Shown here: piece by piece, positions 1 to 59,339 of the stretch
How the letters are laid out: every line of letters begins with the position of its first letter
Numbering within the stretch: the first letter of the stretch is position 1
Assembly (NCBI GenBank): GCA_017511045.1
Contig: JAFWLM010000036.1
Coordinates: forward strand, 1-59,339
Direction: 5' to 3'
DNA: 59,339 nt
From: Lachnospiraceae bacterium
GTDB lineage: Bacteria; Bacillota; Clostridia; Lachnospirales; Lachnospiraceae
Notes under the pieces: generated by a model
The model's database searches: none
What the model was told of the DNA's origin: nothing
The model's input: the letters and a program-made list of their open reading frames with translations, nothing else
Position numbers and translations under genes: made by a program

Positions 1-126
1 AAGATAGCCGTAGATGTCCTGCGCCTTCTGAAGGATGGTGATCAATGAACCACTGTCGTGGCCATGATCATCCAGCACAACATCCAGTGCCTTCATTTTT
101 TCATCTTTGCAATTATTTGTACACAT
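1..126 (-). CDS. NuoE/HydC-like [2Fe-2S] subunit, N-terminal fragment
   Basis: Only the first 42 residues are visible; the gene runs off the left edge. The start ATG at 126 has an AGGAGAGG ribosome binding site just upstream. The stretch SLITILQKAQDIYGYL is typical of the N-terminal helical part of the 24 kDa thioredoxin-like [2Fe-2S] subunit of NADH dehydrogenases and NAD-linked hydrogenases (NuoE, HydC, HymA). The cluster-binding half is not in the window. By family it passes electrons between NADH and ferredoxin or hydrogenase partners, whose genes would lie further left. It is a second NuoE-like gene besides the one at 33353-33829. Confidence 0.7.
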   Translation of the reverse strand, partial: MCTNNCKDEKMKALDVVLDDHGHDSGSLITILQKAQDIYGYL

Positions 127-161
127 GGCACCCTCTCCTTTTTTCAGGTATCCCACATACC

Positions 162-1541
162 TTAACTGTTTTGTTTTGCCTCTTCTATAATATTATCTGC
201 AACAAACACGCCGCTTGCAGAAGCATGTGACAGGGAATGCGTCACACCGCTTCCGTCTCCGATGACATAAAGGCCTTTATATTTGGTCTCCAGATTTTCA
301 TCGACGCTGACGCCCATGTTATAGAATTTTACTTCCACGCCGTAAAGGAGCGTATCCTCATTTGCAGTTCCCGGTGCGATCTTATCCAGTGCATAGATCA
401 TCTCGATAATGCCGTCCAGGATTCTCTTTGGAAGGACCAGACTTAAATCACCCGGAGTTGCGGCAAGTGTCGGGCGGACCGTTCCCTCGTCGATTCTCTT
501 CTGGGTACTTCTTCTTCCCCGTTCAAGATCTCCGAAGCGCTGGATGATAACTCCGCCGCCGAGCATGTTGGAAAGCTTTGCGATACTTTCCGCATAACCG
601 TTGCTGTCTTTAAACGGTACCGAGAATCGTTTGGATACTAACAGCGCAAAGTTGGTATTATCTGTTTTTCTGGACTCATCTTCAAAGCTGTGTCCGTTGA
701 CCGTAATGATACCGTTCGTATTTTCATTAACAACGATGCCCTTCGGATTCATGCAGAAAGTCCTGACATTGTCTTCATATTTATCCGTACGGTATACGAT
801 CTTGCTTTCATAAAGCTCATCCGTGATATGGGAGAAGATCGGAGCAGGAAGCTCCACACGGACACCGATATCCACACGGTTCGATGTAGTCGGGATATCC
901 AGCGCGCCGCAGACCTCCTGCAGCCAGTGGCTTCCGCTTCGTCCAACAGAAATGATGCATTTGCCACATTCATATGCTGCATCTTCGGTGTGGACTCTGA
1001 ATCCTTCTTCCGTCTTTTCGACACTTGTGACTGGTTTATAAAAGAAAAACTCCACTTTGTCTTTCAGCTCGTTATAGAGATTTTCCAGAACGACGTAGTT
1101 GATATCTGTTCCCAGATGGCGAACAGAAGCTTCCAGCAGCGTCAGCTTATTCTGCATGCAGATCTTCTTTAAAGCCGTTCCTGCTGTTGAATACATCGTT
1201 GTATCCTGTCCGCCGTGGGACATGTTGATAGAATCCACATAGTACATCAGCTCGAGCGCTTTTTCTCTTCCGATATACTCGTGAAGTGTTCCTCCGAAAT
1301 CATTCGTGATATTGTATTTTCCATCGGAAAAAGCACCGGCACCGCCAAAACCGTTCATGATCGAACAGGTCTTGCAGTTGATGCAGGATTTGACTTTCTT
1401 TCCGTCGATCGGGCAATGACGTTTTTCAAGAGGCCCGCCCTCTTCAAACACTGCCACTTTCAGATCAGATTTTTTGGCAAACTCATAGGCCGAGAAAATA
1501 CCTCCCGGTCCTGCGCCGATAATAATAACATCGTATTTCAT
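162..1541 (-). CDS. FAD-dependent dehydrogenase of the COG2509 type
   Basis: The protein has 459 residues and opens with a classical Rossmann dinucleotide motif, DVIIIGAGPGGIFSAYEFA. A Cys cluster, CINCKTCSIMNGFGG, follows near residues 53-67, and the C-terminal FAD signature LYVIGDGSGVTHSLSHASAS lies near residue 427. This arrangement matches the uncharacterised FAD-dependent dehydrogenase family COG2509. The substrate is unknown; the Cys-rich patch might hold a metal or act in thiol chemistry, which is inference. An AGGAGTAAC ribosome binding site precedes the start. It lies downstream of, and may be cotranscribed with, the thymidylate-synthase-like gene. Confidence 0.75.
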   Translation of the reverse strand: MKYDVIIIGAGPGGIFSAYEFAKKSDLKVAVFEEGGPLEKRHCPIDGKKVKSCINCKTCSIMNGFGGAGAFSDGKYNITNDFGGTLHEYIGREKALELMYYVDSINMSHGGQDTTMYSTAGTALKKICMQNKLTLLEASVRHLGTDINYVVLENLYNELKDKVEFFFYKPVTSVEKTEEGFRVHTEDAAYECGKCIISVGRSGSHWLQEVCGALDIPTTSNRVDIGVRVELPAPIFSHITDELYESKIVYRTDKYEDNVRTFCMNPKGIVVNENTNGIITVNGHSFEDESRKTDNTNFALLVSKRFSVPFKDSNGYAESIAKLSNMLGGGVIIQRFGDLERGRRSTQKRIDEGTVRPTLAATPGDLSLVLPKRILDGIIEMIYALDKIAPGTANEDTLLYGVEVKFYNMGVSVDENLETKYKGLYVIGDGSGVTHSLSHASASGVFVADNIIEEAKQNS

Positions 1542-1600
1542 AAACTTTTTGTTACTCCTGTTGTTTTTTGAGCCCTTCCGGGCTATTGATTCGCAAAAGC

Positions 1601-2359
1601 CTAGCGGTTCCGAAGCTCCTCTACCTTTTTCGCGATCATCGGCTGTGCGAATTCCATATCCTCTTTCCAGCCGTCTTCATAATCAAAGCAGAGGTCATAT
1701 TCATCTTCTGCTTTTTCAATGCGGTTCACATAGCCCTTCAGCATATCAAAGTCTTTTTCATAGCAATGGAAGCTGCTGGCTCTGTGCGTATAAGTACCCA
1801 TCTCCACATTCAATGCATCGGCAAAACGTTTCTGAAGCATGATCAGAGCAAAGGCATTCATAAAGGTTGCCTTGCAGGCATCGTTTGAGCGGAATAACAC
1901 CTTACAATGCAGCTGGTTATCACGGATAAAATACTGGATATGCTGCAGGCATGCAGGGTCTTCGCTCTCTGCATCGACTTCCCAATCGCGAACGACAATA
2001 ACTGCTCTTCGGCTGGAAGGATTTCTCTGCAGTTCAGAAACGATGAACGGGAACTGTTTTTCCATTCTCTGATGATAGGTGTATGCCCAGTTTCCTTTTT
2101 CGACCTCAAAGTCCAGGATTCCATCCAGCATCTCCTGACGGTACTGTTCCAGTTCCTCCGGTCCGCCGATAAACAGCTTGCTGATCATCGGTTCTGCAAG
2201 CGGCTCCAGTACGCACATGGTCATGGAAACCTCTTTCTGTGTTGTGTCCCAATCATCGCAGGGATAGATGTTCTCATTTGATTCCAAAGCAGCGAGCGCT
2301 TTGTGATAGGTTTCCGGAAGGGATTTTCCTTCCACCAGATACTCTTTAACAGCGTTCAT
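1601..2359 (-). CDS. Thymidylate-synthase-like protein
   Basis: The protein has 252 residues. The start at 2359 is chosen because GAGGAGG stands eight bases upstream; an alternative start nine codons earlier has no such site. The C-terminal half follows the thymidylate synthase pattern: DPACLQHIQYFIRDNQL (place of the catalytic Cys), FRSNDACKATFMNAFALI (arginine/serine and Asn positions) and ASSFHCYEKD (place of HxY). Several positions usually invariant in ThyA are changed, for instance PPCH to PACL and the GD before HxY. It may be a divergent thymidylate synthase or a related pyrimidine nucleotide C5-modifying enzyme. I cannot assign the substrate. A Nudix gene lies just downstream. Confidence 0.6.
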   Translation of the reverse strand: MNAVKEYLVEGKSLPETYHKALAALESNENIYPCDDWDTTQKEVSMTMCVLEPLAEPMISKLFIGGPEELEQYRQEMLDGILDFEVEKGNWAYTYHQRMEKQFPFIVSELQRNPSSRRAVIVVRDWEVDAESEDPACLQHIQYFIRDNQLHCKVLFRSNDACKATFMNAFALIMLQKRFADALNVEMGTYTHRASSFHCYEKDFDMLKGYVNRIEKAEDEYDLCFDYEDGWKEDMEFAQPMIAKKVEELRNR

Positions 2360-2430
2360 CTTGTATTCCTCCTCAGTAACTCTCAATTCTTATAAGTTCC
2401 TCGTTAATGCACTGTTTTGCTAACTATTAA

Positions 2431-2901
2431 TTATACCTTTTTATGGTCGATATATTCAACCAGTTTATCCCCTTCATAACGACAGGTGAGTTCGATGTCT
2501 GTTTCGCCTTCCAGCATTGGTTTCAGAAAATACGGATCTCCTTCCCAAAGGTTCAGATCCATGATCTTCTCTTTCGGGATCCACTCTAAAGTCCCCTCGC
2601 TGCATGGGATCATTTTCCCTTCCCAGCCGGTCGCAGAAAACAGGTACATTTCCTCGTCCGGGATCACATTGGACTTAAAATGTACGACTCCGCGGCTCTC
2701 ATATTCTGTCAGTGTCAGGCCCGTCTCTTCTTTTACTTCCCGCAAGAGACAGTCCACACTGTTTTCTCCCGCTTCGAACTTTCCTCCGATCCCGACCCAT
2801 TTGCCCTCGCAGGGGTCATTTTCCTTTTTGTTGCGGAACAGCATCAGATAGCATCCGTCTTTTTCCAGATAGCACAATGTTGTATTAATGATCTTTTCCA
2901 T
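2431..2901 (-). CDS. Nudix hydrolase, MutT/8-oxo-dGTPase type
   Basis: The 156-residue protein contains a complete Nudix box, GGKFEAGENSVDCLLREV followed by KEETG, around residues 40-62, with the Glu residues that bind divalent metal. Family members hydrolyse nucleoside diphosphates linked to another group, often oxidised dGTP, removing mutagenic nucleotides. The N-terminal segment NTTLCYLEKDGCYLMLFRNKK is common in clostridial 8-oxo-dGTP diphosphatases. GAGGGAAAGA precedes the start. It follows the trxA terminator, so it probably has its own promoter. Substrate preference cannot be read from sequence. Confidence 0.8.
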   Translation of the reverse strand: MEKIINTTLCYLEKDGCYLMLFRNKKENDPCEGKWVGIGGKFEAGENSVDCLLREVKEETGLTLTEYESRGVVHFKSNVIPDEEMYLFSATGWEGKMIPCSEGTLEWIPKEKIMDLNLWEGDPYFLKPMLEGETDIELTCRYEGDKLVEYIDHKKV

Positions 2902-2912
2902 TCTTTCCCTCT

Positions 2913-2946
2913 AGCCAAAAAGAAGGGGCGCAGATGATTGCGCCCC
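2913..2946 (-). terminator. Intrinsic terminator after trxA
   Basis: An 8-bp GC stem (GGGGCGCA with TGCGCCCC) around a six-base loop is followed, in minus-strand reading, by TTCTTTTTGG. It sits just after the trxA stop at 2966 and ends that transcription unit before the Nudix gene. Confidence 0.8.
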
Positions 2947-2965
2947 GCTTTCCTTTTTTGAAACT

Positions 2966-3277
2966 CTACTGAAGCAGTGCTTCTACCCTTGATTTGTCCA
3001 TAAATCCGATCCCCTGATTTACGACTTCTCCATTTTTAAAAACCAGCAGGGTCGGAATACTCATAACATTGAATTTAACAGCAAGTTCCTGCTGCTCATC
3101 CACATTGACTTTACCGACAACGATCTTTCCTTCCTGCTCCTCAGCGATCTGCGCAATGATCGGTCCCAACATCTGGCACGGTCCGCACCAGGTTGCCCAA
3201 AAGTCTACAAGTACCGGTTTATCTGCCTTTAAAACTTCCTGTTCAAAATTGTCTTTTGTAATGGTGATCTCAGCCAT
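2966..3277 (-). CDS. trxA: Thioredoxin
   Basis: The 103-residue protein is a standard cytosolic thioredoxin: FWATWCGPCQMLGPI carries the redox WCGPC motif at residues 30-34, and the cis-Pro loop MSIPTLLVFKNG follows at about 72-83. It reduces protein disulfides using electrons from thioredoxin reductase. Length is typical. AAGGAGATAAG lies upstream of the start. It is the last gene before a strong terminator and follows larC by about 80 bases in the same direction, so it may be read from the same transcript. Confidence 0.95.
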   Translation of the reverse strand: MAEITITKDNFEQEVLKADKPVLVDFWATWCGPCQMLGPIIAQIAEEQEGKIVVGKVNVDEQQELAVKFNVMSIPTLLVFKNGEVVNQGIGFMDKSRVEALLQ

Positions 3278-3358
3278 TTTACTTATCTCCTTACCTGATT
3301 ATTTCTCCGGCTTTATGCCTTCTTGATTGTAACATACTTTATGTAATTCTTTTATGAA

Positions 3359-4618
3359 TTATCTGTGTTTATCATCTGCTTCCTCTGCAGCCTTCCGAAC
3401 CTCGTAAAGGCTTCTGCCCTGTTCCTTTGCGATACGTTCAAGATCGTCATATTCATATTTTGATCTCCGGGCTTCGTATCCGCTCACAGTCTTTTTCCGT
3501 ATCGTTCCATACGGAGTTTCGATCGTTTCTTCCTTCCGATCCAGTACGTATCGGCACATCCGGTTTTCCCTGATCCCGATCGTTGTCGTATGTTTAAAGA
3601 TCAGTCTTATGATTTCCTCTTTTTTATCTTCCCGGCACATTACATGGATCAGAGTTCCGGGACGGTTCTTTTTCATTCCGATAGGGACCGTATAAACATC
3701 CAATGCCCCGCCTTCAAAGAGACGTTCCATGGCAAAGCCGATCTCTTCTGCCGTCATATCATCCACGTTGCAGGCAAGTTCTATAATATCATCAGTCTTA
3801 TCTTCGTTTTCCCCAAGCATTGCCCGTACGCAGTTTGCAGCCGGAAAGTCTTTCTTTCCCATGCCATACCCGATCTTCTGTACTTTCATCGGTGGCATTT
3901 CGCCAAAGCAGGTCGCAAAATGCTTCAGCAGCGCCGCGCCCGTTGGTGTGCAGAGTTCTCCCTCGATCGTTCCTCCGTAGATTGGAACGCCCTGCAGGAT
4001 ATATGCCGTTGCAGGTGCTGGGACAGGAATGATCCCATGAGCACATTTCACCTGTCCATATCCCACATGGACCGGGGATGCAATGACTTCCTCTGCTCCG
4101 ATCATATTCATCAAAAGACAAACAGCTGTAATATCCGCGACCGCATCCATGGCTCCTACTTCGTGAAAATGGATCTCTTCCACAGGCTTTCCGTGTGCAT
4201 GGGACTCGGCTCCCGCAATCAACTGATAAACCGCCAGGATATCCTCTTTTACTTTTTCAGGAAGATCCAGATGTCCCTTCACCAGATGCTCAATATCATG
4301 CATGCTGCTGTAATGATGGCTATGGTCATGAGCGTGATGGTGGTCATGGTCATGGTTGTGAGTATGCTCATGTTCATGATGATGCTCATGCATATGCACA
4401 TCATGGCTTTCTTCTTCCTCGCCATGAACCGTTACCGTCACATAAGTTCCTGTGATTCCGCATTTTTCTGCCGGCTCTATCTCAAAATGCACTCCAGGTA
4501 TCCCTAGACCATTCATTTTTTCAACAAAAGCATCCGGCTCCGGGATCAGTTCCAGAAGCGCTGCAGTCAGCATGTCTCCGGCTGCTCCCATATGACATTC
4601 AAGATACAAAGTTTTCAT
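3359..4618 (-). CDS. larC: Nickel-pincer cofactor nickel insertase LarC
   Basis: The start at 4618 (MKTLYLECHMGAAGDM) is preferred over one 13 codons upstream because LarC proteins begin this way and GTGAGGAA precedes it. At 419 residues it covers both halves of LarC, which inserts nickel into the pyridinium dithioacid mononucleotide made by LarB and LarE, using CTP. A His-rich stretch of about 35 residues near residues 70-105, largely HxH repeats, probably binds or stores nickel. In Lactobacillus plantarum full-length LarC needs a ribosomal frameshift; here it is one continuous frame. It lies in the order larE-larB-larC. No larA (lactate racemase) is seen in the window. Confidence 0.93.
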   Translation of the reverse strand: MKTLYLECHMGAAGDMLTAALLELIPEPDAFVEKMNGLGIPGVHFEIEPAEKCGITGTYVTVTVHGEEEESHDVHMHEHHHEHEHTHNHDHDHHHAHDHSHHYSSMHDIEHLVKGHLDLPEKVKEDILAVYQLIAGAESHAHGKPVEEIHFHEVGAMDAVADITAVCLLMNMIGAEEVIASPVHVGYGQVKCAHGIIPVPAPATAYILQGVPIYGGTIEGELCTPTGAALLKHFATCFGEMPPMKVQKIGYGMGKKDFPAANCVRAMLGENEDKTDDIIELACNVDDMTAEEIGFAMERLFEGGALDVYTVPIGMKKNRPGTLIHVMCREDKKEEIIRLIFKHTTTIGIRENRMCRYVLDRKEETIETPYGTIRKKTVSGYEARRSKYEYDDLERIAKEQGRSLYEVRKAAEEADDKHR

Positions 4619-4696
4619 ATGATCTTGTTCCTCACTATATGTATACTTGTGGTGCACGGGACGCTCCGTGCTTCAAAAAGTTTGGACTTGAAACCC

Positions 4697-5443
4697 TCAC
4701 ACCATGTGATTGATCAGCCCGGCGAGGTAGCCGGCACCGAAGCCATTGTCGATATTCACGACGGAAACTCCGCTGGCGCAGGAATTCAGCATCGAAAGAA
4801 GTGCCGAAAGGCCTCCGAAGGATGCCCCGTAACCAACGCTGGTCGGGACTGCGATCACAGGGCAGTCTACCAGGCCTCCTAAAACACTTGCGAGCGCGCC
4901 TTCCATGCCGGCAATCGCAACAACAACACTCGCACTCATCAGATCGTCCAGGTGTGACAGTGTGCGGTGAAGCCCCGCAACACCGACATCATACAGCCGG
5001 ATGACTTCATTGCCTAAGACCTCAGCGGTGATCGCAGCTTCCTCAGCAACCGGAATATCACTGGTTCCCCCTGTTGCTATCACGATCTTTCCGATTCCGT
5101 CCGGCTTCGGAAAATCACCAATGACAGCGCATCTGCCCTCTTCATAGTAAGACAGTGGATGGGCCGCATGAACTTCCTCCGCTGCTTCCTTGTCAATACG
5201 GGTGATCAGAATCGTTTTCTGCCCGTTTTCTTTCATGACAGAAATGATTCCGATGATCTGCTTTGCCGTCTTGCCTGCTCCGTAGATCACCTCCGCTGCT
5301 CCCTGGCGGACTTTCCGGTGCATATCCACCTTGGCAAATCCGATATCTTCAAATGGTTTTTTCTTAAGCTTCAGAACAGCATCATCAACGGAGATACTTC
5401 CGTCACTGACGCCTTCTAATAGTTTTCTGAGTTCTGAGTTCAT
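4697..5443 (-). CDS. larB: Nickel-pincer cofactor carboxylase LarB
   Basis: The 248-residue protein has the expected length for LarB. Its C-terminal two thirds is PurE-like, with IVIATGGTSDIPVAEEAA, VAIAGMEGALASVLGGLV and VIAVPTSVGYGASFGG. LarB carboxylates nicotinic acid adenine dinucleotide at C5 and cleaves the phosphoanhydride, giving the substrate for sulfur insertion by LarE. It sits between larE and larC, about 78 bases from each. A weak purine-rich ribosome binding site (AGAGAGAAGAGAA) precedes the start. Confidence 0.93.
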   Translation of the reverse strand: MNSELRKLLEGVSDGSISVDDAVLKLKKKPFEDIGFAKVDMHRKVRQGAAEVIYGAGKTAKQIIGIISVMKENGQKTILITRIDKEAAEEVHAAHPLSYYEEGRCAVIGDFPKPDGIGKIVIATGGTSDIPVAEEAAITAEVLGNEVIRLYDVGVAGLHRTLSHLDDLMSASVVVAIAGMEGALASVLGGLVDCPVIAVPTSVGYGASFGGLSALLSMLNSCASGVSVVNIDNGFGAGYLAGLINHMV

Positions 5444-5521
5444 TTCTCTTCTCTCTTTTTCTGATCATTATCCGTTTTCTATCTGTTGATATCCTACCAT
5501 ATATTCCGGTGAAAAGCAGAA

Positions 5522-6265
5522 TTATCTTGCGTTCAGATCAAGGGAGACCGACAGGAAGGACTCTTTCAATTTCTGCAATATCTCCTCTCTGTGCTGCAGT
5601 AATAATTCTGTCTGTTCCTTCGGGATCTCAAGTCTTGCATGCCCCTGATACGTCCGGACGCGGAAATCGGAAAAGCCCAGACTGAAAAGATAGTCTTCTG
5701 CCTGTTCTATTATCTCCAGTTTCTCTGCTGTGATCTTCTCTCCTGTCGCCACCCTGGTGGCCAGACATGCATAAGACGGCTTATTCCAGGTAAAAAGCCC
5801 TGCCTCTTTCGACCGCTCCCGGATCTCTTGTTTGGTAAGTCCGCAAAGTCTTAACGGAGATAGAACGCGGAGTTCTCCGAGTGCTTTCATCCCTGGACGG
5901 TCGTCCGCATCATCTGATGCATTCGTCCCGTCCAGAAGGACCGTATAGCCATCTTCTTTAGCAACCGAGGAAATCGTTCCGAAGATCTGCCTCTTGCAGT
6001 AATAACAGCGGTCAGAAGGATTTGCGGCAACCTGTTCATCCCTGAGGACATCAACATGGATCACTTTCATATCTGCCCCGATCTCATCCGCCAGTTTCCT
6101 CGCATCCTCCAGTTCAAAGGCCGGCTGGAAGGCAGACTTCACATAATATGCCCGAACCTCTTTGGCATATTTTGAAGCTGCATATAATAAATACGCAGAG
6201 TCAACGCCCCCGGAAAAACCGAGGGCGACTTTTGGATATTCAGTAAAAAATTGTTCTAGGTTCAT
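5522..6265 (-). CDS. larE: ATP-dependent sulfur transferase LarE
   Basis: The 247-residue protein has the PP-loop ATP site GFSGGVDSAYLLYAA at residues 16-30. LarE adenylates the carboxylated mononucleotide from LarB and donates sulfur. In some LarE proteins the sulfur comes from a sacrificial Cys in a PSxxCLAxR motif; here PSYACLATR has this Cys at residue 167 with no second Cys beside it, so the sacrificial mode is more likely than an Fe-S cluster mode (inference). A CYYC pair also occurs at 87-90. The start lies two bases after the copA stop, so larE is tightly linked to the copper ATPase gene. Confidence 0.92.
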   Translation of the reverse strand: MNLEQFFTEYPKVALGFSGGVDSAYLLYAASKYAKEVRAYYVKSAFQPAFELEDARKLADEIGADMKVIHVDVLRDEQVAANPSDRCYYCKRQIFGTISSVAKEDGYTVLLDGTNASDDADDRPGMKALGELRVLSPLRLCGLTKQEIRERSKEAGLFTWNKPSYACLATRVATGEKITAEKLEIIEQAEDYLFSLGFSDFRVRTYQGHARLEIPKEQTELLLQHREEILQKLKESFLSVSLDLNAR

Positions 6266-6267
6266 TC

Positions 6268-6477
6268 TTATTCGATCCCTGTGACTTTATAATCCTGATC
6301 TTCCACTGCCTTGGCCAGAACAGCATCATCAACCTCTGCATTCAGCTTCAGAACAGCGGTTCCCGCTTCGTGGCTTACGACTGCCTCATCGACCTGTTCC
6401 AAAGCTTCAAGTGCTTTTTTGACTCTTGCCTCACAGTGTCCGCACATCATACCTTCAATCTTCATTGTTTTTGCCAT
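6268..6477 (-). CDS. Possible internally initiated CopZ-like copper chaperone
   Basis: Inside the 3' end of copA, in frame, an ATG at 6477 is preceded by AAAGAGG with seven bases between it and the start. Translation from here gives a free 69-residue protein, [19 protein letters not shown] onward, which is the normal length and composition of a CopZ chaperone with its CxxC. The ribosome could make both a CopA with tethered domain and a separate chaperone from one gene. This is read from the sequence only; an alternative is that the Shine-Dalgarno match is chance and only the fusion is made. Confidence 0.4.
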
Positions 6478-8874
6478 CTTCGTACCTCTTTCTGTCTTTT
6501 CTGTATTCTCTGTCTGAACCCTGTCAGACACTTCTTTACTCTCACTCAAAAGCTTTCCGTCTTCCGGAACATTCAGCGAGTTCCGTTTTCTCTTATCATG
6601 AGACGGATCGTGTACCTTCATCAGATTCAGCCTCAGCGCATTCATAACGACGCAGAAACTGGAAAGGCTCATCGCTGCTGCGCCGAGCATCGGGTTCATC
6701 GTGATTCCCAATGATACATAGACGCCTGCTGCTGCCGGAATCAAAAGGACGTTGTAGATCAATGCCCAGAACAGATTCTCTATGATGTTCCGGTAAGTTC
6801 TCCTGCTCAGACGGATCGCAGCTGCCACATCAATTAAAGAACTCTTCATCAGGACGATATCAGCTGCATCGATCGCAACGTCTGTTCCTGCTCCGATCGC
6901 GATTCCGATATCTGCTCTTGTCAGTGCCGGCGCGTCATTGATCCCGTCGCCGACCATCGCTACTTTTCCGAATTCGGAAAGCTTCCGGATCACAGCTTCC
7001 TTGCCATCGGGCCTCACGCCTGCAACAACCTCATTTACGCCCGCAGCGCGTCCGACTGCCTGTGCAGTACGCTCGTTATCACCTGTCAGCATTACAACAT
7101 GAATGCCGAGATTTTGCAATTGCTTTATCGCCTCCCGGCTGTCTTCTTTCATCGTATCCGCTACCGCGATCATTCCGAGAAGCTGTTCACCCCTTGCAAA
7201 GAAAAGCGGAGTTTTTCCGTCTTTTGCCAGATTGTTGAATTCCTCGTGGACCACGGAAGGAATGCCTGCTTTCGTTTTGATAAAAGCTTCGTTCCCACCA
7301 TACAGAACAGTTCCATCCAGTGAAGCTGTGAGTCCGTTTCCGGGAAGTGCCTGAAAATCAGTAACCTCTTTCGGTGAAAGTCCTCTCTCTTCCGCATAGT
7401 TTAAGATCGCTTTTGCCAGAGGGTGTTCACTTTTTCTCTCCAATGCATATGCAAGTTCTAAAAGTTCTTCTTCCCGTACACCTTCCGCAGGGATAAGATC
7501 CGTCACCTTCGGCTCGCCGCTTGTGATCGTTCCCGTCTTATCCAGCGCGACGATCTGTACATTTCCTGCTTCCTGCAGCGCCTCTGCATTCTTAAACAGG
7601 ATGCCGTTTTTTGCACCCATTCCGTTACCGACCATGATCGCAACCGGGGTTGCAAGCCCTAAAGCGCAGGGGCAGCTTACTACAAGAACGCAGATTCCTC
7701 TTGCAAGAGAAAAGCCTATGGTTCTTCCGATGAGAAGCCATACAACGATCGTAACAACTGCAATTGCGATAACAGCCGGAACAAAGATTCCCGAGATCTT
7801 ATCTGCCAGTCTCGCGACCGGCGCCTTCGTTGCTGCCACATCCGAAACCATCTGTATGATCTGTGACAGTGTCGTATCTTCCCCGACTCTGGTTGCTTCA
7901 CATTTTAAAAAACCGGACTGGTTCAGTGTTGCAGATGAGACTTCATCTCCCGGAGCCTTGTCCACCGGGATACTTTCACCGGTCAGCGCTGCCTCATTTA
8001 CGGCGCTCTCCCCTTCTATGACACGTCCGTCCACCGGAATATTCTCTCCCGGACGGACAATAAAGATGTCCCCTTTATTCACATCATCGATGGAAACTGT
8101 AACTTCCTCTCCATTACGGATAACAACTGCCGTTTTCGGCGCAAGCTTCATCAGGCTTTTCAAAGCATTTGTTGTCTTCCCTTTGGAATAGGATTCAAGC
8201 ATCTTACCTACAGTGATCAAAGTCAGGATCATTGCTGCAGATTCGAAATAGAACTCCATCATATATTCAGAGACAGCCGCCATATTCCCATCGACCTGAG
8301 CCTTTGTCATTGCAAAAAGCATGACTGTGGAATAGCCAAATGCAGCCGAAGAACCCAGAGCGATCAGAGTATCCATATTCGGAGCTCCGTGAAAGAGACT
8401 CTTATATCCACTGACAAAGAACTTCTGATTGATCACCATTACAATGGCAGAAAGCAGAAGCTGCAAAAGCCCCATTGCGACATGGTTCCCTTCCATAAAC
8501 GAAGGAACCGGCCAGCCAAGCATCATATGGCCCATGGAAAAATACATCAGGATCAATAGAAAAACGATAGAGGTGATCAATCGTTTCTTAAGCTTTGGTG
8601 TCTCATGATCTTTTAAAGCTTCTTCCTGCTGCGCAAGCTTCGCCAGAGAACTACCTTTTTTTGTTGAACTTCCATCATCCTGCAGGGATGCTCCGTAACC
8701 TGCATCCGTGACCGCTTTGATAACATCAGCTGCAGATGCACTGCCTTCCACACCCATTGAATTCGTTAACAAGCTGACACTGCAGCTTGTTACTCCCGGT
8801 ACTTTCGATACCGCTTTTTCCACTCTTGCCTGGCATGCCGCGCAGGTCATTCCTGTTACCATGTACTTTTCCAT
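6268..8874 (-). CDS. copA: Copper-exporting P-type ATPase with C-terminal CopZ-like domain
   Basis: The 868-residue protein has an N-terminal heavy-metal domain (GMTCAAC, C11 and C14), eight predicted membrane segments, the CPC ion-channel motif ([13 protein letters not shown]), the phosphorylation site [11 protein letters not shown], and the hinge [12 protein letters not shown]. It pumps Cu(I) out of the cytoplasm. Unusually, after the last membrane helix there is a charged linker of about 50 residues and then a second complete heavy-metal domain, [18 protein letters not shown], at the C-terminus. csoR lies 70 bases upstream and a CsoR-operated promoter precedes both, so copper induction is expected. 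larE follows after two bases. Confidence 0.93.
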
Positions 8875-8944
8875 CTGTCAGTCACTTTCCTGTCTTACTG
8901 CTAAACGGACGGATGCCGCCCCTTCAGTTTATTCTCCTGTCAGA

Positions 8945-9256
8945 TCATTTCATGAATTTCTGAAGTGTCTGGACCAGTTCATCGAGTTTTTCTTCACTTC
9001 CCTGCCGCACATCATCTGCCACGCAGCTTTTGATGTGGTTACTGAGCAGAACTTTTGTAAAACTGTTCAGCGCGCTGTTTGCCGCAGATACCTGATTTAA
9101 GATATCAATACAGTAAGCATCTTTTTCCAGCATACCTTTGATGCCGCGTATCTGCCCTTCCACGCGGTTCAAACGGTGAATCAGGTCTTTCAGTTCTTTT
9201 TCATCCCGCACCTTTGTTCTGCAGCAGGGACATTCTTTCTCTTTTGCTTTACTCAT
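8945..9256 (-). CDS. csoR: CsoR-family copper-sensing repressor
   Basis: The 103-residue all-helical protein has the CsoR ligand set C49-H74-C78, with the same spacing (25 and 4) as the Mycobacterium tuberculosis Cu(I) sensor. The core LIHRLNRVEGQIRGIKGML is diagnostic of the CsoR/RcnR family. Without copper it binds operator DNA; Cu(I) releases it. Two matching operators lie in its own promoter. An extra N-terminal CPCC (residues 9-12) is not part of the usual sensor site and may contribute another metal or redox site. GGAGAAAGAAACG precedes the start. First gene of the copper unit. Confidence 0.93.
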   Translation of the reverse strand: MSKAKEKECPCCRTKVRDEKELKDLIHRLNRVEGQIRGIKGMLEKDAYCIDILNQVSAANSALNSFTKVLLSNHIKSCVADDVRQGSEEKLDELVQTLQKFMK

Positions 9257-9296
9257 CGTTTCTTTCTCCTGTCCTCTCTATCTTCTACCCCGGTAT

Positions 9297-9313
9297 ATAC
9301 CCTATAGGGGTAT
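9297..9313. promoter_or_regulatory. CsoR operator 1
   Basis: ATACCC-N5-GGGTAT, with a G/C-tract pseudo-palindrome of the CsoR type, lies in the leader downstream of the csoR -10 box. A partial extra copy (TACCCCGGTAT) abuts it at 9286-9296. Confidence 0.75.
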
Positions 9314-9327
9314 GTGTTTCTATTCGC

Positions 9328-9357
9328 ACTATATACCCTCCAGGGGTATCTTGTCAA
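9328..9357 (-). promoter_or_regulatory. csoR-copA promoter
   Basis: In minus-strand reading a consensus -35 TTGACA (9352-9357) and -10 TATAGT (9328-9333) are 18 bases apart. Operator 2 fills the spacer, so bound CsoR should block polymerase directly. Confidence 0.85.
9333..9349. promoter_or_regulatory. CsoR operator 2
   Basis: ATACCCTCCAGGGGTAT is a near-perfect inverted repeat, sharing ATACCC...GGGTAT with operator 1, placed between the -35 and -10 boxes of csoR. Confidence 0.82.
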
Positions 9358-9377
9358 TACTATCGGATAAAAAGATG

Positions 9378-9537
9378 CAGTTCAAAAAAAATACCACCCC
9401 TAAATCATGGTGATAGAGGGGTGGCATAATTGTGAACTTTCTGAAATGTTGCCCAAAAGGGCTTTTTTTATTGTTTTTTCATGAAAAATCAGTCTTCACA
9501 GGGGTGGCAAAATTGTGAATTCTCTAAAATGTTGCCC
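9378..9537. repeat. IS21-end-like composite repeat, copy 1
   Basis: This 160-base non-coding unit holds three copies of one motif. An inverted half copy at 9378-9401 and a direct copy at 9417-9454 form a hairpin with a 15-base loop; a second direct copy lies at 9500-9537, exactly 83 bases after the first. The motif reads GGGGTGGCA, then AAATTGTGAA, an A/T stretch and TTGCCC. The same arrangement with identical spacing recurs at 56133-56290. TTCACA...TGCCACC-type multiple terminal repeats are known at ends of IS21-family elements, so this may be a MITE or relic of one. No transposase is present. It lies between csoR and the acyltransferase gene. Confidence 0.7.
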
Positions 9538-9547
9538 GGAGCGGAAA

Positions 9548-10684
9548 TCAGTCTAATGATTTTATGTAACATCTCCGGCGTTTATGCTGCGTTGCATCAA
9601 AGGCCTTCCATTGACTTAAGACCTTGGAATTCGTCTCAAGCTGCGGTCCGGTCTCTGCATATTCGATATGGTTTTTGATACAGCTTTTCATCATATGATC
9701 CATAATGATGGCATTCACTCCTCTGCTCTGCAGCTCCGGTCTTACCGCGATCAGAAGCAGATCCACTGCATTATTCTTCCGGAGTGCTTTCAGGACACGG
9801 ATCCATCCAAACGGAAAGAGTTTTCCGTTGCTCTTTTTCATGGCATCTGCTACAGAAGGACAGCAGACTCCGAAACCGGCAAGATCGTCATTCTCATCGA
9901 GCACCAGACAGCAATAATCCGGATTGATCAGCGGGATAAACTTGTCAGCATATTTTTCGATCTGTTCTTTCAAAAGATCAACTGTTCCGTACAGTTCGGA
10001 ATATGCCACATTGACCAGTTCAAAGAACTTGGTAATATAAGGCTTGTAATTCGAACGCTTCCGCATATCCGCTTTATGGTGTTTTCCGCGTTTCATTACG
10101 ACTTCGGAAATGTAAGACAGTTTCTCATAGATCGGATCTGTCTCTTTCGGGACCTGGATCTTGTACTCGATCCAGTCAGTATCTTTCTGATAGCCGAGAC
10201 GTTTCATATGCTCGTTATAATACGGCGGATTGTAATAAGTAATGAACATATTCCGCTGATCAAAGCCTTCAACAAGCATCCCCTCCCGGTCCATATCTGA
10301 AAAGCCTAAGGGGCCGTGGATCTCAGTGCAGCCTTTTTCCCTTGCCCAGTTTTCAACGGTCTCAAACAAAGCATCCGAAACTTCCGGGTCATCAATAAAA
10401 TCCGGCTGGGAAAAGCGCATCCTGTTTGTACCCCACTTCTCATTGGAACGGTGGCTCAGGATCGCACCGATCCTGCCGACGATCTTTCCATCTCTATATG
10501 CGAGAAAAGCCCGGGCATCACAATATGCAAATGCCGGGTTTTTCTTCGGATCCCAGTCTGCCAGATCGTCCCCATAGAACGACGGAACAAACTGTTCCAC
10601 ATCTTTATACATTACATTCGGAACTGTTACGAATTTCCGAAGCTGTGCTCTAGTTTTTACTTCTACGATTTCCAGATTTCCCAT
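9548..10684 (-). CDS. GNAT-fold acyltransferase-like protein, function unassigned
   Basis: The protein has about 378 residues from the ATG at 10684; a TTG at 10732 is an alternative start overlapping the end of the upstream gene. NLEIVEVKTRAQLRKF opens it, and a segment ending ARAFLAYRDGKIVGRIGAIL is the first GNAT beta-alpha motif. A second acetyltransferase-like stretch, LLIAVRPELQSRGVNAIIMD, lies near residue 315 and resembles an acetyl-CoA pyrophosphate loop. Family members of this size are annotated only as N-acetyltransferases. It is directly downstream of the polyferredoxin-alcohol dehydrogenase fusion in the same direction, so it may belong to that operon; no role is known. Confidence 0.6.
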   Translation of the reverse strand: MGNLEIVEVKTRAQLRKFVTVPNVMYKDVEQFVPSFYGDDLADWDPKKNPAFAYCDARAFLAYRDGKIVGRIGAILSHRSNEKWGTNRMRFSQPDFIDDPEVSDALFETVENWAREKGCTEIHGPLGFSDMDREGMLVEGFDQRNMFITYYNPPYYNEHMKRLGYQKDTDWIEYKIQVPKETDPIYEKLSYISEVVMKRGKHHKADMRKRSNYKPYITKFFELVNVAYSELYGTVDLLKEQIEKYADKFIPLINPDYCCLVLDENDDLAGFGVCCPSVADAMKKSNGKLFPFGWIRVLKALRKNNAVDLLLIAVRPELQSRGVNAIIMDHMMKSCIKNHIEYAETGPQLETNSKVLSQWKAFDATQHKRRRCYIKSLD

Positions 10685-10738
10685 GCTATTATTATGTACA
10701 ACTTTCAGGTAATTGACAAGTTGTAAATCCAATCGGTC

Positions 10739-12343
10739 CTATTGCCGGATCGATGCGATGAATTCGGAAAAATCATCATGCAGCCAGAGAACAGGAGTCG
10801 GATACAACGGATTCGCTTCTTTCATTGCCCATGTAATGATCTGCTCCACATCCTCGTCTTTGATCTCTTCCACAAACTCCGGAATCTCCATTTCTTTCTT
10901 CAGATCTTCGATCCAGCGGATGAATTTCTCTGCTTTTTCCGCATCGTTTTTTCCTTCCATGCCGCAGACATCCGCCAGCTCTGCAAGACGTTTATGCGCA
11001 GCAGAGCCAAACTTCCTCATAACATGCGGAAGCAGGATTGACATTGCCTTTCCGTGAGGCACGCCGTAGAGTCCGCCCAAAGTGTGTCCGACTGCATGGA
11101 CATAACCGACGCAGCCTCTGGTAAATGCACGCCCTGCAAATAGCGCTGCCTTCTGCATATTCTGGCGGGCTTCCATATCAGCACCATTATGAAAAGCCTT
11201 CAGCAGATTGTCATAGATCAGACGCACTGCTTCTTTGGAAAGATCATTCTCGATCTTTGTATTGTATTTATGGTTCGTATATGCCTCAACGGCATGACAA
11301 AGCGCATCCATTCCGGTCGTAGCCGTAATAAACGGCGGAAGGCCTGCAGTCAGTTCCGGATCTAAGATCGCATACTTTGGAAGGATCGCAGGGTCCATGA
11401 TGGAAGCTTTGTGATGCGTTGCCGAATCTGTAATGACCGCGGCAAGGGTCGTCTCTGAACCGGTTCCTGCCGTTGTCGGAACAGCAAAGAACAGCGGAAT
11501 CTTTTTCATGACTTTTAAGATTCCCTGCATCTGTGCCACGCTCCTCTTCGGATGTGCGACTTTTGCGCCGATTCCCTTTGCACAGTCCATCGGCGAACCT
11601 CCGCCCATCGCAACCAATGCCTGGCAGCCGTTTTCCTGATAGATCTTAAATCCGGCTTCCACATTGTCACTGGTCGGGTTTGGAGAAACATCGGAATATA
11701 AGGCATAGGAGATCCCTGCCGCATCCAATGCATTCGTCAGCTTATCTACAAGTCCGAGTTTAACCAGTCCGTTATCGGTTACAACAAGTACTTTTCCCGC
11801 GCCTTTTTCTTTCAGCATTTCCGGCATTTTGGTGATCGATCCAGCGCCTTCTATATATTCCGGCATCCTGTAGCCCATGAAGTAATGAGCGATCACCATC
11901 ACTGCCTGAAAGATCTTGCAATAAAGTCGGTAAATCATACGTCCCTCCTTTACTTCTTTTCTATCCTCATATTCCACACTGATCGCTTTTTTCGGACATT
12001 TTTCTGCACACTGCCCGCAGCGAAAACATTTTTTCTGATCAATTGTAAACGGCTCCTTTAATTCGCCATAGGGAGCATCTGCTTTACAGGTCTTCTGGCA
12101 GAGGGAACATCCGATACAGAGGTCCTGATCGATCGTAACTTTTTTGATCCGTCTCTGACCTGCCTCAGGAAAGATCGCTCGGTTCGGGCAGATCGACTCA
12201 CACTGGCCGCAGCCGATGCAGGAGTCTCTGTCGATCGTATATTTCTGTTTTGTTTCATCAAGCGGTTTCGGAACGCCAAAGAGGCATTCATACGCGCATG
12301 CGCCGCAGCCGACACAGCGGCTGCTATCGATCCTATATGCCAT
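10739..12343 (-). CDS. Polyferredoxin fused to iron-containing alcohol dehydrogenase
   Basis: The start at 12343 follows a strong AGGAGGTTGAT. The first ~130 of 534 residues hold four CxxCxxC-type [4Fe-4S] motifs: CVGCGACAYEC, CIGCGQCESIC, CIGCSLCQKTC and CFRCGQCAEKC. After a linker comes a complete class III alcohol dehydrogenase with GGGSPMDCAKGIG for nucleotide binding and all four metal ligands (GMDALCHAVEA, HAVGHTLGG, GVPHGKA). The enzyme should interconvert an alcohol and an aldehyde. The attached iron-sulfur wire suggests electrons can come from or go to ferredoxin or the adjacent aldehyde oxidoreductase, in place of or besides NAD(P)H; that is inference. A MoaD-like gene and AOR lie immediately upstream. 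Confidence 0.88.
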   Translation of the reverse strand: MAYRIDSSRCVGCGACAYECLFGVPKPLDETKQKYTIDRDSCIGCGQCESICPNRAIFPEAGQRRIKKVTIDQDLCIGCSLCQKTCKADAPYGELKEPFTIDQKKCFRCGQCAEKCPKKAISVEYEDRKEVKEGRMIYRLYCKIFQAVMVIAHYFMGYRMPEYIEGAGSITKMPEMLKEKGAGKVLVVTDNGLVKLGLVDKLTNALDAAGISYALYSDVSPNPTSDNVEAGFKIYQENGCQALVAMGGGSPMDCAKGIGAKVAHPKRSVAQMQGILKVMKKIPLFFAVPTTAGTGSETTLAAVITDSATHHKASIMDPAILPKYAILDPELTAGLPPFITATTGMDALCHAVEAYTNHKYNTKIENDLSKEAVRLIYDNLLKAFHNGADMEARQNMQKAALFAGRAFTRGCVGYVHAVGHTLGGLYGVPHGKAMSILLPHVMRKFGSAAHKRLAELADVCGMEGKNDAEKAEKFIRWIEDLKKEMEIPEFVEEIKDEDVEQIITWAMKEANPLYPTPVLWLHDDFSEFIASIRQ

Positions 12344-12344
12344 A

Positions 12345-12632
12345 TCAACCTCCTGACGCCGGAGATAACAGCCAGATATCATCTCCGTCCTTTAATGCAC
12401 GGTTTTTCTTTGCACAGCGGTCTCCATTGATATAGACGACCGCATCTTTAAAGGATAGCTTTTCCGGATGTTCCAATGCCGGCTTTTCCTTGACATTTTC
12501 TGTGTAGACCTCATCTACTCTCTGATTCAGAAGGGCAAAGATATCATCCAGTTTTACAGCCTCTACTTCCTCTTTTGCCAGGTGGGTATCCACGCGGAGA
12601 ACCCCGTATAAGCGAACAGTCACTTTAGCCAT
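12345..12632 (-). CDS. MoaD/ThiS-family sulfur carrier 1
   Basis: The 95-residue ubiquitin-fold protein ends in SPASGG, the diglycine tail that is adenylated and thiocarboxylated by MoeB/ThiF enzymes. The pattern DGDDIWLLSPASGG is typical of MoaD-like carriers beside aldehyde oxidoreductases. It overlaps the AOR stop by eight bases, with AAGGAGGCG upstream, and its stop is one base from the next start, so the three genes are translationally linked. It probably supplies sulfur for the tungstopterin dithiolene of the AOR; a substrate other than molybdopterin cannot be excluded. A possible activating enzyme is at 37684. Confidence 0.85.
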   Translation of the reverse strand: MAKVTVRLYGVLRVDTHLAKEEVEAVKLDDIFALLNQRVDEVYTENVKEKPALEHPEKLSFKDAVVYINGDRCAKKNRALKDGDDIWLLSPASGG

Positions 12633-14562
12633 TGCTCATCGCCTCCTTTACGATCCGGTCATAATAATCCGGATACAGATCCACGCCGAAGCTTTTTAAC
12701 GTCTTATATTTCGGAATGCCGTCTTTCCATCCTCTTCCCCTGTAATAATCTTTCTTCAGTTTTTCGATCGGCACTTTCGTTCTCGGATCATTCGGGTCCT
12801 GCGCCACTTCCGTCAAACGTTTCGGAAGCACATCCGCACCCGCCTTCTGTCCCAGAATGATATTTGCCATACGTTCCATGTTATAACCATGGGAACCTAC
12901 GGTAAGCGCAGTGCCAAGTGTTGCCTTAAAATCACAGACGTAATTCAGTGCGTAGGTATGCTGGATCAGCGGTATGTTCAGTTTCACAGCCTTGGTGAAT
13001 TTATTTAAAAGATTAACGACCGGCCCAACATACGGAAAGACTTTCAATATCGCCTTCGTCATAAGTGAATTCGGCTTTTCCACAAGGAAAGCAGGAAAAA
13101 CAGCATAGCTTGTAAACAGACAGGATCCGCATGCAGAGATCGCTTCCATCAGATTCTGGAACATGATCGTCATTGCAGCTTTTCCGTGCGGAGTCAGCGA
13201 GTCTACATCAAGCCCAAGACCTTCCACAACGACCATATAGCCGGCATTTAAGTGACAGCCGCCCCGGTTCGCGGTTGCATAACCAAGCCCTTGTCCGACA
13301 GCGCGCCGCGGTTCGTATGCAGCAAGCTCCATGCCCTTCGCATGGATCGCAAACTCTTTTCCTCCGAACTTTTCACTCATGCGTTTGGTTCCGTTAGCCA
13401 GATCATCACCAATCCCCTCACGGAAAGCGATCTTCCTGAAGGTCTCGGAAATATTATCTGTCTTTCCAAACTGAAGGCCGTTATCCCACATACCTTTCTC
13501 ATTCAGTTCCATCGCAAATGCAAGAGATCCGGCAGTGGAGATCGAATCCATGCCCAGCTCGTCCAATTCGTAATTCCATTTCAGGACCATTTCCATATTG
13601 TCATTCAGGATATTTGCGCCCAACAGACCAAGCGTTTCAAGTTCCGGCCCTTTGACCACTTTATCATCCACTCGGACAGAACGTGCACAGCGGATGACGC
13701 AGGTCGTGCAGGCAGAGCTTGCCACCAGGTGCTTTTCCGCCAGTTCTTCACCGGAGACCGATTCAAATTTCTCAAACCGTCCGGCGCTGAAGTTCTTTGT
13801 CGCTAAGATTCCATGAGCATGCATCGGAGCCACAAGTCCCGCAGTCCCGAGTTTTGGAAGCTGTCGTCCGGTCAACGGATGCGTCTTTAAAGTCTTTGTC
13901 CATTTTTTATTGAAAGGGATCAGTTTTTCCGGCTTCGCGATTTCTACCGTTTTCGTTCCCTTTACGGTTACGGCTTTCAAATTCTTATCCCCAAAGACCG
14001 CTCCGACGCCGCCTCTTCCGGAAGTCCTCTCTCCGCTGAAGACACAGGAATATAATACTTTGTGTTCCCCTGCCGGGCCGATCACAAGTTTATCCGTATC
14101 AGGAGGAAGCTGTTCCTGTGTTTCTGAGATCAGTTTTCCCCAGAGCTGTGCTGCATCCTCGAAGGTCACATCATTTTCCGTGATATGTACCGCAAGCGGT
14201 GTGGAGGCCCGGCCTGAAATGATGCAGGCATCATAACCAGCCCTCTTTAAAGAGAGACCGAAATTCCCACCGCAGTTGGAAGATGTAATAATGTTTGTTA
14301 ATGGGGATATCGTAGAAATGTTAAAGCGGGAAGTATTGGGACAGCCGGAACCTGTTAAAGGGCCTGTCGTCACAACGATCCAGTTATCTTCATCAAACGC
14401 TTTCATGCCCGGATGAATATGCTGAAAGAGGATGTCGGCCGCCATGATCTTTCCGCCGATCGTCCTTCTCCTGTCTTCATCCGTCCATGGAAAAAGCTCA
14501 TGCGTCCGGTTCGACAGATCGATCTTCAATACCTTTCCCATATACCCTTTTAAGACAGACAT
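12625..14562 (-). CDS. aor: Tungsten aldehyde:ferredoxin oxidoreductase 1
   Basis: The 645-residue protein opens with GYMGKVLKIDLSNRT and contains the bis-pterin-binding pattern VTTGPLTGSGCPNTSRFNIS near residues 64-83. The [4Fe-4S] ligands are C285, C288 and C292 (ACTTCVIRCARS), plus a Cys in ACGSCLFTSY near the C-terminal third. It oxidises aldehydes to acids with ferredoxin, or runs in reverse. AGGAGGTAAG precedes the start. The operon order AOR, MoaD-like, ferredoxin-alcohol dehydrogenase suggests an acid-aldehyde-alcohol route, which is inference. A -10 box TATAAT at 14588-14593 (minus) is a likely promoter element. Confidence 0.92.
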   Translation of the reverse strand: MSVLKGYMGKVLKIDLSNRTHELFPWTDEDRRRTIGGKIMAADILFQHIHPGMKAFDEDNWIVVTTGPLTGSGCPNTSRFNISTISPLTNIITSSNCGGNFGLSLKRAGYDACIISGRASTPLAVHITENDVTFEDAAQLWGKLISETQEQLPPDTDKLVIGPAGEHKVLYSCVFSGERTSGRGGVGAVFGDKNLKAVTVKGTKTVEIAKPEKLIPFNKKWTKTLKTHPLTGRQLPKLGTAGLVAPMHAHGILATKNFSAGRFEKFESVSGEELAEKHLVASSACTTCVIRCARSVRVDDKVVKGPELETLGLLGANILNDNMEMVLKWNYELDELGMDSISTAGSLAFAMELNEKGMWDNGLQFGKTDNISETFRKIAFREGIGDDLANGTKRMSEKFGGKEFAIHAKGMELAAYEPRRAVGQGLGYATANRGGCHLNAGYMVVVEGLGLDVDSLTPHGKAAMTIMFQNLMEAISACGSCLFTSYAVFPAFLVEKPNSLMTKAILKVFPYVGPVVNLLNKFTKAVKLNIPLIQHTYALNYVCDFKATLGTALTVGSHGYNMERMANIILGQKAGADVLPKRLTEVAQDPNDPRTKVPIEKLKKDYYRGRGWKDGIPKYKTLKSFGVDLYPDYYDRIVKEAMSNG

Positions 14563-14693
14563 AACTTACCTCCTATCTTATGTCCGCATTATACCACCCC
14601 TTCTCTATTGTTGTACTAAAAAATGAACAATTAACGAGATTCTCAAAACAAGTTGGAGTATAATAGAGCCAAACTATTTTAAGGGAAACAAAA

Positions 14694-16151
14694 ATGTCCA
14701 GGAAAACAGATGTACTGATCATCGGTGCCGGCATCTTAGGCTGCTTTGCGGCATGGGCACTCAGCCGCTATAAAATCAGCACGGCGGTCATCGAAAAAGA
14801 AGCCGATGTCTGCACCGGAATCAGTAAAGCCAATACAGGAATCATCTATCAGGGATACGATCAGCATCCCGGATCTTTAAAGGCAGATCTTTGCAGAAAG
14901 GCATCTGTTTCTTTTCCTGCTCTTTGCAAAGAACTCGACGTAAACTATAAAAAACGCGGACTGCTGATGCTGAGTTTTGGGCCGAACGCAGATCGTGTAC
15001 TCGAAAAAAAGATTCGGAATGCAGAAGTTTCTAATATACCGGATGTACATCTTATCGGAGCGGAAGAGCTATACCGTCTGGAGCCTTCGCTGAAAAAAGG
15101 AGTCTCACATGCGCTCTTTGCAGAGAATACCTTTGTGGTTAATCCATGGGAACTTGGGATCGCAGCTTATGAAAATGCAAAGGCAAATGGCGTGTCCTTT
15201 TATCTAAATGAGGAAGTTCTATCCATTCGAAAAGAGTCCGGTGTCTTTCACATTGCAACAAATGAGCAGGAGTTTCAGGCAAAACGCATTCTATGCTGTG
15301 GAGGCTTAAACTCCGATGCGTTGTGGGAATTGGTCAATAAACCGAAGATCCGTCTGGTCCCTCAGGCCGCAGATTATCTGGTCTTCGATACTGATTGCGG
15401 AGGACTGATCCGGCATGTCATTTCTGTTGAGCCGGAGGAAAAGGGAGATGGTATCACGATCGTTCCGACATGTGACGGCAATCTTCTGCTCGGTCCTACC
15501 AGAAGAGAACTAAACGGAAGTTTTGACGGAAGCACTGCTCTCGCAGGACTTTCTGAGTTAAAAGAAAAAGGCAAATGGCTGCTTCCAGATCTCCCATTCG
15601 ATCAGATGATCCGCTCATTTGCAGGAGTCAGGCCAAATCCGTTTTATCTGGATCAGAACGGAACGATCACAGACAAGAGTCTGAATGATTTTGTAATACT
15701 GGAAGAAGACGGTTTCTTTGATCTGATCGGAGTTAAGACACCCGGCATCACCTGCGCAAATGAGCTTGGACAATATATTACTACACGTATCCTTGCCTCG
15801 TTTGCATCGGCTCCGGAATTAAAAACAGACTTTGATCCTGTGCGAAAGGCAATACCAAAAATCTCGGATCTGTTAGAACGTGCCCCGGAAGCTCTTATGC
15901 AGCTTCCTCCCGAATACAGAGAGATCTTCTGCCGCTGCAGGAATGTCAGCAAGGGAGAGATCCTTGAAGCGATTCGAAGAGGCGCTTCAACACTTGACGG
16001 GATCAAACGCCGGACTGACGCAGGAATGGGACGATGCCAGGGCGGTTACTGTATGGAAAAGATCCTGCATCTTTTAAGCAAAGAGCTGCAGACCGATATT
16101 TATAAGATCACCAAAGACGGCCCGGGAACAGAAATCATAAAAGAATCATGA
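14694..16151 (+). CDS. GlpA-like FAD oxidoreductase with [2Fe-2S] BFD domain
   Basis: The 485-residue protein begins with DVLIIGAGILGCFAAWALS and has a DAO-type fold close to anaerobic glycerol-3-phosphate dehydrogenase GlpA. At the C-terminus CRCRNVSKGEILEAIRRG and GRCQGGYC give the four Cys of a BFD-like [2Fe-2S] domain. It likely oxidises a hydroxy or amino acid substrate and hands electrons to the next gene product. The substrate is not certain; GlpA is the closest well-known relative. It is divergent from AOR1; TATAAT at 14659-14664 is a probable -10. Its stop overlaps the next start by four bases (ATGA). Confidence 0.8.
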   Translation: MSRKTDVLIIGAGILGCFAAWALSRYKISTAVIEKEADVCTGISKANTGIIYQGYDQHPGSLKADLCRKASVSFPALCKELDVNYKKRGLLMLSFGPNADRVLEKKIRNAEVSNIPDVHLIGAEELYRLEPSLKKGVSHALFAENTFVVNPWELGIAAYENAKANGVSFYLNEEVLSIRKESGVFHIATNEQEFQAKRILCCGGLNSDALWELVNKPKIRLVPQAADYLVFDTDCGGLIRHVISVEPEEKGDGITIVPTCDGNLLLGPTRRELNGSFDGSTALAGLSELKEKGKWLLPDLPFDQMIRSFAGVRPNPFYLDQNGTITDKSLNDFVILEEDGFFDLIGVKTPGITCANELGQYITTRILASFASAPELKTDFDPVRKAIPKISDLLERAPEALMQLPPEYREIFCRCRNVSKGEILEAIRRGASTLDGIKRRTDAGMGRCQGGYCMEKILHLLSKELQTDIYKITKDGPGTEIIKES

Positions 16152-17062
16152 ATCATTACGATGTTTTAGTCATCGGCGGAGGTGCCGGCGGAATGGCCGC
16201 TGCTCTGTCCGCCCTGGAAAATGGATACCGGAAGATACTGATCGCGGAGCGGAAAGAATCGCTCGGTGGTATTTTGCTGCAATGCACGCACAAGGGTTTC
16301 GGGCTTGGTTATTTCGGCGAGGATCTTTCAGGCATCGAATACGCAGAACGGTTTCAGCTCAAGGTACAGAGGACTGAGATCCAGGTTCGCTGTAATACGA
16401 TGGTCCTCCGTCTTTATCCGGATCAGACAGCTCTGCTCTCCGGAACAGACGGAATTGAAAAAATCTCTTTTGATGTCTGCGTTCTTGCGACCGGATGCAG
16501 AGAACGGACCTTATATTCCCAGGAGATCAGCGGAACGCGTCCCGCCGGGATCATGACAGCCGGGACAGCCCAGAAACTGATGAATGTGGACGGACTTGAG
16601 ATCGGTGATGAGATCATTATCGCAGGGACAGGCGATGTCGGACAGATCATGGCCGGACAGCTCTCTCTTTCTGGAAAACGGATCATAGCGATGATTGAAA
16701 AAGAAGATCATCCGGGCGGTCTGAAACGAAATCAGGAAAACTACCTGAAAGCATTACGGATCCCTGTTATATTAAACTCTGTAATTACAAGAGTTCATGG
16801 AAGAAAAAGGATCGAAGGCGTAGAGGTCAAAAATCTCCTGACCGGAGAATTAAGCTTTTTGAAATGCTCTACGCTTCTGACAGCGATCGGTATGATCCCT
16901 GAAACAGATCTTTTAAAAACAAGTTTCGGAAAAGAAGCAATTCCGGACTGGCTGATAAAAGTCGGCAACTGCAAATATGTTCACGAAATCGTAGACAGCG
17001 TAACAGCAGACGGGTTACAATTATGGGACACATTTAAAGGAAGACCGCATTCAAGTACCTGA
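16148..17062 (+). CDS. GlpB-like pyridine nucleotide/FAD oxidoreductase
   Basis: The 304-residue flavoprotein has two Rossmann motifs, VLVIGGGAGGMAAALSALE at the start and IIAGTGDVGQIMAGQL in the middle, and belongs to the class of NAD(P)/FAD oxidoreductases paired with GlpA-like proteins. It overlaps the upstream gene by four bases, so the two are coupled and probably form a complex. In many clostridia a third small gene (DUF1667, Cys-rich) completes the set; none is found here before tupA. It is shorter than typical disulfide-reductase relatives because it lacks the dimerisation domain. Confidence 0.78.
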   Translation: MNHYDVLVIGGGAGGMAAALSALENGYRKILIAERKESLGGILLQCTHKGFGLGYFGEDLSGIEYAERFQLKVQRTEIQVRCNTMVLRLYPDQTALLSGTDGIEKISFDVCVLATGCRERTLYSQEISGTRPAGIMTAGTAQKLMNVDGLEIGDEIIIAGTGDVGQIMAGQLSLSGKRIIAMIEKEDHPGGLKRNQENYLKALRIPVILNSVITRVHGRKRIEGVEVKNLLTGELSFLKCSTLLTAIGMIPETDLLKTSFGKEAIPDWLIKVGNCKYVHEIVDSVTADGLQLWDTFKGRPHSST

Positions 17063-17117
17063 AACTGTGAGAAAACAGATGAAATAGAATAAAAACAGTT
17101 ATTGGAGGAAAGTTAAA

Positions 17118-18140
17118 ATGAAAAAACTGATTTTACCTGTAGTGATCTCAATCTCTGCTGCACTTCTTCTTTGTGCCTGCGGAGGCGGAAATGCTCCGGA
17201 GGAGGCTTCCATTCCTGAAACAAAAGAAGCGGCAGATGTCCCGACAATTGGACTGGATATTCTGATCGAAGAAGATGAGAGTATGATCAACACCTATTCT
17301 CTGCTTGCTGTAAATCCTGCTGCCCCATGGGTCGATGCAGACGGCAACAGCGTTGATGCATCAACTGTTGCGATCAACACCGCCGGCGCAGATGCACTGA
17401 TCAACTGGATGCTCTCCGAAGAAGGACTGAACGCTGCAGGCAACTATGGTTTTGACGATTACGGCGAGTATCTTTTCTACATCAAAGATGATGCTCCGAA
17501 ATCTGCTGCAGAGATTCCACAGGCGACGGATGAGACAAAGGTGATCCGCCTGTCTACTACGACATCGGTGAACGACTCCGGTCTTTTGGGATATCTTCTT
17601 CCGATCTTCGAAGAGGAATATGGCTACACAGTCGAAGTTACATCCGCAGGTACCGGCAAAGCGATCGCAAACGCAAAAATGGGAAATGCCGATCTTCTTT
17701 TAGTTCATGCAAAAGCACAGGAAGAAGACTTTATTGCGGCCGGCTTTGCAAGAACGATTGACGGACAGACAGCTGAACGGCTTGCATTCATGTACAACTA
17801 TTTTGTTCTCTGCGGTCCAAAGGATGATCCTGCAAAGGTGAAAGACGCTGCAGATGTCAAGGCTGCATTTGCTGAGATTGCAAACGGAAAATTCCGTTTT
17901 GTCTCAAGAGGAGATAAGAGCGGTACTCATACAAAAGAGCTTTCTCTCTGGCCGGAAGAGCTTGGGATCACAGAAGAGCCTGCAAGCTTCGAAGCATATC
18001 AGGACTGGTATATTTCTGCAAATTCCGGTATGGGAGTATGCCTGACAATGGCAAACGAACAGGGTGCATATATCCTGTCCGATAAAGCAACCTTCCTGAC
18101 ATTCAAAGCAAACGGCGGTATTTTAGAGGACGCAGAATAA
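17118..18140 (+). CDS. tupA: Tungstate-binding lipoprotein TupA, apparently circularly permuted
   Basis: A signal peptide with lipobox LCAC (C21) marks a lipoprotein. Residues ~142-340 carry the usual first and middle parts of TupA: RLSTTTSVNDSGLLGYLLP for oxyanion binding, GTGKAIANAKMGNADLLLVHA, and FVSRGDKSGTHTKELSLW. The segment that normally ends TupA (ILVEGD, then NxYxVIAVNP, then AxxFxxWxxSxEG) is absent from the C-terminus. It appears at residues ~46-120 as LDILIEEDESMINTYSLLAV, INWMLSEEG and GEYLF, between the lipid anchor and the TTTS motif. GGAGGAAAG precedes the start. It delivers tungstate to TupBC. Confidence 0.88.
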   Translation: MKKLILPVVISISAALLLCACGGGNAPEEASIPETKEAADVPTIGLDILIEEDESMINTYSLLAVNPAAPWVDADGNSVDASTVAINTAGADALINWMLSEEGLNAAGNYGFDDYGEYLFYIKDDAPKSAAEIPQATDETKVIRLSTTTSVNDSGLLGYLLPIFEEEYGYTVEVTSAGTGKAIANAKMGNADLLLVHAKAQEEDFIAAGFARTIDGQTAERLAFMYNYFVLCGPKDDPAKVKDAADVKAAFAEIANGKFRFVSRGDKSGTHTKELSLWPEELGITEEPASFEAYQDWYISANSGMGVCLTMANEQGAYILSDKATFLTFKANGGILEDAE

Positions 18141-18146
18141 AAGAAA

Positions 18147-18833
18147 ATGGGACAGGCTTTTATAGAAGCTTTCGAACTTATATTGAGCGGTGACCGTATC
18201 GTCTGGCAGATCATCGGTGTCACACTTGAAATGACGCTGATCAGCTCCTTTGTGGCAATCCTGATCGGAGTGCCGATCGGAGCCTGGCTTGGAAACGCGA
18301 CCTTCAGAGGACGCAGAGTCCTTGTGATCATTGACCGCGCTTTTATGGGACTTCCTCCGGTTGTCTGCGGTCTTTTCTGCTATCTGCTCTTCAGCGGTGT
18401 AGGGCCATTAAGAGGACTTCATCTGCTCTACACCGTTACCGGTATGGTCATCGCGCAGATCATTCTTTTACTTCCCATGGCTGTCGGGATGACGGAAAGT
18501 CATGTTTTCGCTGCAGCTCCTGTTATCAACGAAACTACCAGGGGGCTTAAGATCGGAAAAACAAGAAGCCTGTTTCTTACCATTAACGAAAGCCGCTACC
18601 ATATCATCTCCACCTATCTGTTCCTTTGGGGACGGGCCATGGCAGAGGTTGGAGCGGTATCGATCGTCGGCGGTGCGATCATGTTTAAAACGAATGTCAT
18701 GACGACCGCCATCATGAACTACACCAGTATGGGAAACTTTAAATCCGCGATGGCACTAGGGATCATCCTTCTGTTCCTCGTCTTTTTGCTGAATATCATC
18801 GGAGCGCTTTTACAGGGAGATAGAAACAAATGA
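18147..18833 (+). CDS. tupB: Tungstate ABC transporter permease TupB
   Basis: The 228-residue membrane protein has about five hydrophobic segments and a permease coupling loop (ETTRGLKIGKTRSLFLTINES, and GRAMAEVGAVSIVGG, like the EAA motif). It follows tupA by six bases and overlaps tupC by four (ATGA). It forms the membrane channel for tungstate import. A ribosome binding site is weak (AAAAGAAA), suggesting translational coupling with tupA. Confidence 0.9.
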   Translation: MGQAFIEAFELILSGDRIVWQIIGVTLEMTLISSFVAILIGVPIGAWLGNATFRGRRVLVIIDRAFMGLPPVVCGLFCYLLFSGVGPLRGLHLLYTVTGMVIAQIILLLPMAVGMTESHVFAAAPVINETTRGLKIGKTRSLFLTINESRYHIISTYLFLWGRAMAEVGAVSIVGGAIMFKTNVMTTAIMNYTSMGNFKSAMALGIILLFLVFLLNIIGALLQGDRNK

Positions 18834-19429
18834 TCATTCCTGCTCTCAAAAAAACGTATAAAGATCAGCTCGTTCTGGATTTCCCGAAGACGGAGATCGC
18901 AGACGGCAGTCTCGTTGCGCTCTGCGGACCGAACGGTTCCGGGAAATCAACCCTGGGGAAGATCCTTGCAGGCGTAATTAAAGCGGATGACGGATGCGAA
19001 AAGATCCCATATGAACAGGTAGGTTATATGAGCCAGCAGGCCTTCGCTTTTCGCTTATCTGTCAAAACCAATCTGCTACAGAATAAAGACAGCGCTCTCT
19101 CCCGCGAGGAAAATGAAGCCCGGGCTGAGAAGCTTATGAAGATCCTGCAGCTTTCTGAACTGGCAAAGAAAAACGCAGCAAAGCTTTCCGGCGGGCAGAA
19201 ACAGCGCATGTCACTCGCACGGGCGCTGATGAAAGATTATAAAGTTCTGATCCTGGATGAACCTACTGCCTCCATGGATCTGGAGATCATTCCCGTTGCA
19301 GAACAGCTGATCCGGGATTATCAGGAACGGACAAACTGCACGATCCTTCTGATCACGCATTCCCTGGATCAGGCGGAGCGTCTCGCGTCCAGAATCCTGT
19401 ATCTGGACGAGGGAAAACTCTCGAACTGA
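18830..19429 (+). CDS. tupC: Tungstate ABC transporter ATP-binding protein TupC
   Basis: The 199-residue ATPase has Walker A CGPNGSGKST, Q-loop VGYMSQQ, signature LSGGQKQRMSLARAL, and Walker B VLILDEPTASMD with a switch His (LLITHS). It is short, lacking the C-terminal regulatory domain seen in ModC. It powers tungstate uptake with TupA and TupB, supplying the two aldehyde oxidoreductase operons on either side. Confidence 0.92.
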   Translation: MIIPALKKTYKDQLVLDFPKTEIADGSLVALCGPNGSGKSTLGKILAGVIKADDGCEKIPYEQVGYMSQQAFAFRLSVKTNLLQNKDSALSREENEARAEKLMKILQLSELAKKNAAKLSGGQKQRMSLARALMKDYKVLILDEPTASMDLEIIPVAEQLIRDYQERTNCTILLITHSLDQAERLASRILYLDEGKLSN

Positions 19430-19486
19430 ACGATCGTTCAAAACAGTCTCCGAATTCCTTCATGTTTTATTTTCAAATGAACCAAA

Positions 19487-19520
19487 GTGTGCTATATTTT
19501 TTAGCACACGATTTTTTTTA
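19487..19520 (+). terminator. Terminator of the tup operon
   Basis: GTGTGCTA and TAGCACAC form an 8-bp stem followed by GATTTTTTTT. It stands between tupC and trpB, so trpB is probably transcribed separately or by read-through. Confidence 0.8.
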
Positions 19521-19535
19521 CGGAAGGAATGACTC

Positions 19536-20789
19536 ATGAATAAGTACAGAGATTTTGACAACTACTTGAAAGAATACCCTTCACAGGACGGCTACTTCGG
19601 AAAATACGGTGGCAACTACTTAGAGGATCCGGAGCTGATCAAAGCGTTCAATGAATATGCGGAAGGATATCACACGATCGCGCAGTCCGCACAGTTTATC
19701 GCGGAACTTCGTCGGATCCGGCGTGACTTCCAGGGGCGTCCGACTCCTGTCTATCACTGCCAGAATCTCTCTAATCTTTTAGGACGGACACAGATCTATC
19801 TGAAAAGAGAAGATTTAAATCATACCGGTGCGCATAAATTGAATCACTGCATGGGCGAAGGTCTTCTTGCCAAATATATGGGAAAGAAAAAACTCATTGC
19901 GGAGACCGGTGCCGGTCAGCACGGCGTTGCACTTGCCACCGCAGCGGCTTACTTTGGTTTGGAATGTGACATTTACATGGGAGAAGTTGATATCGCAAAA
20001 CAGGCGCCGAACGTTACCAGAATGAAGATCTTAGGCGCAAACGTGATCCCGGTCTCCTTCGGTTTGAAAACTCTGAAAGAAGCAGTTGATGCCGCTTTTA
20101 TGGCATACTCCAGAGAATATAAAGATGCGATCTACTGCATCGGTACAGCCGCAGGTCCCCATCCCTTCCCTCTGATGGTCCGCGACTTCCAGTACTGTAT
20201 CGGTCAGGAAGCAAGGGAACAGTTTATTTCCCAGACAGGTCATCTCCCGGATCAGGTCGTTGCCTGTGTCGGAGGCGGATCGAACTCCATCGGTATGTTC
20301 ACGCCTTTCCTGGCCGACCCGGTTGAACTGGTTGGTGTGGAGCCTTTAGGAAGAGGTCCGGCTCTCGGCGATCATGCAGCTTCGATCACCTATGGCAGTG
20401 AAGGCGTCATGCATGGATTTAACAGCATTATGCTGGCGGATGAAAACGGAGATCCTGCTCCGGTCTATTCCAATGCCAGCGGTTTGGATTATCCGGCTGC
20501 AGGTCCGGAGCACGCGCTCCTGCATGATATGGACCGCGTCAAATATACAACGATCGGCGACGAGGATGCGATCGAAGCGCTCTTCCTGCTCTCCAGAGAG
20601 GAAGGCATCATTCCGGCGATCGAAAGCTCCCACGCTTTAGCGTACGCGATCAGTATCGCGCGCACAGGAATGACCGGTTCAATCCTGGTCAATCTTTCAG
20701 GACGCGGTGATAAAGATCTGGATTTCGTCGTTGAACACTATGGCTACGGTCCGGAGTTCCTTGAAAAGATGGCTCGGAAAAGACAGTAG
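19536..20789 (+). CDS. trpB: Tryptophan synthase beta chain, solitary
   Basis: The 417-residue PLP enzyme condenses indole and serine to tryptophan. [14 protein letters not shown] contains the Schiff-base Lys, though the usual KINNxLGQ context is altered. [34 protein letters not shown] (phosphate loop) and NLSGRGDKD follow. It is closer to the TrpB1 type in length and motifs than to TrpB2. No trpA or other trp gene is adjacent, so it may salvage indole, in line with solitary TrpB genes in other bacteria (inference). GGAAGGAATGACTC precedes the start, and a strong terminator follows. Confidence 0.9.
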
Positions 20790-20820
20790 AACGATCAGTA
20801 TTAGAATCTGATGAATCATA

Positions 20821-20849
20821 AAAGGCGGGGACCGCTTCCCCGCCTTTTT
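20821..20849. terminator. Bidirectional terminator between trpB and the AI-2E permease
   Basis: AAAGGCGGGG and CCCCGCCTTTTTA form a 10-bp stem with A- and T-tracts on both sides, so it can end both converging transcripts. Confidence 0.85.
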
Positions 20850-20869
20850 ATTTCGTTTTTTCATGAGCA

Positions 20870-22225
20870 CTACTCGTCTTTATTCTCTGTACCTTTCATT
20901 TCTGAAAGATCTTTTTTCATTTTTTCTGCAGCGTCAACTGCAGCCTCAGAAACATTTTCAGCCGCATCCTCTATTGACTCTTTTTTCTTTTTCTTAAAGA
21001 TATTCCGTATCATATCGGTATAACTGATGGTCTTAGGTGCCTCCTCTTTCTTGACCATGGAAAACTGGCCGTTCCTTTCGAGCCGCTCATTGATTGCCTC
21101 CTCCGCGATATGCCCGATGACCGCCATAACCGGAACTCCAAACAACATGCCGGCGACACCGCCCACCCAGCTTCCGATGGTGATTGCAAAGATGACCCAG
21201 ATCGGACTTAAACCTGTGGAATCTCCGATAATTTTAGGGCCGATAATATTTCCATCGACCTGCTGAAGAACGAGGATCAGGATCGTGAAGATCAAGGCCT
21301 GTTTCCAGCCGGTCATCAGCATGATCAGTATACTCGGGATCGCTCCGATAAAAGGTCCGAAATAAGGGATGACGTTAGTCACACCAACCAGAACAGAGAT
21401 CAGCAGCGGATACGGCAGCCGCAGGATCAGCATCATGATTCCACACAGTATACCAATGATCAGGGAATCAAAAATCTTACCAGTAAAAAAGTTACTGAAG
21501 ATATTGGAACACTCTCTTGTAACTTTGGAAACGTGGGCTGCTTTTTCAGGTTTGAACCATGCATAATACAGCTTCCGAATGGTACTCTCCAGATGGAGCT
21601 TATCGGAAAGGATATAGATTGATACGATGATCGACATAAAGAAACTGATGATTCCGGAGATCACCCCGACACCGGTCGATACAATACCGGACAAAAGTCC
21701 CTCTGCCCATTCCTGGATCCTTGCCATCAGCTTAGGTACGATCGTGCTGATATTGTCTGTCAGGACTTCAAGGTTGAGATTTTTGAAATGCTCCTGAAGG
21801 CCATCGATCCATCTCTCCACGGTATGAGAGAATGTACCAATCGTTCCCACCAGAGATTTGATACTAGTTACAAACTGGGGAACGATGATATAGATCAAAA
21901 CACCGATCACACCAAAAACGATGATGTATGAGAGCAAAAGCGCCAGCGTTTTCCGAAGCCCCCTCCGTTTTGTCATATGGAGCCATTTGCCGAAAAAAGT
22001 AAAATCAAAAAACTTAAAGAGCGGATTAATCAAATATGCAATGATAGTTCCTATCACAAAGGGAGAAAGAACACCGAAAACGACTTTTACCGCATTCCAG
22101 ACATGGGAAAAATCGAAAACGATCTTTACCAGGAGTGCACAGGCAAAAAAGCCCAGGACTGCATAGACTGTGATCGTAAAATATTTAGGGTTTTTCAGAA
22201 ATTTTTTTCCTTTGTTTTCGTCCAT
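20870..22225 (-). CDS. AI-2E/PerM family membrane protein
   Basis: From the ATG at 22225 the protein has 451 residues with about eight hydrophobic segments. GVTNVIPYFGPFIGAIPSIL and GVAGMLFGVPVMAVIG are typical of the AI-2E transporter superfamily (YtvI/PerM). Family members export small solutes or autoinducer-2 or act in osmotic/Na+ physiology; the substrate here is unknown. The C-terminal tail is charged, with Lys runs and acidic blocks. The start codon lies only six bases after a -10 box, so the mRNA is expected to be leaderless. Confidence 0.78.
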   Translation of the reverse strand: MDENKGKKFLKNPKYFTITVYAVLGFFACALLVKIVFDFSHVWNAVKVVFGVLSPFVIGTIIAYLINPLFKFFDFTFFGKWLHMTKRRGLRKTLALLLSYIIVFGVIGVLIYIIVPQFVTSIKSLVGTIGTFSHTVERWIDGLQEHFKNLNLEVLTDNISTIVPKLMARIQEWAEGLLSGIVSTGVGVISGIISFFMSIIVSIYILSDKLHLESTIRKLYYAWFKPEKAAHVSKVTRECSNIFSNFFTGKIFDSLIIGILCGIMMLILRLPYPLLISVLVGVTNVIPYFGPFIGAIPSILIMLMTGWKQALIFTILILVLQQVDGNIIGPKIIGDSTGLSPIWVIFAITIGSWVGGVAGMLFGVPVMAVIGHIAEEAINERLERNGQFSMVKKEEAPKTISYTDMIRNIFKKKKKESIEDAAENVSEAAVDAAEKMKKDLSEMKGTENKDE

Positions 22226-22231
22226 GTGCCT

Positions 22232-22259
22232 ATTATACAAGAAAAAGAGACTGTTTAAA
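22232..22259 (-). promoter_or_regulatory. Promoter of the AI-2E permease gene, leaderless type
   Basis: In minus reading -35 TTTAAA (22254-22259) and -10 TATAAT (22232-22237) are 16 bases apart. The ATG begins six bases after the -10 box, about where transcription would start, and no Shine-Dalgarno sequence is possible. Confidence 0.65.
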
Positions 22260-22314
22260 GCCTCTTTTTCATTTTATTTCCAGATTTCAAATGAGTTTAA
22301 GTTCAAATCGTTGA

Positions 22315-22728
22315 TCAGATGTCCAGAAGTTCAACACCATTATCAAGAAGGATCTTTTCAGCGGCTTCATTATCATCGACACGTACGATCATGTGAGCCT
22401 TGTCGGAATCGGAAGTTACGATTGCATACATATACTCAATACTGATCCCGTTATCTCCAAGAAGGGAAAGGACCTTCGCGAGTCCGCCGACCTGATCCGG
22501 CACCTTAAAGCCGCAGACCTCACGGACTTTCGCCGTCTGTCCGGCACTTGATAAAGCAATCAGTGCTTTCTCAGTATCATCGACGATCATTCTGGCAATA
22601 CCAAAGTCTTTCGTATCCGCAACAGTCATTGCTTTCAGATCGACATTCGCCTCTGCGAGAACATTGGCAAGATTTGCAAGCGTTCCCGGTTTATTCTCCA
22701 TAAATACAGACAACTGTTTTACTGCCAT
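22315..22728 (-). CDS. Tandem ACT-domain protein
   Basis: The 137-residue protein is made of two ACT domains (SVFMENKPGTLANLANVLAE at residues 7-26 and GFKVPDQVGGLAKVLSLLGD at about 73-92). ACT domains bind amino acids. This small protein is often found beside phenylacetate-CoA ligase and indolepyruvate:ferredoxin oxidoreductase genes in anaerobes, and is likely to sense an aromatic or branched amino acid for that pathway. It lies 15 bases after the ligase gene, with AAAGGAGAAG upstream. Confidence 0.85.
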   Translation of the reverse strand: MAVKQLSVFMENKPGTLANLANVLAEANVDLKAMTVADTKDFGIARMIVDDTEKALIALSSAGQTAKVREVCGFKVPDQVGGLAKVLSLLGDNGISIEYMYAIVTSDSDKAHMIVRVDDNEAAEKILLDNGVELLDI

Positions 22729-22743
22729 AACACTTCTCCTTTC

Positions 22744-24057
22744 TTAGTCCACAAGCTTTCTCTTATCGATGACGCGGACTGCTTTTCCTTCACTTCTGGT
22801 GATCGTCTTCGGAGCCACAAGATGGACATTCGGTACGATGCCGAGCATTGCCTTGATGGCACCCTTAAGCGCTTTTTCTTTCTCAGCAATTGATTTGACT
22901 GTATCGTCAAACTGCTCTGGAAGAAGTTCCACATAAATATCGAAGACATCTGTGGTTCCCTCACGGGAAACTTCGATCTGGTAATTCTCTGAGTAGTTTT
23001 CTTTCAGCAGGACAGTCTCGATCTGGCTCGGGAATACATTGACGCCCTTGATGATCAGCATGTCATCAGATCTTCCGGTCGGTTTCTTCATCTTAATGAA
23101 GGTCCTGCCGCAGGAGCACTGCTCTCTGACTAAGATACAGATGTCTCTGGTGCGGTATCGTAAAAGAGGGAATGCTTCTTTATCGAGGCAGGTAAATACA
23201 AGTTCCCCGGGAGTCCCTTCCGGAAGCACTTCTCCTGTGTCCGGATCAATCACTTCAGCATAGAAATGATCCTCATTGATATGCATGCCTGTCTGCGCTT
23301 CACATTCAAATGAAACACCCGGTCCTGAGATCTCTGTCAGGCCGTAAATATCATAGGCCTTAATACCTAAGCCTTTTTCAATCGTCCGCCGCATCTCATT
23401 TGTCCATGGTTCCGCGCCGAAGATTCCGGCTTTCAGAGAGATCTGATCCGGAGAGATCCCTTTTTCCTTAAAGCTCTCTGCAATATAGGCTGCATATGAT
23501 GGAGTGCAGCAAAGGCAGGTCACGTTCAGATCATTGATAAATGTCAGCTGACGGTCGGTATTTCCGGACGACATCGGAACAGTAAGACTTCCGACTTTAT
23601 GGGAGCCGTCGTTCAGTCCCGGTCCTCCGGTAAACAGACCATAACCATAGCTGACCTGTACCACGTCTTCCTTATCGACCCCGGCTGCTACCAGAGCCCT
23701 CGCGCAGCAATCACTCCAGATATCCAGATCGTGTTTCGTATAATAAGCTATTACCCTTTTTCCGGTCGTTCCGGAAGTGGACTGGATACGGACACAGTCA
23801 GCAAGATCCACTGCAAGAAGACCGTATGGATAGGTATCTCTCAGATCCGATTTGGATACAAAAGGCAGTTTATGAATGTCTTCAATTCCTTTGATATCTT
23901 CCGGCTTAACGCCTTTCTCATCCATCAGTTTTTTGTAGTACGGAACATGTGCATAGACATGCTTAACCTGCTCTACCAGTTTTTCCGACTGCAGTTTTTT
24001 AATTTCCTCTACCGGCATCGTTTCCGCATCCGGCTGATAATACTTTCTCTTTTCCAT
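22744..24057 (-). CDS. paaK: Phenylacetate-CoA ligase
   Basis: The start at 24057 gives 437 residues, the family norm, and has AAAGGAATTA before it. The adenylate-forming motif IQSTSGTTGKRVIAYYT (P-loop), AEPWTNEMR, YGLTEISGPGVSFEC and the C-terminal GRSDDMLIIKGVNVFPSQIE are present. It joins phenylacetate or a related aryl acid to CoA using ATP. With the ACT partner it may recover aryl-acetates from, or dispose of, aromatic amino acid fermentation products. No iorAB genes are in the window. Confidence 0.88.
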   Translation of the reverse strand: MEKRKYYQPDAETMPVEEIKKLQSEKLVEQVKHVYAHVPYYKKLMDEKGVKPEDIKGIEDIHKLPFVSKSDLRDTYPYGLLAVDLADCVRIQSTSGTTGKRVIAYYTKHDLDIWSDCCARALVAAGVDKEDVVQVSYGYGLFTGGPGLNDGSHKVGSLTVPMSSGNTDRQLTFINDLNVTCLCCTPSYAAYIAESFKEKGISPDQISLKAGIFGAEPWTNEMRRTIEKGLGIKAYDIYGLTEISGPGVSFECEAQTGMHINEDHFYAEVIDPDTGEVLPEGTPGELVFTCLDKEAFPLLRYRTRDICILVREQCSCGRTFIKMKKPTGRSDDMLIIKGVNVFPSQIETVLLKENYSENYQIEVSREGTTDVFDIYVELLPEQFDDTVKSIAEKEKALKGAIKAMLGIVPNVHLVAPKTITRSEGKAVRVIDKRKLVD

Positions 24058-24126
24058 TAATTCCTTTACCTCTTTACTAAAAAAGTTCGAAGTCATTCCT
24101 CAAGAGTTTTTAATACAACAGAGGAT

Positions 24127-24157
24127 ATTTTATCACACTATCATGGTAGCATGTCAA
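24127..24157 (-). promoter_or_regulatory. Probable promoter of paaK-ACT
   Basis: Minus-strand TTGACA (24152-24157) and TAAAAT (24127-24132) are 19 bases apart; a GATAAA one base nearer is an alternative -10. About 65 bases of leader precede the ATG. Confidence 0.5.
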
Positions 24158-24192
24158 ATCATTTTCGTGATGATCATACCTTTTTGCGGAGT

Positions 24193-24720
24193 TCAGTCTT
24201 TATAAATGTTATTGCCTTCTGAATCGATAGCAACGATCGCAGGAAAATCCTCTACATACATTTCCCTGACCGCTTCCGTCCCAAGCTCATCAAAAGCGAT
24301 CACCTTACTGCTCTTGATACACTTCGAAAGCAGCGCTCCGGCGCCACCTACCGCAGCAAGATAAACTGCTCTGTTCTCAACGATCGCCTGAATCACTTTA
24401 GGACTCCTTCTGCCCTTTCCGATCATTCCTTTCAGCCCAAGTTCCAATAGCTTTGGCGTATACTTATCCATGCGGGAAGATGTGGTGGGCCCGGCAGATC
24501 CGATCACCTGTCCGTCTCTTGCCGGCGTCGGCCCGAGATAGTAGATCACATTTCCATTCAACTCAAACGGTAGCTCCTTTCCTGCTTCGATCAGCTCGAT
24601 CAGTTTTTTATGAGCGGCATCTCTTGCAGAATAAATGATTCCTGTGATCTTAACCATGTCTCCTGTTTTCAGTTGCTGTATCGTTTCCGCTGTCAGCGGT
24701 GTTGTAATTTTATGATCCAT
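24193..24720 (-). CDS. fumB: Class I fumarate hydratase, beta subunit
   Basis: The 175-residue protein matches the C-terminal subunit of two-subunit Fe-S hydro-lyases: YYLGPTPARDGQVIGSAGPT, TSSRMDKYTPKLLELGLKGM and GKGRRS. Together with the alpha subunit it interconverts fumarate and malate. L-tartrate dehydratase has the same build, so substrate assignment rests on likelihood. GGAGGAACCAC precedes the start, 21 bases after the alpha subunit. Confidence 0.85.
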   Translation of the reverse strand: MDHKITTPLTAETIQQLKTGDMVKITGIIYSARDAAHKKLIELIEAGKELPFELNGNVIYYLGPTPARDGQVIGSAGPTTSSRMDKYTPKLLELGLKGMIGKGRRSPKVIQAIVENRAVYLAAVGGAGALLSKCIKSSKVIAFDELGTEAVREMYVEDFPAIVAIDSEGNNIYKD

Positions 24721-24741
24721 GTGGTTCCTCCAATGCTGATC

Positions 24742-25584
24742 TTAAATTGTCCGGACAATATGCCGGTTAACATGGCAGCAAATATTGACCGCTACAGGAA
24801 GGCCCGCGATATGGGTCGGATAGGTCTCAATATTGACGCCAAGACAGCTGACACTTCCTCCAAGACCTGCCGGTCCGATCTCAAGCTGATTGATCTTCTC
24901 TAAGATCTCCTCTTCCAGTTTCCGGATATGCTCTTTCTCGCTCGCCCGGTCTACCGGTCTTGCAAGTGCCTTCTTGGAAAGCAGCGCAGCTTTTTCAAAA
25001 GTGCCGCCGATGCCGACTCCGACAACGACCGGAGGGCATGCATTCGGTCCAGCGAGCTTCACCGCATCTACGACCGCAGTTACAACGCCCTCTTCTCCAT
25101 CTGCAGGTTTCAGCATATAGACTCTGCTCATGTTTTCGCTTCCAAACCCTTTCGGCGCAAGCGTGATCTCAACATCCTCCCCGGGAACGATCTCATAATG
25201 GATGACTGCAGGCGTATTATCATTCGTATTGACACGAAGGAGCGGATCAGAGACAACAGATTTTCTCAGATATCCTTCGGTATATCCTTTTCTTACACCT
25301 TCATTTACAGCATCTTCAAGAGGGCCGCCAATAAAATGTACCTCCTGTCCAACTTTCAGGAAAACGACAGCCATTCCCGTATCCTGGCAGATCGGGATCT
25401 TTTCCGTTTTTGCAATCTCCATGTTCTCATCAAGGATCTTAAGGATCTGTTTTCCTAAAGGTGCAGTCTCTTTTTGCTGTGCCTCTTTCAGTGCCTTTTT
25501 CATATCATCTGAAAGTTCATAGTTGATCGACATGCACATTTCACACAGTGCATCTGTTATCTTTGAAACATCGATTTCCCGCAT
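24742..25584 (-). CDS. fumA: Class I fumarate hydratase, alpha subunit
   Basis: The 280-residue subunit carries the [4Fe-4S] cluster ligands: the Cys in IPICQDTGMAVVFLKVG, in GPNACPPVVVGVGIGGTFE and in GGSVSCLGVNIE. The labile cluster makes this enzyme oxygen sensitive, as expected for an anaerobe. TGAGGAGTCAGT precedes the start. It is divergent from the RlmN-like gene. Confidence 0.88.
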   Translation of the reverse strand: MREIDVSKITDALCEMCMSINYELSDDMKKALKEAQQKETAPLGKQILKILDENMEIAKTEKIPICQDTGMAVVFLKVGQEVHFIGGPLEDAVNEGVRKGYTEGYLRKSVVSDPLLRVNTNDNTPAVIHYEIVPGEDVEITLAPKGFGSENMSRVYMLKPADGEEGVVTAVVDAVKLAGPNACPPVVVGVGIGGTFEKAALLSKKALARPVDRASEKEHIRKLEEEILEKINQLEIGPAGLGGSVSCLGVNIETYPTHIAGLPVAVNICCHVNRHIVRTI

Positions 25585-25721
25585 ACTGACTCCTCAATTA
25601 TTCGTGTTCATTAAAAAACGATTTTTTCATCAAGTCTCATTTTTATTTATCATACCATACTTTACGGCAAACATTATTTTCAACTGGAATTTTAAGTCCG
25701 GAAACGGTAAAATTTTTTGTT

Positions 25722-26657
25722 ATGACAAAACTGAAAACGGTTCAAACCTCAAAAGACGGAACGCAGAAATTTCTTTTAGAACTGAACGACGGCAATCTGA
25801 TTGAGACAGTTCTGATGAAACACCCTTATGGAAACAGCGTCTGTATAACAAGTCAGGCAGGCTGCAACATGGGCTGCGCTTTTTGTGCGTCCGGCATTAC
25901 AAAAAAGGTCCGTGACCTGACAGCGGAAGAGATGTTCAATCAACTGCTGATAGCAGATGAAGCGATGCCGCATGTAAGCCATATCGTCATTATGGGAACC
26001 GGAGAGCCCTTCGATAATTATGATGAGGTGGTTCGTTTCTGTGATCTGGTGAGCGACGAAAGAAAACTATCCGCCGCGATCCGCAAAGCAGATACTTTAA
26101 AAAATGTACCTTTTTCGGCAGTTGCTCCCCGTCATATCACAGTCAGCACTTGCGGAATCGTGCCAAAGATCCACGAATTTGCTCAAACGGAAAAACGATT
26201 CAATCTCGCGATCTCATTGCACGCGCCAAACAACGAACTGAGAAACCGTCTCATGCCGGTCAATAAAAAATATCCGCTGGAGGAATTAATTCCTGCTGCA
26301 GCGGAATATTGTAAAATGACAAAACGCCGGATCACATTTGAATATCTTTTGCTTGACGGCATTAACGACAGTGAAAAGCATGCATGTGAACTGGCGGATT
26401 TATTAAGCAGTATGAATACAGATGCTTCAGGCGAGAAGCTTTTGAAAGGGTCAGACTATTTCTATGTAAACCTGATCCCATATAACGCCGTCAGCGAATT
26501 CGGCTTCAGGGGAGCTTCGAAAGAACAGGCACTGCTCTTTTATGATGTGCTGATGAAGAACGGGATCAAAGCAACACTCAGGAAAGAACGCGGTGCGGAT
26601 ATCACTGCTGCCTGCGGACAGCTCCGCCTTCAGCGAGAGGAAAGGTTTAACAGATAG
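25722..26657 (+). CDS. RlmN-family radical SAM methyltransferase, N-terminally short
   Basis: The 311-residue protein has the radical SAM motif CNMGCAFC, the conserved first Cys of RlmN/Cfr just before it (NSVCITSQAGC), MGTGEPFDNYD for SAM, and the second catalytic Cys in ADITAACGQLR. RlmN methylates C2 of A2503 in 23S rRNA and A37 of some tRNAs. Only about 40 residues precede the first catalytic Cys; E. coli RlmN has about 115, so the N-terminal accessory domain is missing. It may be a paralogue with a narrower substrate range. There is no clear Shine-Dalgarno sequence; a TAAAAT stands eight bases before the ATG. The end overlaps the convergent HAD gene by 28 bases. Confidence 0.75.
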   Translation: MTKLKTVQTSKDGTQKFLLELNDGNLIETVLMKHPYGNSVCITSQAGCNMGCAFCASGITKKVRDLTAEEMFNQLLIADEAMPHVSHIVIMGTGEPFDNYDEVVRFCDLVSDERKLSAAIRKADTLKNVPFSAVAPRHITVSTCGIVPKIHEFAQTEKRFNLAISLHAPNNELRNRLMPVNKKYPLEELIPAAAEYCKMTKRRITFEYLLLDGINDSEKHACELADLLSSMNTDASGEKLLKGSDYFYVNLIPYNAVSEFGFRGASKEQALLFYDVLMKNGIKATLRKERGADITAACGQLRLQREERFNR

Positions 26658-27292
26658 TCTGTCAGTTCCACTGCCGAATCCACTATTCTAAAAGGCTGTT
26701 CCGCCTTTACTTTCTCCGGATCTCCATATCCATAAGTCACAACCACACATTCGATCCCGTGCTCTCCTGCACCGCGGATATCGTGCTCCGTATCTCCGAT
26801 CATCAGGATCTCTTCTTTCCGTTCATAAAGATTCAAGCGCTTTAAAACTTCTTCGAGCACCTGCGTTTTCGTCAAACGCTTTCCATCCATTGTCGCGCCA
26901 ACGATTTCATCAAAGTATCCTGTGAGCTTAAAATGATCCAGGATCTGACGAACATAATGTTCCGGTTTGGAGGAGGCAACTGAAAGAATAAAGCCGTGCG
27001 CTTTCAGGTTTTGAAGCATCTCTTCCACACCCGGATACAGAGCATTTTCAAAGATGCCGGTCCTTCCGTAACGTTCCCGGTAAATCTCGACGGCCTCCAA
27101 AGCCTTTTCCTTTGGAAACCCATAATGTCTCATGAAAGAGTCAACAAGAGGAGGTCCGATGAACCTCCTCAGTTGTTCAGTATTATTTTCTTTGATGCCT
27201 AACTTGTCCAGTGCATACTGTACGGAACGGATGATCCCTTCTCCCGATTCCGTCAGAGTTCCATCCAGATCAAACAGTAAATACTTAATCAT
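26630..27292 (-). CDS. HAD-family phosphatase, phosphoglycolate-phosphatase-like
   Basis: The 220-residue protein has HAD motif I LFDLDGTLTESGEG, motif II SVASSKP, and motif IV MIGDTEHDIRGA, with a helical cap after motif I. It resembles phosphoglycolate phosphatase and 5'-nucleotidases of clostridia; the substrate is not determinable. Its start overlaps the stop of mscS by eight bases, so the two are cotranscribed. Confidence 0.82.
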   Translation of the reverse strand: MIKYLLFDLDGTLTESGEGIIRSVQYALDKLGIKENNTEQLRRFIGPPLVDSFMRHYGFPKEKALEAVEIYRERYGRTGIFENALYPGVEEMLQNLKAHGFILSVASSKPEHYVRQILDHFKLTGYFDEIVGATMDGKRLTKTQVLEEVLKRLNLYERKEEILMIGDTEHDIRGAGEHGIECVVVTYGYGDPEKVKAEQPFRIVDSAVELTDYLLNLSSR

Positions 27293-28094
27293 TCTTGATA
27301 TGAACGGTTACATTATCGTATGGAATAACGATCTGGTTTGCATCAAAGCTTGCTTTCACTTTATCCAGCAGATTGAAATATGCATCCCAGTAATCCTCAT
27401 TTTTGCACCATGCACGGAGAGTGACTCTCAGGCCATTGTCCTGACCAAAATCAGAAATACGTGCAAACGGTTCCGGATCCGCAAGAACTTTGTCTTCCTG
27501 TTTGCAGATATCAAGCAGAAGATCACGGACTTTCACCGGATCATTACCGCCAACTTTAAAGTCAAAGTCCACACGGCGCAGATCCTTCTCACTGTAGTTG
27601 ATGATCGTACCAGCAGAAAGAGCGCTGTTCGGAAGATAAACAGTCTTGTTGTCGAGAGTCTTGATCTTTGTATAGGTGATCTTAATATCCTCTACGATTC
27701 CCTCTTCCCCCTGTGCCACGATATAGTCATCGACTTTAAATGGACGGGTGATCAGGATCATGATTCCACCTGCAAGATTGCTTAAGGTTCCGTTGATTGC
27801 CATGCCTGCTGCAACGCCAACAGCTGCGATCAATGCAGAAATACTGGTGGTCTGGATTCCAAGGTAACCGATCAGGCAGATGACTACAAGGATCTTAAGA
27901 CCGATCTTTCCTGCGTAGATCAAAGTCTTCGTCAGGGTCTTATCGAGTTTTTCTTTCGCCTCCAGTTTCTTCGTGAGTCTCTTTGCGACTAAATTGATGA
28001 TGGCAAACGCGATGATCAGAATTACAATAGCAATGATGATCCTGACACCTGTCGTTGTCGCCCAATTTACAATGGTATCTAAGAATGCCTGCAT
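27285..28094 (-). CDS. mscS: Small-conductance mechanosensitive channel
   Basis: The start at 28094 has AGGAGGAAAAAGAT upstream; it gives 269 residues. Three hydrophobic segments are followed by the pore helix TSISALIAAVGVAAGMAING, rich in Gly and Ala as in MscS, and a beta domain with RPFKVDDYIVAQGEEGIVEDI. The channel opens on membrane tension and releases solutes in osmotic down-shock. Confidence 0.88.
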   Translation of the reverse strand: MQAFLDTIVNWATTTGVRIIIAIVILIIAFAIINLVAKRLTKKLEAKEKLDKTLTKTLIYAGKIGLKILVVICLIGYLGIQTTSISALIAAVGVAAGMAINGTLSNLAGGIMILITRPFKVDDYIVAQGEEGIVEDIKITYTKIKTLDNKTVYLPNSALSAGTIINYSEKDLRRVDFDFKVGGNDPVKVRDLLLDICKQEDKVLADPEPFARISDFGQDNGLRVTLRAWCKNEDYWDAYFNLLDKVKASFDANQIVIPYDNVTVHIKND

Positions 28095-28177
28095 ATCTTT
28101 TTCCTCCTGTACCATATTTTGGCTGTAACAGCCTTATACATTTTAAGCTGTTTTTATTATAGCAGATTATCAAAGAA

Positions 28178-28206
28178 TTGAAATCAAAATACAGCTTTGT
28201 TAGAAT
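28178..28206 (+). promoter_or_regulatory. Promoter of the potassium channel gene, near-leaderless
   Basis: TTGAAA (28178-28183) and TAGAAT (28201-28206) are 17 bases apart. The ATG at 28216 follows nine bases later, leaving a leader of only about two to four bases. Confidence 0.65.
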
Positions 28207-28215
28207 AGGCATATC

Positions 28216-29163
28216 ATGAAGAGCAAACGGGAACGAATTTTTGAGATCATACAGATAGGAAACCGCGGTGACGCCATCAGCCGATTCTTCGACTATTTTA
28301 TCGTTGCCGTGATTTTTATTAACATTGCTGTTCTTTTCATGGAGACTTTCGATGTCTTTAAACCGTATATGACAGTCCTTGAAGTTGTCGAGGCTGTCAC
28401 AATCGGCATTTTTATTGTCGAATACATTCTTCGTCTCTGGACAGCCGACTTCCTTTATCCTCAGTATGGCAGGCTCAAAGCAGCAGGGCGTTTCGTGATC
28501 TCCTTTGACGGAATCGTGGATCTTCTTACGATCCTCCCCTTCTTCTTCCTTTCCGGTTTTGTCGGTTTCAGGATCTTAAGGGTCGTTCGTATCTTCCGTT
28601 TATTCCGTGTCAACGCAACTTATGATTCCTTTAACGTAATAGCAAATGTTTTCAAGAAGAAAAAGAATCAGATCTTTTCCTCTGTTTTTATTATCCTTAT
28701 GCTGATGCTCGTCTCCTCTCTTTGCCTCTATAGTGCGGAACACGAAGCACAGCCGGAACTCTTTAAAAACGCTTTTTCCGGAATCTGGTGGAGTCTTTCC
28801 ACGATCTTCACAGTGGGATACGGGGATATCTATGCGGTAACTACCCTGGGTCAGATCATGACCGTCATCATCACTTTCTTAGGGGTCGGTGCTGTTGCTA
28901 TTCCAACCGGTATCATCTCCGCAGGTTTCGTCGAAGAATATGCAGAAATAGCCCGGGCAAGCCACAGCAATCCGAATGCGCGCCATACGCTATGCGAATA
29001 CATTAATGAGGAAAGTCCTTTTATTGGTATGACAGTAAAAGAGATGGAAAGAAAGAACAGCTGTGATATCATGGCGATCCAGCGAGAGGGTGAGATCATC
29101 GTCCCCAGAGATCAGACAAAATTACGCGCCGGCGATACTCTGATCAGCCAGCGCTATCAATAA
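28216..29163 (+). CDS. Voltage-gated-type potassium channel with RCK-C-like tail
   Basis: The 315-residue protein has six membrane segments, an S4-like arginine helix (RILRVVRIFRLFRV), and the K+ selectivity filter FTVGYGD between the last two. The C-terminal ~60 residues (IGMTVKEMERKNSCDIMAIQ ... LRAGDTLI) look like a TrkA-C ligand-binding domain. It probably mediates regulated K+ flux. It is divergent from mscS, another osmotic-response gene. Confidence 0.88.
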   Translation: MKSKRERIFEIIQIGNRGDAISRFFDYFIVAVIFINIAVLFMETFDVFKPYMTVLEVVEAVTIGIFIVEYILRLWTADFLYPQYGRLKAAGRFVISFDGIVDLLTILPFFFLSGFVGFRILRVVRIFRLFRVNATYDSFNVIANVFKKKKNQIFSSVFIILMLMLVSSLCLYSAEHEAQPELFKNAFSGIWWSLSTIFTVGYGDIYAVTTLGQIMTVIITFLGVGAVAIPTGIISAGFVEEYAEIARASHSNPNARHTLCEYINEESPFIGMTVKEMERKNSCDIMAIQREGEIIVPRDQTKLRAGDTLISQRYQ

Positions 29164-29186
29164 TTCTATAATAAGATTCAGATCAA

Positions 29187-30653
29187 TTATTTTATCAAAA
29201 CCCCTAAGGTCTTCTTCATCTCATTGAGGTCAAGAGGTTTTGCGATATGTCCGTTCATGCCAGCCTCTTCTGCACGTTTTCTGTCTTCCTCAAATGCATT
29301 TGCCGTAACAGCGATGATCAAAACATTTGCCTTCTCCGAATCGCTCAGATTCCGTATCGCGCGTGAGGCTTCATAACCATCCATGACCGGCATTTGGATA
29401 TCCATCAATACCGCATCATAATAACCGGATGCCTCCCGCTCAATATGCTCTACTGCCTCTTTTCCATTGGCTGCGCATTCGACGGAAAAGCCCATGCAGG
29501 TCAGCTGGATCACGGCGATCTCGCGGTTGATCTCCATATCCTCCACCAGTAAAATCCGCTTTCCGCAAAAATCAGGCTCTGAAGATAATTCCGGGGTCTC
29601 AGGGCATTTCTGGTCTTTCTGCCTGTCACAGAGAGGAAGGTTGAGACGGACAATGAATTCCGACCCCTCATTCAGGGCAGACTTCACTTTGATCTCACCA
29701 TTCATTGCTTCTACGATATTCTTTGTGATAGCCATTCCGAGACCTGTGCCCTGAATTCCGCTGACAGTCGAAGTCCGCTCCCGCTCAAAGGCATCAAAAA
29801 CCCTGGCTGCAAATTCTTCGGACATTCCGATGCCTGTATCTTTTACTGAGATCTGATACGTTCCCTGTCCATCTTCCGATGATTCCTGCAGGAATACGAC
29901 AGAAACATCTCCGCCTTCCGGTGTGAATTTGAATGCATTACTGACAAGATTATAAAGGACCCGGTTCAGTTTGATCTTATCACAGATCACTCCGGCATCC
30001 GAGATCTGCTCGGCCGAAACTGTATAGCGGATGCCTTTTTCTCTCATCTGATCCTCAAAAAGATCTTTAAGATCTGCCGCAATCAGTTTTAGATTGCAGG
30101 AATTATCATTCAAGGTCATCTTTCCGTTCTCGATCCGGCTCATTTCCAGGACATCGTTGATCAGCTCCAGCAGCTGTTGCCCGGAGGATCCGATTTTTGA
30201 GAGGTATTCTTTCATCTCGTCCGGTGAGGTCTCTTCTTTTTGTGCGATATCGGAATATCCGATGATCGCATTCAAAGGAGTACGGATATCATGAGACATA
30301 TTGGAAAGAAACGCAGACTTTGCAGCGTTTGCCTGTTCCGCTGTTTGCAGGGCAACTTTCAGATCGTCACTTTCCTTGATCCGGATCGCAAGGCGTTTCA
30401 TAAATAAGAGGATCACAAGAACAAAAAAGCTTCCTCCGAAAAGGATGCCGCCTGTGACAAGATCCGGTTTCCCAAAGATCGCTACCAGAAGATATCCGAT
30501 CAGAAACAGGATCAGAAGAATGATCGGAACATTCAGGAAATACAACTCCTTTTTCCATCCCCATTCTCTTTTGATCTGCCGCTCAAAGAGGATATACAAT
30601 ATGATATTCAGCAGCATGACTGCACTGCCCAGATAAATCAGAAGATATACCAT
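29187..30653 (-). CDS. Hybrid sensor histidine kinase/response regulator
   Basis: The 488-residue protein has about three N-terminal membrane segments and no sizable external sensor. It continues with a HisKA domain (phospho-His in SHDIRTPLNAIIGYSD, about residue 122), an HATPase domain (NLVSNAFKFTPEGG, DTGIGM, GTGLGMAI), and a C-terminal receiver (ILLVEDMEINREIAV, phospho-Asp in LMDIQMPVMDG). No DNA-binding output or partner regulator is adjacent, so the target is unknown. Confidence 0.88.
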   Translation of the reverse strand: MVYLLIYLGSAVMLLNIILYILFERQIKREWGWKKELYFLNVPIILLILFLIGYLLVAIFGKPDLVTGGILFGGSFFVLVILLFMKRLAIRIKESDDLKVALQTAEQANAAKSAFLSNMSHDIRTPLNAIIGYSDIAQKEETSPDEMKEYLSKIGSSGQQLLELINDVLEMSRIENGKMTLNDNSCNLKLIAADLKDLFEDQMREKGIRYTVSAEQISDAGVICDKIKLNRVLYNLVSNAFKFTPEGGDVSVVFLQESSEDGQGTYQISVKDTGIGMSEEFAARVFDAFERERTSTVSGIQGTGLGMAITKNIVEAMNGEIKVKSALNEGSEFIVRLNLPLCDRQKDQKCPETPELSSEPDFCGKRILLVEDMEINREIAVIQLTCMGFSVECAANGKEAVEHIEREASGYYDAVLMDIQMPVMDGYEASRAIRNLSDSEKANVLIIAVTANAFEEDRKRAEEAGMNGHIAKPLDLNEMKKTLGVLIK

Positions 30654-30752
30654 ATTACTCCCATCCGTTTTATCCAGCTTTTGAATTGATTCTTTTTGTA
30701 ATTATAAGCCTATTATCAGACAAAAGAAAATACTTTTATTAACTCTGCCGCA

Positions 30753-30787
30753 CAAAAAAGAGCTGCTGCATTTCCAGATGCAGCAGC
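30753..30787 (-). terminator. Terminator of the WOR-like operon
   Basis: A perfect 10-bp stem, GCTGCTGCAT with ATGCAGCAGC, is followed in minus reading by TCTTTTTTG, just after the stop of the last subunit gene. Confidence 0.88.
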
Positions 30788-30810
30788 CCTTTACATGCAT
30801 TGATAATACT

Positions 30811-31563
30811 CTATTCAGCCGGGATCTCTCCATAGGTATGGCGGAATGCTTTCGCGAGCTCTTTCTTTCTGCAAGGTCCGCAAAGCGTATCCGGCTCATG
30901 ACCTGCCTTCTGCGCTGCACAGGCCAGTTCCTCTTCGGTTCCGATCACGCTACCACAGGATGTACAATGCACCAGATGAAACGTTTTTCCCCAGATCGTT
31001 CTTGTTTCGTCTGTTTCTTCGATCGCGATTGCGCCGGTCGGACATACATAAGCGCAGCTTCCGCAGCCGACACAGACACTGCTCGGCTCATGATACGGGG
31101 TCGCGATCTCTTTTGTGATGCCACGGTTAATTGTTGAGATTGCCCCTACAGAAAGCTCCGTACAGGCTTTCACACAAAGTCCGCACAGGATACACTTGCT
31201 GTTGTCAACCTTTACAAACCGGTCAATTTCCGGTGCCCCGTACATCTTGCAAAACGCCTTGATTTCCTCGCTTTCCGGAGCGCGTTTTTGAAGCAGTGTC
31301 AGGATCATGCCTCTTTGTTTCCGGATTTTTTCACTATTCGTAAACACAACACATTCTTTAGATACCGGATAGACACAGGATACAACCACTTTCGGACCGC
31401 TTCCCTCATTGACTTCCACAATACATAACCTGCAGGATCCCTGTCCCGGGAACCCATCATGATGACAAAGGGTCGGAATAATGATCCCGTTGCGTCTGGC
31501 AATTTGTAAAATGTATTCGCCTTTTTCACACTGACAGGATTTTCCATCAATCGTAATATTCAT
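30811..31563 (-). CDS. NuoG/HydA-type iron-sulfur subunit of a tungsten oxidoreductase complex
   Basis: The start at 31563 shares bases with the upstream stop (TAATG) and has GGAGGGATGCG before it. The 250-residue protein has an N-terminal [2Fe-2S] domain (CHHDGFPGQGSCRLCIVEV), then NuoG-like Cys motifs (CILCGLCVKAC and CVGCGSCAYVC for [4Fe-4S] clusters), and a C-terminal CxxC pair (HCTSC, CGPC) that may bind zinc or a further cluster. There is no catalytic molybdopterin or H-cluster domain, so it is an electron-transfer subunit. It is the last gene of the AOR2 operon. Confidence 0.85.
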   Translation of the reverse strand: MNITIDGKSCQCEKGEYILQIARRNGIIIPTLCHHDGFPGQGSCRLCIVEVNEGSGPKVVVSCVYPVSKECVVFTNSEKIRKQRGMILTLLQKRAPESEEIKAFCKMYGAPEIDRFVKVDNSKCILCGLCVKACTELSVGAISTINRGITKEIATPYHEPSSVCVGCGSCAYVCPTGAIAIEETDETRTIWGKTFHLVHCTSCGSVIGTEEELACAAQKAGHEPDTLCGPCRKKELAKAFRHTYGEIPAE

Positions 31564-33356
31564 TACGCATCCCTCCCTTCTGTCATGACTGCACCAAACC
31601 TGCAAGCCTCGCGGCAGCTTCCACAGCTGATGCAAATCGTCTTATCAATATGATGCGGGGTTTTCAGTTCTCCGCTGATCGCACCGGCAGGGCATGCCTT
31701 CGCACATGCCGTACAGCCTTTACACTTCTCCGGATCGATCGCAAAGGAGGTCAGTTTCGTGCAGACACCGGCCGGGCAGCGATGCTCCAAGATATGCGCT
31801 TCATATTCATTCCTAAAATATTTCAACGTCGTAAGTACCGGATTCGGAGCTGATTTTCCGAGTGCACACAAAGACGCATCCTGCATCATTTCGCCCAATT
31901 CTTCCAAAAGATCCAGATCTTCAATCTTTCCCTTTCCCTCGCAGATATCGGTCAGGATCGCAAGCATCTGTTTTAATCCTTCACGGCACGGGGTACACTT
32001 TCCACAGCTTTCCCCGCACAGGAACTGAACATAATATCTTGCAACTTCTACCATGCAGCTCCTGTCGTCCATGACGATCATACCGCCGGATCCCATCATT
32101 GCCCCATACTCTTTCAGTGTATCGAAATCCACCGGAAGATCCAGCATGCTGTCCGGGATACATCCGCCGGACGGCCCTCCGGTCTGGACCGCTTTAAACG
32201 GCCGGTCATTCTGGATACCACCTCCGATATCAAAGATCAGGTGCCGTAAGGTCGCACCCATCGGAACCTCGACAAGTCCCGTCCTTTTGACTTTTCCTAC
32301 AAGAGCAAATACCTTTGTTCCCTTGGATTTTTCTGTTCCGACAGATGCGTAATTCGCGCCTCCGTGAAGGATGATATACGGAACATTCGCCAGTGTCTCA
32401 ACATTGTTGAGAACGGTCGGCTTTTCCCAGAGTCCTTTCTGTACGGAACGGATATATTTCGCACGCGGCTCTCCGACACGACCCTCGACAGAAGCCATAA
32501 GTGCCGTTGACTCGCCGCAGACAAAAGCTCCGCCGCCGCGAACGACCTGAAGCTTTAATTTTTTCCCGGATCCTAAGATATCATCGCCTAAGATCCCGGC
32601 CGCTTCCGCTGCCCGGATCGCTTCTTTGATGTTATTGACCGCAAGGCTGTACTCATCGCGGATATAGAGGAATCCCTCTTCCGCTCCGATCGCCAGTGCA
32701 CAGATCGCCATTCCTTCCAGTACACTGTGGGGATCCCCCTCCAGAATGGAACGATCCATAAATGCGCCCGGATCCCCTTCGTCTCCGTTACACGCAACAT
32801 ATTTCGGCGTAACATCATAGCACGCAGCGCTTTCCCACTTTCTTCCGGTTGGGAATCCTGCGCCGCCACGTCCACGGAGTCCGGAGAGATTGATCTCAGC
32901 AATGATCTCCTCCGGCGTCATGGCAAGCGCTTTTTTCAAAGCCTCATATCCGCCGGAAGCTTTATAGTCTTCGACACTGCAGGGAGCGATCTTTCCGATA
33001 TTTCGAAGTGCTATTTTCTTTTGCGGTGCGTAAAACGGGTTTTCAGACTGGCTCGTTACCCGCTGCCCCTGGTCATTCTTATACAGGAGTTTTTCCACCG
33101 GCTCACCATTTAGGATCGTCTTCTCAATGATCTCTTCGACATTTTCCGGTTTTACATGGTAATATGCGATCTCCTCCGGCATGATCGTGACCAACGGCCC
33201 GTTCTCACAGAAGCCGTTACAGCCTGTCCGCTTCACTTCACATTCCACCTGCGCATCGGCTTTCAGCTCTTTCAGTTTCTTTTCAAATTCTTCTGCTACC
33301 AGACGGCTTCCGTTCGCAAGGCAGCCGGTTCCGCAGCAGACACGGATCGTTTTCAT
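31563..33356 (-). CDS. NuoF-type NADH/FMN subunit
   Basis: The 597-residue protein has an N-terminal thioredoxin-like [2Fe-2S] domain (CCGTGCLANGS, CNGFCENGP), then the FMN/NADH module (SGLRGRGGAGFPTGRKWE, CNGDEGDPGAFMDRS), the N3-type cluster (CGESCGKCTPCREG), and a C-terminal 2[4Fe-4S] ferredoxin (CKGCTACAKACPAGA, CISCGSCREAC). This domain order is that of HydB/NfnB-like and BfuB-like flavin subunits in bifurcating complexes. It should couple NAD(H) to the ferredoxin-like chain from AOR2. It overlaps the NuoE-like gene by four bases (ATGA). Confidence 0.88.
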   Translation of the reverse strand: MKTIRVCCGTGCLANGSRLVAEEFEKKLKELKADAQVECEVKRTGCNGFCENGPLVTIMPEEIAYYHVKPENVEEIIEKTILNGEPVEKLLYKNDQGQRVTSQSENPFYAPQKKIALRNIGKIAPCSVEDYKASGGYEALKKALAMTPEEIIAEINLSGLRGRGGAGFPTGRKWESAACYDVTPKYVACNGDEGDPGAFMDRSILEGDPHSVLEGMAICALAIGAEEGFLYIRDEYSLAVNNIKEAIRAAEAAGILGDDILGSGKKLKLQVVRGGGAFVCGESTALMASVEGRVGEPRAKYIRSVQKGLWEKPTVLNNVETLANVPYIILHGGANYASVGTEKSKGTKVFALVGKVKRTGLVEVPMGATLRHLIFDIGGGIQNDRPFKAVQTGGPSGGCIPDSMLDLPVDFDTLKEYGAMMGSGGMIVMDDRSCMVEVARYYVQFLCGESCGKCTPCREGLKQMLAILTDICEGKGKIEDLDLLEELGEMMQDASLCALGKSAPNPVLTTLKYFRNEYEAHILEHRCPAGVCTKLTSFAIDPEKCKGCTACAKACPAGAISGELKTPHHIDKTICISCGSCREACRFGAVMTEGRDA

Positions 33357-33829
33357 GCGCTCTCACCCTCCTCTCTGTAAGAGTTCAGGATTGAAGCAAG
33401 TCTCTCCATCGTCACCTTTCCATAATACACATCATCAACAACCATAACCGGCGCAAGCGCACATGACCCCAGACAGTTGACAAGTTCCAAAGAGAATTCT
33501 CCATCTTCCGTTGTCTCTCCGTCTTCGATCCCGAGAATCCGTTTCACTCCGTCTCTTAAGTTTGAAGCGCCACGGATATGACAAGCGGTTCCGTCGCACA
33601 GTTTAATGATATGTTTGCCCTTCGGCTTCAGACTCAGCGCCTTGTAAAAAGTCGCCATAGAATAAAGGGAAGAAAGCGGGCAGCCCAGATACTCCGCAAG
33701 TTCTTCCATTCCTTCTTTCGGTATATAGTTATACTGTTTCTGCATATCCTGCATGATCGCAAGACAGTATCTTTGCTCGCGCGGATAACTCTGCAGGATC
33801 TCAGTTATTTTTTCTTTTTCTGTCTGCAA
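33353..33829 (-). CDS. NuoE-type [2Fe-2S] subunit
   Basis: A TTG at 33829 is taken as start because it fits NuoE alignments (QTEKEKITEILQSYPREQRY) and has AAGGGGTG about 13 bases upstream; longer versions would run into the MoaD-like gene. The 158-residue protein has the NuoE [2Fe-2S] Cys: CDGTACHIRGA and CLGSCALAPV. It mediates electron transfer next to the FMN subunit. It lies 19 bases after the MoaD-like stop. Confidence 0.85.
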   Translation of the reverse strand: MQTEKEKITEILQSYPREQRYCLAIMQDMQKQYNYIPKEGMEELAEYLGCPLSSLYSMATFYKALSLKPKGKHIIKLCDGTACHIRGASNLRDGVKRILGIEDGETTEDGEFSLELVNCLGSCALAPVMVVDDVYYGKVTMERLASILNSYREEGESA

Positions 33830-33848
33830 AACAGAACACCCCTTTCTT

Positions 33849-34130
33849 TCACCCTCCGGCCACGACCGGAAATAAAAGGACCGTATCGTTGTCTGAGAGC
33901 TTTGTATCCAGGTTATCAAGAAATTCCGCTCTGCGCCCGTTCACAAGAACAATGATCTCGTCTCCGAACTGTGTTCCGTCCGGAGAAAAATACAGCTTTC
34001 TGAATTTCTCCCCGTAAGCATCACTCAGTTCCTTGCCAAGTGTCCGCAAGTCATCACAAGCAGGCCGCTCGATCTCCTTGCAGCCCGCATAATCTTTATC
34101 CCGGATATAAGCAAAAAACTTGACTTTCAT
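33849..34130 (-). CDS. MoaD/ThiS-family sulfur carrier 2
   Basis: From the ATG at 34130 (GGAGGGAGATACTG upstream) the protein has 93 residues and ends in LLFPVVAGG, the diglycine tail needed for thiocarboxylation. It lies between the AOR2 gene and the NuoE-like gene. Each of the two AOR operons thus has its own carrier; the two share fold but little sequence. It likely supports tungstopterin assembly for AOR2. Confidence 0.85.
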   Translation of the reverse strand: MKVKFFAYIRDKDYAGCKEIERPACDDLRTLGKELSDAYGEKFRKLYFSPDGTQFGDEIIVLVNGRRAEFLDNLDTKLSDNDTVLLFPVVAGG

Positions 34131-34200
34131 AACAGTATCTCCCTCCATATTCATAAGCCGGAAACAGCCAAGAACTGTCTCCGGCTCATTTTTGAATATA

Positions 34201-36003
34201 TCAGGAAATACTTAACTCTTCCAGTTTTTCCTTCGTCGGTTCGCCTTCCTCGTTCCAGCCGCGTGCTGCATAGTATTCTTTCAGCATCGTCTGGAGCTGG
34301 TTCACCTTTCCTGCCGCCGGTCCCGTTGGAAGCTCTTCTCTTAAGAGACGCGGAGGCAACGTATCTTTTTCAACACCTGCCGCAATATTAAACTGCTTCT
34401 CCAGGTTCCAGACCCTTTCTCCTTTCAGCAGAATCTCCTCATCCGATTCATCACTGCCGACAGCGGTCCGATACATTCCCGCAATTTCCGGAAGTCCGAT
34501 GCCGAATGTTGTAAACAGACAGATACCGGTGGAGTCGCAAAGTGCGGTCAGATCCTGGAACAGTTTCAGCGTTGCAGGTTTGTCTTTTGTCTCCAGCGGA
34601 TCAAGCTGCATTGGAATACCCAAAACCTCCGGGGAGATCATGTATCCGCGGACATGGCAGCCACCGCGGTTGGATGTTGCATATTCCAGACCAATTCCCT
34701 GGATCGCACGTCCGTCATAAGCCGGCATCTCCTGCTTCTTAACTGACATGGAGAGTTCCGGATGGCCATATTTTTCTGCAAGACGATACGAGCCGAGGCC
34801 TAAGACCTTTCCAAAGCCCTCACCCTTACAGGTCATCTCGCAGGCTTTCACCATTGCTTCCGCATCACCAAACCGGAGCGGGAAGCCGATATCTTCTTCC
34901 GGAAGATAACCTTTTTCATATAATTCCATTGCACAAGCGATCGTACATCCCATGGTGATCGGGTCGATGCCGTACTGGTTGCAGAGGAAGTTTGCGTTAC
35001 ATACAGCACCAAGATCATCAATTCCGCAGTCTGCACCAAAGGACCATCCTGCTTCATACTCCGGTCCCTCCCCTTTGGATTTGAACGCCCCTTCTTTGAT
35101 CTCCGCGACACGTCCGCAGCCGATGGAGCATCCGAAGCATCCTTTGTTCTTCAGAAGATGTTTCGCAGCCAGTTCCTCTCCGGAAATCTTGTCCGCGGTT
35201 TCGAACAGCGAACCTGCACTTCCGTTATTAACCGGAAGACCTCCGACGCCATTGACGATATTGACAAGGATCATGGTTCCGTAAGCAGAAAGGCCTGCTC
35301 CGGTAACCGGATGAGCTGCCAGTTTATCTCTTGCGTCCGTGCACTCTTTAAAGAATTCCTGGGGTTTTGCGACACCAATGGAACCGGTTCCCTTGACCGC
35401 GATCGCTTTCAGTTTCTTTGTTCCCATTACGGTTCCTATACCTCCGCGGCCAGCTGCACGATGTTTATCATTCATGACACCTGCAAAAAGGCATCCATTT
35501 TCTGCAGCTGCGGAAATGCAGGCAATCCGGAAGTTCTCACCGCACTCTTGGTTCAGCAGATCCGTTGTCTCAAAGACATCCTTTCCCCAAAGATGAGAAG
35601 CATCACGAAGTTCTACCTTGTCGTCACTGATATAAAGGTAGACTGGTTTTTCAGAAGCATTTTCAAAGATAATGCCATCGTATCCGGCATATTTCAGTTC
35701 CGGCCCGAAATGTCCACCGGAGTTTGCCGCTCCGATCGTTCCCGTAAGCGGAGACTTTGCGACCGCATTATATCGTCCGGAAGAGGTAGCACAAGTACCC
35801 GTTAACGGGCCTGTCATCAGAATCAGTTTATTTTCCGGGCTGAGCGGATCCACTTTAGGATCGCACTCATCACAGTAGTATTTGGTTCCCAGTCCTCTTG
35901 CTCCGACATATTCGTCCGCATTTTTCATATTCAGAGGCTCTTTTTTGATCGTTCCTGCCTGAAGGTCGACCCTCAAGATCTTTCCGACATATCCTTTGTT
36001 CAT
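34201..36003 (-). CDS. Tungsten aldehyde oxidoreductase 2, WorL-like catalytic subunit
   Basis: The 600-residue AOR-family enzyme has LMTGPLTGTCATSSGRYNAV for pterin binding, GRGGIGTVMGTKKLKA, and [4Fe-4S] ligands C289, C292 and C296 (GCFGCSIGCGR) plus a Cys in STGICLFTTF. It differs from AOR1 in sequence and partners: it overlaps a four-cluster ferredoxin gene by four bases upstream and is followed by carrier and NuoE/F/G-like genes. This matches the five-subunit bifurcating tungsten oxidoreductase type (WorABCSL) described for Acetomicrobium and gut bacteria. The aldehyde substrate is unknown. Confidence 0.9.
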   Translation of the reverse strand: MNKGYVGKILRVDLQAGTIKKEPLNMKNADEYVGARGLGTKYYCDECDPKVDPLSPENKLILMTGPLTGTCATSSGRYNAVAKSPLTGTIGAANSGGHFGPELKYAGYDGIIFENASEKPVYLYISDDKVELRDASHLWGKDVFETTDLLNQECGENFRIACISAAAENGCLFAGVMNDKHRAAGRGGIGTVMGTKKLKAIAVKGTGSIGVAKPQEFFKECTDARDKLAAHPVTGAGLSAYGTMILVNIVNGVGGLPVNNGSAGSLFETADKISGEELAAKHLLKNKGCFGCSIGCGRVAEIKEGAFKSKGEGPEYEAGWSFGADCGIDDLGAVCNANFLCNQYGIDPITMGCTIACAMELYEKGYLPEEDIGFPLRFGDAEAMVKACEMTCKGEGFGKVLGLGSYRLAEKYGHPELSMSVKKQEMPAYDGRAIQGIGLEYATSNRGGCHVRGYMISPEVLGIPMQLDPLETKDKPATLKLFQDLTALCDSTGICLFTTFGIGLPEIAGMYRTAVGSDESDEEILLKGERVWNLEKQFNIAAGVEKDTLPPRLLREELPTGPAAGKVNQLQTMLKEYYAARGWNEEGEPTKEKLEELSIS

Positions 36004-36482
36004 GACTGCACCTCCCCTGCTAATACATCGCGATACTTCTCGCCGACGAGTTTTCTCTTATCCGGCAGGGTATCCGTCTCTTCAAATACGATCGCATGAC
36101 CCGGACAGTATCTTGCGCATTTCGGCTCACCGCCGCAAAGATCGCATTTAAAGACTCTGCGCGCTTCCGGATGGAAGGAAATATTTCCAAGAGGACATGC
36201 ATTCATACACATCTTACATCCGATACATTTGCTGTAATTCATGACAACAGCCCCGTTCTCATCACGGCTGATAGCCTTAACCGGACAGACTTCCATGCAG
36301 GAAGGCTCTTCACACTGAAGGCACATGACAGGAACAGCAACGGCTGCTTCTTCATATTCGAATACGGTTACGTTGGCCAGTTTCGGATTGAATTTTTCAA
36401 AATGGCCGAAGGAACATACCAGCTCACACGTACGGCAGCCGATACATTTTTCCGGTTTGATCGATAACTGTTTCATAGGCAT
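36000..36482 (-). CDS. Four-cluster ferredoxin subunit, WorS/HycB-like
   Basis: The 160-residue protein carries four sets of four Cys: CIGCRTCELVC, CLQCEEPSCMEVC, CIGCKMCMNAC and CDLCGGEPKCARYC, each a [4Fe-4S] site. It should wire the AOR2 tungsten centre to the flavin module. It is the first gene of the operon. The AGGAGGTGAC ribosome binding site is about 20 bases from the ATG, but a small GGAC-GAAA-GTCC hairpin between them could bring it to a normal distance. A second ATG two codons on (36476) is an alternative start. Confidence 0.88.
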   Translation of the reverse strand: MPMKQLSIKPEKCIGCRTCELVCSFGHFEKFNPKLANVTVFEYEEAAVAVPVMCLQCEEPSCMEVCPVKAISRDENGAVVMNYSKCIGCKMCMNACPLGNISFHPEARRVFKCDLCGGEPKCARYCPGHAIVFEETDTLPDKRKLVGEKYRDVLAGEVQS

Positions 36483-36547
36483 TTGGACTTTCGTCCTTTT
36501 GTCACCTCCTTTGATAAAACAATCGGTTTCTTCTTTATGCTGGTTTT

Positions 36548-36576
36548 ATTATAGATTTTCCGATTTTCCCGGAAAA
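36548..36576 (-). promoter_or_regulatory. Possible promoter of the WOR-like operon
   Basis: In minus reading a consensus -10 TATAAT (36548-36553) has a poor -35 (TTTTCC, 36571-36576) at 17 bases. A weak -35 fits an activator-dependent promoter, with the divergent LysR as candidate. Confidence 0.45.
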
Positions 36577-36720
36577 CGGAAGCGGGCGGATTTCATATTG
36601 CTTTTTGGAATAAGCATATCTATAATCAAGCTGTAATCAGGGACTACTATATCTCCATCGCCCTGAAGCATTGCTGTTTACAAACTGTTATACAGAGATT
36701 ACAAGGAAAAGGAACGATAG

Positions 36721-36749
36721 CTTCCATATTCCAAATTGGAATATGGAAG
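36721..36749. promoter_or_regulatory. 29-bp perfect palindrome, probable LysR operator
   Basis: CTTCCATATTCCAA and its exact complement flank one central A. The ATTCC...GGAAT core has the T-N11-A form of LysR sites. It lies 17 bases before the LysR start and overlaps its probable leader, suggesting autoregulation. A related GGAATA/TTCC motif occurs at 36600-36612 nearer the WOR promoter. Confidence 0.65.
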
Positions 36750-36765
36750 CAGAAGGGAAAACGAT

Positions 36766-37650
36766 ATGAATATCCAACAGCTTCGCTATTTCACAGCAGT
36801 CGCACAGCTTCAGAACATGTCCCGGGCAGCTGACTTTCTTCACGTCTCACAGTCTGCTCTCTCTAAACAGATCGCAAATCTGGAAACGGAACTCGGAGTT
36901 GCTCTTTTTGAACGAAGAGGTAAGAAGATCCTGCTGAATCAGGCGGGACAACGTTTTTTTGAATCCGGGAATACGATTCTCCAGGAACTGAAGGCGGCAG
37001 AAGACGACCTACGGCTGTTAGACTCCTCCAGAGACCAGCGGATCCGGATCGGAACTGAAGGAATCACGGATGATTTTCTGGACTGCCTCTCCAGATTCGC
37101 AAAGAAGTATCCGGAAGCGGAATTCATTCTAAACAACCGTATTGAATATGCGGAGCATCTGAATATCAACGACTTTGACGCCCTGATCTGTCCGGATGAA
37201 CTCCGATACGAAAAACTCAGCGGTTTCCCCTTATTTGAAGAAAAGTATTTTTTTGCAACAAACACGAAAAGTCCTCTGTCTTCGGAATCGGTCTTTTCGC
37301 CGGAAATGCTGAAAGAGTCACCCGTGATCTTTATGCGCGGGAATGCGTTCTCACCTGAGTTTCCTTTCCGGGTCTGTAATACCCTTGCATTTCAGATGGG
37401 CACAGTTTATTTTACAGATACAAGAGGAACTCACCACCGTTTTATTTCGCAAGGGATTGCCTCGGGCTTTGTTCCGACATCCGAATCAGACTTTTACCGT
37501 TCCGATAAAAACATTCGGCTGCTTCGTATTATGGACAGCCGTTTCACCCGCTCCATGAAGATCTGCTTTTTAAGAGAAAAACATCTGTCCGAACTCGGAA
37601 TTGAATTCCGTCAATTTGTCATGGATTATTACCAGCTCGAAAAGAACTGA
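36766..37650 (+). CDS. LysR-family regulator, divergent from the WOR-like operon
   Basis: The start at 36766 begins MNIQQLRYFTAVAQLQNMSR, a standard LysR N-terminus, after AAGGGAAAAC. The winged helix HTH (AADFLHVSQSALSKQIANLE) is followed by an effector-binding region of about 200 residues. Position suggests it controls the divergent aldehyde oxidoreductase operon, possibly in response to an aldehyde or acid; the ligand is not known. The MoeB-like gene follows on the same strand after about 30 bases. Confidence 0.88.
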   Translation: MNIQQLRYFTAVAQLQNMSRAADFLHVSQSALSKQIANLETELGVALFERRGKKILLNQAGQRFFESGNTILQELKAAEDDLRLLDSSRDQRIRIGTEGITDDFLDCLSRFAKKYPEAEFILNNRIEYAEHLNINDFDALICPDELRYEKLSGFPLFEEKYFFATNTKSPLSSESVFSPEMLKESPVIFMRGNAFSPEFPFRVCNTLAFQMGTVYFTDTRGTHHRFISQGIASGFVPTSESDFYRSDKNIRLLRIMDSRFTRSMKICFLREKHLSELGIEFRQFVMDYYQLEKN

Positions 37651-37683
37651 ACGGATAGTCCGAAAGAAGAAATGGAGAAAAAA

Positions 37684-38442
37684 ATGGATCGATATGCAAG
37701 ACAGACTAATTACAGAAATCTTGGAGAAGAAGGTCAGAAAAAACTTCTTTCATCACGTGTTGCCGTTGTTGGGGCCGGAGCACTCGGATGTGTCAGTTCA
37801 AATGAACTGGTCCGTGCAGGTGTCGGCTTCGTCAGGATCATCGATGGAGACACTGTAGATATCACAAATCTACACAGACAGATCCTGTATACAGAAAAGG
37901 ATGTTGCAGATGGAAATCCAAAAGTCTTTGTCGCCGCGAAATTTCTGCGGGAGGCGAACTCCGATGTGACGGTTGACGCAGTTGCGGAAAAGCTGGTACC
38001 GGAGAATGCAGAAGATCTGCTCAGTGATGTTGATCTTGTAATCGATGCCACTGACAGCATGGATGCACGCTATCTAATCAATGAATACTGCATCGAACAT
38101 AAAAAGCCATGGATCTACGGAGGTGCAATAGCTGCGGAGGGAATGACCGCTGTCTTTCTGCCTGATGGACCATGTTTTTCCTGCTTTACCGGCGCTGTTC
38201 AGAAAGAGAAAGATGCACCGGACCGTTCCTGTCGGAGTTTTGGTGTGTTAAATACGCTTACAGCAATCGTCTCCTCACTCGAAGTAATGGAAGCCATCAA
38301 GATCCTTACCGGTGCAGATACCGTTCGCAGAGATATGCTCTTCTTTGAGATCTGGGATAACGAATGTGAACTTCTTCCAATGGAGAAAAATCCGGATTGT
38401 CCGATTTGTGGAAAACATGAGTATCGGTATCTGAAAAAATAA
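37684..38442 (+). CDS. MoeB/ThiF-type adenylyltransferase
   Basis: The start at 37684 follows GGAG at good spacing; an ATG four codons earlier is possible. The ~252-residue E1-like enzyme has the ATP loop VAVVGAGALGCVSSNELVRAG, the Arg finger/LHRQ segment (ITNLHRQILY), and paired Cys for zinc (CFSCF and CPICG). It activates the C-terminal Gly of MoaD/ThiS-like carriers by adenylation. As it sits beside two AOR operons that each have such a carrier, it is the likely activator of one or both. A role as general MoeB or ThiF cannot be excluded. Confidence 0.82.
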   Translation: MDRYARQTNYRNLGEEGQKKLLSSRVAVVGAGALGCVSSNELVRAGVGFVRIIDGDTVDITNLHRQILYTEKDVADGNPKVFVAAKFLREANSDVTVDAVAEKLVPENAEDLLSDVDLVIDATDSMDARYLINEYCIEHKKPWIYGGAIAAEGMTAVFLPDGPCFSCFTGAVQKEKDAPDRSCRSFGVLNTLTAIVSSLEVMEAIKILTGADTVRRDMLFFEIWDNECELLPMEKNPDCPICGKHEYRYLKK

Positions 38443-38545
38443 TCTGTTAATCATTTATTCTTTTTTAGGTTTCGCTTAAGGTTCTCTATTTATACTGTTG
38501 ACACAGTAAAGAACAGAAGGAATGATTTACTGAACCCAAAACAGG

Positions 38546-38569
38546 AATGATTGTTTTGAACCAATCATT
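38546..38569. other. 8-bp hairpin next to the lipoprotein ribosome binding site
   Basis: AATGATTG and CAATCATT form a perfect stem with an eight-base loop, ending two bases before AAAGAGGTGAC. It could act in mRNA stability or translation control, or as a regulator site. The rest of 38443-38545 holds only a weak TATACT and a TTAAGGTT motif. Confidence 0.45.
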
Positions 38570-38586
38570 GAAAGAGGTGACTTCAA

Positions 38587-39891
38587 ATGAAAACGAAAAA
38601 AAGAACAATAATATTAGCGGCAGTGCTCTCCCTCTCGCTGGCTGCAGTGCTGGCAGGCTGCGGCGCAAAAGATGCAGCAACACAGCTTAGCAGCACCGCT
38701 GCCGAAACAGCAACGATTGCAGCATCCGATGTGGTTTCGACAAGCGCAAATACAACAAGCGGTGGAGCAATTGATACAACGGATCTTTTTACAGAGCGCG
38801 ACCTGGAGCAGACTGCAGATCTTACGGACGCAACTTACTATACGGTAAGTGACGGACAAACCATCAGCATCATAACTGAAGGGGTCTATGTGATTTCCGG
38901 AACTGCTTCTAACGCACAGATCACTGTCGAGGCCGGAGACGAAGACAAGGTCCAACTCGTTTTAGACGGTGTCTCTATTACAAATGACTCTACTCCCGCG
39001 ATTTATTTCAAGAATGCTGATAAGGTCTTTGTAACAACAACAGAAGGCTCTTCCAACAGCCTTTCTGTAAGCGGAACCTTCACGGCAGACGGTGATACAA
39101 ATACAGACGGAGTCATCTTCTCCAAAGACGATCTGGTACTGAACGGACTCGGAACACTGAATATCAGTTCTTCTGATAACGCAGTGGTATCCAAAGATGA
39201 TCTGAAAGTGACCGGCGGCACCTATGAGATCTCCTGCAGCGGAACGGCTTTCGAGGCAAACGATTCCATTGCAGTTGCAGACGGAACATTCAGTATCTCA
39301 AACTGCAATGACGGACTTCATGCAGAAAATGATGAAGATGATTCAGTAGGCTATGTTTATATCTGTGGCGGCAGCTTTAATATTTCGGCAGCTGATGACG
39401 GAATTCACGCAACTACGATCTTCCAGATGGATGACGGCGATATAACGATCTCCGCAGCGGAAGCAATCGAAGGTACCTGGGTGCAGTTTAACGGCGGAAC
39501 AGTCGATATTGAGGCAAGTGATGATGGGATCAATGCATCAAGTAAGTCCTCTGCATACAGCATTTGCGCAGAGTTTAACGGCGGTAATATTACGATCAAT
39601 ATGGGTGCAGGCGATACCGATGCGATCGACTCCAACGGAGATCTGATCATCAACGGTGGAACGATCACGATCAATGCGCAGTCTCCATTCGACTATGACG
39701 GTACTGCACAGAAGAACGGCGGAACACTGATTATCAACGGAACTGAGACCGACTCCATCACCAATCAGATGATGGGCGGCGGTCCGATGGGCGGAATGCC
39801 CGGTAGTGATACGGGCGGCCAGCAAGGAGGCTTTGATGGCGGCCAGATGGGCGGAGGCCCGCAGGGCGGCATGGGAGGCCCCGGAAGATAA
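38587..39891 (+). CDS. Carbohydrate-binding beta-helix lipoprotein, Cthe_2159-like
   Basis: The 434-residue protein has a lipobox (AAVLAGC) after a 24-residue signal. The body is rich in Asp, Gly, Thr and Ile in repeating stretches (GDTNTDGVIFSKDDLVLNG, DNAVVSKDDLKVTGG, DDGIHATTIFQMDDGDITIS) typical of a right-handed beta-helix, as in the DUF4353 family with Clostridium thermocellum Cthe_2159, which binds cellulose and polygalacturonate. The last 45 residues are a Gly/Met/Gln-rich low-complexity tail. It is anchored to the outer face of the membrane. The ligand is not known. Confidence 0.8.
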   Translation: MKTKKRTIILAAVLSLSLAAVLAGCGAKDAATQLSSTAAETATIAASDVVSTSANTTSGGAIDTTDLFTERDLEQTADLTDATYYTVSDGQTISIITEGVYVISGTASNAQITVEAGDEDKVQLVLDGVSITNDSTPAIYFKNADKVFVTTTEGSSNSLSVSGTFTADGDTNTDGVIFSKDDLVLNGLGTLNISSSDNAVVSKDDLKVTGGTYEISCSGTAFEANDSIAVADGTFSISNCNDGLHAENDEDDSVGYVYICGGSFNISAADDGIHATTIFQMDDGDITISAAEAIEGTWVQFNGGTVDIEASDDGINASSKSSAYSICAEFNGGNITINMGAGDTDAIDSNGDLIINGGTITINAQSPFDYDGTAQKNGGTLIINGTETDSITNQMMGGGPMGGMPGSDTGGQQGGFDGGQMGGGPQGGMGGPGR

Positions 39892-39930
39892 AAGAAGGTA
39901 ACAATAAACAGAACTGTGTTTTTTTAAAAC

Positions 39931-39985
39931 ATCCCGAAACGAGATTCTGCACATACCGTGCGTGATCCGTTTCGGGATTGTTTTT
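39931..39985 (+). terminator. Terminator after the beta-helix lipoprotein
   Basis: ATCCCGAAACG and CGTTTCGGGAT form an 11-bp outer stem enclosing a smaller hairpin, followed by TGTTTTTA. It ends the plus-strand transcript before the convergent aminotransferase gene. Confidence 0.85.
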
Positions 39986-40027
39986 ATCTTTATTATTTAA
40001 TAAATCGCGTTCTTAGACTTTCAGATA

Positions 40028-41227
40028 TTAAGTCAGGCTTTCACAATATTCTTTGATGCGCTCCATGCCAGTCTCGATCTCTTCCATGCTGACAGAATAG
40101 GAAATCCTGAAGTGATCATCGAAACCAAAATCTTCGCAAGGAATGACTGCGACAGAGTATTCTTCCAGCAGGATCCTTGCAAAATCAGCAGCTGCATTGA
40201 TCTGCTGTCCTTTATATTCTTTTCCCAGAAAATCTGAAATATCAACGAAGACATAGAATGCGCCCTGCGGTTCGATACAGGAAAGACCCGGGACCTCTTG
40301 GATCCTGCTGCAGAGATATTTTCTTCGTTTGTTATACGCAGTCTTCATAAGCTCAACTTCCGACTGATCACCCGTGAGCGCTTCAATAGAAGCGATCTGG
40401 GCAATCGTATTCGGATTTGAGGTCTGCTGCGACTGAATGCTTCCCATCAGTTTTGCAATTTCAAGAGAAGAGCCTGTGTAACCAATCCTCCAGCCTGTCA
40501 TAGAATATCCCTTGGAAAGTCCACTGACTGTGATCGTGCGTTTATAGATCTCGTCATTCAGAGAAGCGATGCTGATATGTTCTGCTCCTTCATAGCAAAG
40601 ATATTCATAGACCTCATCTGCTACAACATAAATATCATGTGCAACGGCGATTTTCGCGATCTCCTCCAGTTCTTTTCTGGTATAAACCATTCCTGTCGGA
40701 TTATTCGGCGAATTCAGGACCAGCGCTTTTGTCTTCTTTGTGCAGACAGTTTCGAATTCCTCTGCAGTCAGTTTATATGCATTTTCTTTTTTCGTTGTGA
40801 CGATGACCGGAACACCTCCGGCAAGCTTCGCACTTTCGGAATAGGTCACCCAGTAGGGCGCAGGAATGATCACCTCATCGCTCTCGTTTAAGATCGCTGT
40901 AAAAACATTGGATAGAGAATGCTTTCCGCCATTGCTGATCACGATCTGCTCCGGTTCATATTTCAGATGATTGAAAGATAAAAACTTTCCGGCAACCGCC
41001 TGTTTCAGTTCCATAAGACCTGAGGCTGCCGTATATTTTGTCAGGCCGTCATCGATAGCCTTTTTTGCTGCCTCACTGATATGCTCCGGCGTGCGGGAAT
41101 CCGGCTCACCGGCAGAAAAGCTGATGATATCTTTTCCTTCTGCTTTCATCTGCTTTGCCAGTTCCGTGATCGCCATGGTCGATGACGGTTTGATCTTCAA
41201 TGCTTTTTGAGATAATTCTAATGACAT
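40028..41227 (-). CDS. Aspartate/aromatic aminotransferase, class I
   Basis: The 399-residue PLP enzyme has the Schiff-base Lys in VSGLSKGYSMTGWRIGY, the substrate Arg in FRISYSVS near the C-terminus, and NSPNNPTGMVYTR. It fits the Ib aspartate aminotransferase subgroup (AspB). It moves amino groups between aspartate or aromatic amino acids and 2-oxoglutarate. AAAGGGGATAGG precedes the start. Confidence 0.88.
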   Translation of the reverse strand: MSLELSQKALKIKPSSTMAITELAKQMKAEGKDIISFSAGEPDSRTPEHISEAAKKAIDDGLTKYTAASGLMELKQAVAGKFLSFNHLKYEPEQIVISNGGKHSLSNVFTAILNESDEVIIPAPYWVTYSESAKLAGGVPVIVTTKKENAYKLTAEEFETVCTKKTKALVLNSPNNPTGMVYTRKELEEIAKIAVAHDIYVVADEVYEYLCYEGAEHISIASLNDEIYKRTITVSGLSKGYSMTGWRIGYTGSSLEIAKLMGSIQSQQTSNPNTIAQIASIEALTGDQSEVELMKTAYNKRRKYLCSRIQEVPGLSCIEPQGAFYVFVDISDFLGKEYKGQQINAAADFARILLEEYSVAVIPCEDFGFDDHFRISYSVSMEEIETGMERIKEYCESLT

Positions 41228-41263
41228 GTTTTCCTATCCCCTTTTTTCAGGATGATGTCAAAC

Positions 41264-42268
41264 TCAATCATCAAGTTTGATATCTTTAAGCAGGGCTGCA
41301 AACGGATTATTCGGAACATACTCAGATTTATATTCCGTTGCTTCCTCATTCAGTTCCTCTTCTTCTGCTTCCTTTGCAGCTTTCATGGACAGACTTATCT
41401 TTCCGTTTTCCACTTTGATGATCGTAACATGAACTTTCTGTCCAACTTTAAGTACAGCTTTCGGATGTGCGATCCTCTTTTCGCTGATCTCCGAGATATG
41501 AAGAAGACCTGAAAGATCATTCCCGATATCGACAAAAGCACCGTAGTCCATAATCTTTTCAACAGTACCTTCCAAAACACTGCCGACAGAAAGCGACTTC
41601 GTTTTCTTCAGTTTCTCCTCTGCAGCTGCTTCCACTAACAGTTCTTTCGCGGAAAGGATCAGTTTTTTTCTGTCTTTATCAACTTCAGTGATCTGTACAC
41701 GAATCTTTTTCCCGAGATACGGATTGACATCTTCCACATATTTCAGGTCCAGTTTTGAAGCCGGGATAAACCCGCGGATGCCCTCCACATAAAAGACAGC
41801 TCCGGAGTTTGTAACACCGGAGACAGTACCTTCGATGATCGTCTCTTCCTCTTTCATCTGCTCCAGTTTTTCCCAGGAGAACTCTTTATCTGCTTCCTTT
41901 TTGGAAAGAATGATATTTCCTGCCCCGTCATCTGCCTGCTGGACGACAGCCTTAAACTGATCACCGATCTGCACATCCGTAAATACGCTGAACAGAGGAT
42001 CTGCGCTCATCTCCTCCGGAGGGATCTTTCCCGGTGCATAATAATCGAGATCCACGCTGACTGCTGTCTCATCAACCGCAACAACGGTACACTCCATAAC
42101 ATCACCCGGATAGATCTTCTGAAGTGATGCTTCTATTTCTTCTGTAAAATCATCCATAGACTCGATGACTTCAGGTTCCTTTCCTTCCTGCTCTTTCGCT
42201 TTTGTTTCTTCTTCAGCAGTTTCCTTTTCCGGCAGTTCTGTTCCCATTGTTTCAAATTCTTCGCTCAT
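41264..42268 (-). CDS. S1-domain RNA-binding protein, RpsA-like
   Basis: The start at 42268 has ATGGAGGT upstream and gives 334 residues. Three S1 domains are visible: GDVMECTVVAVDETAVSVDL, IIEGTVSGVTNSGAVFYVEG and GSVLEGTVEKIMDYGAFVDI. An acidic N-terminal 50 residues precede them. It is similar to the short, four-or-fewer-domain S1-like proteins of Firmicutes, which bind mRNA or ribosomes but differ from E. coli S1. Confidence 0.85.
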   Translation of the reverse strand: MSEEFETMGTELPEKETAEEETKAKEQEGKEPEVIESMDDFTEEIEASLQKIYPGDVMECTVVAVDETAVSVDLDYYAPGKIPPEEMSADPLFSVFTDVQIGDQFKAVVQQADDGAGNIILSKKEADKEFSWEKLEQMKEEETIIEGTVSGVTNSGAVFYVEGIRGFIPASKLDLKYVEDVNPYLGKKIRVQITEVDKDRKKLILSAKELLVEAAAEEKLKKTKSLSVGSVLEGTVEKIMDYGAFVDIGNDLSGLLHISEISEKRIAHPKAVLKVGQKVHVTIIKVENGKISLSMKAAKEAEEEELNEEATEYKSEYVPNNPFAALLKDIKLDD

Positions 42269-42321
42269 TTTTTTACCTCCATTTTGCCCTATTTTAAGCC
42301 ATTGTTTTTTCTCCAGCAAGA

Positions 42322-42362
42322 TAAAAATGAAGATGGCCTCCTGATTAGGAAGCCACCTTCAT
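42322..42362 (-). terminator. Terminator of the MFS-CocE operon
   Basis: A 15-bp stem with one GU and one mismatch (ATGAAGGTGGCTTCC pairing with GGAGGCCATCTTCAT) is followed in minus reading by TTTTATC, after the hydrolase stop at 42390. Confidence 0.8.
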
Positions 42363-42389
42363 AACTGATATATGAAGAGGGGTTGTGTA

Positions 42390-44135
42390 TTATACAACCG
42401 GAATCTGCAGATAGGAATCGTAAGATCCACCGGTCAGAATACTGAATGACCCGTTGTTGATCGTCTCAGCGCCCTGCGGCGGAAGGTCCATCGGAATCGA
42501 AGATATGATCACACATACAGACTCTCCTGCTTTATATTTCATTCCCATCGGGGAAAGCGGAATGTCTGCGCAGACAGGAGTCTGCTGTCCCGGTTTTTCC
42601 ACGCGGTCGTAAGTCAGATACGGCTTGTAGTCAGTGCTCTTTTCCGGATCTGTATGGCGCATGGAAAGACGGAGTCCTCCAAACGGACCGAAGAATGGTT
42701 TTCCAAACGGGCCGCTGTCAGTTGCACCGATGACCAGCGGAACTAAAGGATTGCCATCTTTATCCAGCTTGATCACATGGAGAAAGACATCCATATCATC
42801 GGAATCTTCTGCCTGTGCCCAAAGATGCAGTTTCATAAATCCTGTCAGCTCGGTATCTTTTTCAAAGGTATGGATAAATGCGCAGCTTGAGCCGTTTGCG
42901 TAAGTTGCTTTTGACTCCGTCTCAGCTTTTGCATCGTCGAGTCCATAGCCTTTTGCATCCTTTAGTGCCATGGCTGCAAGGCCATAAGCGTAATGCACTT
43001 CGTTCTTCGCTTTTTCCGCGAAATCCCGAACTGCGATGAACGTTTTGTCTTCAGCCGCATTCAGATAGAGTTTTTCATACTGTGTACGGGGAAGCGGAAA
43101 CTCCTGTTCCACCCTGTCGATCACATCTTCCCCGCCCGGATCCAGAACTGAAATACGGACATACGGAGTCTCTTCCCAGTCGTTATCGATATTCTTCAGA
43201 TAATGATCAAAGAATTTCAAAAGCTCTGGCTGATGGGAATACAGATCGTTCCATTCATGGGTGTTATGTACGCGGAACCATTTTTTCTCCGTACCGACTT
43301 TTTCCCATGCATTGAAAGTGCCGACTGTATGGGTGCTGTTGGTATAGCTTGCTACGATATAGGCTGGGATATCAATGTTTTCGACTTTTGCTACTTTATC
43401 GTCCCAGTAATCGTTATTTTTCAGAGGATATTTCTCCGCCATATCCGGAACAGATTCATAGCGACTTAAACCGGATACCATTTTTTCAAATACGATCCTA
43501 GCCTGACCGGCCGTGCAGATACCGCCGCGGAAAGTGCTGTCTGCATAGCCGTCAAAATGTCCTTCCCATGGTGATATGGCTGCAAGGTGAGGGGGTCTCA
43601 GTGCAGCCGTATACCATTGGATAATGGTAAGCCAGGAACTTCCGGACATGGCAACTTTTCCGTTGCACCAGTCCTGTCCGGCTGTCCACTCGATGAAGTC
43701 ATAAGCGTCTTTCGCTTCTCCATTTCCCCATTGATAGATATCGCCTTCGGAGTTTCCTGCTCCGCGGGCATTGGGGTGGATAATTGCATATCCCTTTTCC
43801 ACCCAGAACCCGGGATCTAAGCCTTCAAATCTTTGAAGGCCGGATAATCTGTCCGGAGAAACGAACCACGGAAAAGGAATGTTGTGGATCTCTTTATTGT
43901 ACGGACACCACTGAATGATGGCCGGTACTTTTTCATCGGTGACCGGGAGGAAAATATCTGCATAGAGTTTTGTCCCGTCGGAGACATGCATCTCCACATC
44001 CTTTAACAGACGGATATCGCAGGGAAGCGGATAATTTCCTTCTCCGTTTATGCTGCCTTTTTTCAGGATCTTTTCCCCCCGCATCAAAGGCGGCACCTGA
44101 TGATTGCTTTCACAATAGATGATTGCTGTTTTCAT
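42390..44135 (-). CDS. CocE/NonD-family hydrolase
   Basis: The 581-residue protein is an alpha/beta hydrolase of the X-Pro dipeptidyl-peptidase S15/CocE class. The nucleophile Ser lies in AMSGSSWLTIIQW, the oxyanion Tyr in QWCPYNKE, and an acid/His region near HNTHEWNDLYSHQ. A C-terminal jelly-roll domain (STDYKPYLTYDRVEKPGQ) is typical. No signal peptide is seen, so it acts in the cytosol on an imported ester or amide. The upstream MFS gene, 18 bases away, may import its substrate. Confidence 0.85.
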   Translation of the reverse strand: MKTAIIYCESNHQVPPLMRGEKILKKGSINGEGNYPLPCDIRLLKDVEMHVSDGTKLYADIFLPVTDEKVPAIIQWCPYNKEIHNIPFPWFVSPDRLSGLQRFEGLDPGFWVEKGYAIIHPNARGAGNSEGDIYQWGNGEAKDAYDFIEWTAGQDWCNGKVAMSGSSWLTIIQWYTAALRPPHLAAISPWEGHFDGYADSTFRGGICTAGQARIVFEKMVSGLSRYESVPDMAEKYPLKNNDYWDDKVAKVENIDIPAYIVASYTNSTHTVGTFNAWEKVGTEKKWFRVHNTHEWNDLYSHQPELLKFFDHYLKNIDNDWEETPYVRISVLDPGGEDVIDRVEQEFPLPRTQYEKLYLNAAEDKTFIAVRDFAEKAKNEVHYAYGLAAMALKDAKGYGLDDAKAETESKATYANGSSCAFIHTFEKDTELTGFMKLHLWAQAEDSDDMDVFLHVIKLDKDGNPLVPLVIGATDSGPFGKPFFGPFGGLRLSMRHTDPEKSTDYKPYLTYDRVEKPGQQTPVCADIPLSPMGMKYKAGESVCVIISSIPMDLPPQGAETINNGSFSILTGGSYDSYLQIPVV

Positions 44136-44152
44136 TCACTGCCTCCTGATGC

Positions 44153-45460
44153 TTATGCTTCCTGCTTTGGCGGCTGTCCCGGCATTCCCGGAAAACCTCC
44201 CGGAAGTTCTTTTGTTTTGCTGTTGACACAAAGCAGACAGATCAGGGAGATCACAAGAAGACCTGTGATGATCCAGCTGACATAGCTGTAGGATCCGAGT
44301 TTCTGATAAACATTACCGACAACCAGGAAGGATAATGTTCTGATCGCGATTACGATCGGGCTCATAACGCGATTTACGGAAGCATAGCTTGGTGCTCCAA
44401 ATACCTGGATCGTATAAGAGATCATCAGGTTAGCAAGACCGCCCTGGAAGAACGGAAGTGCAAAGACACCGACAAGGAACAGTGCATGGCTGTTTACGCC
44501 AAGTGCTCTTGTTGCACAGCCAACGATCATACCGATCGCATAAATGATTACTGCCAGCTTCGTGGATTTCGCCTGATCGATCGCACCGAGCACATAACTT
44601 CCGATCACGGAACCGATTCCGCTTAACGTCATGAAAAGAAGCATCTGCGGCTGTGAGAAGCCATATTCAAATCCCTGTGGCATAAAGCATGCTGCAGAAC
44701 CAACCAGTGCAAAGAAGCCAAGACCGAATCCAATGGTCAGCATCCAGAAGTCTTTGTTGGATAAAAGTTTTCCGATGCTCCATCCGTATTTTCCGGTCAT
44801 CATCTCTTTGATATGTGCGACCTCTTCCATATTCGTAGAAGGATCATTGTCTGGGTAGGTTCCTGCATCCTTCGGTGTATTCTTAATAAAGAGTGTTAAT
44901 ACAGTAATGATGATAATGAATCCGCCTGCGATACGGAATGCTCCCGGCAGAGAAGTTGCGTTTACAAGAAGCTGTACGACCGGAGCCGCGATGATAGCTG
45001 CAAGCATCATACCTGCAGTCGCAATACCTAAGACAACGCCCTTCTTCTTTGGGAACCAGTCCGTAAGCAGGGTGTTCGGAGATACCATATTTAAGCTGTT
45101 CGAAGTTGCATTTGCAACTAATGCAGCGATGATAAAAACGACCCATGAAGGGGAACCATAGAAAATAAACGCCAGACCATAAAGAAGTCCAAAAACAAAG
45201 GTCGGCCACTTCACGCCTTTTTTACGGACGACCTGAGCAAAAGCAAAGGTAAGCGGAATACTGATCAGACCGCCGATCGTGTTTAAGGACATGATGGAAG
45301 CATAGTTCCACCCACGAAGTCCGGCAAATCCCGGTGCGCTGATCTGCACTGTACCGGTAATGATAGCTGTTGCAAAGTACAGCAATGTTGTATAGATCAA
45401 AGTCCACCAATGCTTTCCGCTGAATTTCATTGATAATGCGGATTCTTTTTTGTTACCCAT
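44153..45460 (-). CDS. MFS transporter, OFA (oxalate/formate antiporter-like) type
   Basis: The 435-residue protein has about 12 membrane segments, with RVMSPIVIAIRTL near the end and a proline-rich tail. It resembles OFA-family carriers that move small monocarboxylates or dicarboxylates. It precedes the CocE hydrolase in one operon and is divergent from a LysR gene, suggesting an inducible uptake-and-hydrolysis module for one compound. AAAAGGAGGA precedes the start. Confidence 0.82.
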   Translation of the reverse strand: MGNKKESALSMKFSGKHWWTLIYTTLLYFATAIITGTVQISAPGFAGLRGWNYASIMSLNTIGGLISIPLTFAFAQVVRKKGVKWPTFVFGLLYGLAFIFYGSPSWVVFIIAALVANATSNSLNMVSPNTLLTDWFPKKKGVVLGIATAGMMLAAIIAAPVVQLLVNATSLPGAFRIAGGFIIIITVLTLFIKNTPKDAGTYPDNDPSTNMEEVAHIKEMMTGKYGWSIGKLLSNKDFWMLTIGFGLGFFALVGSAACFMPQGFEYGFSQPQMLLFMTLSGIGSVIGSYVLGAIDQAKSTKLAVIIYAIGMIVGCATRALGVNSHALFLVGVFALPFFQGGLANLMISYTIQVFGAPSYASVNRVMSPIVIAIRTLSFLVVGNVYQKLGSYSYVSWIITGLLVISLICLLCVNSKTKELPGGFPGMPGQPPKQEA

Positions 45461-45532
45461 GATAAATCCTCCTTTTTTACTACTTCCAATATAATACGGA
45501 GGCTAAGCACACTCAATGCCCGGTTTTGTTGC

Positions 45533-45558
45533 ATAATATAACAAAAATGTTATATTAT
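45533..45558. promoter_or_regulatory. Probable LysR operator in the MFS/LysR divergent region
   Basis: ATAATATAAC and its exact complement GTTATATTAT are separated by six bases. The ATAAC-N6-GTTAT core has T-N11-A form. It lies between the divergent starts at 45460 and 45691. Confidence 0.6.
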
Positions 45559-45690
45559 TATTGTTGTTTGGTTCTTTTCATCGCATACATAGATTGTATT
45601 ATAAGCATATTGATTATATATTTACATTTCTTTGTCACTGCATTTTAAGAAAGTATATTGATTGAGGCACATTATAGGGAGAAGCGTTTT

Positions 45691-46569
45691 ATGACAGAAC
45701 TTCAGGTGGAATATTTTATTAATGTCGCGAAACATATGAGTTTTTCTGAGACTGCTGAGACCATGTATGTCTCTCAAGCAGCGGTCAGCCGGCAGATCGC
45801 TGCGTTAGAAGAAGAACTGGGAGTGAAACTGTTTGCGAGGAAATACCGCCGCCTTTCTTTAACAGGCGCCGGGGAGATCCTTCTTGAGATGTTTACCAGA
45901 CACCGCACAGAGCTGCAGGAAACATTGTCAGAAGCCAGAAAGCATCAGAGCGCTGAGAGCCTGGTTCTGAACATCGGGCTTTTAGAGGGAATCGACATGG
46001 ATGAGATCTACTGGTCTATTCTGGAATTTGCCAAACAAAACCCGGACCATGAGATCAATATCTCCATTGCAAGTATTTCCTCGCTGATAGACGGTATTTC
46101 AGATGGAACTTATGATCTGGTGTTTTCATTCCATCAGGAATTAAAAGGAAACAAATTTATCCGCGCGATCCCTGCTCTCTCTGCCCGCTTTCAGTTCTAT
46201 CTTTCTGCCTCCCATCCGTTGGCAAAAAAACAAGATCTCGCATTAGGAGATCTTGTGAATGAAACTTTTGTGGCGCCGATTGCTGATACAGATTATGTCC
46301 GAAGAGAATACAGAAACCGGCTATACAGTATCTGCGGTTTTATTCCGAAAAAACTGATCTGTAAACAAAACCTGGATTCAGCGATGGCGGAAGTCCGCTA
46401 TAACGGATGCGTTGCGATGCTCTATGACCTGACCCTTGTTGCAAAGCAAGATTCTTTCCGGATTCTTCCAACAGATTCCTTTAACCATATCAGCTGCCTG
46501 CAGTCCCGGGCAAATACAAACCCATTGCTTCCGCGGCTGATCCGCCATCTTGCACCTGTGATGCTGTAA
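45691..46569 (+). CDS. LysR-family regulator of the MFS-CocE operon
   Basis: The start at 45691 gives MTELQVEYFINVAKHMSFSE, after AGGGAGAAGC; a TTG further up is less likely. It has 292 residues with the HTH SQAAVSRQIAALEEELG and a substrate-binding region. It probably senses the compound handled by the divergent transporter and hydrolase. The ligand is unknown. Confidence 0.87.
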   Translation: MTELQVEYFINVAKHMSFSETAETMYVSQAAVSRQIAALEEELGVKLFARKYRRLSLTGAGEILLEMFTRHRTELQETLSEARKHQSAESLVLNIGLLEGIDMDEIYWSILEFAKQNPDHEINISIASISSLIDGISDGTYDLVFSFHQELKGNKFIRAIPALSARFQFYLSASHPLAKKQDLALGDLVNETFVAPIADTDYVRREYRNRLYSICGFIPKKLICKQNLDSAMAEVRYNGCVAMLYDLTLVAKQDSFRILPTDSFNHISCLQSRANTNPLLPRLIRHLAPVML

Positions 46570-46647
46570 AAAGTATTCATCTCTTAAAGATTTCGTTTGT
46601 TTCTTCTGCACGCAGCCTGGTGGTCCGAATCGCACTGCAATTTACTT

Positions 46648-47208
46648 CTATTCCTGCGGGATCTCTCTGATCACCCTGGCAGGGTTCCCTGCTGCGATGA
46701 CGTTTGCCGGAATATCTTTTGTAACTACGGAACCTGCTCCAATGACAGAATTATCTCCAATCGTTACTCCTGAAAGAATCGTGCATCCGCCGCCAAGCCA
46801 TACATTTTTTCCAAGTGTGATCGGTTTTCCATATACATAACCGTCATTCCTTCGCTCTGCATCGAGCGGATGATTGACAGTATACATTCCGGTCATAGGA
46901 CCAATGAAACAATTATCACCAAGAGTGATCGGCGCGGCGTCCAGAAAGACACAGTTATAATTGATCAGAACACTTTTTCCAAGGTGAATGTTGTAACCGA
47001 AATCACAAAAGAACGGTGGCTTCATGACCAGTTCTTCTCCACATTCAGCAAACAGTTCGGATACAATTACCTTGATCTGTTCCGCATCTTCCACCGGGGT
47101 ATTGTTCAGTTTCTGGCACAATTGCCTTGCTCTGAGTTTTGCCTCTGATATTTCTGCGTCGCGGTTCCAAAACTCCTCCCCACGCATCTGTTTTTCCATC
47201 TCACTCAT
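46648..47208 (-). CDS. maa: Sugar O-acetyltransferase, Maa/LacA type
   Basis: The 186-residue left-handed beta-helix enzyme has hexapeptide repeats (ITLGDNCFIGPM, ITLGKNVWLGGGCTI, VTIGDNSVIGAGSVVT), the catalytic His in YTVNHPLDAERR and the N-terminal Maa helix domain. It transfers acetyl from CoA to a sugar such as maltose or galactoside. AGAGGACATAATC precedes the start. It is convergent with the LysR gene. Confidence 0.88.
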   Translation of the reverse strand: MSEMEKQMRGEEFWNRDAEISEAKLRARQLCQKLNNTPVEDAEQIKVIVSELFAECGEELVMKPPFFCDFGYNIHLGKSVLINYNCVFLDAAPITLGDNCFIGPMTGMYTVNHPLDAERRNDGYVYGKPITLGKNVWLGGGCTILSGVTIGDNSVIGAGSVVTKDIPANVIAAGNPARVIREIPQE

Positions 47209-47427
47209 GATTATGTCCTCTGCTATAAGATCTGTTTTTTTCGCTTTACTTTTTTATTGTAACACACAGTCTGATAGGCGAGGCATCTTTTGTTGGCTGC
47301 GGTTTCACTCCATTCCGGTCATGTCGATTAATTCCCGCTAATACGCTTATTACTTTTGGCTTAAAGAGAGCTTTATTGAGAGAATACTCAAATACGACAT
47401 TTCATAAAAAGTTTGAAGGAATCAACG

Positions 47428-47597
47428 AAAAAAGCACAAAATCCTTTAGCATGCTGGAGGATTTTGTGTTGAGGCTTATTTGGGGCAGATTTTAGCATCA
47501 CAAACAGTATAATTAAGCCCAGAATACGGTTGAAAATATGATTAAATTGCGTCCTGCACAAAATCCCTTTGCATGCTAAAGGATTTTGTGCTTTTTT
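47428..47597. repeat. 170-bp element with 27-bp inverted ends
   Basis: AAAAAAGCACAAAATCCTTT and the following AGCATGC at 47428-47454 recur exactly inverted at 47571-47597. Each end can itself fold, because GCACAAAATCC recurs inverted within 25-30 bases on the inner side, giving hairpins with T-tracts pointing outward. The interior has no open frame of note; a TATAAT at 47508-47513 is the only promoter-like string. No target duplication is evident. It may be a MITE or a facing pair of terminators. The rest of the gap 47209-47650 shows only the leader of the acetyltransferase gene; I see no gene in it. Confidence 0.6.
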
Positions 47598-47650
47598 TCT
47601 TCAAATAGTGGGCAAATAGGCGCCATTGGCGTCTTTTTAGCGCCAACCGA

Positions 47651-47748
47651 GGTGAATCCCGCCGGGGCTATCGCCCCTTTCTGGCCGCGTCAGATTCTTC
47701 GCGCTTTCGCGCTCGATTCTTCCTTGTTCGAATCCCACCTTCGAACCA
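47651..47748 (-). repeat. tRNA-linked structured element, Ser copy
   Basis: Downstream of the tRNA-Ser terminator, in minus reading, lies a hairpin (GTTCGAA, seven-base loop, TTCGAAC), the constant string GAACAAGGAAGA, a GCGC-GAAA-GCGC hairpin, CTGACG, and a GGGGC-GATA-GCCCC hairpin. Fourteen bases, 47726-47739, are the exact complement of the tRNA-Ser T-arm strand at 47798-47811. The same order of features and constant strings follows tRNA-Leu at 56392-56494, matched to that tRNA instead. No known RNA family fits that I recognise. Confidence 0.55.
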
Positions 47749-47752
47749 TAAC

Positions 47753-47782
47753 GAAAAAACAGAACACCATCGGTGTTCTGTT
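47753..47782 (-). terminator. Terminator after tRNA-Ser
   Basis: AACAGAACACC and GGTGTTCTGTT form an 11-bp stem with a three-base loop, followed in minus reading by TTTTCG, nine bases after the tRNA 3' end. Confidence 0.85.
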
Positions 47783-47790
47783 CTTTCGTA

Positions 47791-47876
47791 CGGAGAGGGT
47801 GGGATTCGAACCCACGCGCCCTTTCGGACAAACGGTTTTCAAGACCGCCTCGTTATGACCACTTCGATACCCCTCC
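47791..47876 (-). tRNA. tRNA-Ser (anticodon TGA)
   Basis: The 86-base gene folds as a class II tRNA: 7-bp acceptor (GGAGGGG with CCTCTCC, discriminator G), anticodon loop CTTGAAA with TGA for UCA codons, a long variable arm (GTCCGAAAGGGC) and T-arm GGGTTCGAATCCC. The 3' CCA is not encoded. Confidence 0.95.
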
Positions 47877-47909
47877 GGATATATGTTGCGCTTTTAAAGC
47901 GCGATGCTT

Positions 47910-47938
47910 ATTTTATCATCTGACCTGTATTTTTGCAA
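47910..47938 (-). promoter_or_regulatory. tRNA-Ser promoter
   Basis: In minus reading TTGCAA (47933-47938) and TAAAAT (47910-47915) are 17 bases apart, about 34 bases before the mature 5' end. The leader contains a palindrome, GCGCTTTAAAAGCGC. Confidence 0.65.
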
Positions 47939-47978
47939 CCACTGAAACGCTACTTTCGAAGTCAAAGATCCTGCGCTT

Positions 47979-48722
47979 TTACAGCAAATTTTTTGCCCGT
48001 TCCAAGTCCTCGGCTGTCGTGATTTTTATGTTCTCGTACGACACCGGCACAAGCTTGATCTTCTGCTCCGGACAGACCGCTTCGATCACCATGGAATCAT
48101 CCGTGAAGATCTTCCCTGCATCCAGCAATCCACCTTCCGCCTCCGGCTCAGAGTCCGGTGCTTTCCATTTCATTTGCGCAGCTTTGTCATAGGCCTCTTT
48201 TACCAATTCATAACGAAAACCCTGCGGCGTCTGGATCTGCCAGGTGCTAGATCTCACTGTCGTTGCAGCAACAAAGCCTTCTACATCTGAGACCTTGATC
48301 GTGTCCTTGACCGGCATTGCAGCGATGGCCGCGTCATGCAGCTTCACCTCATCGATCATCCGGTTGATTTCCTCCGGCTTGATGAATGGTCTTGCCCCGT
48401 CATGAATTAAAACAAGATCTTCTGCTTCAGCTATTGTTCTCAGATCGTCAAGTCCGTGATGGACGGAGTCAAAGCGCTCGCTTCCTCCCTGGCATACGCG
48501 AATCACTTTCTTCAGTCCGTATTTATCCACGATCTCACTAACGACAAACTGAAGATGCGCTTCATCTGCAACAACAGAGATCTGATCGACCTCAGAATCC
48601 TCAAATGCCTTCAGCGTGTAGTACAGCAACGGCTTTCCGTTAACCTCAATATACTGTTTTGGGATCTCTGAACCGACGCGTTTTCCGCTTCCGCCGGCAA
48701 GAACGATTCCATACACTTTCAT
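47979..48722 (-). CDS. ispD: 2-C-methyl-D-erythritol 4-phosphate cytidylyltransferase
   Basis: The 247-residue enzyme of the MEP isoprenoid pathway transfers CMP to methylerythritol phosphate. The N-terminal VLAGGSGKRVGSEIPKQYIE is the CTP-binding loop, and VLIHDGARPFIKPEEI and TIKVSD follow at expected places. It lies downstream of tsaD in the same direction. Confidence 0.92.
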   Translation of the reverse strand: MKVYGIVLAGGSGKRVGSEIPKQYIEVNGKPLLYYTLKAFEDSEVDQISVVADEAHLQFVVSEIVDKYGLKKVIRVCQGGSERFDSVHHGLDDLRTIAEAEDLVLIHDGARPFIKPEEINRMIDEVKLHDAAIAAMPVKDTIKVSDVEGFVAATTVRSSTWQIQTPQGFRYELVKEAYDKAAQMKWKAPDSEPEAEGGLLDAGKIFTDDSMVIEAVCPEQKIKLVPVSYENIKITTAEDLERAKNLL

Positions 48723-48785
48723 TTGTTAAATGTGGTTCCTTTATTTGGGGTCCCTACGCCAATTAAAGACAAGACTTCGCGACCT

Positions 48786-49793
48786 TTATTCCAATTTCAG
48801 CCCCGGGACAGCGTTGAGGTCCAGGCCTGCTCTCTTTCCGTTAATAAACTCATAATAACCGGCAGCGCCGATCATTGCCGCATTATCCGTACAAAGGATC
48901 GGAGACGGACAATAGAAAGAAGCCCCGGCTCCTTCGACAGCTTCTTTTAAAGCCGCCCTGAGTGTCTGATTAGAAGCAACGCCGCCTGCCATGGCAAACT
49001 TATCCATGCCGAATTCGTCAAGTGCCATCAGCACCCGCTCTTTCATCGTATCAACAACATCCTGCTGGAAGGATGCCGCTATGTCCGCCTGGAATTTCTC
49101 ATCGATCTCAATCCCCTTCATTTTATAGGAATTGATGGTATTCAAGACTGCGGACTTCACACCGGAGAAGCTGAAATCATAAGGATTCTCTGCAATCTTA
49201 GCACGGGGAAATTCAAATGCGTGCGGATCTCCGTTATGCGCTGCCTTCTCAACCTTCGGGCCGCCCGGATACCCCAGTCCGATTGCGCGTGCAATCTTGT
49301 CATAGGCTTCACCTGCAGCATCATCCCTTGTCCTTCCGATGATCTCGTAATCGGTATAGGAGACTGCCTTCACCAGATGCGTGTGTCCGCCGGATGCAAC
49401 AAGGCAGAGGAACGGAGGTTCCAGTTCGGGATATTCAATATAGTTGGCGCATACATGGCCTTTGATGTGATGCACACCAACGAGAGGGATGTTCTTTGCA
49501 AATGCAACAGCCTTTGCAAATGCGACTCCGACAAGCAGTGCACCGACAAGACCCGGCCCATAAGTTACTGCAACCGCATCCATGTCATCTAAAGTCTTCC
49601 CTGCATCATCCAGGGCTTTCTGAACGATCTGATTGATCTTTTCGATATGTGCACGTGATGCGATCTCCGGAACAACACCGCCGTAGATCGTATGCAGATC
49701 GATCTGGGAATAGATCGCATTGGAAAGCACCTGTCTGCCATTTACAGTAACAGCAGCTGCCGTCTCGTCACAGGAGGTCTCGATGGAAAGCAT
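48786..49793 (-). CDS. tsaD: tRNA t6A37 threonylcarbamoyltransferase TsaD
   Basis: The start at 49793 ([15 protein letters not shown]) is preferred to one 25 codons upstream because GGAGGAGGG stands before it and 335 residues is the family length. The metal-binding [14 protein letters not shown]-type loop ([11 protein letters not shown]) and [16 protein letters not shown] are present. TsaD transfers the threonylcarbamoyl group to A37 of tRNAs reading ANN codons, with TsaB and TsaE, both encoded a few genes upstream. Confidence 0.93.
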
Positions 49794-49914
49794 CGTGATC
49801 CCTCCTCCGACTTTTTCTTTTGCCTTATATAATCTGTTTAACTTTTTTTCTTTTTTGATTTTTGCCATTGTAGTCTTTCGTTCTCTGTCCTGCTGCCACT
49901 ATCTTTGCAGACAT

Positions 49915-50826
49915 TTAGTCTTCTTCGAAATTGAGTTCTCTGCTCTTTAAGTCCTTGCCATAATAAACCCGGTCAAAGATCTTATGGACATCATCCATAT
50001 ACTGTGCCGGATGCACGAGTGACGGGCTGTAATGTGTCAGCCACATTTCTTTTGGCTGGGCCTTGGCACCAAGTGACGCCGCCTCATAAAAGGTCATGTG
50101 CTTTTTCTTTTCCGCATCTTCCTGTTTGTCCATCTCGCCGTACATGCCTTCACAGATGAACAGATCCGCGTCTTTCGCCGCATCAGCGATTGCCGGGACC
50201 GGACGTGAGTCGGTACAGTAAGTTACTTTCAATCCCTTTCTCTGAGGGCCCATCACCATATCCGGAGTATAAACGTTCCCTTCGTATTCCACTTCATCGC
50301 CGTTCTGAAGTTTTCCCCACATCTGAACAGGCAGATTTAAAGCTTTTGCCCTTTCCACATCAAATTTTCCGGCACGGTCAACTAAGATACTGTAGCCGTA
50401 GCAGGTCACCCGATGCTGTACGCGGAAGGCTTCGATCCGGTATTCCCCGAACCAGAGCTCTTCAAAATCGTCTTCCAATTCAATGTAATTAATAGGAAAC
50501 GGAAGTTCCGGTGCAATGACCCGCAGGGAATCCACAACCTTTTTCAGTCCCTTCGGACCAACCATATTCAAAGGTTCTGTCCGGTCAGAATTTCCCATCG
50601 TCAGAAGGAGTCCCGGAAGACCTCCGATATGATCTCCGTGATAGTGCGTAAAAAGGATCAGATCGATCGGCTTAAACGGCCAGCCTTTTTCTTTAATGGC
50701 GATCTGGGTCCCTTCTCCACAGTCGATCAGGATAGAGGAACCATTATAGCGTGCCATTAACGCCGTCAGATGGCGGCGGGGAAGCGGCATCATTCCTCCT
50801 GTTCCAAGTAAACAAATATCTAACAT
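49915..50826 (-). CDS. rnz: Ribonuclease Z
   Basis: The 303-residue metallo-beta-lactamase enzyme has the zinc motif FTHYHGDHIGGLPGLL, the second ligand area VTYCTDSRP and the C-terminal LTHYSPSL. It cuts the 3' trailer of tRNA precursors that lack an encoded CCA, as both tRNAs in this window do. It directly follows rimI (the stop TAG abuts the ATG), with AAAGGAACTG upstream. Confidence 0.9.
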   Translation of the reverse strand: MLDICLLGTGGMMPLPRRHLTALMARYNGSSILIDCGEGTQIAIKEKGWPFKPIDLILFTHYHGDHIGGLPGLLLTMGNSDRTEPLNMVGPKGLKKVVDSLRVIAPELPFPINYIELEDDFEELWFGEYRIEAFRVQHRVTCYGYSILVDRAGKFDVERAKALNLPVQMWGKLQNGDEVEYEGNVYTPDMVMGPQRKGLKVTYCTDSRPVPAIADAAKDADLFICEGMYGEMDKQEDAEKKKHMTFYEAASLGAKAQPKEMWLTHYSPSLVHPAQYMDDVHKIFDRVYYGKDLKSRELNFEED

Positions 50827-51267
50827 CTACAGTTCCTTTATGAATAACAGTGCATCTTCTTTCGGATCGCGGTAAAAGTCTTTCCGTCTTCCATTCTGCA
50901 CAAATCCGTGTTTTTCGTAAAGCGCGATGGCTGCTTCATTGCTCGTGCGCACTTCCAGATTGATCGAAGTAACGCCGCGATCATGTGCCATATCATAAAC
51001 GATATCTAAAAGCTCTGAAGCGATCCCCATCTGCCGATAGTCATCATGTACACCGATACTTACAAGGTTTCCCTCATCCAGCACACACATGACAGCAGCA
51101 TATCCTATGGTCTCTTCCCCATGTCTTGCTACAACAAAGATCGTGTTGCCTGCTTCCATGTAATGGGCAATGCTTGCCTCACTCCAGGGAGTCGAGAAAA
51201 ACTCCCGCTCCATTTGAGAGACCTTTTCTATATCATCGTATGTTAATTCGTAATAACCAATTTCCAT
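50827..51267 (-). CDS. rimI: Ribosomal protein alanine N-acetyltransferase RimI
   Basis: The 146-residue GNAT enzyme has the acetyl-CoA loop VHDDYRQMGIASELLD and the following EVRTSNEAAIALYEKHGF of RimI. In E. coli RimI acetylates the N-terminus of S18. It lies between tsaB and rnz, six bases after tsaB, an arrangement common in Firmicutes. Confidence 0.88.
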   Translation of the reverse strand: MEIGYYELTYDDIEKVSQMEREFFSTPWSEASIAHYMEAGNTIFVVARHGEETIGYAAVMCVLDEGNLVSIGVHDDYRQMGIASELLDIVYDMAHDRGVTSINLEVRTSNEAAIALYEKHGFVQNGRRKDFYRDPKEDALLFIKEL

Positions 51268-51272
51268 CCGGC

Positions 51273-52016
51273 TTACTTCTGCTCTTTTTCTTCTTTGACT
51301 CTTTCTGCCTGGCTTTTCTGCAGATAATCAGGAGCTTCCTGGTCTGCAGGCACCGTCATGCCGTGATAGAAGAACAACTGTCCGAGTAAAGCAACAGTAT
51401 CCGCACGCTGGATCATCGCCTCATCCGGAGCATACTGATAATCAAACGTTGCAAGCTGATCGATCTTCTCATGATATTCAAACAGACCGTCTCCCAGGAA
51501 AACGACCGGTGGCGGATTTCCATCCAGACTGGTCAGAAGTTCAAGACGTTCCATCAGCTCTTCGATCGACATCACGCAGGTATCCTGGAAGACCTCAAAA
51601 TCGATCGTATTATCTGCGCGCAGAACAAACGTGAAGATTCCTGTGTATACCGTTCCTCTTCGTGCATCGATCATCGGAACGATAAAACCGGAATGTCCAA
51701 GCAGATTGTATGCCATACCATGAAGCGTCGGGATATGGATCAGCGGCTTGTTTAAAGCCATACCAAGTCCTTTCGCCGTTGCGCTTCCAATTCGAAGACC
51801 GGTAAATGATCCCGGTCCTGCACTGACCGCAATGGCGTCAAGGCTTTCCAGTTTCATTCCTGTCTCTTTCACCAGTTCATCGATCATCGGCATCAGGGTC
51901 TCAGAATGCGTCACCTTGAATTCGCCGACTTTCATCCCCTGCACTTCACCATCTTTTAAAAGTGCAACAGAGGCCAATGGTCCTGATGTTTCAATTCCTA
52001 ATATTCGAATACTCAT
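51273..52016 (-). CDS. tsaB: t6A biosynthesis protein TsaB
   Basis: The 247-residue protein starts with ILGIETSGPLASVALL, like TsaD but without the zinc motif; VSAGPGSFTGLRIGSATAKG is the second typical patch. It dimerises with TsaD. It starts ten bases after tsaE. The C-terminal tail is charged and low complexity. Confidence 0.9.
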   Translation of the reverse strand: MSIRILGIETSGPLASVALLKDGEVQGMKVGEFKVTHSETLMPMIDELVKETGMKLESLDAIAVSAGPGSFTGLRIGSATAKGLGMALNKPLIHIPTLHGMAYNLLGHSGFIVPMIDARRGTVYTGIFTFVLRADNTIDFEVFQDTCVMSIEELMERLELLTSLDGNPPPVVFLGDGLFEYHEKIDQLATFDYQYAPDEAMIQRADTVALLGQLFFYHGMTVPADQEAPDYLQKSQAERVKEEKEQK

Positions 52017-52025
52017 AGTATGTCC

Positions 52026-52445
52026 TTACTCAATCGTGATCTTTCGATAGTCGAATCCTTTTTCCAGATCCTTTTCGATCGTGATGTACTTTGTATGGTC
52101 CGGAAGGATCTCACTGATCTGCTCTCCCCACTCGATCATGCATACACCTTGTCCAAAGGCATATTCATCAAAGCCGATCTCAAACATCTCATCCGGATCT
52201 GCGATACGGTACACATCAAAGTGATACAGGGGAAGTCTTCCTTCCTCATATGTCTGGAGGATCGTAAAGGTCGGGGAACAAATAGGGGTCTCTATACCGA
52301 GCCCCTTTGCCAGACCTGAGGTGAAAACAGTTTTCCCGGTCCCGAGGTCACCGCTCAAGCAATAAACGTCTCCCGGCTTTGCCGATTTTCCTGTTTCCAC
52401 ACCCAGTTCGTATGTGTCTTTTTCTGTCTGTGATTCAAAAACCAT
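52026..52445 (-). CDS. tsaE: t6A biosynthesis ATPase TsaE
   Basis: From the ATG at 52445, overlapping the lysC stop, the protein has 139 residues. The P-loop CLSGDLGTGKTVFTSGLA, SPTFTILQTYEEGRLPLYHFDVYR in two parts, and CMIEWGEQI are all TsaE signatures. It recharges the TsaBD complex. Starts further upstream lie inside lysC. Confidence 0.92.
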   Translation of the reverse strand: MVFESQTEKDTYELGVETGKSAKPGDVYCLSGDLGTGKTVFTSGLAKGLGIETPICSPTFTILQTYEEGRLPLYHFDVYRIADPDEMFEIGFDEYAFGQGVCMIEWGEQISEILPDHTKYITIEKDLEKGFDYRKITIE

Positions 52446-52446
52446 A

Positions 52447-53655
52447 TTAGTCTTCTGCGTTGAAAGCATCATGTACAGCCTTGGCTGCGCGGTCTGCTTC
52501 TTCCTCATCTACAAGAACAGTGATACGGATCTCACTTGTAGAGATCATCTTGATATTGATTCCTGCATTGTAGATTGCTTCAAACATACGGCTTGCAACA
52601 CCGGAGTCTGTCATCATGCCGGCTCCGACGATGGAAACCTTCGCAACATTATCTTCATGAGTGATTTCCTCAAATCCGATCTTGCCTTTTGCTTCTTCCA
52701 AAGTTTTCAGGGCTTCATCCAGGTCTTTGGAATCTACGGTAAAGGAGATATCTTTGGTTCCGTTTCTGCCGATCGACTGCAGAATAATATCAACTACAAT
52801 ATTCTTCTTTCCCAGAACATTGAATACATTAAATGCTGTTCCCGGAACGTCTTGCAGCCCGATCAGGGAAATTCTTGCAGGACTTTTATCAATTGCAACA
52901 CCGCTAACTAATCTTTTCTCCACAGTTAAATCCTCCTTCACAACGGTTCCCGGTGCATCTGTTAAAGATGAACGTACAACCAGTTCCACTCCGTATTTCT
53001 TTGCCATGCCGACACTTCTGTTATGAAGCACCTGTGCTCCAAGTGAGGCAAGGTCTAACATTTCATCATATGTGATCTCATCTAATTTCTTTGCATTCGG
53101 AACGATACGCGGATCGCAGGTATAAACACCATCCACGTCGGTATAGATCTCGCATGCATCTGCATGAAGAGCTGCCGCCAGAGCAACGGCTGTCGTATCT
53201 GATCCGCCGCGGCCCAGAGTCGTTACATCATCGTATTTATTGACGCCCTGGAAGCCGGTTACTAAAACGATTTTTTTGTTATCCAGTTCCGTAAGGATCC
53301 TGTCTCTGTCAATTTTACGAAGCCGTGCATTTCCGTAGACTTTCGTCGTATGCATTGCCACCTGGAATGCATTCAGGGAAATCGCCGGATAACCCATTTC
53401 CATGATTGCCATCGCGCAGAGGCTGACACTGACCTGCTCTCCGGTACTCATCAGCATATCCAGCTCTCTTTTGGAAGGCTTCGATGATATCTTTGACGCA
53501 AGTTCCAGCAGATCATCTGTCGTATCTCCCATTGCGGAAAGAACGACGACTACATCATTTCCTTTTTTGTACTCTTCGACACAACGTCTTGCGACATTCC
53601 GGATGCGATCCGGATCACCGACGGATGTACCTCCGAATTTCTTTACGATCAACAT
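52447..53655 (-). CDS. lysC: Aspartate kinase
   Basis: The 402-residue kinase has VKKFGGTSVGDPDRI at the N-terminus, GFQGVNKYDDVTTLGRGGSD in the middle, and two C-terminal ACT domains (GLQDVPGTAFNVFNVLG; VGAGMMTDSGVASRMFEA) for feedback control by lysine or threonine. It makes aspartyl phosphate for lysine, methionine and threonine. hom lies immediately upstream. Confidence 0.92.
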   Translation of the reverse strand: MLIVKKFGGTSVGDPDRIRNVARRCVEEYKKGNDVVVVLSAMGDTTDDLLELASKISSKPSKRELDMLMSTGEQVSVSLCAMAIMEMGYPAISLNAFQVAMHTTKVYGNARLRKIDRDRILTELDNKKIVLVTGFQGVNKYDDVTTLGRGGSDTTAVALAAALHADACEIYTDVDGVYTCDPRIVPNAKKLDEITYDEMLDLASLGAQVLHNRSVGMAKKYGVELVVRSSLTDAPGTVVKEDLTVEKRLVSGVAIDKSPARISLIGLQDVPGTAFNVFNVLGKKNIVVDIILQSIGRNGTKDISFTVDSKDLDEALKTLEEAKGKIGFEEITHEDNVAKVSIVGAGMMTDSGVASRMFEAIYNAGINIKMISTSEIRITVLVDEEEADRAAKAVHDAFNAED

Positions 53656-53692
53656 AAATCTTTTTCCTGCTTTCTATTTTCTTTTTCTTTGC

Positions 53693-54895
53693 TTATTTTA
53701 CCTGAATAATATTGCGGATATGTTCACGGCCTTTGATGCCAGCATCGAATTCAGCAAACGTCATTTCTTCGGTAACGATCGCATATTCATCCGGATGATC
53801 TTCAAGTGTTAACAGCTGCTCGATCTTAAATGCCGTTTTCATTTCCTCACATTCTGAATCCACACGGACAAAGAACTTGCTCCAGTGAGTTGAATGATCT
53901 TCAAGTACTGCAGGTTCCGCATCCCATTTGATCGGGATGTTCACGTGGAGGTGTTTTACTTCATCGATAATATCAGATACGACTGCGGATGCGGTTGGGA
54001 GTTTTCCTGCACCTGCTCCGTAGAACATCGTATCTCCTAACAGGTTGCCGTGTGTTTCAATGCCGTTCATAACATCATCAACCATGTACAGCATATGTTT
54101 TTTATCGATCATATGCGGTGCAACTTCAGAATAGATCTTTCCGTCAATATTGTAGGTGATACCGAGAAGCTTGATCTTCTTTCCGAGTGCCTTCGCATAT
54201 TTCATATCAACATCTGTGATATTACGGATGCCTTCCGTCGTAATTTCATTAAAATCAACGTTCTTTCCATAGATCAGAGAGGAAAGGATCGCAATCTTTC
54301 TTGCAGCATCAAAGCCGTCAACGTCTGCCGTCGGATCTGCTTCCGCATAGCCAAGAGCCTGTGCCTCTTTTAAGGTCTCTTCATAGGTGCTGCCCTCTTC
54401 ATACATTTTGGTTAAGATGAAGTTGGTCGTTCCGTTTAAGATACCTGTGATGTGGTGGATCGTATCCACGTTTAAAGATCTTAAGATTGGGCGGATGATC
54501 GGAATACCGCCGCCAACACTTGCCTCAAAGAGGAAGTTTAAGCTTTTCTCTCTTGCAAGTGCGATCAGCTCCGGACCGAACTCTGCAACCAGCGCTTTAT
54601 TGGAAGTGCAGACGCTCTTTCCTTTTTCCAGCGCTTCTTTTACAAATTCATAAGCCGGATGGGTGCCACCCATGACCTCAACAACGATATCCACTTCCGG
54701 ATCATTCACGATCACATTGTAATCATGAACCAGTTTGGATTCGATCGGAGATCCCGGGAAATCACGAAGATCCAGTACATATTTGACATTGATCTCCTGT
54801 CCTGCATGATCTTTGATCACTTCCTGGTTTGTATCCAGTGCTTCTACGACACCGGATCCAATCGTTCCATATCCTAATACTGCAATATTGATCAT
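53693..54895 (-). CDS. hom: Homoserine dehydrogenase
   Basis: The 400-residue enzyme has the NAD(P) loop VLGYGTIGSGVVEALD, catalytic region NGTTNFILTKMYEEGSTY with EADPTADVDGFDAARK, and a short C-terminal regulatory part that looks like a degenerate ACT domain. It reduces aspartate semialdehyde to homoserine. Together with lysC it forms the aspartate-family start. Confidence 0.92.
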   Translation of the reverse strand: MINIAVLGYGTIGSGVVEALDTNQEVIKDHAGQEINVKYVLDLRDFPGSPIESKLVHDYNVIVNDPEVDIVVEVMGGTHPAYEFVKEALEKGKSVCTSNKALVAEFGPELIALAREKSLNFLFEASVGGGIPIIRPILRSLNVDTIHHITGILNGTTNFILTKMYEEGSTYEETLKEAQALGYAEADPTADVDGFDAARKIAILSSLIYGKNVDFNEITTEGIRNITDVDMKYAKALGKKIKLLGITYNIDGKIYSEVAPHMIDKKHMLYMVDDVMNGIETHGNLLGDTMFYGAGAGKLPTASAVVSDIIDEVKHLHVNIPIKWDAEPAVLEDHSTHWSKFFVRVDSECEEMKTAFKIEQLLTLEDHPDEYAIVTEEMTFAEFDAGIKGREHIRNIIQVK

Positions 54896-54916
54896 TATTA
54901 TTCCCTCTTTCTCATA

Positions 54917-56029
54917 CTACTTCGTGTTCTTATTGATCCATTTCAGGTATTCATTAATGAAAGCATCAATGTCCCCGTCAAGAACAGCTCCGACATTTCC
55001 GACTTCACATCCGGTCCTTGTGTCTTTTACCAGTGTGTATGGCTGCATGACATAGGAGCGGATCTGGTTGCCCCAGCCGATCTCCGTAACTTCTCCACGG
55101 ATATCAGCCATAGCCTGAGCCTGTTCTTCTTTTTTTCTTAAATACAGCTGGCTTTTCAGCATCTGCATTGCTTTATCTTTATTCTGGAACTGGCTTCTTT
55201 CGTTCTGACACTGTACCACGATCCCCGTCGGAATATGCGTGATACGGATCGCAGAACTGGTCTTGTTGATATGCTGTCCGCCGGCACCGGAACTCCGGTA
55301 AGTATCGATACGGATATCATCATCCGCGATCTCAATATCCAGATCCTCTTCGATATCCGGCATTACATCACAGCTGACAAAACTGGTCTGGCGCTTTCCT
55401 GCCGCATTGAACGGGCTGATCCTTACAAGACGGTGAACGCCTTTTTCGCTCTTCAGCAAGCCATACGCATTCTCACCCGTGATCTGAATCGTAACAGATT
55501 TAATTCCGGCTTCCTCACCTTCACGATAGTCCAGAACTTCATATTTGAAGCCGTGGCGTTCTGCCCAGCGGCAGTACATGCGGTAAAGCATGCTTGCCCA
55601 GTCGCAGCTTTCAGTTCCACCGGCACCTGCATTCAGTGAAAGGATCGCATCGAGATTATCGAACTCTCCGGAAAGCAGTGTGGATACACGATAGTCATCA
55701 TAAGCAGTCTTAAAGGAAGCGAACTCATCTTCCACCTCCTGCGCCAGTTCCTCATCGTTTTCCTCTTCTGCCATCTGAAGCAGCGTGTTCAGATCCTCAA
55801 AGGAGGTATTGATCTTATCAAAGCGCTCGATGTCTCCTTTGAGACTCTTCATCTCTTTCATCAAAGATGCGCTTGTTTTTGAGTCTTCCCAGAAACCAGG
55901 CTGATTCATTAAGCCCTCGATCTCTGCGATCCTGGCATCTTTTTCCTCGCGCGCAAGTGCCCTGCCCAAGTCTTCCATGGGCTCCTTATATTGTCCTAAT
56001 TCATATTTGATTTGATCAAGTAGTACCAT
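54917..56029 (-). CDS. prfB: Peptide chain release factor 2, no frameshift
   Basis: The 370-residue factor has GAGGQHINKTSSAIRITH (GGQ motif) and RISPFNAAGKRQ (SPF anticodon mimic) and reads UGA and UAA. In most bacteria codon 25 CTT is followed by an in-frame TGA and a +1 frameshift. Here codon 25 is also CTT, preceded by AGGGCA, but codon 26 is GCG and no frameshift is needed. There is no Shine-Dalgarno sequence; a TATAAT (56039-56044) lies nine bases before the ATG, so the mRNA may be nearly leaderless. Confidence 0.92.
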   Translation of the reverse strand: MVLLDQIKYELGQYKEPMEDLGRALAREEKDARIAEIEGLMNQPGFWEDSKTSASLMKEMKSLKGDIERFDKINTSFEDLNTLLQMAEEENDEELAQEVEDEFASFKTAYDDYRVSTLLSGEFDNLDAILSLNAGAGGTESCDWASMLYRMYCRWAERHGFKYEVLDYREGEEAGIKSVTIQITGENAYGLLKSEKGVHRLVRISPFNAAGKRQTSFVSCDVMPDIEEDLDIEIADDDIRIDTYRSSGAGGQHINKTSSAIRITHIPTGIVVQCQNERSQFQNKDKAMQMLKSQLYLRKKEEQAQAMADIRGEVTEIGWGNQIRSYVMQPYTLVKDTRTGCEVGNVGAVLDGDIDAFINEYLKWINKNTK

Positions 56030-56038
56030 AACTGCTTG

Positions 56039-56067
56039 ATTATAAACTATCTTTTCTTATTAATAAA
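56039..56067 (-). promoter_or_regulatory. Possible prfB promoter, near-leaderless
   Basis: In minus reading TATAAT (56039-56044) has only a weak -35 (TTTATT, 56062-56067) 17 bases up. The ATG at 56029 is nine bases downstream. Confidence 0.45.
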
Positions 56068-56132
56068 GAAAAATTTTTGACACTCATGCGGGCATTTTTT
56101 CTAATATGCCTCCGACAGTGCATAAAATGAGC

Positions 56133-56290
56133 CAGTTCACAAAATTGCCACCCCTTGTTCTCTATGTTTTAGGAGTGGCAAAAATGTGAATTCATTAAAA
56201 TGTTGCCCGAAAGACTTCTTTTTACTGTTTTTTTCTAAAAAAACAGCTTCCGCAGGGGTGGCAAAAATGTGAACTCCTAAAAAAGTTGCC
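56133..56290. repeat. IS21-end-like composite repeat, copy 2
   Basis: It has the same build as the copy at 9378-9537: inverted half motif 56133-56155, direct motif 56171-56208, direct motif 56254-56290, with the same 15-base hairpin loop and 83-base period. The intervening 45 bases also correspond (an ACTGTTTTTTT/AAAAAAACAG hairpin). It lies between prfB and the tRNA-Leu trailer in a 510-base gap with no gene. Confidence 0.7.
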
Positions 56291-56311
56291 TGTCTCGAGA
56301 AACTCCTTTGC

Positions 56312-56401
56312 TCCTTGTTCAAGTCCTGTCTTTGAACACAGTAAAATGCAAGAGGCATGCCACTGGCATGCCTCTTGCATTTTATGCGGGCGACAGGACT
56401 T
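56312..56401 (-). repeat. 90-bp perfect direct repeat, distal copy with tRNA-Leu 3' fragment
   Basis: These 90 bases are identical to 56468-56557, 156 bases away. In minus reading they begin with the last 17 bases of tRNA-Leu (56385-56401 here), continue with a 17-bp perfect hairpin (GCAAGAGGCATGCC and complement) and end in the anti-T-arm string. The tRNA fragment cannot form a tRNA. Confidence 0.85.
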
Positions 56402-56494
56402 CCACCGGTGCCTTCGGCACCTTTCAGGGCACCGTCAGACTTTTCGCTCCCTATGGAGCTCAAGTCTTCCTTGTTCAAGTCCTGTCTTTGAACA
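56392..56494 (-). repeat. tRNA-linked structured element, Leu copy
   Basis: In minus reading it has hairpin TGTTCAA/TTGAACA, the constant GAACAAGGAAGA, a stem AGACTT/AAGTCT enclosing GCTCC/GGGAGC, CTGACG, a GGTGCC-GAA-GGCACC hairpin, and AAGTCCTGTC. The 14 bases 56473-56486 exactly complement the tRNA-Leu T-arm strand 56548-56561. Its order of parts is the same as in the Ser copy at 47651-47748. Confidence 0.55.
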
Positions 56495-56557
56495 CAGTAA
56501 AATGCAAGAGGCATGCCACTGGCATGCCTCTTGCATTTTATGCGGGCGACAGGACTT
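56468..56557 (-). repeat. 90-bp perfect direct repeat, proximal copy
   Basis: This copy includes the true 3' end of tRNA-Leu (56541-56557), the long perfect hairpin that may end its transcript (TTTTACTG is a weak T-tract), and the anti-T-arm string 56473-56486. It is identical to 56312-56401, so the duplication is recent or kept by conversion. Confidence 0.85.
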
Positions 56558-56620
56558 GAACCTGCACGGTTTCCCACTAGATCCTAAGTCTAGCGCGTCT
56601 GCCAATTCCGCCACGCCCGC
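56541..56620 (-). tRNA. tRNA-Leu (anticodon TAG)
   Basis: The 80-base gene has acceptor GCGGGCG/CGCCCGC with discriminator A, anticodon loop CTTAGGA with TAG for CUA codons, a short variable arm (GTGGGAAACCGTG) and T-arm CAGGTTCAAGTCCTG. CCA is not encoded. It lies 36 bases after the foldase gene and may be read from that transcript. Confidence 0.93.
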
Positions 56621-56656
56621 GTATCAGCACGCCCTGAGACGTGCTTTTTTGCTTAT

Positions 56657-58285
56657 TTATTTCGTTGTAGTCTCTGTTTCTGTTGAAGCTGCTTCACTTG
56701 AGGTTTCTGTCTCGGTCTTCTGATCCACAAACACAACATCATCCTCAAGGGCTTCCATTGCAAGGTCAAACTTAAACTCTAAGTTCTCATACAGATACAG
56801 CCAGGTATCTCCGGACTGGGTTTTAAACTCCTCTACGGTGTAGCGCTCAGAATATCCGTTGCGCGCCATATAAAGAGCGATGGACTGATCCAGTTCCTCA
56901 TCCGTCCAGCTGATCTTTTTATCTTTGATGATCTTATCTACCAGCATGATGGTATCCAGATAATAATGTGCTTCTTCTGTAGCATATGCATTCGCATCCG
57001 TGTAGCCATACATAACAGCATATTCATCCGGAGTCGTTCCGTACATTCCTGCGTAGTAGTCGAGGGAATCCATGGAGTATTGGATCAGCATAGCTTCTGC
57101 TTCTTCATCATAAGAAATAGCCTTTTCTTTGCTCTGGATGTCTTCGAACATTGCAGTATGCAGATAATAATTATAAATATAATCGTGTACATACTCTTCC
57201 AGTTCCTCAACAGTATTTAACTGTTTCTCAAGGTAATTCGAAGAATAGTTCTTTACAAATTCATCTGTCAGTTCCGGAGCAACAGTCTCGGACTTATAGT
57301 TGATGGTAACATCAAATGTTGCCGGCTGTCCTGCAAGAGCTGTACTCTGATAATCTGCAGGGAAGACTACATTGATCGTTTTTGTCTTTCCGATCTCAGC
57401 GCCGATCAGTCCGGATTCAAATCCATCGATCATCATACCGCTTCCGATCGTTAAGGACTGGCCTGTTGCAGTTCCGCCTTCAAAAACTTCTCCGGTAGAC
57501 GCCAGTTTTCCGACATAATCAATGTTCAGCTGGTCGCCTTCTGCAACGATTCCTTCTGTTACCTGTTTCGTTTCAGACTGAGTCTGAAGGATATTGGTGA
57601 TATACTGCTCGACCGTTGCGTCATCGATTGCAACTGCGTCTTTCAGGACTTCGATTTTGGAATAATCCCCAACTTCGATTTTTGCTTTCTGCTTAGGTGT
57701 AAACCAGCCGGATTTATATCCGACAAATGCCAGACACGCAAGTACAATAACTGCGCAGACAACGATTACGATCACGTTTGTCTTATCCAGTTTCTTTTTC
57801 TTTTTGATGATCGGCGGCTCTTTTACGGATGCACTTTTCTTTTCGGTATCCGCAATTACTTCCTCTTTTTCGATTTCTGCATCAAGTGCTTCCTCAGCAG
57901 CCTTTTCTTCTTCAATCTCTGCTTCTTCGACTGCGGAACCGGCAGCTAAAATATCAGCACCGATCTCTGCTGCATTTGCGCTGATCTCCTCAGCCGCAGC
58001 ACTGCCTTCTGCAACTTCAGCAATGTGCTCTTCCGCGATCTCCTCAGCTGCTTCTGCTGTATTGGCGATTTCTTCAGAAGTAACTTCTTCTGCTGTTTCT
58101 TCTGCAGCGATCGCTTTTTCTACAGCCTCTCTCTCAGCAATTTCTGCTGCCTCATCTGCCTTTTCCTGAGCAACTGCAATGTCTGCTGCGATTTCTTCCG
58201 CTTCAACAACAGCATCTTCTACTTTTGGCTCAACCTGTTCGCCGGCAGCTTCAGCAAGTTCATCTAACTTCTTGTTTTCGTCCAT
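56657..58285 (-). CDS. Membrane-anchored trigger-factor-like FKBP peptidyl-prolyl isomerase
   Basis: The 542-residue protein begins with about 150 residues of Glu/Ala-rich, strongly acidic and probably helical sequence, then a Lys run and one membrane helix (residues ~171-190). Outside follow an FKBP domain (LNIDYVGKLASTGEVFEGG, IDGFESGLIGAEIGKTKTI) and a helical trigger-factor C-terminal-like region, with a Thr/Glu tail. There is no ribosome-binding domain of true trigger factor. It likely folds secreted proteins at the outer membrane surface; the acidic cytosolic arm has no known role. GAGGTTATATAG precedes the start. Confidence 0.8.
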   Translation of the reverse strand: MDENKKLDELAEAAGEQVEPKVEDAVVEAEEIAADIAVAQEKADEAAEIAEREAVEKAIAAEETAEEVTSEEIANTAEAAEEIAEEHIAEVAEGSAAAEEISANAAEIGADILAAGSAVEEAEIEEEKAAEEALDAEIEKEEVIADTEKKSASVKEPPIIKKKKKLDKTNVIVIVVCAVIVLACLAFVGYKSGWFTPKQKAKIEVGDYSKIEVLKDAVAIDDATVEQYITNILQTQSETKQVTEGIVAEGDQLNIDYVGKLASTGEVFEGGTATGQSLTIGSGMMIDGFESGLIGAEIGKTKTINVVFPADYQSTALAGQPATFDVTINYKSETVAPELTDEFVKNYSSNYLEKQLNTVEELEEYVHDYIYNYYLHTAMFEDIQSKEKAISYDEEAEAMLIQYSMDSLDYYAGMYGTTPDEYAVMYGYTDANAYATEEAHYYLDTIMLVDKIIKDKKISWTDEELDQSIALYMARNGYSERYTVEEFKTQSGDTWLYLYENLEFKFDLAMEALEDDVVFVDQKTETETSSEAASTETETTTK

Positions 58286-58370
58286 CTATATAACCTCATT
58301 TCATTGAAATCTATTTAAAAACGCACAACTGCGAATTTTACCACATCATTGATTATTAGAAAAGCATTAA

Positions 58371-59339
58371 TTATTCCGTACGCAGAGCTACGACAGGGTC
58401 CTGGCGTGATGCCTTCTTCGCCGGGATCAGACCGCCGATCATCGTGATCACGATACTGATCAGGATCAGGATCAGCGCACTCACAGGAGGCAGCGTCGCA
58501 CTGAGTACTGTCGAACCCATCAGGGAGTGAACAATGGCATTGATCGGAATGATAAGGAGCAGGGTGATCCCAACACCGATGATGCCGGAGAAGCAGCCGA
58601 TGATAAATGTCTCTGCATTAAACACATTGGAGATATTCCGTTTGGAAGCTCCGAGCGCGCGAAGGACACCGATCTCCTTGGTCCGCTCAAGAACCGAAAT
58701 ATTGGTAATGATACCAATCATGATGCAGGAGACAAAGAGCGAGACTCCGACAAATCCGATCAGCACATAGGAGATCGCGTTAATGATCGTCGTAATGGAA
58801 GAGGTCAGCAGCGCCACATAGTCGGTATAGGTGATCTTATTCTCTTCCACGACTTTTTCATTATAATTCTTGATCGAGGCTGCAATGCCGTCCTTTCCTT
58901 CAAAACTGTCCGCATACAGGCTGATCATCGAAGGAGCATCATAGCTCACCATACCGAATTTCTTCATGTTTCCGTCGTAACTGGAAACACCGATCAGGGA
59001 ATCAAAGACAGCTGCCAGTGATTTCTGCTTTGCAAAATTGTCAAGCCAGTACTGAACTGCTTCTGCTCCATCTGTGTCTTCAGAGGAAAGGGAGACGTTT
59101 TCCATCGCAGAGCTGACTCCGCTGAGATCAAGCCCGCTAAAGTCCACTCCGCTGAGGTCCATGCTGCTGAGGTCCAGTCCGCTGAAGTCAACGCCGCTCA
59201 CGTCGATCTTACTGAGGTCGACCTTTGAAAGATCGATGTTGCTGAAATCCAGGGAACTGAAGTCCAGAACGGAAAAATCGATCGTGCTGTAATCAATCTG
59301 AGTGACATCCATGTCACTGAAATCCAGTGTATTAAAATC
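58371..59339 (-). CDS. FtsX/MacB-type ABC permease, C-terminal part, with pentapeptide repeat
   Basis: The reading frame is open to the window edge, so the N-terminus is missing. The last ~130 residues have three membrane segments and the FtsX signature (ISVLERTKEIGVLRALGASK, GLIPAKKASRQDPVVALRTE). Before this, at least 15 tandem five-residue units of form D-[FLVY]-S-x-[LIVM] (DFSGL, DLSSM, DLSGV and others) occupy the visible start, in what should be the extracellular loop. Such permeases work in peptide or lipoprotein export or mechanotransmission. The repeat region is likely a stiff beta-solenoid. Confidence 0.82.
   Translation of the reverse strand, partial: DFNTLDFSDMDVTQIDYSTIDFSVLDFSSLDFSNIDLSKVDLSKIDVSGVDFSGLDLSSMDLSGVDFSGLDLSGVSSAMENVSLSSEDTDGAEAVQYWLDNFAKQKSLAAVFDSLIGVSSYDGNMKKFGMVSYDAPSMISLYADSFEGKDGIAASIKNYNEKVVEENKITYTDYVALLTSSITTIINAISYVLIGFVGVSLFVSCIMIGIITNISVLERTKEIGVLRALGASKRNISNVFNAETFIIGCFSGIIGVGITLLLIIPINAIVHSLMGSTVLSATLPPVSALILILISIVITMIGGLIPAKKASRQDPVVALRTE

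Follow-up and report, generated by a model that had tools for sequence, protein, structure and literature searches.

MITEs and REP-type repeats are short, folded, non-coding sequences that are present in many copies. For the repeats behind the tyrT gene of Escherichia coli we know of no settled explanation. The corresponding family of Enterobacteriaceae, RtT (RF00391), is found in E. coli and in Salmonella, there behind tRNA-Pro, and a tandem G.A motif has been reported for it (PMC7657543). Here we describe units of the same plan in Lachnospiraceae, at two loci of a 59,339-nucleotide stretch of DNA (the window; contig C142 of the source genome G000, a 2.04-Mb draft that is 80.85% complete) and at tRNA and tmRNA genes of related genomes. 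The original prediction for the window had been made without knowledge of a described family of such form; RtT is one. On balance, and with modest confidence, we read the unit as an RtT-like mini-element of tDNA that is probably able to spread and in which each host gene serves as the template for rewriting the mirror copy.

Two tRNA loci of the window

The Ser locus (47,649-47,877) contains the following features.

47790..47877, - strand: tRNA-Ser(TGA), the host gene, with its T-arm 14-mer at 47798-47811 (ARAGORN; Rfam RF00005)
47751..47789, - strand: terminator palindrome separating tRNA-Ser from the unit, with arms 47751-47768 and 47772-47789 (inverted-repeat search)
47726..47746, - strand: small hairpin GTTCGAA-GGTGGGA-TTCGAAC opening the type A unit (predicted fold), found at other type A loci too
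47726..47739, - strand: T-arm of tRNA-Ser copied in antisense (GGTGGGATTCGAAC on the - strand), exact at 14/14
47659..47725, - strand: core, AAGGA...GGCGG (model R1 match 47649-47746; covariation in the type A alignment)
47649..47658, - strand: site of the direct T-arm copy, decayed to GATTCACCTC (best 5 mismatches of 13)

The 14 bases at 47726-47739 are the exact reverse complement of the + strand of 47798-47811, with the terminator palindrome in between, just as had been predicted. Their + strand, GTTCGAATCCCACC, has the same letters as the T-arm strand of tRNA-Ser(TGA). In the core, helix P1 is formed by 47715-47720 and 47692-47697 with one mismatch, and helix P2 by 47673-47677 and 47664-47668. 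Two strings had been proposed to be constant. One of them, GAACAAGGAAGA, is found only twice in the window, in both units (47718-47729 and 56465-56476, both on the - strand); the other, CTGACG, occurs at 17 sites of the window, so that this string alone says little.

Downstream of the Ser unit lies an inverted-repeat element of ~170 bp (47428-47597), MITE-like in look, with arms that are 90% complementary. A similar element is found at C51:443-620 (L015), within a decayed array behind tRNA-Leu(AAG). It is also noted that mechanical ORFs on the + strand (47586-47858 and 56286-56723) run through the antisense T-arms and the units; such ORFs are a likely source of spurious protein annotations.

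The Leu locus (56,134-56,620) is built from the following features.

56541..56620, - strand: tRNA-Leu(TAG), the host gene, with its T-arm 14-mer at 56548-56561 (ARAGORN, Rfam)
56498..56540, - strand: terminator palindrome separating tRNA-Leu from unit 1 (inverted-repeat search)
56473..56486, - strand: antisense copy of the tRNA-Leu T-arm in unit 1, GACAGGACTTGAAC, exact against 56548-56561
56402..56472, - strand: core of unit 1, AAGGAAGACTTGAGC...CACCGGTGG (model R1 match, arm alignment)
56385..56401, - strand: 3' end of tRNA-Leu copied in direct orientation, AAGTCCTGTCGCCCGCA, preceded by GGTGG in place of the GTTC of the tRNA
56342..56384, - strand: second copy of the terminator (repeat search)
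56290..56337, - strand: truncated unit 2, with a GTTCAAA hairpin, an antisense copy (56317-56330) and then GAACAAGGAGCAAAGGAG... (repeat search)
56312..56406, - strand: 95-bp block repeated at 56468-56562, 98% identical, 156 bp from start to start, a tandem duplication of the unit

The tRNA-Leu locus thus has its own matched 14-mer, 56473-56486 against 56548-56561. The T-arms of the Ser and Leu tRNAs differ at 5 of 14 positions and each downstream copy fits its own tRNA, in agreement with the original prediction. In the direction of the tRNA, the order at both loci is tRNA, terminator palindrome, GTTCRAA, antisense T-arm and constant core. The antisense 14-mer was correctly recognised at the outset but is one half of the design: what had been overlooked is that the unit closes with the tRNA 3' end in direct orientation (AAGTCCTGTCGCCCGCA, 56385-56401), and that this closing copy is decayed in the Ser unit. 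A third copy had been counted because of the 156-bp tandem duplication behind tRNA-Leu. The truncated unit 2 resembles a single unit at the same place in a related genome, G310. Between the truncated unit and a prfB-like gene, the stretch 56134-56290 contains two further repeats, one inverted (22 bp) and one direct (37 bp).

Occurrence, layout and fold of the units

Further copies next to tRNA genes were sought in the source genome and its relatives, by searches with patterns and models, and were found. In the source genome, a hairpin pattern search gave two more loci, behind tRNA-Leu(AAG) on contig C51 and behind tRNA-Ser(GGA) on contig C78, with units in tandem at both; the tandem units on C78 have different terminators and nearly identical cores. 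A fifth locus, at tRNA-Gly(CCC) and with a longer core, came from testing each T-arm for an inverted copy. This test covered 48 tRNA genes called by ARAGORN in tRNA-match regions, with up to 1,500 bases downstream (several genes had less, and one tRNA-Tyr entered with a mislocated T-arm). An inverted match to the gene's own T-arm, with at most 2 mismatches of 14, was found at five of the 48, four of them exact; all five are the units described here, which is more than chance. Beyond the tRNA-Leu(AAG) units, at L015 640-850 (G000:C51), core fragments that lack tRNA tails form a decayed array, repeated in tandem with a period of 59 (2.5 copies).

Model R1, made from four units, gave 37 matches at E<=0.1, distributed over 10 of the 14 genomes of the genus. 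When their contexts were read, 34 of the 37 lay downstream of a tRNA or tmRNA gene, L112 being counted as behind tmRNA from the gene recognised in the identical L145. The remaining matches stand at contig ends (L099/L179 and L176) or after a copied tRNA 3' end only (L106). The host genes are Ser, Leu, Gly, Val, Arg and Lys tRNAs and tmRNA. A core pattern free of T-arm letters matched 41 stretches in a collection of genome contigs. Nineteen of these are units, all with taxon labels of Lachnospiraceae, Blautia or Eubacteriales; 17 stand behind tRNA or tmRNA and two (L125, L141) are cut at a contig end. By eye, ten of the 19 are genus loci already counted and nine are new. The other 22 stretches do not have the unit layout, and only L150 has a tRNA within 700 bases, on the opposite strand. 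The tmRNA arrays are tandem in L116, L140 and L148, and many loci have a single unit.

Model R2, made from 15 type B units, matched in 10 of the 14 genus genomes and in 4 of 116 genomes of the order (G000 included). The four loci outside the genus, behind tmRNA and tRNA-Leu, belong to three genomes, one from another genus of the family and two from another family; their antisense arms have 2, 2, 0 and 1 mismatches of 14, and the direct copy is free of mismatches over its 13 bases at each of the four loci. The strict type A pattern matched in G000 only among 299 genomes scanned, and the core pattern in G000 and G219 only among 397, a scan of exact patterns that misses units, as G180, present among the 397, was picked up later by R2. 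At the gathering cut-off, Rfam gave nothing in the window beyond the two tRNAs. A permissive Rfam search of four loci (L140, L148, L134, L058) returned tmRNA and tRNA above the cut-off and 39 matches below it, which we read as chance. A literature search, whose poor coverage of subscription papers makes it no proof of absence, found no description of the Lachnospiraceae element.

The plan of the unit runs from the 3' end of the gene, just after GTTC, usually through a terminator, to the antisense T-arm, the hairpin core, GGYGG and a direct copy of the gene 3' end. From gene tail to tail copy the length is 137 to 185 bp in the 30 units measured. The break lies in the T-loop, between GTTC and RA in the gene and between GGYGG and RA at the unit end; of 31 aligned units, 29 have GG(T/C)GG ahead of the direct copy and two have GGAGC. 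Two types can be distinguished. Type A, found at Ser and Leu tRNAs only, opens with the hairpin GTTCRAA-antisense-TYGAAC, and its single P1 helix contains a GA/GAA internal loop. Type B combines GAACAAGGAGGGAGC with two hairpins ahead of CCTGAAAGG and occurs at tmRNA, Gly, Val, Arg, Lys, Ser and Leu. Both end alike, with the GC-rich hairpin P2, GGYGG and then the gene 3' end.

In six of eight tmRNA units (L105, L116, L134, L135, L140, L148) the antisense arm extends through the acceptor strand, with 5 to 7 of 7 acceptor positions paired when G.T is counted, so that the gene end, the terminator and the antisense arm make one long palindrome; L108 and L115 are without this extension. The tRNA units lack such a copy of the acceptor part (0 to 4 of 7 or 8 positions). 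The spacer between gene and unit contains a perfect stem of at least 9 bp at 21 of 32 loci; at the others the stem is imperfect by eye, and L149 has none. The terminators of tRNA-Leu(AAG) are strongly different between related species yet palindromic, and both arms seem to change together. At L074 (~1257-1445; G299, behind tRNA-Ser(CGA)) a different insert lies between the tRNA terminator and the unit. At its end stands a longer tRNA-tail copy, with GTTC included, and the insert is possibly another kind of tRNA-tail element.

The fold of the unit is maintained by compensatory change. In 16 type A units, 91.7% of the cells of the structure are paired, compared to 75.5% after shuffling, and 16 of 25 pairs have changed on both sides, compared to 10.9; this count is lowered by row L003, which is off by one base before P2. 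The signal is lost when partner columns are slid. One of five measures is at shuffle level, that of further pair types (31 vs 29.4, 151 of 500 shuffles). P2 is 98% Watson-Crick in 32 units, compared to 79% in shuffled ones and a maximum of 88% in 2,000 shuffles. In helix 1, formed by the antisense arm and the direct copy, 93.8% of cells are paired and 5 of 10 pairs have changed on both sides. Judging from the layout, the antisense arm can pair with the direct copy inside the same unit.

Covariation this strong in the closing helix, P1 and P2 may point to a functional RNA, made by read-through or from its own promoter, whose arm would be under selection for pairing with the direct copy or the tRNA T-arm and which would tune the maturation of tRNA or serve as a decoy for the enzymes that process it. 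Unpaired strings such as GAACAAGGA and TGAAAGG are kept, some cells are G-U, and in the RefSeq annotation the RtT of E. coli is an sRNA that is processed out of the tyrT transcript. However, at most loci the gene is separated from the unit by a hairpin, and units decay or shed parts (the window Ser unit, L092, L102, L113). Moreover, in the 34 rows of the helix between antisense arm and T-arm, the departures C.A (9) and A.C (1) outnumber G.U (5) on the tRNA strand, which would not be a pattern favoured by RNA pairing on that strand. We regard this functional RNA as possible but somewhat unlikely. The two options originally offered, a copying of tRNA ends in inverted form and an RNA selected to pair, both remain as the main rivals. 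It should be mentioned that a tRNA tail copied in antisense downstream of a tRNA gene is, on its own, no evidence of tRNA regulation or of pairing with the tRNA.

Agreement with the host gene and spread of the units

At most loci both copies, antisense and direct, fit the host gene, and the cores resemble one another. With no filter placed on the arm, 33 genus loci found by model were taken, 31 of them with a gene within 400 bases. The antisense arm of these 31 units is exact in 16, within 1 mismatch of 14 in 24 and within 2 in 25; three have no real match (L097, L107 and L112, with 5, 8 and 7 mismatches). The direct copy is exact over 13 bases in 21 of the 31 and within 2 mismatches in 25, and is absent in the tested stretch of L092, L102, L103 (the window Ser unit), L111, L113 and L178. 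A filtered set was taken from 46 rows with at most 4 mismatches to their own gene; removal of 12 without the core string, of L098 and of a second tRNA upstream of L093 left 32 loci. Their antisense arms are exact in 17 and within 1 mismatch in 27, with a mean of 0.66 mismatches of 14 to the own gene vs 3.27 to other T-arms. Out of 18 distinct T-arms, none fits better than that of the own gene at 30 of the 32 loci, and at 25 the own gene is strictly the best. In a permutation test of the own-gene match at these loci, which were preselected at <=4 mismatches, none of 10,000 permutations was as good. Direct copies were found at 29 of the 32 loci, exact over 14 bases in 27, and none was found at three. 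The proposal that the 14-mer tracks the neighbouring gene is therefore upheld, with the three of 31 genus units named above lacking a matching arm.

This gene-by-gene matching, and the antisense arm itself, would be left unaccounted for if the unit were the stump of an integrase-borne genomic island, its direct copy being an att repeat and the rest lost by deletion. Unit length and core are also constant across many loci, and there is no gene between the repeats in the units examined. The T-loop break and the restoration of the gene are as in tDNA islands (PMC4383910). Altogether, an island stump is very unlikely.

The cores themselves bear on how the units came to their genes. In G219, six of seven cores start with CAGG, at Val, Leu(CAG), Lys, tmRNA and two genes beyond contig ends, and the seventh, at Leu(CAA), starts with AAGG. 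The Val and tmRNA cores of this genome are 94% identical and their arms are different; in G299, the SerTGA and SerGGA cores are 90% identical. Among type B cores (n=17, with the Leu(CAA) core of G219 left out), likeness within the same genome exceeds that under shuffled labels (p 0.005), as does likeness at the same gene (p 0.006). Among type A cores (n=16), likeness follows the same gene (p 0.002) and not the same genome (p 0.59). Kinship is ignored in both tests. The grouping of type A cores by host gene implies that much of the family may be old and vertical. It would also suit units that are old and vertical throughout, whose register is maintained by nothing but gene conversion and quasi-palindrome correction and which never move between genes. 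With this account the near-identical cores at different genes (G219 Val/tmRNA, G299 SerTGA/SerGGA) do not agree, nor does the finding that close relatives have different genes occupied, in drafts that are incomplete, and we consider it quite unlikely. Inheritance at one gene and spread between genes both seem to be present, the spread with arms that fit the new gene.

The reading that we favour, a mini-element able to spread, can be put as a sequence of steps. The unit would behave as a minimal element of the tRNA tail, either integrated or duplicating; once the core reaches another gene, the 3' part of that gene would be duplicated. The layout suggests that the antisense copy may be written by strand switching across an inverted repeat, made of the gene end, the terminator palindrome and the antisense end, and later rounds of the same copying would keep the antisense arm matched. 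Strand switching would explain the central terminator palindrome, the complement of the tmRNA acceptor and the arms that fit their genes, with no separate selective reason; tmRNA arms that run through the acceptor strand are as expected of a snapped-back copy. The core may be recognised as single-stranded DNA or as read-through RNA, as suggested by its conserved fold. In a more speculative extension, which we think unlikely, the antisense arm, complementary across the insertion point in the T-loop, would be a guide or splint that brings the core to tRNA and tmRNA genes and is rewritten from every new target, and RtT and the Lachnospiraceae units would be two branches of one widespread but undescribed class of nucleic-acid-guided mini-elements.

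An empty site was sought at 13 prfB loci of the genus and none was found: a tRNA-Leu stands beside prfB in G000 and G310 only, both with units, and the other 11 loci have no tRNA in the stretch examined, some of these stretches being short. Several candidates for a vehicle or origin were rejected. Reverse transcriptase (PF00078) was found in 3 of the 14 genus genomes (G299, G301, G304) and not in the carriers G000 and G219, all of them drafts, and Rfam gave no intron match above the cut-off in the window and four other loci; a derivative of a retron or group II intron is not supported. For an integron-like cassette or a tyrosine-recombinase site, the strand junctions, 4 bases apart, lie on the wrong sides for such chemistry. 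A phage or plasmid vehicle was set aside after few queries: three scans of viral contigs gave 1, 1 and 2 matches, none with a nearby tRNA or the unit layout, and blastn with one type B unit found no match in plasmid or phage collections.

Comparison with RtT and other known systems

To place the Lachnospiraceae units beside RtT, we scanned 12 tRNA/tmRNA genes of E. coli K-12, in stretches selected by position. Units were found at tyrV, proK and serX, and none at proL, ssrA, leuX, serT, leuZ, cysT, glyW, metY and leuU (at least 7 mismatches of 18 in the best inverted match and at least 4 of 12 in the best direct one). The proK and serX units pass the RtT cut-off of 45, at 101.3 and 46.3 bits, and have terminators in front. 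The RtT arms are also closest to their own genes, with 3 mismatches of 18 for Tyr (7 and 7 to the other two), 4 for Pro (6 and 6) and 3 for Ser (7 and 7). A tyrT-type core is present in 4,692 of 5,426 E. coli genomes, at a median of 3 places and at most 10. Against a phage collection the RtT core matched one record, a Salmonella contig.

The two families share their architecture. Both stand downstream of a tRNA gene, RtT in tandem units of ~168-181 bp and the Lachnospiraceae units in tandem at the window tRNA-Leu, C51, C78, L140 and others. In both, the tRNA 3' end is followed by a spacer or terminator (proK, serX), an antisense T-arm, hairpins and a direct copy joined inside the T-loop, and the closing helix of the Rfam model, antisense arm to direct copy, is present in the Lachnospiraceae units as well. 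The tandem G.A motif of RtT has, by eye, a counterpart in the conserved GA / GAA internal loop in P1 of type A units. The families differ in that the RtT arm covers both strands of the T-stem with a central change, whereas the Lachnospiraceae arm covers GTTC and the 3' strand. Furthermore, in our scan RtT was seen at Tyr, Pro and Ser tRNAs and was absent from E. coli ssrA, whereas the Lachnospiraceae units favour Ser, Leu and tmRNA. At the level of sequence, RF00391 reached at best 17.4 bits in the 14 genus genomes, against a cut-off of 45 and with a positive E. coli control. It is not among the E<=5 matches for L140, L148, L134 and L058, and the RtT loci are missed by both R1 and R2. As no homology is detectable either way, we class the unit as RtT-like and not as RtT.

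Genomic islands in tDNA resemble the unit in the T-loop break, the restored gene tail and the displaced tail copy behind the element. They differ from it in that the Lachnospiraceae unit is ~150 bp, lacks an integrase, being at 137-185 bp too small for a gene, and has an antisense tail copy and a structured core. With MITEs and REP-type repeats the Lachnospiraceae units share being short, folded, non-coding and multi-copy; they are distinguished by their tie to tRNA/tmRNA genes and by their locus-specific copies of the host gene. The plan of RtT in unrelated sequence, in another phylum, at many tRNAs and tmRNA and with host-tracking arms, turns a one-operon curiosity into a candidate general class. 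Such a class makes the origin testable, both in how the arms get rewritten and in whether the core moves.
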